From a virus: a stretch of 29,756 nt of DNA. The first letter of the stretch is position 1, and each line of letters opens with the position of its first letter. The stretch lies in the IMG/VR virus record IMGVR_UViG_3300020472_000118, positions 1 through 29,756 of that record. One strand, written 5' to 3'. Position numbers and translations under genes: made by a program. Below the pieces are notes generated by a model, which saw nothing but the letters and a program-made list of their open reading frames with translations, made no database searches and was not told the DNA's origin. Positions 1 to 29,756 of this stretch are shown here, in pieces.

Positions 1-53
1 TCTACATTCGCTTTTTTTAGGTTGGGATTACCTAGATAAATGTTGTCTGACAT
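1..53 (-). CDS. 17: Terminase large subunit gp17, N-terminal 17 codons only (runs off the window)
   Basis: The minus strand opens at an ATG (53-51) and reads MSDNIYLGNPNLKKANV before the window ends. This opening resembles, from memory, the N-terminus of gp17 in marine T4-like phages. Gp17 is the ATPase and nuclease motor that cuts concatemeric DNA and pumps it through the portal. None of its catalytic motifs lie inside the window, so the call rests on the N-terminal signature, on the position downstream of gp16 and the neck genes, and on the strong ribosome binding site 5 bases upstream. The start is well supported: AGGAGG sits at ideal spacing, and the preceding small gene ends inside that site, which suggests translational coupling. 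Confidence 0.82.
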   Translation of the reverse strand, partial: MSDNIYLGNPNLKKANV

Positions 54-58
54 AATAA

Positions 59-64
59 CCTCCT
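59..64 (-). promoter_or_regulatory. Strong Shine-Dalgarno site for gp17
   Basis: A perfect AGGAGG (minus strand 64-59) lies 5 bases before the gp17 ATG. The TAG stop of the upstream 47-codon gene (65-63) overlaps its first two bases, so termination and re-initiation are physically linked. Most other starts in this window have weak or no SD sequence, so this one stands out. Confidence 0.85.
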
Positions 65-206
65 ACATCATTTCATATTTTCCAAATTTTTTATCATGGT
101 CTCTGGTTCTCTGTTGCAATTCTATAATTTTTTCTAGTCTTTCTAATTTTTTCTCCAATTCTTTAACTTGTACCTCCTGTTTGGAGGAGTGGTGCTCCTG
201 GTTCAT
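63..206 (-). CDS. Small coiled-coil protein, 47 aa, immediately upstream of gp17
   Basis: An ORF of 47 codons runs from ATG 206-204 to TAG 65-63. The product begins MNQEHHSSKQ and continues with a charged heptad-like helix (residues about 14-32, KELEKKLERLEKIIEL), then QQRTRDHDKK and a short tail ending in MM. This composition predicts an oligomerising coiled coil. The reading frame overlaps the last 44 bases of the 88-residue gene in another frame, and its stop falls inside the gp17 Shine-Dalgarno. I see no good SD before the ATG, so it may be reached by coupling from the upstream gene. No function is recognised. The gene is believable because the helix pattern continues to the stop and fills the space exactly up to the gp17 ribosome binding site. 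Confidence 0.6.
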   Translation of the reverse strand: MNQEHHSSKQEVQVKELEKKLERLEKIIELQQRTRDHDKKFGKYEMM

Positions 207-429
207 AGTCGGAAACTTGGTAATTCCAGAGTTTAGCTCCAGGATAAACTTTATCTACCTGATCCTGAACTTCTCTGCGGGATGGAATCTTGATTGTTGG
301 AAAAAACATTTTTATCATGTAGCCTTTTCCTCTCCAACCAAGATAAACATCAACAATATTTCCTCTGCGTGATTTGATTTGAATCGACTCTTTAATGTTC
401 TCCTGTCGAAAATCTGCAAAGGAAATCAT
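163..429 (-). CDS. Conserved-type hypothetical protein, 88 aa
   Basis: The product is small and basic, starting MISFADFRQENIKESIQIK. It has a middle section with aromatic and basic residues (LGWRGKGYMIKMFFP, about residues 30-44) and then SRREVQDQVDKVYPGAKLWNY. The layout looks like a compact alpha/beta domain with no membrane segment. It sits between the small structural genes and gp17, behind its own late-promoter-like CTAAATA (460-454), and overlaps the start of the 47-residue coiled-coil gene. No family is recognised with confidence. The N-terminal SFxxF pattern resembles the short 'SFxxFxEE' openings seen on many T4-like phage proteins, but that is only an impression. A late-expressed packaging or virion-associated role is inferred from context. 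No clear SD precedes the start. Confidence 0.7.
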   Translation of the reverse strand: MISFADFRQENIKESIQIKSRRGNIVDVYLGWRGKGYMIKMFFPTIKIPSRREVQDQVDKVYPGAKLWNYQVSDYEPGAPLLQTGGTS

Positions 430-453
430 TGGGTTTAAACATTATTACTTTAA

Positions 454-460
454 TATTTAG
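454..460 (-). promoter_or_regulatory. Late-promoter-like CTAAATA before the 88-aa gene
   Basis: The minus strand reads TACTAAATATT in the 36-base gap between two genes. The CTAAATA core ends 24 bases before the ATG at 429. It resembles the T4 late promoter TATAAATA and the NATAAATA/CTAAATA variants described for marine T4-like phages, which are recognised by a gp55-type sigma factor. Confidence 0.55.
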
Positions 461-465
461 TAATT

Positions 466-810
466 TTAAGTATTGATAGATGTTCTTATTGCTTTAAAGG
501 TAGTAGAACTACCTGATGCTGGAGTGATTAATAATCTTACATTATTGCTACTAATATCACTATCAAAGGTTGCTAGACTATCTCCTGTCTTCACTATTGC
601 AAATTCTGTATTGAATGTAAGAGATCCATTATGAACAATGATAAACTCTGTAGTATGATAACTACTTCCTTGTGTTACTTGTATTTGATATTTTACTGAT
701 CTAAAACTTGTTTTTGAAAATACATCTAATGCAACCTGAGAAGTGCTAGTTGTAGTCAAACTGGCAACAGTAATATTACTAAAATTTGCTTGACTTAATA
801 ATCTAGGCAT
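466..810 (-). CDS. Small virion structural protein, 114 aa, beta-rich
   Basis: The product (MPRLLSQANFSNITVASL...) is rich in Thr, Ser and beta-branched residues. Its recognisable core is FRSVKYQIQVTQGSSYHTTE (residues about 36-55), followed by IIVHNG, a strand-turn-strand section, and NNVRLLITPASGSSTTFKAIRTS. This pattern is typical of small beta-sandwich structural proteins in marine T4-like phages and is also found inside larger fibre proteins. Two related modules occur in the giant protein of this same window. Its ATG lies within the end of the upstream 110-residue gene (8-base overlap), so the two are probably translated together in similar amounts. A virion decoration or fibre-associated role is inferred. 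Confidence 0.78.
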   Translation of the reverse strand: MPRLLSQANFSNITVASLTTTSTSQVALDVFSKTSFRSVKYQIQVTQGSSYHTTEFIIVHNGSLTFNTEFAIVKTGDSLATFDSDISSNNVRLLITPASGSSTTFKAIRTSINT

Positions 811-1135
811 TTGCAGTTTCCAAGATACTGAGGATTAATTTCAAGCTGCTATTTGCACTTGCTTGAATCTTAATAGAATCACTAGTTTCTAAAACTAATT
901 TTCCATCTAAAGGAATATATGCATCTGATGGAGGTACTGAAGCATCCTTTACAATCTCAGTAGTAGTTGAACTTCTCACATGAGTCATAGTAAAAGTAGC
1001 TGCACTAGTAGTCACATTTGTTACATGTGCATACAACACAATAGCAGTATATCCAGTTGGAGCAGTATAGGCAGTCTGATTAGAATTAGTTACTTCTAAT
1101 GTTTCTGTTTGAAATTTATTAAGTGCGAGTGCCAT
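803..1135 (-). CDS. Small virion structural protein, 110 aa, beta-rich
   Basis: The product starts MALALNKFQTETLEVTNSN and contains TAYTAPTGYTAIVLYAHVTN, a Thr/Ser-rich strand region (TMTHVRSSTTTEIVKDASVP), then GKLVLETSDSIKIQASANSS and LKLILSILE. The 'APxGYxAivLxAxvxNv' and 'GKLvLexxDsIxixAsans' sections are typical of a small beta-sandwich protein common in marine T4-like phages. The fold was not checked. The ATG follows the stop of the 1141-residue gene after one base (TAATATG), and its own TAG overlaps the start of the 114-residue gene, so the three form a tightly coupled set. It is probably a partner or tip of the fibre-like protein encoded just upstream. That pairing is an inference from position. 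Confidence 0.78.
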   Translation of the reverse strand: MALALNKFQTETLEVTNSNQTAYTAPTGYTAIVLYAHVTNVTTSAATFTMTHVRSSTTTEIVKDASVPPSDAYIPLDGKLVLETSDSIKIQASANSSLKLILSILETANA

Positions 1136-1136
1136 A

Positions 1137-4100
1137 TTAACTTAATGCTAGGATAAAGGGTGTCACTTCTGTGAATAGACTCTTACTGAATGATCTTCCA
1201 CTAATTGTACCAGTTTCTTGGTTGATTTGTAAATCATTACCTATTCTAAAATTACCAGCTTGATCAGTACTGGTATAAATCACCTTTCCACCATCTGATG
1301 TAATTACTTCATTTGCTTGAATTGTTACTCCACCACGTTTTGGTGTAGCAGTGGCAATAGTATTTCCAGATCCAACATACTCAAATGTATGGGAACTTGC
1401 AATAATTTTACTTTGTTGGTAAAAATATGCAGTTGAGTTAATACCTACAGCACTAAGTAAATTAGTACCAAGTGTTACTGTAGTAATTCCAGAAAATACT
1501 GGTGTTGAACTATTTATTGCATAATAAATGGGAGACATATTAGCAGTTGCAGTTGCAGTATTAACTCCAACATTAGGTGCTCCAATTGTCACATCAGGTG
1601 TTCCTGTATATTGACTTCCACTACTAATAATAGTAATAGATTTAACAGACTCATCTTCTAAAGTTGCAAATGCTGTAGCAGTTTCTCCATTAGAACCAGC
1701 AGGAGCATCTAAAGTAACTGTAGGAGTAGACGTATATCCTGTTCCTCCAGAACCAACTGTTATTGTGCTAACTTCTTTGAATAAAGTATTAAAATATACC
1801 TGCTGACCATCATAAGGTCTATCAACATCAATAGATGCTGTACCTGCACTTGCTCCAGCGCCAACATAAGTATGAGATAATGTTGAAATTCCTAAATTAA
1901 CTTGAAATGTAGTTGTTGTTGGAACAGCATCAACTTCAAAAACATATGGTTTTTTATGTGGATATATTTTACTACCATAAGCACAAGTAAATCCTATACC
2001 TGATAATGTAACTCCCATACCCACTGCAAATCCATGAGCAGCAGTGGTAGTAACAGTAGCTTGACCAGTAGTATGAGTATAAGCAACTCCACTAATAGTT
2101 CTAGTGGGAGTGTTTATATCAAGAGTTACTTCAGCTTGAGAAACAGCAGCAGTAGATGTAACAATTCCTGTAAACTGAAGTGGACCTACACCTCTTGCTA
2201 CTAATCCTTTAGTTCCAAAACTACAGTTACTATTTGCTATATCTGCTTGTCCACCTTGATCACAGGTTACTGCTTCATCACAACATATTGTAAACAATGA
2301 AACTAACTGTGCAAATCCACCATTAGTAACAGCAACACCTATACCACCCTGATTGTATTGAGTGAAAGCATCTACATTCATTGACTTAAGTAGTCTTGCT
2401 TGTGCTCCATCAACTCTAATTCCAACTCCTGTAGTGGTATCACTAGTACAGTTTTGAACATATGGTCCTTTCCATTTACCACCACCTACATTTTCTGCAA
2501 TTTCTGCTGTAGGAAATCCTACTGCAGCAGCAGGAGCAATATGATTTTGGAAAGTCATATTAGCTAACTTAGATCCTTTTCTAACTGAGAATATATCTTT
2601 CTCTGGAGTACTACCTATTACATTTACAGACCTTTGATCATCTCCAACAATAGAAACATTAGCAGGGACTTGTATAGGATTAGTCTCAACATATGTTCCA
2701 GAAAGAACTTTAACAGTAGATCCTGATGTAGCAATACCTACAGCACCAGCAATAGTTAATTTAGCATTATCAATAGATGTTCCATTATTAGAATCATTAC
2801 CATCCTTAGCAACATAGAAAACATTAGGAGCAGAGTTAATACCAGTTGCTCCAGCGTTAATAGTTACATTATCTCCAATAGTAACTGCTGAATTGGTAAT
2901 AGTAACATCTTCATCACCAACTGTAATTTTATTATTATCACCATCAATCTCAATAGAAGATGAACCAACAGTAAGAACTCCTACAATTCTTGCATCACCT
3001 CTAATATCCAAATTACTCATACCAGTGATAATACCAGTAGATTGAATATCAGTTACTGTATGATGATCAAATGTATGAGCTGTTAATATACCACTAAAAT
3101 AACCATCAGTAGCATAAACATCTGCTTCAGTTTTTACATCACCAAGTACATACAAAGAATAATTAGATTTTGCAGTTGTACCAATTCCAACATTAGATAA
3201 AGTATGAATACCAACAGCATCAGTAATCCAAGAAGTACTACCACCACCAGCTACACTAGAAAACTTGAATTTCTTACCAGATGATTGACTAGTATCAACT
3301 TGAAGATACATGCCTTGATAAGCACTGATATTAGTAGAAATACCAGTAATATCATCTAAGTATTGAAGCTCTACTGCACCACCTCCACCAATGGTGAATA
3401 GTTGTTGTTCAACTCTATTAACAAATAATCTATAGTTTGATGCTAAATCTTGAAGGGTAGCAAACTTCTGATTTGTTGGAGTAAGAGGATCTTCTCCTTG
3501 TTTCTGAGAAGGATCAGGACCTATAGGTTTTGATGGATCTGTGTCATCAACATACTTTTCATAATCTTCTTTTAATTCTACTTGCTTTCCTTTTATATCC
3601 TTTACAATCTTATAAAGTTCTTTAATATTAATTCCATAAGTATCACTCTTATCTTTTAATCTTTCAATATCTTCATCATAATATTTTACTTCAGGAAGAC
3701 TATTAACTTCTAATTTTAATTTATTATAATAGTTCTTAAGTTCTCCATGAGACTCACGATGCTTAATATTAGATTCATCTATACTTTTCTCAATATTTTG
3801 CTTTGTTTCATTGAGTTTACTTAATACACTCTTTTTTAACTTTCTATCATCATCCTTAAATTGATTTCTATACTCATATATCTTAAGAGCAGTCTCCTTT
3901 AACTCGTCGTATATTTTATCCTTAGTTTCATTTAAATAATCTTTTACTTCAGTAATTGCAACTTTTTTCTCAAAGTCTTTAGTGTCAATATTTTCTATAA
4001 GTCTTTCAATATCCTGATTAAAGGTATCTCTAAGAGTGTGTAAGTTATCATCTACTTTAGTAAAATCATCTTCAATAACACTAAAAGTTTTCCCAATCCA

Positions 4101-4562
4101 AGAAAAATCAGGAACTTCATTTACTTCATTAATCCACTTAGGAAACTTAGGAATATCTTCTTTAACACTTTCTATCTTTTCCTTGAGTGACTCTATATCA
4201 TCTTCATAATATCTTACTTCTGGAAAACTTTCTTTTAGTTCATTAATATATCCTACAAGTTCTTCAAGTTCTTTATCATAATATTTTATCTCAGGTATCT
4301 CAGGAATACTCTCTTTAAGATCATTAACTAAACGTAATAACTCTGGCCAAGGAGGAACTATATCTTTTACTTCTGCAAAAGTTTCTCCATTAGCATCTTC
4401 TATAGTTTGTGTTTCTTCTTCTATCTCTTCTTCTTTTTCTATATAACTTTCTACTGATGGTAAATCCTTTTCTTCTACAAGATCAGACAGTGAAGGTAAC
4501 TCTTCATTACTATCTTCAAAGTCGTCAATAGATGGCAAATTTTTATTCTTGTCGTCAGACAT
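1137..4562 (-). CDS. Large fibre- or spike-like virion protein, 1141 aa, with coiled-coil stalk and beta-helix
   Basis: The acidic N-terminus (1-60) carries three LPS-type motifs. A long charged coiled-coil region (about 80-340) follows, with a repeated PEvkYYDxxIExL element at about 90, 115 and 290. After a Pro/Gly linker (340-365) comes a spike-like region with 'GxLTVG'-type strands (about 480-580). Next is a right-handed beta-helix that starts with FYVAKDGNDSNNG (about 580, resembling DUF1565/pectate-lyase-like openings) and has a Cys-rich turn (FTICCDEAVTCDQGG, near 757). The C-terminal part has 'GGTGYTSTPTVTL' repeats and ends GRSFSKSLFTEV. The arrangement looks like a trimeric stalk plus receptor- or glycan-facing head. 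It is unusual in lying between gp16 and gp17. No enzyme active site could be confirmed. The start is the first ATG after a late-promoter-like site, with no strong SD. Confidence 0.85.
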   Translation of the reverse strand: MSDDKNKNLPSIDDFEDSNEELPSLSDLVEEKDLPSVESYIEKEEEIEEETQTIEDANGETFAEVKDIVPPWPELLRLVNDLKESIPEIPEIKYYDKELEELVGYINELKESFPEVRYYEDDIESLKEKIESVKEDIPKFPKWINEVNEVPDFSWIGKTFSVIEDDFTKVDDNLHTLRDTFNQDIERLIENIDTKDFEKKVAITEVKDYLNETKDKIYDELKETALKIYEYRNQFKDDDRKLKKSVLSKLNETKQNIEKSIDESNIKHRESHGELKNYYNKLKLEVNSLPEVKYYDEDIERLKDKSDTYGINIKELYKIVKDIKGKQVELKEDYEKYVDDTDPSKPIGPDPSQKQGEDPLTPTNQKFATLQDLASNYRLFVNRVEQQLFTIGGGGAVELQYLDDITGISTNISAYQGMYLQVDTSQSSGKKFKFSSVAGGGSTSWITDAVGIHTLSNVGIGTTAKSNYSLYVLGDVKTEADVYATDGYFSGILTAHTFDHHTVTDIQSTGIITGMSNLDIRGDARIVGVLTVGSSSIEIDGDNNKITVGDEDVTITNSAVTIGDNVTINAGATGINSAPNVFYVAKDGNDSNNGTSIDNAKLTIAGAVGIATSGSTVKVLSGTYVETNPIQVPANVSIVGDDQRSVNVIGSTPEKDIFSVRKGSKLANMTFQNHIAPAAAVGFPTAEIAENVGGGKWKGPYVQNCTSDTTTGVGIRVDGAQARLLKSMNVDAFTQYNQGGIGVAVTNGGFAQLVSLFTICCDEAVTCDQGGQADIANSNCSFGTKGLVARGVGPLQFTGIVTSTAAVSQAEVTLDINTPTRTISGVAYTHTTGQATVTTTAAHGFAVGMGVTLSGIGFTCAYGSKIYPHKKPYVFEVDAVPTTTTFQVNLGISTLSHTYVGAGASAGTASIDVDRPYDGQQVYFNTLFKEVSTITVGSGGTGYTSTPTVTLDAPAGSNGETATAFATLEDESVKSITIISSGSQYTGTPDVTIGAPNVGVNTATATANMSPIYYAINSSTPVFSGITTVTLGTNLLSAVGINSTAYFYQQSKIIASSHTFEYVGSGNTIATATPKRGGVTIQANEVITSDGGKVIYTSTDQAGNFRIGNDLQINQETGTISGRSFSKSLFTEVTPFILALS

Positions 4563-4605
4563 GTTATGAGTATCTTAGTACTTTGGGATTTCTCTCCCTT
4601 ATGTT

Positions 4606-5031
4606 TTATTTATTATCTTCAATATTAACAGATTTGAGCATCTTTGCCAATTCTGCTGTAGAACCAACAAAAAGAGAATTATTAACTGTACTAGGTCCTT
4701 TAGATATTTTTTCTTCTTCTACATCTTTTAACTTCTTCTGTAAGTCCATCAACTTATCAGTAGCATCAGATACACTCTTAATCAACTGACCTGCTACTTC
4801 ATATGCTCTTGGCATCTCACTATCCTGTGCAAGTTCAAGAATACCATTAATTGCTTCTTGTCCCTTCTCTATTATACTATAAAGATTACCTCTAGTATAA
4901 TCATAATCCTTTTCAATATCACTTCTTTCATGCTTTTCTGGTTTGGTTATTCCCACCTCAGTAGGATTTTCAGATACCAAATCTGCAGTAATATTGAAAG
5001 TATTATTTAAATCATCAAAGTTTTTAGTCAT
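4606..5031 (-). CDS. 16: Terminase small subunit gp16
   Basis: Gp16 forms a ring that binds phage DNA and stimulates the gp17 packaging motor. The 141-residue product (T4 gp16 is 164) keeps the family layout. A disordered N-terminus (1-37) is followed by SDIEKDYDYTRGNLYSIIEK (37-56), matching T4 'DLEDDYGVVRRNM'. Then come MPRAYEV (73-79, T4 'SPRHMEV') and a long helical region with LMDLQKKLKDVEEE (94-107). The C-terminal NNSLFVGSTAEL (117-128) matches T4 'NATVFMGSPTEL'. The ATG shares one base with the gp15 stop (TAATG), which indicates translational coupling. In T4 gene 17 follows directly, whereas here about 4.5 kb of other genes intervene. Identification is firm by motif order and context. 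Confidence 0.92.
   Translation of the reverse strand: MTKNFDDLNNTFNITADLVSENPTEVGITKPEKHERSDIEKDYDYTRGNLYSIIEKGQEAINGILELAQDSEMPRAYEVAGQLIKSVSDATDKLMDLQKKLKDVEEEKISKGPSTVNNSLFVGSTAELAKMLKSVNIEDNK
4607..4613 (-). promoter_or_regulatory. Late-promoter-like ATAAATA overlapping the gp16 stop
   Basis: The minus strand reads GATAATAAATAAAAC at the end of gp16, and the gp16 TAA stop (4608-4606) overlaps the core. The core ends 44 bases before the start of the 1141-residue gene, a longer leader than at the other sites. A weak GGGA/TCCC stem lies in that leader, but without a following T-run it does not look like a terminator. Confidence 0.5.
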
Positions 5032-6032
5032 TAGATGGTTCCATCAAATCCAAAATCATCTCCAAATTCTATAGCAGCATTGTCTGTAGAGGTGATAACT
5101 TTAACTTCTGCTCCATTTACATGATCTGTGGCAGTAGTATTATCCTGACCTCTTTTAACAGTTAATGTTGTACCAGAGATAGAGTCAACGTACATTTCCT
5201 CCTGATCTATGTATATGTAATTAGTTGCTTCTATACCACTAACACTATTAACATTAATAATAGCAACACTCTCATCTATATTTTCACTTAAATTTGTAGT
5301 AACTGTATCTCCATAACTCTTGACTGCTCTAGGAACAACACTATAAGTAACTTCTCTAGTAGGAGTAGCTGTCTTACCACCAGCAACATATCCAACAGAT
5401 GCCTTCTTGATAATATCCTTGGATACATCTGTATTGACTGGTCCAAACATATATGTTTTTGCAGTAAATTTCATAGTATAGATAAGTGCTCTCCTTGTAG
5501 AGAAATCACTTTCATAATCATCACTGGTAGTGATAGAATTTAAGACAATAGGTATATCTCTTTTCTCTCCAATAGTATCAACTAGGTCTACTGATACAGT
5601 ATAGGCAGGTTGAAAGTATGGGAGGATTTGCTCTACTATCTGGAGCATATCATCATTCAACTTAGTAAAAATGCTAAGTTCAAATTCTAAGTTATATGGT
5701 ACAGGAAGATATGTCTTTGCTATGGTAGTCTTATCACCTTTAACTCCCTTTAAAAATGTTTGTGTAGTTGTAGATTTTCTTGCAGGATCATAATTCAATC
5801 CATTTAGTTCAAAAGACATTCTAGGTAATGTAATTTGAACTGGTTTGTTTAGATCAGGTACTTGCTCCAGTCTTGCTAAAAACTTCTGAGTAGGTCCATA
5901 AGCAAGAGGAACTTTAGTAGTGCTTACTACAGAACCATCACTATTATCGTGCTGTATATTAACGTTATTAAAAATAGAACCAAAGGAAATAATGGTTCTT
6001 CTCATTATTTCGTGATAAAAATATTCAAACAT
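5031..6032 (-). CDS. 15: Tail sheath stabiliser and completion protein gp15
   Basis: Gp15 caps the contractile tail and joins it to the neck. The 333-residue product opens MFEYFYHEIMRRTIISFGS (T4: MFGYFYNSSFRRYATLMGD). It carries the diagnostic DDMLQIVEQILPYFQP (127-142), almost identical to T4. KRDIPIVLNS and the FSTRRALIYTMKF section also fit T4. After about residue 245 there is a C-terminal extension absent from T4 gp15 (272 aa). It has the pattern YIYIDQEEMYVDSISG...VKRGQDNT...DHVNGAEV, a module seen in two other proteins of this window. A late-promoter-like CTAAATA ends 19 bases before the ATG, and an AGGA lies 9 bases upstream as a modest SD. The gene overlaps gp16 by one base. Confidence 0.95.
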   Translation of the reverse strand: MFEYFYHEIMRRTIISFGSIFNNVNIQHDNSDGSVVSTTKVPLAYGPTQKFLARLEQVPDLNKPVQITLPRMSFELNGLNYDPARKSTTTQTFLKGVKGDKTTIAKTYLPVPYNLEFELSIFTKLNDDMLQIVEQILPYFQPAYTVSVDLVDTIGEKRDIPIVLNSITTSDDYESDFSTRRALIYTMKFTAKTYMFGPVNTDVSKDIIKKASVGYVAGGKTATPTREVTYSVVPRAVKSYGDTVTTNLSENIDESVAIINVNSVSGIEATNYIYIDQEEMYVDSISGTTLTVKRGQDNTTATDHVNGAEVKVITSTDNAAIEFGDDFGFDGTI

Positions 6033-6051
6033 TGTTATAATCCTAGTATCT

Positions 6052-6058
6052 TATTTAG
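6052..6058 (-). promoter_or_regulatory. Late-promoter-like CTAAATA overlapping the gp14 stop, before gp15
   Basis: The minus strand reads GCCCTAAATAAGATA. The gp14 TAA stop (6057-6055) lies inside the CTAAATA core, which ends 19 bases before the gp15 ATG. The match to the CTAAATA form of marine T4-like late promoters and the spacing make this one of the best sites in the window. Confidence 0.6.
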
Positions 6059-7443
6059 GGCATTCCAAATGGATTAGTTTCTGTAAAGTCTATTATAGAA
6101 TCTGCAGCAGTTTCAATGGTAGTATTTTCAGCATACCCATCATCAACATTAGTAGCAGCAACTCTTTGATATTCATATTCAGCACCAGATGTTTCACCAG
6201 TGATTACCTCTCCATCATTAAAGGATCCTGATAGAATAGAGACTTTAAGTTCCCTAGTAGATGCATCCCAAGATTTAACTCTACCAGTAGAACTACTTGC
6301 AGCACCAGTAACTACTTCATTAAATACGTAGTTGCCAGAACCTCCCATATAAGGTGCAGTAACTGTAGCAGTAGGAACAACAGTATATCCAGCACCAGCA
6401 TTGGTAATACCAATCTGAGTAACAATACCCACGTGATTTATGTATGCTACAGCAGTTGCTGTTGTACCCCCTTCAGGTGCTCCTGTAAAGGTGATTAAAG
6501 GAACTGTAGAGTATCCAGTACCCCCTGAGGTAATTGTGACTATTCCAATAGAACCATCAGATATAGTGGCAGTAGCAGCAAATCCTGCTCCACCTCCACC
6601 AACCATATAGATTTCAGGTTCTAATCCTACAGTATAACCATATCCTGGATTAATAATATCCACTCTTTGAATCTTATAAGATTTCTCTCCATCATAATCT
6701 ACTATATCATCTCTCATAGATGCTACACCAACAGCAGTTAGTCCTGCAGAAGGAGCAGAAGATATTGCTACTCTAGGAAGACTAGTAAAGTCATATCCTC
6801 TATTAGAAATAGTAAATTGACTTATTGCTCCATCAACTATTCCTGTAGACAGAACAGCAGTAGTTCCTGAAGAAATCAAGGTAAGTGTTTCAATATAACC
6901 TGCTTTTTCTAGGTTATCATCAATATCTCCAACTCCAGTGTCAACAACAGAATCCTCATATCTGTAAAGCTCACATCTGAGTTCATATACGTAATTCTTC
7001 TTTAACTGATAAAATGGTTTCTCATGCTCTACAAACTTTATTTCAAATAATCTATCTCCAAAAGGAAAATAAATTAAATCACCTTCCTTAGGTCTAGTTG
7101 CTAATTCTATATTTGGTATATTCTTAATAAGTGGCGTAATATAATTTTCAAACCTATCTCTTGAAATGATAAGAGTTAAATCATCAAGTGCTTGAACACC
7201 AAATTTAGATAGAAGGGAACCTTGTCCTTCATATCCATCATAGGTATCTACATATGCCTCAATAGGAATTGCTTCCTCAAACTTAGACTCAATGACTTCC
7301 TGTATTACAGTAGTCTTAGTCATGTATCTTCTAGGGATGTAGTAAACTTCCACCCCATACATTTTAATCTGTTCGTTGATTAAACTTTGAACAAGATTTT
7401 GCTCACTAGAAGACCCCTGTAGAAAGTAAGGATTAAGTGCCAT
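6055..7443 (-). CDS. 14: Neck protein gp14, enlarged by internal repeats
   Basis: Gp14 and gp13 form the neck that closes the packaged head and joins it to the tail. Residues 1-185 match T4 gp14: GVEVYYIPRRY (30-40, T4 'GVECYYVPREY'), YDGYEGQGSLLSKFG (68-82), PKEGDLIYFPFGDRLFEI (118-135) and PFYQL (143-147). The C-terminal ADSIIDFTETNPFGMP (447-462) is a likely equivalent of the short T4 tail. Between them about 250 residues have no T4 counterpart (462 against 256 aa). They consist of 'GYGYxxxxxP' and 'GGTGYSTVPLITFTG' repeats, then a module with ASSSTGRVKSWDASTRELKV. The ATG follows the gp13 stop after three spacer bases, with only a weak GG-containing SD. Confidence 0.94.
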   Translation of the reverse strand: MALNPYFLQGSSSEQNLVQSLINEQIKMYGVEVYYIPRRYMTKTTVIQEVIESKFEEAIPIEAYVDTYDGYEGQGSLLSKFGVQALDDLTLIISRDRFENYITPLIKNIPNIELATRPKEGDLIYFPFGDRLFEIKFVEHEKPFYQLKKNYVYELRCELYRYEDSVVDTGVGDIDDNLEKAGYIETLTLISSGTTAVLSTGIVDGAISQFTISNRGYDFTSLPRVAISSAPSAGLTAVGVASMRDDIVDYDGEKSYKIQRVDIINPGYGYTVGLEPEIYMVGGGGAGFAATATISDGSIGIVTITSGGTGYSTVPLITFTGAPEGGTTATAVAYINHVGIVTQIGITNAGAGYTVVPTATVTAPYMGGSGNYVFNEVVTGAASSSTGRVKSWDASTRELKVSILSGSFNDGEVITGETSGAEYEYQRVAATNVDDGYAENTTIETAADSIIDFTETNPFGMP

Positions 7444-7447
7444 ATTC

Positions 7448-8299
7448 TTAACCTATCATATCCAATGGAGGAAGTTCATAAGTATTGGACATATTTTCTC
7501 TTATCTTTTCTAAATCCTTTTCAGCATCTTCATATATTTCTCTACCATTTAATTCAACACCACCAGGTAATTTAACTCCTTGGAACTTCAAAAGATTTTG
7601 ACCCCACTGCTTTTTAATCAAAGCAGTAGCATATGGTTTTAAAAATGAATCATTCCAAACTCTACCATAATCAGATGGATTCAATAACCTAAAACAATCT
7701 ATAACTAAGTAATCACCAACATTAACAGAAGAATAATCAATATCCAAATATAATCTATCTTGTCTCTTATTAAATCTAATCTGTTTTTCTGTAGTTAATA
7801 AAAAGTTTATATCCTCAAGATATGTCTTTGTCATAGCATAAGATAATAACTCAGTAGATCCCCAATAATAAACATCATTTAAGAATAACTGATACTTAAC
7901 ACTAAACATATTATTAGTGATAGTATTACTTCCATCAAAATGAAATATCTTTGTAACTCCTAAAACTTCAGGTGGAACTTGTAAATAATTACTAGCTTCT
8001 TCAAAATCAAAATTTACTGCAGTAGTTGCTATACCAGATGATACTGGAGCAGTGGCAGTTGTAGTTACAATACCAACACCAGTTTTAGATGATTTTCCTC
8101 TATCAATATCTTCTTGAGTTAACTTGTATTTCATGTAGGTCTGATAGACCCCATCAAAATGCCTTTCTTGAAAAAACTGAACTGCATCATCTATTAAATC
8201 TTCTATCTGCTCATCTGCTACATTTATTTCTAAAACTGGCGCGCCAAGTTTCCTCTTACAGTAATCTATAAGTTCTCCTCGAGTGCTTGGTTGCGCCAT
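7448..8299 (-). CDS. 13: Neck protein gp13
   Basis: Gp13 acts with gp14 at the head-tail junction. The 283-residue product (T4 gp13 is about 309) begins MAQPSTRGELIDYCKRKLGAP, then VLEINVADEQIEDLIDDAVQ and FFQERHFDG, the opening seen in marine T4-like gp13 proteins. Later sections include FNKRQDRLYLDIDY and NPSDYGRVWNDSFLKPYATA. The last part, GGVELNGREIYEDAEKDLEK, is a helix typical of the family. It is directly followed by gp14, which supports the call. A late-promoter-like ATAAATA ends 24 bases upstream, and there is no clear SD. An 8-base G/C palindrome, GGCGCGCC, lies in the Gly-Ala-Pro codons near the N-terminus. Confidence 0.92.
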   Translation of the reverse strand: MAQPSTRGELIDYCKRKLGAPVLEINVADEQIEDLIDDAVQFFQERHFDGVYQTYMKYKLTQEDIDRGKSSKTGVGIVTTTATAPVSSGIATTAVNFDFEEASNYLQVPPEVLGVTKIFHFDGSNTITNNMFSVKYQLFLNDVYYWGSTELLSYAMTKTYLEDINFLLTTEKQIRFNKRQDRLYLDIDYSSVNVGDYLVIDCFRLLNPSDYGRVWNDSFLKPYATALIKKQWGQNLLKFQGVKLPGGVELNGREIYEDAEKDLEKIRENMSNTYELPPLDMIG

Positions 8300-8323
8300 C
8301 TATCTACTTTACTATTATAGGTT

Positions 8324-8330
8324 TATTTAT
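8324..8330 (-). promoter_or_regulatory. Late-promoter-like ATAAATA overlapping the preceding stop, before gp13
   Basis: The minus strand reads GCACCATAAATAAACC. The TAA stop of the 141-residue gene (8329-8327) is inside the core, which ends 24 bases before the gp13 ATG. It probably drives the gp13-gp14 pair. Confidence 0.6.
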
Positions 8331-8752
8331 GGTGCTGATGATATACCACCAACAACCATTACATCTCCAGATACTATTCTAAAAATAGAAGCACCAGAAC
8401 TTACTAAAACATCATAAACATATCTTCCTTCTGTTAAATTTCTAGTAGCAGTTGAACCTAATGATAATCTAAACTCACCACCCTTAGCACTAGTAAATCC
8501 AACATCAAAAGTGGCTACTGCATGTTGTGATGATCCAATTGCTATACTTTTTGCAAGTTGAGCAGAACCTGTCCAATCAGCTACAGCAGCAGTTCCTATG
8601 GCAACTGCATTATCAGATGAAAAATCAAAAGCAGTCCCAGAAGTACCAACTACAGTATAGTCAGCATCCAGATCTGAACCAGTATTGATGGTGAGATTTA
8701 CACCATATGCAACACCAGAACTAGGATCAAAAGTAAGAGTGTTTTTAGCCAT
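8327..8752 (-). CDS. Small virion structural protein, 141 aa, Ig/beta-sandwich-like
   Basis: The product opens MAKNTLTFDPSSGVAYGVNL and closes with GRYVYDVLVSSGASIFRIVSG and DVMVVGGISSAP. The 'GxYxYDvxvxsgxxxxrixxGxvxV' ending is typical of beta-sandwich domains at the N-terminus of phage baseplate upper proteins and of many tail-associated proteins, where it docks a fibre or receptor-binding part. Here it stands alone. It occupies the place of T4 gp11/gp12/wac, between the DUF4815 protein and gp13, so an attachment role at baseplate or neck is plausible. The start overlaps the end of the 72-residue gene by 8 bases. I recognise it as a marine T4-like phage structural protein, but without a T4 name. 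Confidence 0.8.
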   Translation of the reverse strand: MAKNTLTFDPSSGVAYGVNLTINTGSDLDADYTVVGTSGTAFDFSSDNAVAIGTAAVADWTGSAQLAKSIAIGSSQHAVATFDVGFTSAKGGEFRLSLGSTATRNLTEGRYVYDVLVSSGASIFRIVSGDVMVVGGISSAP

Positions 8753-8963
8753 TAGACAGTGCTCTTAGTAAATTTTTGATTTCATTAATATCATCTTTTA
8801 AAGATTTCAAATCATTCTCCATAGTATCTATTCTTTCTATTCCTTGCTTCTTTTTAGAGCGTAATGAAAGATACTTTTCATATTCATCTGAATTGCTATT
8901 TATTATAGCATTTGATTTTTCATCTCTTTTTAAATGAGGATGTCCTTCTACAATTTTTTTCAT
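8745..8963 (-). CDS. Small coiled-coil protein, 72 aa, probable virion component
   Basis: The product, taken from ATG 8963-8961, begins MKKIVEGHPHLKRDEKSNAI. It continues with a charged segment (YEKYLSLRSKKKQ) and ends in a heptad-like helix, RIDTMENDLKSLKDDINEI and KNLLRALSNG. That fits a short oligomerising coiled coil behind a small N-terminal head. A longer reading from a TTG at 8978 is possible, but the ATG is preferred: it follows the DUF4815 stop after one base (TAATATG), the same arrangement as at 1133-1139. The stop lies inside the start of the 141-residue gene. The position between large baseplate proteins and the neck suggests a small structural or trimerisation factor. No named family is recognised. 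Confidence 0.75.
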   Translation of the reverse strand: MKKIVEGHPHLKRDEKSNAIINSNSDEYEKYLSLRSKKKQGIERIDTMENDLKSLKDDINEIKNLLRALSNG

Positions 8964-8964
8964 A

Positions 8965-11900
8965 TTATGCAAGTGCAATAACTCTAAGATCTTTTATTCT
9001 TGGGGGTTGAGCTTGATTAGTACCAGTACCTACTAATTTAATACTAAAGTGTCTAAATGTAGGAAGATCATCAATAGTGAATGAGTAGTCATTCCATACT
9101 ACCTGTGAAGGAAGATATGCAATAACATCTGTTTTAGGAAGAAGTTTATCAGGAAGTCCATTATTTTTAGATGGATCAATAACTTGTCCTGTAGATAATA
9201 AATTATTATATCCAGGGAAAGGACTATAAATTAACTCATCATTAGGATCTTCTGCAATGGCATAGAAAGCTCTCACATCACTAGTCATGTTAATATGAGC
9301 TGCTAAACTTATTTTAATAGAAGTTGCACCTGATTCTAAAGTAACTGGTTTCAAAGCATATACAAATGCATTAGGATCATTTTCTATAGATTTTACTCTA
9401 CTATCATTAACATAATCCTCAATTGGATTATTTAATCTATTAGAAGTAAATATTAATCCACATCTATCTAAGTCTACTATAGGAGAAAGATTAATTTCAG
9501 TAGTATTGAAAGATAGATTTAATGTTAAAGATCTATTATCAGGAAGAGTTGTTAAAGATGTTGTCTCATTAATACGAGAAGCAATCATTCTAGGACTAGA
9601 CATATAGTTATCATTTATCAAACTAATATTAGAGAATCCCATATCCTTATATGGAGTTTCTATACCATCAATACTACTTCCAGTTACAGTTCTCAATTGA
9701 GCATTTAAAACAGTAGAACTTGGAGTGATATTCTGAATAATAGGAGTAACAATTTCAAATGGTATATTCTCACTTGATAGAATATCACTTCCACCAACAG
9801 ATTTGGATATATCAAAATGAAGTTGAGGGAAACTTGTTCCTACTGATCTATCTACTCCATTAGTAGACATATCAACCTTGATAGTATAATGATCAAGTCC
9901 TCTAGGATCAACTACAGTAGAATCTGCTAGGTTATGATTTGTATTAATTCTTCTCAAAGAAACAGTATCTAATTCATACTTATAAGCATAATCTCCACTA
10001 CTATGTGATAAAGTTTGTGTTGAATCTACACCTCTAGTAACACCAGTTAAGGTGTTATTGTTAACACCAGTATAAGATACTATCTCACTTCCCACTTTAG
10101 CATAACCTAAGTTAGTTGTACCAACACCAACATTTTCAAATGTACTGAATTCAGAAGCATCAGTTAGATTCAATGATCCAGTTGATGTATTAGTATAATC
10201 TGCAGATAATGTAGTAGGAATAATATCAGATTGAATATCAGTTAAGGTGACTGTATTCTGATTTGAATGCATTCCATGATTCTTTTGATTTACCTTAATA
10301 TGTAAACCATCTGTAACTGTTACTGGAGTAGCAGAAAGAGTTACATTTCCACCAACACCAGAGTTTAAACCAACAGTAACACCATCATTTCTAATATACT
10401 GAACTGTCTTACCAACTCCAGTTTCAAATACTCCTTGTACGTTATCAAGAATAAGTTCATTAGCTCCATTAATATCAGCAATGGAGAATCTAATATTTCT
10501 ACCAAGAGAATTAATACCAACTGATGATACCCCTACAACATCTCCTACAGAATAACCAGTACCACCACCTACTATAGTTGCAGCAGATGCTACACCATTA
10601 CTAATAGTAAGATTAGCAGTAGCATTTATTCCATGACCACTTACTGTAATAAGAGAAACATCTTGATAAGTAAAAGCACCTGATGATGGAGTATATCCTG
10701 CACCAGCATTAGTAATAGTTAAATTACCAGTTGCACTTCCTGCAGATCCAACATAATTAGCAGTGGCATTATTTGTCATCTGCTGAACAGTATTTCCTAA
10801 AGTTAATCCAGAATCTACTACAGTAGTTCCTAATCCCACTCTTATTTTATTAGAAGAAAGTTCTAATGAATCTTTAACCAAAGGAGAAATATCATCAGAA
10901 GTAGTTAAAAGAGGTGGATTAACAAAATTAATATTACCTACTTCTCTAGTAAATTCAGCTCTATAAAGAACAAATTTAAGATCTTCATATTGACTTGCAT
11001 TCCAAGTTGCTCCATTTTGAGATTTAAATAACGATCCAAGAGTTGGTTGACTGCTTACTATAATTTGGTCTGCTTCTGGTAAATTTGTAGTTGAAACATC
11101 CACTTCTCCCATTCTAGATATCCAAGCAGTATAATTACTACTTGCAGATAAAAGAACTAATGAATAATAATCTCCTCCAGGAAGATATACTGGTGATGGG
11201 AATGTAACTGTAGTAACAACACTAGCATCATTAGAAATATTAATTTCTGATGGTTCTATTACAACTTCACCAAAAGGAAGAAGATTTGTAGTGGGCAGAC
11301 CCAACTTCATAGGTCTTATTTGAACTACTAAAGGCAATAATGTGTCTTTATTACCTAGATACAAATCTACCTTAGTAATAAATATTCCCTTTGAATTTTC
11401 AACAAAGAAAGATTGTGCTAAAGGATCATCTAAACACGCATCAAGATCAACAGCTACTCCACCAGCATGAGCAAAATCAGTATCCTCATGGAATTGCTGA
11501 GCATCAAAGTTTTCTTCACCTTCAGCAGCTTGAGCTGTATTTTCTGCAGAATGACCTAAATGGTTATTCATTGTCTTCTGCAACTTACTATAAGCAGTTT
11601 GATAAGCTGCTGTTGTAGTAAAGTGCTCATTTTCTGAATCAGCAGCATTAATTGCTACCATCAATTCTTTAAAATCATCACTAGCTTTTAATTCATCTCT
11701 CCAATATTTAAATCCTCCTAGATCTGAATCTCTTCCTAAAACATTATTATATCCATCTTCTACTATACTATCCAATACTTGGAAAGAAGTATGAAGATTA
11801 ACCTTCTGAGTAGATGGTCCACCAGTTACTACTTCTGCTAATGGTTGACCTGTAGATATATCAGATCCTGAATAAGTACCTTGACCTGTCCTAGATTCAT

Positions 11901-14900
11901 AACGAGCAATAGCACCTTTAGTAGTACTTGATACAGTACCAGTAATCTGCTGTCCTTGAGGATAATGACAAGGACCAGGTTTATTAGCAGCTGCATTATA
12001 ATTACTTGCATTAGAATCCTGACATCCTACAATATCAGGATCAGGTAAATCAATCACAATATCATAGTCACAACTTCCATTGTCAACAGTAGCATTAGGA
12101 TTATAATTCTGTGCGTTAGGATCTGTACATCCTCTTACATGATCAACTGAAGTAAATGTTGATTGAGTCCTAGTTTCTGTTCCTAGTTGAGTACTATTAA
12201 CAGTACTTCCTCCTGATTCATTAATAGATTTAGATTCTGTCTGTGTTTGTGTATGAGTTCTAATATTTCTTATAGTAACTATTTGTTCTTGAACTGCTTG
12301 TATTGATCCACTTGATTCAAACTCTTCTGTTGCATCTGTAATAACATTTCCAGCTACTTGACTATTATGTGAATTACTACTTAATCTGAAGACTTTAGTT
12401 CCAGTTTGAAATTTAGGTGCATTTAAATCATTAGGATTAGGAATAAAGAAACAACCAATACATGTACCACTACTATCGCTCCTAAGTCTTACCTCAGAAA
12501 CTGTTGCTTGAGCATTGGAAGTTTGTCCTACTAATCTAAGATTTTTTTCTACATATCCATGAAATATATTATCAGATTTTTCTGCTAAACTTAAAGTATC
12601 TATATTAAGAAGAGTAGAAGTAGATGAATATTGTTCAGGAATTGTAGTAATTAATGATGAAGAAAGAGAAGATGCAGTAGATTGATTATTAGTAATTGGA
12701 ACTACACTATCAACTAATATAGTTTTCTTATATAAAGGTGTAAATGCATAATATGGATTTTCTTTATAAATGGAACTAGGATTATCTATATCACCACTTC
12801 TATGGTTTGATTGTGCTACTTTAAATCTAATTAATTCCTTTCCATTAGGTGTAGTTCCAATAACAGTCTCACCTACTGAGAAAGTACCAGTAGTCATTGA
12901 AATTTCTAAAAGTTTTGGAATAATATACTTATTAATATTTTCTCCATCAAAAAATGCATATACACTGGTTTGAGGTCTTAATCTATTAGCTTTAAACTGA
13001 ATATTCCTAGATCTCATAAATGAAGATATATCAGTATTAATTACAATATCTCCATCACTTCTAGTAGTGAATGTTTCTCTTTGTAGAGATCTTGATCCAG
13101 TTCTAGTAGCAGTTCCAGTAGCAGACTCCCATGTCGTCACATTCTTCACAGATTTTGATCTTTCTTGGTAAACAATAGTATCATATCCTGAATGATCAGA
13201 ACGATTCACATAATCAACCCTTCCTGTATTTGTCCAAGCACCGTAATTGAATATGTCAGTAGCACTTCTTTGACCACCACCAGTCCAATTATGATTCCAT
13301 GAACTCCAAGTTACTGGACCATATCCAGAATTGGAATCAAATCCACCTGCATCTACTTGCTCACTAGTTTGGGTATAAGTAGTTAAGTGTTCCGTAGAAG
13401 CATCTTGTCTTACTTGGTCTACCCATATATCTGATGATGGTGTTAAAAAACAAGTTCCACTGTAGTAATTTACAAGATAAGGTGTAACATTTTCTACTCT
13501 TGTTGCATAAGGTTGATTTAATTCAACTACATCATTATAATCTAGAGATAACACTCTACCAGTTTTTCTTATTCCATTAGAACTATTAAGATCTAATAAT
13601 AGATCTAATTCTGTAGTGTAATGAGATGGTCTCAATTCTCCATTATTATAATCAATAGAATTTTTTACTATAGTTCTTTTTAGTTGTTTCTCAGTATTAG
13701 AAAAATCATCAACTATAAATCCAGATTTAAATCTATTCAATCCATCAACATCAGAAATTTCCATATTCATGGTATCAATTTCTAATAATGACAAAGAAGT
13801 GTAAAATTCTAAATTTTGAATTCTTCTTTCAAGTTTACTGATATCAGACATCTGATATCTCTTATAATTAGTAATTGTTATATTAACATCATTAATATTA
13901 TAAAGATATGGTGGCAATGAAATAGAAGCAACTTCTAAATCACCATCAACTCTATTTGGAAATTCTGGAGTTTCTGCAGGAATTCCCTTTACTAATTGAA
14001 AACTACCATCTTTAGATAGATAAATTTTATCCAATCTAGGAAGATAAAAAGAATAATTTAACGTTAAATTCTCATCAGATGCTAAAATATTTTTAGCAGA
14101 ATTACCACTAGCAGTAAAACTTCTTCCTGAAAATTCAAATGGAGAATATGTAGTACCAGAAAAATCAGATACTCTAGGTCTTATATCAATAATATCACTA
14201 ACTCTATTACCATCTATTAGTGGTAATTCTCCATATGAAAAATTATCATAAGAATTACATGTGGTAAAATCTCCAGTATCAGAAGCAGAAAAATATGCAG
14301 ATTCAAATACTACAGTTAATTGCTTAGATGGTTCTTTAAAATTAGATTTTCTTTTTATTCTAGAATAATCATAAATTGTATTTCTTTGTCCATCATTATA
14401 CGAAAATTGTTTAGATATATTACTTGACCCTAAAGTCATAGAAGATAATTTTGAAGTAATACTAGATTCCTCAAAAATTAATTCTTCATTATTTTGGAAG
14501 ATATTTTCATTCAAAGAAATGTAGTTGATAGTAGTATCATTATGCTTACTTACATATATTGCTTTAGCATTACTATCTTTTCCTCTAAATGTTTCTCCTA
14601 TCAATAAATCCCCAGTTTTAGAATTTGGGCTATTAATATTAGTTAATGCTAATCTAGGAAATATGGGAGCACTAGTATTTTTAGATTCAAATATTCCATA
14701 CACTTTAGTCACATCTGGAGTGTTTAAAGAAATTTCATCATCTTGAACTCTAGTTCCATAGACTGTAGAATAAGTAAGACCATCATTTAAAGTAGTACTT
14801 CCTGTTCCTGATTGAGAAAACTTGGAATTAACTATTGTTAATATATTAATTTTTTTCTTTTCTTTAATTTTAGATTTTACATTACTCTTAGTTAAAGTTG

Positions 14901-17208
14901 CTATTAATTTTGCATCACTATTAGAGCCTAGACCAATAATAGTTACTTCTGTATTATTAGTATTAAAAGAGAATTTATCTTGAGTTAAAGTTTCTATAGT
15001 TCCATCAGTTCTTATTAAAAGATATCTTTCCTCATCAAAAGGTAAAAAGGTTTCTTCATTACTACCACTACTCACAGCTCCAGTAGAACCATCTGTAATA
15101 TTAACATCATATTGTTTTCTAATAGTAATAGTAGCGTCTGTTAAATCTACACTAGAAATATTACTTTTAGAAAGAGGAGTATATAAAGATTCATCAGAAG
15201 ATTGTAAGAATTCTGATGTTATTATTCTAAGACTAGAAGGATTAATATCTACTGTTGGAAGACCACCTTCACAAACTCCAATAACAGTTGTAATACCAGA
15301 AATAGTTAAACTTCTTTGAGATACACTTTCTATTTTGGCATAAGAAACTGTATTAAATCCTGCATTAGTATTAGAATACTCAACAAGATTACCTACAGTA
15401 GCAATTCCTATAAAGAACTTATTAGGATCTGTGCTAGTAACTGTAGAAATTCCTAAGTATGCACCATCAGTAGTAGCAGCACTAATTCTAACTTCCCCTA
15501 TATTAGAAAATACACTTTGAATAACATCTCCATTGAAGGTACTAGCAGTAGAAACTGTACCATGAATAGATTTAATATCCTTTGTATTATATGAAGTTGA
15601 TCCTGCAGAAATATTCCCACTCTCTATACCATTAAAAATAAATTGCTCACCAGTAATGAAACTTCCCTTAGTGTTATAAAGAGTAACATCAGTAGAATCA
15701 GATACCGCAGATTTTAAATATCCTACAGCTCCACTGGATTTACCTTTAACATGAGTAGGAACGGATAAAGTTGTAGGAGTATTTAAAGCAATATTAGTAT
15801 ATGTTTGAATATCATATAATGATATATCCCACTCATTTAAATCTAAATTTGCAGCATTATAAGCACCAGATTCAAAAGCAAAATCAAATACTCTTGCTAC
15901 TCCTATTTCTTTACCAGCAGCAGTAGTAGATGCAGACCCTATTCTTGTATCTCTTAAACTAACAGTATAGTCAGTGCCAATTCCTATATTAGGAACTCCA
16001 GCAACTCTATTTAACTTATAAGTTGGACCAGTAAAGTAATTTAATTTTTGATTTTCTAAAGTTTTAGTAGTTCTTGGTTTCTTAAAATCTAAAAATTTTG
16101 GAACATTTGATTCTACTTCATACCCTTTAACATAAGCTTTTCCTGGAGATATCTTATAAGTTCCTAAATCTTCGCTAGGAATCTTATTATTATAAGTTAT
16201 ACCATCTTTATCAAAAAGTCCATTATTTCCTTCATAGTTATTTAATGTATTTCTAGGAGTAATAGTAAATGGTTTAACGTAATAATCCCCAGATTCATCA
16301 TTAGTTCTTCTAGCAAATTCTTGTGATATTTCATCATATTCAGTATTTCTTCTATTAGAAGTAATTCTTCCTTCTCTTACCTCCATCAATTCTATAAAAT
16401 TAGATGTTACATTTTCATCTATGCTTCTATATCCTAATGTTAATCTAATATTTAATCTATCGGCACCAGGTGCAGTATAATTACTGTATCCAGCTGCATT
16501 ATCATATAATCCCCTATCATAATCAGAATTAAGAATTTCTTCTTGAACTAATATTCCAATTTTAGCACTTATATCAGTAGTAAATGGATCTAAAATAACA
16601 GTTTGTTCTGGTACTTGAATAAAATATCCCCTAGCAAAATAAATTCCAGAAGATAAAACAGCAGCTGCTCCAACAAAAGAAGCAGTCCCATTTACAGTTT
16701 GAGCTACACTTTCTCCAATTTGAATTACTACACCAGATGGAGTTGATAATATACTCTCATCAAGTAATATACTTTCATTACTTATAAATTTTCTATTATT
16801 ATCTCCTCCAGTATTTAAATAATTAACTACCAATACATAAAATTTTTCATAAGCTACAGGAGATATATATCCTTTTATTTGAGCTTTTACTCCAGACTCT
16901 GCTCCAATTATTATTTTACCTGCAATTTCCGTTAAATAATTTCTAACATCAATTCCTTCATTAAATTTATTAATTTTAACTGTATAATAACCATTATTAA
17001 ACTTAAGTCCTCCACCAGTTACTGAAGACCCCTCCTTAAATATATGAGTTCCAAATTTTTCAATCTGATTCTGAAGAATAGATTGAATTCCAGTTAATTC
17101 ACGTGCTTGTACAGGATGTCCAGGTTTAAATAATATCTTCTGATAATTATCCTCTGGATTATAATCGTCAAAATAAGGAGCTACGTTTAGATTAGTTTCC
17201 TGTGGCAT
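8965..17208 (-). CDS. DUF4815-type large virion structural protein, 2747 aa
   Basis: The N-terminus has the DUF4815 signature: APYFDDYNPEDNYQKILFKP (10-29), then GHPVQARELTGIQSILQNQI and EKFGTHIFKEGS. Later parts are SDISKLERRIQNLEFYTSLS (about 1120-1140), FMRSRNIQFKANRLRP with VYAFFDG, two Cys-containing 'GCxDxNAxNYN' units (about 1691-1751), a DUF4214-like segment VLGRDSDLGGFKYW (about 1820), DPLAQSFFV (about 1930) and GSLFKSQNGATWNASQYEDL (about 2060). C-terminal modules include 'GGGTGYSVGD' repeats (2156-2222) and a TRGVDS...HSSGD module (2334-2411). It sits between gp8 and gp13, the place of T4 gp9/gp10, so a baseplate or proximal-fibre role is inferred. The ATG lies 6 bases after the gp8 stop. 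Confidence 0.88.
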   Translation of the reverse strand: MPQETNLNVAPYFDDYNPEDNYQKILFKPGHPVQARELTGIQSILQNQIEKFGTHIFKEGSSVTGGGLKFNNGYYTVKINKFNEGIDVRNYLTEIAGKIIIGAESGVKAQIKGYISPVAYEKFYVLVVNYLNTGGDNNRKFISNESILLDESILSTPSGVVIQIGESVAQTVNGTASFVGAAAVLSSGIYFARGYFIQVPEQTVILDPFTTDISAKIGILVQEEILNSDYDRGLYDNAAGYSNYTAPGADRLNIRLTLGYRSIDENVTSNFIELMEVREGRITSNRRNTEYDEISQEFARRTNDESGDYYVKPFTITPRNTLNNYEGNNGLFDKDGITYNNKIPSEDLGTYKISPGKAYVKGYEVESNVPKFLDFKKPRTTKTLENQKLNYFTGPTYKLNRVAGVPNIGIGTDYTVSLRDTRIGSASTTAAGKEIGVARVFDFAFESGAYNAANLDLNEWDISLYDIQTYTNIALNTPTTLSVPTHVKGKSSGAVGYLKSAVSDSTDVTLYNTKGSFITGEQFIFNGIESGNISAGSTSYNTKDIKSIHGTVSTASTFNGDVIQSVFSNIGEVRISAATTDGAYLGISTVTSTDPNKFFIGIATVGNLVEYSNTNAGFNTVSYAKIESVSQRSLTISGITTVIGVCEGGLPTVDINPSSLRIITSEFLQSSDESLYTPLSKSNISSVDLTDATITIRKQYDVNITDGSTGAVSSGSNEETFLPFDEERYLLIRTDGTIETLTQDKFSFNTNNTEVTIIGLGSNSDAKLIATLTKSNVKSKIKEKKKINILTIVNSKFSQSGTGSTTLNDGLTYSTVYGTRVQDDEISLNTPDVTKVYGIFESKNTSAPIFPRLALTNINSPNSKTGDLLIGETFRGKDSNAKAIYVSKHNDTTINYISLNENIFQNNEELIFEESSITSKLSSMTLGSSNISKQFSYNDGQRNTIYDYSRIKRKSNFKEPSKQLTVVFESAYFSASDTGDFTTCNSYDNFSYGELPLIDGNRVSDIIDIRPRVSDFSGTTYSPFEFSGRSFTASGNSAKNILASDENLTLNYSFYLPRLDKIYLSKDGSFQLVKGIPAETPEFPNRVDGDLEVASISLPPYLYNINDVNITITNYKRYQMSDISKLERRIQNLEFYTSLSLLEIDTMNMEISDVDGLNRFKSGFIVDDFSNTEKQLKRTIVKNSIDYNNGELRPSHYTTELDLLLDLNSSNGIRKTGRVLSLDYNDVVELNQPYATRVENVTPYLVNYYSGTCFLTPSSDIWVDQVRQDASTEHLTTYTQTSEQVDAGGFDSNSGYGPVTWSSWNHNWTGGGQRSATDIFNYGAWTNTGRVDYVNRSDHSGYDTIVYQERSKSVKNVTTWESATGTATRTGSRSLQRETFTTRSDGDIVINTDISSFMRSRNIQFKANRLRPQTSVYAFFDGENINKYIIPKLLEISMTTGTFSVGETVIGTTPNGKELIRFKVAQSNHRSGDIDNPSSIYKENPYYAFTPLYKKTILVDSVVPITNNQSTASSLSSSLITTIPEQYSSTSTLLNIDTLSLAEKSDNIFHGYVEKNLRLVGQTSNAQATVSEVRLRSDSSGTCIGCFFIPNPNDLNAPKFQTGTKVFRLSSNSHNSQVAGNVITDATEEFESSGSIQAVQEQIVTIRNIRTHTQTQTESKSINESGGSTVNSTQLGTETRTQSTFTSVDHVRGCTDPNAQNYNPNATVDNGSCDYDIVIDLPDPDIVGCQDSNASNYNAAANKPGPCHYPQGQQITGTVSSTTKGAIARYESRTGQGTYSGSDISTGQPLAEVVTGGPSTQKVNLHTSFQVLDSIVEDGYNNVLGRDSDLGGFKYWRDELKASDDFKELMVAINAADSENEHFTTTAAYQTAYSKLQKTMNNHLGHSAENTAQAAEGEENFDAQQFHEDTDFAHAGGVAVDLDACLDDPLAQSFFVENSKGIFITKVDLYLGNKDTLLPLVVQIRPMKLGLPTTNLLPFGEVVIEPSEINISNDASVVTTVTFPSPVYLPGGDYYSLVLLSASSNYTAWISRMGEVDVSTTNLPEADQIIVSSQPTLGSLFKSQNGATWNASQYEDLKFVLYRAEFTREVGNINFVNPPLLTTSDDISPLVKDSLELSSNKIRVGLGTTVVDSGLTLGNTVQQMTNNATANYVGSAGSATGNLTITNAGAGYTPSSGAFTYQDVSLITVSGHGINATANLTISNGVASAATIVGGGTGYSVGDVVGVSSVGINSLGRNIRFSIADINGANELILDNVQGVFETGVGKTVQYIRNDGVTVGLNSGVGGNVTLSATPVTVTDGLHIKVNQKNHGMHSNQNTVTLTDIQSDIIPTTLSADYTNTSTGSLNLTDASEFSTFENVGVGTTNLGYAKVGSEIVSYTGVNNNTLTGVTRGVDSTQTLSHSSGDYAYKYELDTVSLRRINTNHNLADSTVVDPRGLDHYTIKVDMSTNGVDRSVGTSFPQLHFDISKSVGGSDILSSENIPFEIVTPIIQNITPSSTVLNAQLRTVTGSSIDGIETPYKDMGFSNISLINDNYMSSPRMIASRINETTSLTTLPDNRSLTLNLSFNTTEINLSPIVDLDRCGLIFTSNRLNNPIEDYVNDSRVKSIENDPNAFVYALKPVTLESGATSIKISLAAHINMTSDVRAFYAIAEDPNDELIYSPFPGYNNLLSTGQVIDPSKNNGLPDKLLPKTDVIAYLPSQVVWNDYSFTIDDLPTFRHFSIKLVGTGTNQAQPPRIKDLRVIALA

Positions 17209-17214
17209 GAGTCT

Positions 17215-18783
17215 TTAGAATTGCAAAATGACTTTAATATCTTCTCTTTGATTTGTAGACCTAGTAATAGCAGGTCTATTATCAACATATACTATATCGC
17301 CAGAGTATTTTTTAACTTCAGGATTGGAAATTCCTTGAATAAAACTCTGACCAAGGTAATATGTTCTATTATTTATTACCTCACTGGTAGCAGGAGTACC
17401 AGCACTACCAAAACTAGTATCTATTCCTAAAGTGCCTTCATTACTCTCAATATTAACACTTCCATCACTTGTTGGATTTGCTGTAAATGAATGTAAGGAA
17501 TATCCATAAGTAGGATCAGTTTTTAAAGATCCATCAGTATTAAATCCTACTAAACTCTTATCTTGCCAATACTTTAAAACTGCAGTTGTTTGATCGTATG
17601 ACACTACTCTTCCTACAGCAGTAGAACCCAAACCTACAGTTTGAGTAATTTGACCATCTAAATTAAAAGTAGCTGTAGTTGTTCCAGTTCCTGTAAGTTT
17701 TAAAGCATAAAGAGCACTTGCTTTGGATAAAGATAAATTTGATGTGCTATCATAAGCATGAGGATTTTCTACAATTCCTATTCTAGCAATTTGATTTCCA
17801 GTAATAAAATCTGGATTTTCTGTATCATTTTCAATTCTAGAATAAACTAAAACATTATGAGCACCTAATTCTCTGTAAATATCTGCTCCATGTCCACCTT
17901 CTGGTGGAATAATAACATTAAATATAGGAGAAGTAGTTCCAGTTGGAACTGATCCAGCAACTAAATCTACAGTACCATAAGTATATCCTGATCCCCCTTT
18001 AGAAACTGCAATAGTATCTACTTTAGAATCATTATTAATAACTATAGTTGCTTCAGCACCAGATCCATCACCATTAATAGGAACACCAGTATAAGTTCTA
18101 TTTGCAGTTCCTAATCCAACTCCTCTATTAGTAATTGTTATAATCTTTAATTGACCACTACTAGAGGCATTATCCCTTACTGCAGAATTAACTGTGCTTG
18201 TTTCCCACTCAGTAGGAACAGGAATAAAATTAGTAGAATCAAATTTTGATATTTCACTTGGTTTGATAGTATAAAGATATTTCCAAATATATCCATCACC
18301 ACTAGTTCCTGCTGCTTTTGGTTCTAAATCTGTAAAGGTGGGTTGATCTAATGAAGGTCTACCTGTAGTATTTTCTGGATCTGTTCCATTTTGAAGACAA
18401 ATATAAACTTTAAAATCTTCATTTACTACATAATATTTTGCAGAATATAAACTAGTTGATCCAGAGGGTTTTGCTGTATTTGTTCTACTGATATCTCCTC
18501 TATACATATCATAAGTTATACCTGATGTCCAAGTATGCTTATTAACCATTCTACGTACATCTGAAGAAGAAATCTTCTTCAAAGCAATCATAGTATCCCA
18601 ATAATCATTTTCTTGATCAAAACTATCCTTAGGTGCAGGAGGATCTGCATCCCAAGTAGGTGAATAGTTATTAGCATTAGGCAAACCAACAAAAGCATAA
18701 TAAGCATTGGATGAAGAAGTTGCAGTAGATACAAAATTCTTCGCATTCAATATTCTAAGTTGATCAGTTATAATTGCTGACAT
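17215..18783 (-). CDS. 8: Baseplate wedge protein gp8
   Basis: Gp8 is a structural subunit of the six baseplate wedges. The C-terminal SGDIVYVDNRPAI (494-506) followed by EDIKVILQF closely matches T4 'SGEMIYMENRPPI' and 'EEINILFTF'. DGYIWKYLYTI (163-173) matches T4 'DGYVWEYLFEI'. The N-terminal SFDQENDYWDTMIALKKISS (54-73) and WTSGITYDMYRGD also fit. At 522 residues it is longer than T4 gp8 (334). Part of the excess is a 'TNRGVGLG...SKGGSGYTYG' repeat (about 212-285), of the type also found in gp14 and the large proteins. A late-promoter-like ATAAATA ends 18 bases before the ATG, and no SD is visible. It is followed after 6 bases by the DUF4815 gene. Confidence 0.93.
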   Translation of the reverse strand: MSAIITDQLRILNAKNFVSTATSSSNAYYAFVGLPNANNYSPTWDADPPAPKDSFDQENDYWDTMIALKKISSSDVRRMVNKHTWTSGITYDMYRGDISRTNTAKPSGSTSLYSAKYYVVNEDFKVYICLQNGTDPENTTGRPSLDQPTFTDLEPKAAGTSGDGYIWKYLYTIKPSEISKFDSTNFIPVPTEWETSTVNSAVRDNASSSGQLKIITITNRGVGLGTANRTYTGVPINGDGSGAEATIVINNDSKVDTIAVSKGGSGYTYGTVDLVAGSVPTGTTSPIFNVIIPPEGGHGADIYRELGAHNVLVYSRIENDTENPDFITGNQIARIGIVENPHAYDSTSNLSLSKASALYALKLTGTGTTTATFNLDGQITQTVGLGSTAVGRVVSYDQTTAVLKYWQDKSLVGFNTDGSLKTDPTYGYSLHSFTANPTSDGSVNIESNEGTLGIDTSFGSAGTPATSEVINNRTYYLGQSFIQGISNPEVKKYSGDIVYVDNRPAITRSTNQREDIKVILQF

Positions 18784-18801
18784 TTTTTACAATTTTTTAG
18801 T

Positions 18802-18808
18802 TATTTAT
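18802..18808 (-). promoter_or_regulatory. Late-promoter-like ATAAATA overlapping the giant-gene stop, before gp8
   Basis: The minus strand reads ACATAAATAACTAAAAAATT. The TAA stop of the giant gene (18807-18805) is inside the core, which ends 18 bases before the gp8 ATG. It probably drives gp8 and the downstream DUF4815 gene. Confidence 0.58.
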
Positions 18809-21800
18809 GTATTATAATCTGAGGATTTAAGAGGGTTAGTTCTTTCAACTATTGGAGATGTATTAATTCCAATTAATCCATTAGAATCACCTGCATATGA
18901 TGTAAATACCTTACCATTCAATCTAGGTTGAGTTGCAATTCTTCCCCAACTATAATCACCAAAGAATTCACTATATCCAAGTCCAGTTAATCCATTATAA
19001 TCTTGAACACTTACTGTTACTTGAGCAACATAGGTTAATCCAATTCCTATACCCATAGTTTGAGCAATAGAAACATTTGCAACTTCGTATACATTATCTA
19101 TGAAGGAAGTTCCTATTCCCACTACCGTTCCATCTTGATATAGAGATGTAACTGCATTACCTACATTAGAATTGGAAACTACAAAGTAATACCCTTGAGC
19201 AATTCCACTAACACTCATAGCACTTCCTACAATACTAGCATCTCTGAATAAAGAATCTTTTGGAAGAAGTAAGTCAAATACAATACCAGTAGATGCTACA
19301 CCCACAGATGTGGTGGATATACCTGATATAATACCAAAATCACCAGTATAAGATACATCCTCTATACTTTCTACATATGCAGAAATCTTTGGTTCACCTA
19401 TGAGAACTTGAGGTGGATTAGTGCTAGTATAAGCTGCTCCAGCAGTTGTTACTGTAATAGATGAAACACTTCCACTACTTATTGTAGAGGTAGCATATGC
19501 CCTCTGAAGGGTTCCTAATCCAACTGGGTTAGATATACTTACTGATGGTGCTTCTGTGTATCCTGCACCCACTGTGCCTATAGTTATAGAACTAATAGTT
19601 CCTAAACCAGATACTATAGCAGTAGCAGCAGATCCAACAATATTATCCTGAGAAATAATTCTAATATTCCCTTGGGTAGAAGATTTCTCTTTAGTATTAT
19701 CAAAGAATGTTCTTACATTAGAAACAAAAATTACAGTAGATCCAACTCCAACGGATTGAATAATATTTGTATTTGGATAAATTAATGGTTCATAATGAGG
19801 TCTATCTTTAGGAACTGCTTCTCCATCTATAAACTTATCTTCAGTTTGTCTACACCAATTAAGAGGTCTCTTATAATTTTCATTAGTATTAATACCTGCG
19901 TCACCATAAACATTAGTTAAAAGACTATCAGATGCTAATATTTCACTTACAGTTCTAGAATCTTCATCATAAATCCTATTGTCATCATGAAGTGTTACTG
20001 TATCTCCACGTTTAATAGTTTCTAAAATATCAACATTAGCTACATCAACAGAACCAGTTCCTTCATAGAATAAAATTTTAGAAGTATCTCCTACTTTAGG
20101 TGCTTCTGTAAAATTAATATAACTACCACCATTAAAGGTATATCCATTTTGAGGAACTTGAAGAATATCATTAATAAAGACTAAAAGAGTCAACTCAACA
20201 TTTACATTAGAACCTGGTTTAGATTGAATAGTTTTCTGAGCACCATTTATTTTTAATGGGAAAGAAGTAGATTTATCATCAAACAATGAATCTAAAGGAT
20301 CTATAACTTGGAAGTCTCCAACAGTCCAACCAGCAAAGTTATCGTTATAAACTTCTTCAATTGTTATTTGGAACTCTGAAGAAACACCAGCAAATGATCT
20401 AGTTGTTGGAATTCCAGTAGTCCCTCCCACTGGTATGGTTAAAGTTTGATCCACTCCATAACCATATCCTTCATTTACAATTTCAAATCCAATTACACTA
20501 GATCCTTGACCAACTACTATATTTGCCTTAGCCTGTGTTCCTGAACCAGTAAGAGAAGAAGAACTATATTCTAGTGAAATATTAGAATAAGATAATGGAT
20601 CATCAAATACTACAAATGGTTGATTGGTTGATGTATATCCAATTCCTGGATTGGTAATAGCAATACTTACAATGTTACCACCACTAATAGCAGCAGTACC
20701 AATAAATTCTATATTAGGTATACCAGTTGAAGATGTACCTACACCAACATTTACTACAGTTTGAATTCCAGCTCTATATCCAGAACCACTATTTCCAATA
20801 CTAATAGAACTAATAGTTCCTAATCCAGATACTACAGCAGTTCCACCAGCAGCCACCAATGGTTGATATCCAAATCCTTCTGTAGATCCAACAGAAACAA
20901 TAACACCACCTACAGGAACATTAGCTGCATTAGGATCATATGAAACAGAAGATATAGTACCAGTGAATTGAACAGTAGTAATACCAACATCATCTGTATC
21001 TTCAACAAAAGTATAATCTCCTTCTACACTTACACTACCTGTATCTCTTTTTGGTTCTTGGAATACATCATTAATTAATAATATAGCATTACCTGTAGAA
21101 AATCCTGCAATATTACTTCCATTAGATTTAAGAGTAAAGTTAGTACTGTATCCAGTAAATTGAGGAGAAATATCATCAAAGATATAATTTTTAGCATATG
21201 GTTGATCTGCTTTATTCTTAACTCCAGATCTCATAAATGTCCTACCATTGAAAGTAGAACGAGTTGAAATTCCTGTCCAATCTATACTATCTGGTTCATT
21301 AGATGTAGTTGATATTGGTGTTAGTCCATATGGAGCACTATAAAAATTAAGTGTATTATCTACAATATTATATCCACCTTGCAACTTAGTAACAGATGCT
21401 CCACTAGAATGAGCAGCAACTTCAGTCCCCATCCAAGGTCTAGTAACTAATAATGTATTAGTAGCACCAAATCCTACTGAAGTAACCTTCATTATCTCAT
21501 CACCCATCTTAACAAGATCTCCTCCAAAGATAGATGTAATACCTGATACAGTTATACTATTAGCTGTAGTTGCTACATCTCCAGTCACTGTAGTAGTAAC
21601 TGTAGTAGGAATGATAGGTTTCTGTATTACATTATCAATACTAATGATTGCTTTAGAGTTTGGATTTTGAGCAGTAAGTGAATGAGAAGTTCCTACACCT
21701 ACAGCAGATAATCCAATGTAAGTAGGAATAGTCTTCAATGCATTTTCTGCTGATGTTGCTAATCTTAAAGTAGATTCATCAACTTTAATTGCAAATACAG

Positions 21801-24800
21801 AACTAGAAAGATCTCCACCTGAAGTTTGTATACCAGTTCCATTATGAGCATAAGTTAAAGGTTCCCCAGTTACAAAATAATGATCAGGAATAGTAATAGT
21901 ATTCTCGTTTGTATTAATAACTGTAGTAGCACTACCTACAAAATTTCTCTTAAATATATTTCTCTGCTTATGTTTTAAATCAAATGCCCTCTTAACATCA
22001 GACTCTGTTGAATCATATAGACCATATCCAGTATCAATTGAAGCATTATCCAAATCTATAGTAGTAATAGTACTTTCATCATCTACAACCCTTAAAGCAC
22101 TCTGGAATACCTTAACTTCAACATCAGCATTAGCTAATGGAGTGAATGTAACAGTAGTAACACCTGCTGTAGATAAAGCACTAAAATCTCCAAGATTTCC
22201 TCCACTTTGAGTAATTCCATACTCAGTTATAGATGGAGATGCGTCAGTAGTGGCAACAATAACTTCAGATGCTTGATATTGTTGATTGGTTGTATCTTCA
22301 ATACTTGCAAAATAATAAGCACATTCATAAACACTATTATCAAATGTAGCAATTCCAACTGCAATAGGAGAAGAAGTAGATCCTATAGAAGTTAGTGTAG
22401 AATCTAACAGAGAAGTATTCAATACAGTAGTGCCTACTCCAACAGATTCAGAATTAGTAGATGCAATAGAAACTCTTAAAGTGTTAATTACATAGGTACT
22501 AGCAGTGCTTACATTAGGAGTAAAATTAAGATTAACGTATGATCCAGATAAAGAAGCACTATAAGTACCCAATCCAGGAGTTCCATCTTCACTACCCATT
22601 TCTGTAGTTAACTGTCCATATTCCATCAATTCAACATTAGTACCATCATGAACAACAGTTAATTCATCTACTTCATAGTGTGACTTATCACTTGCTGCAT
22701 ATGAAACTAAAACCTTAGAAGATCTATAGGTTGAAGCAATACCAACAACAGTGGTGGATGCACTGGTTCCTAATGCTAGTGTTTTAGTGCTACTAGCAAT
22801 ATTAATACTATCACCCAATGCAGTGGATCCTATACCTGCCACAGTATCTTCAATATTGAACGCAACAGTAGAAACTGTATAGTCATTTCTTCTAAACTTC
22901 TTAGGATAATAAAGAAGTCTTCCTTCTTCTCCTACTATATCAAAATCATATGATCCTAAATCCCCTACAGTTTCAACTCTTCCATATTGATTTAAATAAG
23001 CAGTTGCATTATCATGTATTAAAGAAACTATTAAAATTTGTCTTTCATCAGTATATCTCTTATCTCTAGAATAAGTAATATATTTCTTATATCTAGCACT
23101 AGATAATAAGAAAGTATCTACTGCCATAAATGGATCAGTTCTTGGATTGCTATTAAAGTTAGGACTAATATCATCAATATCTAATACTCTATTTCCTATA
23201 GATTCAATATAATCTTGAAGAATTTTAGACTCTAATAATATTTCATCTGATACTACAGTTGAATCAATTTCCACAGTTCTTTCTTTAGCAAGATCAAAAT
23301 CAAATACACAATTTAAATCCATTACAGAAACCAAATCAGATATAATATCAAATTTAGTTTCATCTTGAGTAGTACTAAATCCAACATCTCTGTGAGATGG
23401 AACAATCAAATCACTAAATTTTTTAAATCCAGCAGTGTGATTTAAAGAAGATACTGGTTCATTCCATGTATCATATTGTACTTCTGATTGAAGTGCGTAT
23501 GAGAAAAACTGGTAATAATTACTATCAATAATTCTTTGTTGATTATCATTTAAAAATCCTACATTATCTTTCCATCCTTCCTTAACAATAGAAGAAGAAC
23601 CTATATTATAGGAGGAAGTGAATGTAGTATTATTAGTAATAGTTGCTTTAGTTCTAGAAACTTTTCCAGTAATTATACTATTTTTTAGAAATCTCCTCGC
23701 ACCCAATACTGTAACATATCCAGAATTAAGAGATTGAGATTGAATAATTCCAGTTTCATCACCAGACACTACAATTTCTCCTAAATTAAAAGATGCTGGT
23801 TTAGTAGTAACATCAAATATAGGAAAAGTAGATTCTGGTGTAATTCTACCTACTGAGGTAGAAGATTTAAATGCACCTGGAACTTCTCCATCAGGAACAG
23901 TATTCACTAAACTATATCTTACAGTTCCTAAAGTTCCTCCAATATTAGGATCTGTTGCTAATATTTCAAATAATTTATAATTATAATTTTCAGAATTATA
24001 ACCCAAACCAGTGCTTCCTACTCCAACACTTACTCCCTCAATTAATACTTTTTTACCTACTTCAAATGGATAATCTGCAGCATCACTAAAACTAGCTCCA
24101 ATAGTTACAGTAACATCTTTGGTAGTATCATTGTAATCAATATTACTTATTTTTATTCCATTAGAATTGAAAGTAGGAATGACTATTGGAGTATCTGAGC
24201 TCAAGTCATTAACATTTTTTAAAATAGTTACTTCTTCATCACCTAATTTATAATCCAATTCAACATCAGTAACTTTTGAATTACTTAAAGGATCTATAAG
24301 AACTAAATTTGGAGATTCTGTATAATTTGTTCCTGTTGATGTAATTCCTATTTTTTCTAATGTGTGAGAAGATTTTACTTCTAAAACTTGTGGTAAATAA
24401 GCATCTGGTTTGAGAGTTTTATCTACTGGATAGTCAAATCCTATATTTTCTATATCAATACTCTTTATTGCACCTATATTGGTACTAGAAGCCTTAAGTA
24501 TAGCATTTTTACCATGAACAGATGTAATGGTAGAAATACCTGGTAAAATTTTATAATTTTTACCAACATCTAATAATGCAACCTTACCAATGGGTCCATA
24601 AGAAGTTGATGAGTTAGTGATATAGTTAAATTCACCATCCCCTGAAGAATATTCCAATTTCTTAGGTTCAAATGGTATAACAAATGAGAATGTAGTTCCA
24701 CTAGCTCCAACTAATATTTGAGATCCTCCTAAAGATCCAAAAGATAGTTTTAACGCATTTGAAGCAATAATATTAATATCATCTCTAATAATTTCATTTT

Positions 24801-27800
24801 TAACTTTTAAATTTTTAGATTTATTAATTGGTATTAAATTATAATATAAATTTTGACTTATTTGATTTACATTTTTAATAGTTAATTTGGCATTAGAATC
24901 TACACCAATCCTTCCAGATTTTTCAATATTAAAATCAGTTGTTTTTTTAGAACTTTCAAAAACATTATTTAAGTCAATATCAGAATAAATGTTAAAATCA
25001 AATGCACTATATGAATTAGTACCATCACTAAATGATAAAGAAGAATCTGAAAGATCAAAAATTATTTTTTCATTTCTCTCTAAATTAATTCTAGGATTAA
25101 TAGATGCTATTGTTCCTCCAGATGCACTAGTGATAGAAATTACCTCTGGTGCAGTTTTTACTGACTGATAGTAATCATTGCATAATTTAATAGTATTATC
25201 ATCTACAACATACACAAAATACATCCCGTTATTTACCAATCCCCCAGAAGATGTGGTAGCAGTATGAATAATTTTTTGTCCATCAATATAACCATGTCTA
25301 GATATTGTAATAGTGTTATTTGTAGTATTAACATTTCCTGAAACAAAAGTTCTAGGATTAATAACCAATCTTCTATTATAATCATTATATGCTACATTAA
25401 TAGTAGTTGTTATACCTGGATTTGCATTAAAGAAAATATGATCATCAGGTATTAAACCATGAGTAGATGCAGTAGATACTGTTACTACAGATCGTTGAAC
25501 TTGTCCAGTTATAATATCAGAATAATTAGTTTTTAAACTATGATATACACCAGTTCCTATTCCAGTAAAATATAAAGTACTAATATTAGTAATACTATTA
25601 ATTCCTACTATATTACCAGTAGATCCTAATCCAACTGAACCTGTAGCAATTCCAATTAAATCGTTAGATAATTTAGCTGCATAAAGGGTTTGTCCATTAT
25701 CAAGAGTGAAATCCATGATTCCATCAGTGGAAACCCCAAGTGCAGTTCCATCATTTGTTCTATATGTTAAAATATCACCAGTTTTTAATCCATGATCTTT
25801 AAAATAAAGAGATTTTGTAGGAATGAAAATTTCTGATATTCCTGCTCCAGGATTAGCAAATACTAAGGTAGATCCTATACCAACTCCAGCAAGAGTTCCT
25901 AATCCAACAGATTCTTTAGGATCAAAATACAACTCATTATTGATTCTAAAATTATTATTATCAGACCCACCAAGACCAAAAATAAAAGATCTTGGTTGTT
26001 GTGATAATAAAGAAACTGCTGTATGTGAAGATCCTATAGTAGAATCATAATTTCTTAAAACTCTGATTCTAGAAGAAACTTGATCTACATTTAATACTTT
26101 TACTTTTTCAGTGCCAATACCTAGAATATCATTTGATTTAATTAAAAGGGAAGAATCTATTTCTCCATTAATATTAAAGAAAGTAACAATACCAGTGGAT
26201 GTAGTAGCATTTACTTCATTAAACAATCTAAATGTATCTGTAATTACTCCTACATTTCTTATTGAGTTGTTTAATATATTATTAGTGCTTAATCCAGATA
26301 TTGTAACTAATTCTGTAGAAAATAAATTATGAGGAACTGTAGTATAACCAACAACCCCCTTACCCAATGAAGAAAATTCTACATTACTAAAAGTAGTAGA
26401 AGCGATACTAATATTATATACATCTTTTCCTCTAAGAAATGATACATTTGCATTAGCTCCATATCCACCAGTTCCTTCATTATTAAATGAAATTACATCT
26501 CCAACTTGATAATTGGATCCTGCAGTTTTAATTCCTACTGCATTTAAATATCCATCTGCAATGGACATAACCTTAGATTTAGACTTTGTAGATGGACTAA
26601 AAACAAAATCATAATCTGTATTTCCAAAATTAAAATTATAAGGAGAAGTATTTCTAACTAAATTTGTTTTATTAAGATCTATAGTATCTTGATTTGATTG
26701 AAAATTAAAATTATAATCAATAGGTTGAGAATTAAAGGAATCCCCTATAAAATAAGGAAACTGAGGTTTTTTATTATTTTTAAAAGATCCTTCAGAATCT
26801 GTTTCTAAATTTACAGTAGAAAAATATGCATAAGTTCCTCTTGGAAACTCTGGTGTTTTACAAAATCTTCCATTGTGTTCATCTAAATCATAATCGTCAC
26901 TATAAGTAAAATCTTCTACAAAGTATCCTTGAGGGAATAAAAACTCTCCATTTGAATTTTGTGGATTGGGTCTATTTGTTGCTATACCACTAACATATCC
27001 AGATGTAAGAAGTTTAACATCCCCTCCAGTAGGATTTGAATATCCTGAAGGTCCATAAATTGGATGTCCATCATAAGCCCATCCAATTATAGGAGAATGT
27101 TCTTCTGATACTTGTTCTATATCATTTTCATATATTAAATCTGGAGTAAGAATTACCTCCCCATCTATAGTTTTTTTACTATAAACACTTTGTCTTAATT
27201 TTCTAGGTGCATATAAATGATTATATTGCAATCCATAGTTACCATCAGAAACAACCCCATCATCCAATGATATTTTATTTGATTGATATAATTGTTCAAA
27301 CTTATTAACAGTCCATACTTTAGGTACAGAATATAAAGTACACTCAGATCCAGCAGGAGTAATTGATGTTACAATATCTGAAAAAGTATATCCTATACCA
27401 CTATGAACAACTTTAACTGATACTATTTCACCACCTTCAATTACAGGAGTTATAACACTTCCTTGTCCAGATCCAGAAATCTTTAAATTAGGAGGACTAT
27501 TATATCCAGATCCAGAATTAAGAACTATTATATTTGTTACTTTTCCATTTTCTATAACAGGATGGAATTGTGCATCCTTTCCTCTATTGAAAGTAAATGA
27601 AAGTTGTCTATTATAATTGATAATGTCAGATGATCCATATCCAATTCCTCCATCTGCAATATATACAGATTTTATAGACCCTCTTACTATGGGTCTTAAA
27701 GATGCATTAAAATCTTGCCCAGATAAAGTAGATACACCAATATTTCCAGTTATAGATACCTCTATTGGTGGATAATTAAATTCATGAATTCCAGATCCAG

Positions 27801-29610
27801 AAGAAACAAAATCAACATACTTTTGATTTCTTAAGTAGAAATCTTTTGCAGTAGATCCTACACCAACAGCAGATAATCTAAATGAATCATGATCTACCTT
27901 TTTGACATAATAATCAGTCAAAGTAGAAAGACCAACTATAGGAGTTGATTTAGCATCATATCTAATTAAATCCCCAGTCTCATATCCATGATCATTAATG
28001 GTTATTAAATTAAAGGATGTATTAATACCAGTAGTGGTAGAAGTTAATTTATTCTTATATCCAACACCAGAACTAGCAATACTTACAGAACTAACAATTC
28101 TCTTTTTCTCATTACATGTTAATACATGAGTTCCCACTCCATAGTCTGTAAGATTAATAGAGGAAATACCAGCAATAGCATCATCAAAATTAGTATGTAA
28201 AGATACAGTAGTTGAATTTTTAACAGCGCAATAATAAGGAGAGAAAGTAGTTAATCCAGCAACAGCAGTTTGTCCTTCTGGATCATAAGTTATAAATTCA
28301 CCATCTCTAAATTTATGATAAGTACTAAATGCTATAGTATTATTAGTTAAATCTACCAATCCTGCAGATTCTATAGAATTAAACTTTGCAGAATGATCTA
28401 CCAAAGTTAAATTAGGAATTGCAATAGATCCAGACCCATTACCACCAGAAATTTTAATAGTAGGTTGTGATAGATAGTCAAATCCACCATCAAGAACCTG
28501 TATTTCTTCTACACTACCTTCAACTTCACAATAAGCAGATAATCCACTTCCAACTGTAGATGTTGCTGTTAAAATAGGTGGATTAATAACATCATAACCA
28601 TTTCCTTCAGTAAGAACGTCAATTTTTTCTATAGATCCATAATAAATTATATCTTTTGATTTATAATTAAGTATTTCAACACCATTAACCAAAATACCAG
28701 TTTTTCCTGATTCTGTTTTAATTTTATTTTGAGAAGTTACTGGAATTGGTACTTTTCTTATTAATTTTTGAGATTCAATTGTTTTTGATGAAAAATTAAA
28801 TAATTCTAAAACATTATTTGTTATTGTTCCAGAAAAAGATACATAATTATCATTAGAAAGATCTGAAAGACTATGGGAAATTTTTATAGTATTATTATCT
28901 ACCTTTCTAACAAAATATTGTTTTTCTACAATATCTAACTTATTATCTTCATTAACTCCACTATAAACGATATGATCTCCTGTAATAAATCCATGATTTA
29001 CTACTGTTAATTCAGTATCCTCATCATATACCCCAGAACAGAAAATTTTATTATTTGGGATATCTAAAAACTCATTAAAGTAACTTGGAATAGATGAGGA
29101 AGTAATATAAACTACTCCATTATTATCTTTATATGCATTTTGAACATTTGTAGTATAATTACTAGATTCTGGATAATTTTCTAATTTTGCTTTTAATAAT
29201 AATCTTTGAGCTGTATAAGATCTTCCTACTACTAATGTTCCAACACTTTTTACTGTTACTTCCTTATAATTATTAATAACAATAACTTCACCCTCAGTCC
29301 CATTCATAAAGACTGTATCCCCTACCTTAAATGTATGAGGGTCAAATAAAGTTAGTTTATAACTTTCATTTGAAAGATCTGCAATTTCAAAACTTGCTAC
29401 ACTATATGTAGGACAAATATTATAAAATAACTCAGTTGCTTGTAAATTTTTTACTGTTTCTCCAAGATTAGCAGATTCTATAATATCTCCTTCCTTTATA
29501 CCGTAAGTTAGAGGGAAATTTAAATCTAAACCAGATAGTACTCCAGTTACTCTAACTTTTACTACATTAGCAGTTCCAACACCAGAATATCCATAAGCAA
29601 ATACATCCAT
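18805..29610 (-). CDS. Giant modular virion structural protein with YHYH domain (3601 aa from the first downstream ATG; true gene extends upstream)
   Basis: This protein lies just upstream of gp8, the position of T4 gp7, so a baseplate role is likely. It is built of repeated modules. At least six 'HGxxTGDxIxY...VDxxTIxLs' units lie at about 203, 430, 538, 1273, 1437 and 2575. Many 'GGxGYxxxPxixIsG' units occur at about 327, 647-747, 1027, 2927 and 3337. A YHYH domain spans about 835-955 (WAYDGHPIYGPSGY, then DEHNGRFCKTPEFPRGTYAYF and FPYFIG). Two modules related to the free-standing 114-residue protein lie at about 2293-2363 and 2423-2507. A TRPWMGTEVAAHSSG module is near 2720. The C-terminus ends in TSPIVERTNPLKSSDYNT. 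The ATG at 29610 is only the first in-frame ATG after a TGA. Coding clearly continues upstream and no SD precedes it. Confidence 0.85.
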   Translation of the reverse strand: MDVFAYGYSGVGTANVVKVRVTGVLSGLDLNFPLTYGIKEGDIIESANLGETVKNLQATELFYNICPTYSVASFEIADLSNESYKLTLFDPHTFKVGDTVFMNGTEGEVIVINNYKEVTVKSVGTLVVGRSYTAQRLLLKAKLENYPESSNYTTNVQNAYKDNNGVVYITSSSIPSYFNEFLDIPNNKIFCSGVYDEDTELTVVNHGFITGDHIVYSGVNEDNKLDIVEKQYFVRKVDNNTIKISHSLSDLSNDNYVSFSGTITNNVLELFNFSSKTIESQKLIRKVPIPVTSQNKIKTESGKTGILVNGVEILNYKSKDIIYYGSIEKIDVLTEGNGYDVINPPILTATSTVGSGLSAYCEVEGSVEEIQVLDGGFDYLSQPTIKISGGNGSGSIAIPNLTLVDHSAKFNSIESAGLVDLTNNTIAFSTYHKFRDGEFITYDPEGQTAVAGLTTFSPYYCAVKNSTTVSLHTNFDDAIAGISSINLTDYGVGTHVLTCNEKKRIVSSVSIASSGVGYKNKLTSTTTGINTSFNLITINDHGYETGDLIRYDAKSTPIVGLSTLTDYYVKKVDHDSFRLSAVGVGSTAKDFYLRNQKYVDFVSSGSGIHEFNYPPIEVSITGNIGVSTLSGQDFNASLRPIVRGSIKSVYIADGGIGYGSSDIINYNRQLSFTFNRGKDAQFHPVIENGKVTNIIVLNSGSGYNSPPNLKISGSGQGSVITPVIEGGEIVSVKVVHSGIGYTFSDIVTSITPAGSECTLYSVPKVWTVNKFEQLYQSNKISLDDGVVSDGNYGLQYNHLYAPRKLRQSVYSKKTIDGEVILTPDLIYENDIEQVSEEHSPIIGWAYDGHPIYGPSGYSNPTGGDVKLLTSGYVSGIATNRPNPQNSNGEFLFPQGYFVEDFTYSDDYDLDEHNGRFCKTPEFPRGTYAYFSTVNLETDSEGSFKNNKKPQFPYFIGDSFNSQPIDYNFNFQSNQDTIDLNKTNLVRNTSPYNFNFGNTDYDFVFSPSTKSKSKVMSIADGYLNAVGIKTAGSNYQVGDVISFNNEGTGGYGANANVSFLRGKDVYNISIASTTFSNVEFSSLGKGVVGYTTVPHNLFSTELVTISGLSTNNILNNSIRNVGVITDTFRLFNEVNATTSTGIVTFFNINGEIDSSLLIKSNDILGIGTEKVKVLNVDQVSSRIRVLRNYDSTIGSSHTAVSLLSQQPRSFIFGLGGSDNNNFRINNELYFDPKESVGLGTLAGVGIGSTLVFANPGAGISEIFIPTKSLYFKDHGLKTGDILTYRTNDGTALGVSTDGIMDFTLDNGQTLYAAKLSNDLIGIATGSVGLGSTGNIVGINSITNISTLYFTGIGTGVYHSLKTNYSDIITGQVQRSVVTVSTASTHGLIPDDHIFFNANPGITTTINVAYNDYNRRLVINPRTFVSGNVNTTNNTITISRHGYIDGQKIIHTATTSSGGLVNNGMYFVYVVDDNTIKLCNDYYQSVKTAPEVISITSASGGTIASINPRINLERNEKIIFDLSDSSLSFSDGTNSYSAFDFNIYSDIDLNNVFESSKKTTDFNIEKSGRIGVDSNAKLTIKNVNQISQNLYYNLIPINKSKNLKVKNEIIRDDINIIASNALKLSFGSLGGSQILVGASGTTFSFVIPFEPKKLEYSSGDGEFNYITNSSTSYGPIGKVALLDVGKNYKILPGISTITSVHGKNAILKASSTNIGAIKSIDIENIGFDYPVDKTLKPDAYLPQVLEVKSSHTLEKIGITSTGTNYTESPNLVLIDPLSNSKVTDVELDYKLGDEEVTILKNVNDLSSDTPIVIPTFNSNGIKISNIDYNDTTKDVTVTIGASFSDAADYPFEVGKKVLIEGVSVGVGSTGLGYNSENYNYKLFEILATDPNIGGTLGTVRYSLVNTVPDGEVPGAFKSSTSVGRITPESTFPIFDVTTKPASFNLGEIVVSGDETGIIQSQSLNSGYVTVLGARRFLKNSIITGKVSRTKATITNNTTFTSSYNIGSSSIVKEGWKDNVGFLNDNQQRIIDSNYYQFFSYALQSEVQYDTWNEPVSSLNHTAGFKKFSDLIVPSHRDVGFSTTQDETKFDIISDLVSVMDLNCVFDFDLAKERTVEIDSTVVSDEILLESKILQDYIESIGNRVLDIDDISPNFNSNPRTDPFMAVDTFLLSSARYKKYITYSRDKRYTDERQILIVSLIHDNATAYLNQYGRVETVGDLGSYDFDIVGEEGRLLYYPKKFRRNDYTVSTVAFNIEDTVAGIGSTALGDSINIASSTKTLALGTSASTTVVGIASTYRSSKVLVSYAASDKSHYEVDELTVVHDGTNVELMEYGQLTTEMGSEDGTPGLGTYSASLSGSYVNLNFTPNVSTASTYVINTLRVSIASTNSESVGVGTTVLNTSLLDSTLTSIGSTSSPIAVGIATFDNSVYECAYYFASIEDTTNQQYQASEVIVATTDASPSITEYGITQSGGNLGDFSALSTAGVTTVTFTPLANADVEVKVFQSALRVVDDESTITTIDLDNASIDTGYGLYDSTESDVKRAFDLKHKQRNIFKRNFVGSATTVINTNENTITIPDHYFVTGEPLTYAHNGTGIQTSGGDLSSSVFAIKVDESTLRLATSAENALKTIPTYIGLSAVGVGTSHSLTAQNPNSKAIISIDNVIQKPIIPTTVTTTVTGDVATTANSITVSGITSIFGGDLVKMGDEIMKVTSVGFGATNTLLVTRPWMGTEVAAHSSGASVTKLQGGYNIVDNTLNFYSAPYGLTPISTTSNEPDSIDWTGISTRSTFNGRTFMRSGVKNKADQPYAKNYIFDDISPQFTGYSTNFTLKSNGSNIAGFSTGNAILLINDVFQEPKRDTGSVSVEGDYTFVEDTDDVGITTVQFTGTISSVSYDPNAANVPVGGVIVSVGSTEGFGYQPLVAAGGTAVVSGLGTISSISIGNSGSGYRAGIQTVVNVGVGTSSTGIPNIEFIGTAAISGGNIVSIAITNPGIGYTSTNQPFVVFDDPLSYSNISLEYSSSSLTGSGTQAKANIVVGQGSSVIGFEIVNEGYGYGVDQTLTIPVGGTTGIPTTRSFAGVSSEFQITIEEVYNDNFAGWTVGDFQVIDPLDSLFDDKSTSFPLKINGAQKTIQSKPGSNVNVELTLLVFINDILQVPQNGYTFNGGSYINFTEAPKVGDTSKILFYEGTGSVDVANVDILETIKRGDTVTLHDDNRIYDEDSRTVSEILASDSLLTNVYGDAGINTNENYKRPLNWCRQTEDKFIDGEAVPKDRPHYEPLIYPNTNIIQSVGVGSTVIFVSNVRTFFDNTKEKSSTQGNIRIISQDNIVGSAATAIVSGLGTISSITIGTVGAGYTEAPSVSISNPVGLGTLQRAYATSTISSGSVSSITVTTAGAAYTSTNPPQVLIGEPKISAYVESIEDVSYTGDFGIISGISTTSVGVASTGIVFDLLLPKDSLFRDASIVGSAMSVSGIAQGYYFVVSNSNVGNAVTSLYQDGTVVGIGTSFIDNVYEVANVSIAQTMGIGIGLTYVAQVTVSVQDYNGLTGLGYSEFFGDYSWGRIATQPRLNGKVFTSYAGDSNGLIGINTSPIVERTNPLKSSDYNT

Positions 29611-29756
29611 TCTAAGATTTTGCTTAGAAGGAATAACTTGATCTACTCCAGAGCATCCAAAGAACTGATTTAAAGTTTTGGAGGTATAATTAATTGTAGA
29701 AGATGTTCCGTTATCATAATCTACCTTTAAAACTCAAGTAGCTCCAAAACCAACAG
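29611..29756 (-). pseudogene. Upstream coding part of the giant gene, interrupted by an in-frame TGA
   Basis: Upstream of the ATG at 29610 the same frame stays open for 41 codons of normal-looking protein (VLKVDYDNGTSSTINY, later NQFFGCSGVDQVIP). It then meets TGA at 29736-29734. Beyond the stop the frame again looks coding (VGFGAT) up to the window edge. The stop is therefore embedded in coding sequence and is probably a point change or an assembly or sequencing error rather than the true gene boundary. A real disruption, or a short separate upstream protein, cannot be excluded from this window. Confidence 0.6.
29734..29736 (-). other. In-frame TGA codon inside the giant structural gene
   Basis: Minus-strand codons read GGA GCT ACT TGA GTT TTA AAG. 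The frame is shared with the downstream 3601-codon ORF (42 codons before its ATG). Every complete gene in the window ends in TAA or TAG, so this is the only TGA in a used reading frame. Confidence 0.8.

What the first reader, a model, noticed from the sequence alone, without database searches (positions are those of the whole stretch)
29611..29756. In-frame TGA interrupts the giant structural gene although coding continues on both sides
The frame of the 3601-residue protein is open for 41 protein-like codons above its first ATG, meets TGA at 29736-29734, and looks coding again beyond it (VGFGAT). All 14 genes ending in the window use TAA or TAG, and the large ORFs use TGG for Trp without any TGA. 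General recoding of TGA is therefore unlikely. A single-base error (for example TGG or AGA read as TGA), a real nonsense mutation or site-specific readthrough remain open.
Basis: partly seen in the sequence, partly recalled or inferred. Interest (0 to 1): 0.5.

Follow-up and report, generated by a model that had tools for sequence, protein, structure and literature searches.

The report
Contig-tip stop in phage baseplate gene
A stray stop codon 21 bases from the end of a marine phage contig interrupts a giant baseplate gene; an almost identical contig and the relatives examined carry a normal codon there, so it is most likely an assembly or sequencing artefact, or a rare broken variant.

Summary
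On the minus strand the frame of the 3601-codon ORF is open for 41 more codons above its first ATG, meets TGA at 29736-29734, and is coding again for the six codons left on the contig. The ORF is roughly the 3' nine-tenths of gp7 (baseplate wedge initiator, phrog_2885) of a cyanophage-like T4-type myovirus. In relatives the gene starts some 330-345 codons above the site, beyond this contig, so the ATG at 29610 is not the gene start. A second IMG/VR contig (L023) dovetails with this end: 107 of 109 bases are identical, and it reads through with a glycine codon. In 101 related loci the site is Gly in 99, Ser and Asn in two, a stop in none. TGA ends 5 of 15 ORFs checked on L023. The odd base differs from all four closest relatives and is base 21 from the contig tip. 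Best reading: a single-base artefact or minor-variant branch at an assembly breakpoint; second, a real nonsense allele in a minority of genomes. Programmed readthrough, recoding of TGA and gene fission are not supported. No reads were available, so error and rare allele cannot be separated. Ordinary; low interest.

The parts
29734..29736 (-). In-frame TGA, seventh complete codon from the contig end; 99 of 101 relatives carry glycine here
29737..29754 (-). Six gp7 codons above the TGA (VGFGAT), matching VGFGAT in the four closest relatives
29611..29733 (-). 41 gp7 codons between the TGA and the first ATG; conserved in relatives, no ATG, GTG or TTG in frame
18805..29610 (-). Rest of gp7 (baseplate wedge initiator), 3601 codons from an internal Met; phrog_2885 profile positions 376-3358 of 4179
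   Evidence: dN/dS 0.29-0.36 against three close relatives
29648..29756 (-). 109-base dovetail overlap with contig L023 (IMGVR_UViG_3300020472_000714), 107 of 109 identical; mismatches at 29736 (the TGA site) and 29665 (synonymous, CAG/CAA)
17215..18783 (-). gp8-like baseplate wedge subunit (phrog_438), the next gene, as gp8 follows gp7 in S-SM2

Best explanation
The TGA is not a functional element. It is a single-base sequence artefact, or the path of a minor or erroneous read variant, fixed in the consensus at the tip of a metagenomic contig. The contig breaks inside gp7 in a stretch where strains of one cyanophage-like population differ; an overlapping contig ends in the same 109 bases and carries a glycine codon. 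The true gp7 is a single open frame of about 3,970 codons starting about 330 codons above the TGA. Shown: the open frame in relatives and in L023. Inferred: that this genome has it, and the assembly mechanism.
For: (1) Contig L023 overlaps the window end by 109 bases with two mismatches, one of them at the TGA, and reads through as glycine. (2) At the TGA base the window differs from all four closest relatives (L023, L012, L013, L014), while the other L023 mismatch is split between strains (window and L012 one way; L023, L013 and L014 the other), i.e. ordinary polymorphism. (3) Gly in 99 of 101 loci, no stop in any. (4) The odd base is base 21 from the contig tip; it is the only interruption I saw in about 9,800 codons (9,760 in 13 genes), and placed at random it would fall within 7 codons of either contig end about 0.14% of the time (my arithmetic). 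(5) gp7 below the TGA is under purifying selection, dN/dS 0.29-0.36, so the gene is in use. (6) The exact TGA-containing 26-mer matched nothing in viral contigs, while a 32-base pattern with a free base at the site matched one contig, L023. (7) PMC11443906 (abstract read) says that viral diversity makes bulges in de Bruijn graphs that are hard to resolve.
Against: No reads were available, so depth and allele support at 29736 are unknown. Only one near-identical contig covers the site, and the tool notes that records very near the window's own genome may be left out of the scans, so other copies with the TGA could have been hidden. Among 101 loci, none has a stop in the gp7 frame close to the downstream end of the stretch held, so stops at such ends are not common. 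The other genes of the window were not each compared with relatives for interruptions. Whether the window and L023 come from one sample or assembly is not known.
Confidence: 0.78

Rival explanations
1. A real nonsense mutation in gp7, carried by a minority of genomes in the population. Such genomes would be packaged with help from intact ones in mixed infections or be dead ends, since gp7 starts the baseplate wedge in T4 (recalled).
For: Isolated in-frame stops with homology in the same frame on both sides occur elsewhere in gp7: a TGA in L019 and a TAA in L046, both mid-contig. A single base separates the window from its nearest relative at this codon.
Against: The stop is at the extreme contig tip; the overlapping contig and the 101 loci lack it. 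The two other stops could themselves be errors.
Confidence: 0.17
2. Site-specific stop-codon readthrough: TGA is decoded at some rate, giving a short N-terminal piece of about 330 residues and the full giant gp7.
For: The frame is conserved on both sides. In-frame stops in bacterial genes under purifying selection have been reported (PMC7918605, abstract read).
Against: The stop is present in 0 of 101 loci and absent from the near-identical contig. No Rfam family matches at its gathering score and ARAGORN found no tRNA gene in the window or L023; the rest of the genome is not held.
Confidence: 0.02
3. Gene fission: gp7 is split here into two genes, the second starting at or below the TGA.
For: gp7 is annotated as two genes in phage B23, with an ATGA overlap, and locus L078 has a stop at the matching place with the same ATGA arrangement.
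Against: That split lies some 2,500 codons further down. Here the first in-frame start is 41 conserved codons below the TGA, and in relatives the frame runs at least 327 codons further up before a stop. No Shine-Dalgarno-like motif stands before 29610, but this says little: by eye most of the 11 other gene starts printed lack an obvious one too (6032 has AGGA).
Confidence: 0.02
4. The virus reads TGA as an amino acid throughout.
For: None of the 14 ORFs checked that end in the window uses TGA as its stop.
Against: Zero TGA in 9,760 codons against 38 TGG. TGA ends 5 of 15 ORFs on the dovetailing contig with none inside those 15, and ends gp7 in L005 and L007. The site is Gly in relatives.
Confidence: 0.01

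Closest known systems
gp7, baseplate wedge initiator, of Kyanoviridae cyanophages (Synechococcus phages Bellamy and S-SM2; Prochlorococcus phage P-TIM68)
   Same: The first 2,933 residues of the ORF match these gp7 proteins over their whole length at 37-42% identity. gp7 is followed by gp8 as in S-SM2, and then by a very large gene in both (not compared). PHROG family 2885.
   Different: The window lacks the first 330 or so codons, because the contig ends, and has one in-frame TGA that these relatives lack.
IMG/VR contig IMGVR_UViG_3300020472_000714 (L023)
   Same: Dovetails with the window end by 109 bases, 107 identical, and supplies the gp7 N-terminus after ORFs that are gp25-like and gp6-like by place and size.
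   Different: Glycine codon in place of the TGA; one synonymous difference.
In-frame stops in prokaryotic genes under purifying selection (PMC7918605, abstract only)
   Same: Stop inside an otherwise conserved gene.
   Different: There, evolutionary conservation is the argument for function; here the stop was found in no relative.

Membership tests
gp7 baseplate wedge initiator (phrog_2885) | Profile match over most of its length | tested here: met
   E=0, 2904.8 bits, profile 376-3358 of 4179 from residue 2 of the ORF; a piece of the L023 contig matches positions 212-361
gp7 baseplate wedge initiator (phrog_2885) | Place between gp6 and gp8 in the baseplate cluster | tested here: met
   gp8-like gene downstream in the window; gp25-like and gp6-like ORFs upstream of gp7 on L023 by place and size as in S-SM2. 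These two L023 ORFs were not searched against a profile library.
Programmed stop-codon readthrough | Stop conserved at the same site in homologues | tested here: not met
   0 stops in 101 loci
Programmed stop-codon readthrough | Both products, short and extended, made | not testable with these tools
   needs proteomics
Genome-wide TGA reassignment (such as code 4) | TGA inside genes and not used as a stop | tested here: not met
   0 TGA in 9,760 codons; TGA is the stop of 5 of 15 ORFs on L023
Sequence error at a contig tip | Close to the contig end, private to one contig, sense codon in an overlapping contig | tested here: met
   base 21 from the end; L023, L012, L013 and L014 differ from it
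Sequence error at a contig tip | Reads do not support the base | not testable with these tools
   no reads held

The most novel reading that the evidence does not exclude
A recent real nonsense allele segregates in a wild cyanophage population. gp7 would be supplied to such genomes by co-infecting intact ones or by leaky readthrough, giving a measurable load of defective genomes.
Probability: 0.1. Interest if true: 0.35.

Novelty: not a real feature. Interest (0 to 1): 0.08.

Why it matters
It closes a possible recoding or readthrough lead and warns that ORF starts near contig ends can be false: the 3601-residue 'giant protein' is an N-terminally truncated gp7 and its start codon an internal methionine. 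Such tips can create false gene fragments in viral catalogues.

Tried and rejected
Out-of-frame translations were of no use; the frame was fixed. Recoding, readthrough, fission and a genuine start at 29610 were considered and rejected (see rivals).

I looked for an exact assembly signature. The TGA base is base 21 from the window tip, which is what a bubble of 21-base words would leave. But the other mismatch is 18 bases from the tip of L023 and does not fit, and the assembler is unknown, so I do not rely on it.

I looked at whether gp7 interruptions are common. Of 101 loci, 5 meet a stop within 2,000 codons below the site: a change of frame in L016, L071 and L010 (S-SKS1, several), and isolated in-frame stops in L019 and L046. 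L009 (B23) and L078 stop about 2,500 codons below, at an ATGA overlap. At the L019 and L046 stops the relatives vary in residue, unlike the conserved Gly here. I did not test whether these are errors.

Rows dropped: for the stop count on L023 I took 15 of the 23 ORFs listed, leaving out those on the minus strand, those that start with GTG (three of them, one kept) and the open gp7 itself. L001 (the window) and L022 (same contig as L023) were left out of the 101 loci.

Paper searches: (contig ends and assembly errors) gave nothing used; one search gave PMC7918605 (abstract read); (baseplate wedge initiator, cyanophage) was seen as a listing only; one search gave PMC11443906 (abstract read).

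Full report
Observation. The frame of the 3601-codon ORF (18805-29610, minus strand) extends 41 codons above its first ATG, meets TGA at 29736-29734 and continues for six codons to the contig end. The 13 genes checked plus the small ORF at 63-206 end in TAA or TAG, and no TGA stands in frame in the 9,760 codons of those 13 genes. The window is a stand-alone virus record of 29,756 bases, so the odd base is 21 bases from a physical end.

What the gene is. tblastn of the first 2,933 residues of the ORF matches 463 phage records; their names begin with Synechococcus (372), Cyanophage (61), Prochlorococcus (24) or Marine (6). The best annotated matches among the 20 listed are baseplate wedge initiator gp7, e.g. 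Bellamy and S-SM2 at 41-42% over the full query. PHROGs assigns phrog_2885, baseplate wedge subunit, with residue 2 of the ORF at profile position 376 of 4179. The next gene is gp8-like (phrog_438), as gp8 follows gp7 in S-SM2. In Bellamy and S-SM2 the annotated gp7 begins 386 and 388 codons above the point that aligns with the start of the query. The ATG at 29610 is thus an internal methionine, and the gene's real start lies outside the window.

What stands at the site elsewhere. Of the 11 relatives found with the protein just below the TGA, one, L022/L023 (IMGVR_UViG_3300020472_000714), ends inside the window's own terminal region. It dovetails with it over 109 bases with 107 identical and carries a glycine codon at the site. 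Its gp7 starts at 7855, which puts the site at codon 331. L012, L013 and L014 differ from the window at 8, 15 and 16 of the same 109 bases and also have glycine. Over 101 loci (10 phage records, 91 IMG/VR contigs; L020 and L021 look like duplicates) the residue is Gly in 99, Ser in L007 and Asn in L011, and never a stop. The wider set was ranked with L012 as query, which has Gly, so there may be a mild bias towards Gly; the search pattern itself did not include the site. The tool also notes that records very near the window's genome may be left out.

Boundary test. Reading the gp7 frame from the site in these loci, the nearest upstream stop met in any of them is 327 codons away, and 88 of 101 are open downstream to the end of the stretch held. 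So the site is deep inside one gene. The stretch after the TGA evolves under constraint: dN/dS 0.33, 0.36 and 0.29 against L012, L013 and L014 over 1,577, 1,325 and 680 codons.

Code test. TGA is a working stop here: it ends 5 of 15 ORFs that I examined on L023 (of 23 listed), with none inside those 15 (some of these small ORFs may not be genes), and it ends gp7 itself in L005 and L007. ARAGORN found no tRNA gene in the window or L023, and Rfam found no match at the gathering threshold.

Why artefact or minor variant. At the TGA base the window stands alone against its four closest relatives, while the other L023 difference is a polymorphism shared among strains. Two contigs of what looks like one population end within the same 109 bases, as expected where an assembly graph breaks on strain variation (inference; the PMC11443906 abstract, describes such bulges). 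That the one interruption seen in about 9,800 codons lies in the seventh codon from the tip is unlikely by chance (about 0.14% for either end; my arithmetic). Against this, no reads could be examined, near copies may be hidden from the scans, none of the 101 loci shows a stop close to the downstream end of its stretch, and isolated in-frame stops do occur inside other gp7 contigs (L019, L046), so a real rare nonsense allele stays possible.

Verdict. The thing itself is most likely a contig-tip artefact in an ordinary cyanophage gp7 gene.

Noticed in passing
L009 13422-13425 (phage B23) and L078 near 17909: gp7 is split into two genes at the same place by an ATGA overlap in both, which looks like a real, shared gene fission of the giant baseplate protein.
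   Followed up: partly
L019 3114 and L046 7298: Single in-frame stops (TGA, TAA) in the middle of gp7 on IMG/VR contigs, with homology continuing in the same frame.
   Followed up: partly
L010 4864-17250 (phage S-SKS1): gp7 homology is spread over several ORFs in different frames in a deposited genome: real decay or splitting, or sequencing errors.
   Followed up: partly
L023 7855-8931: The gp7 N-terminus appears to hold two copies of a short repeat (DSTTGFP...GLIEID...YTG...FTGCSRG and DSTVGFGATG...LKVD...YTS...FFGCSG); the TGA site lies in the second. Seen by eye, not tested.
   Followed up: no
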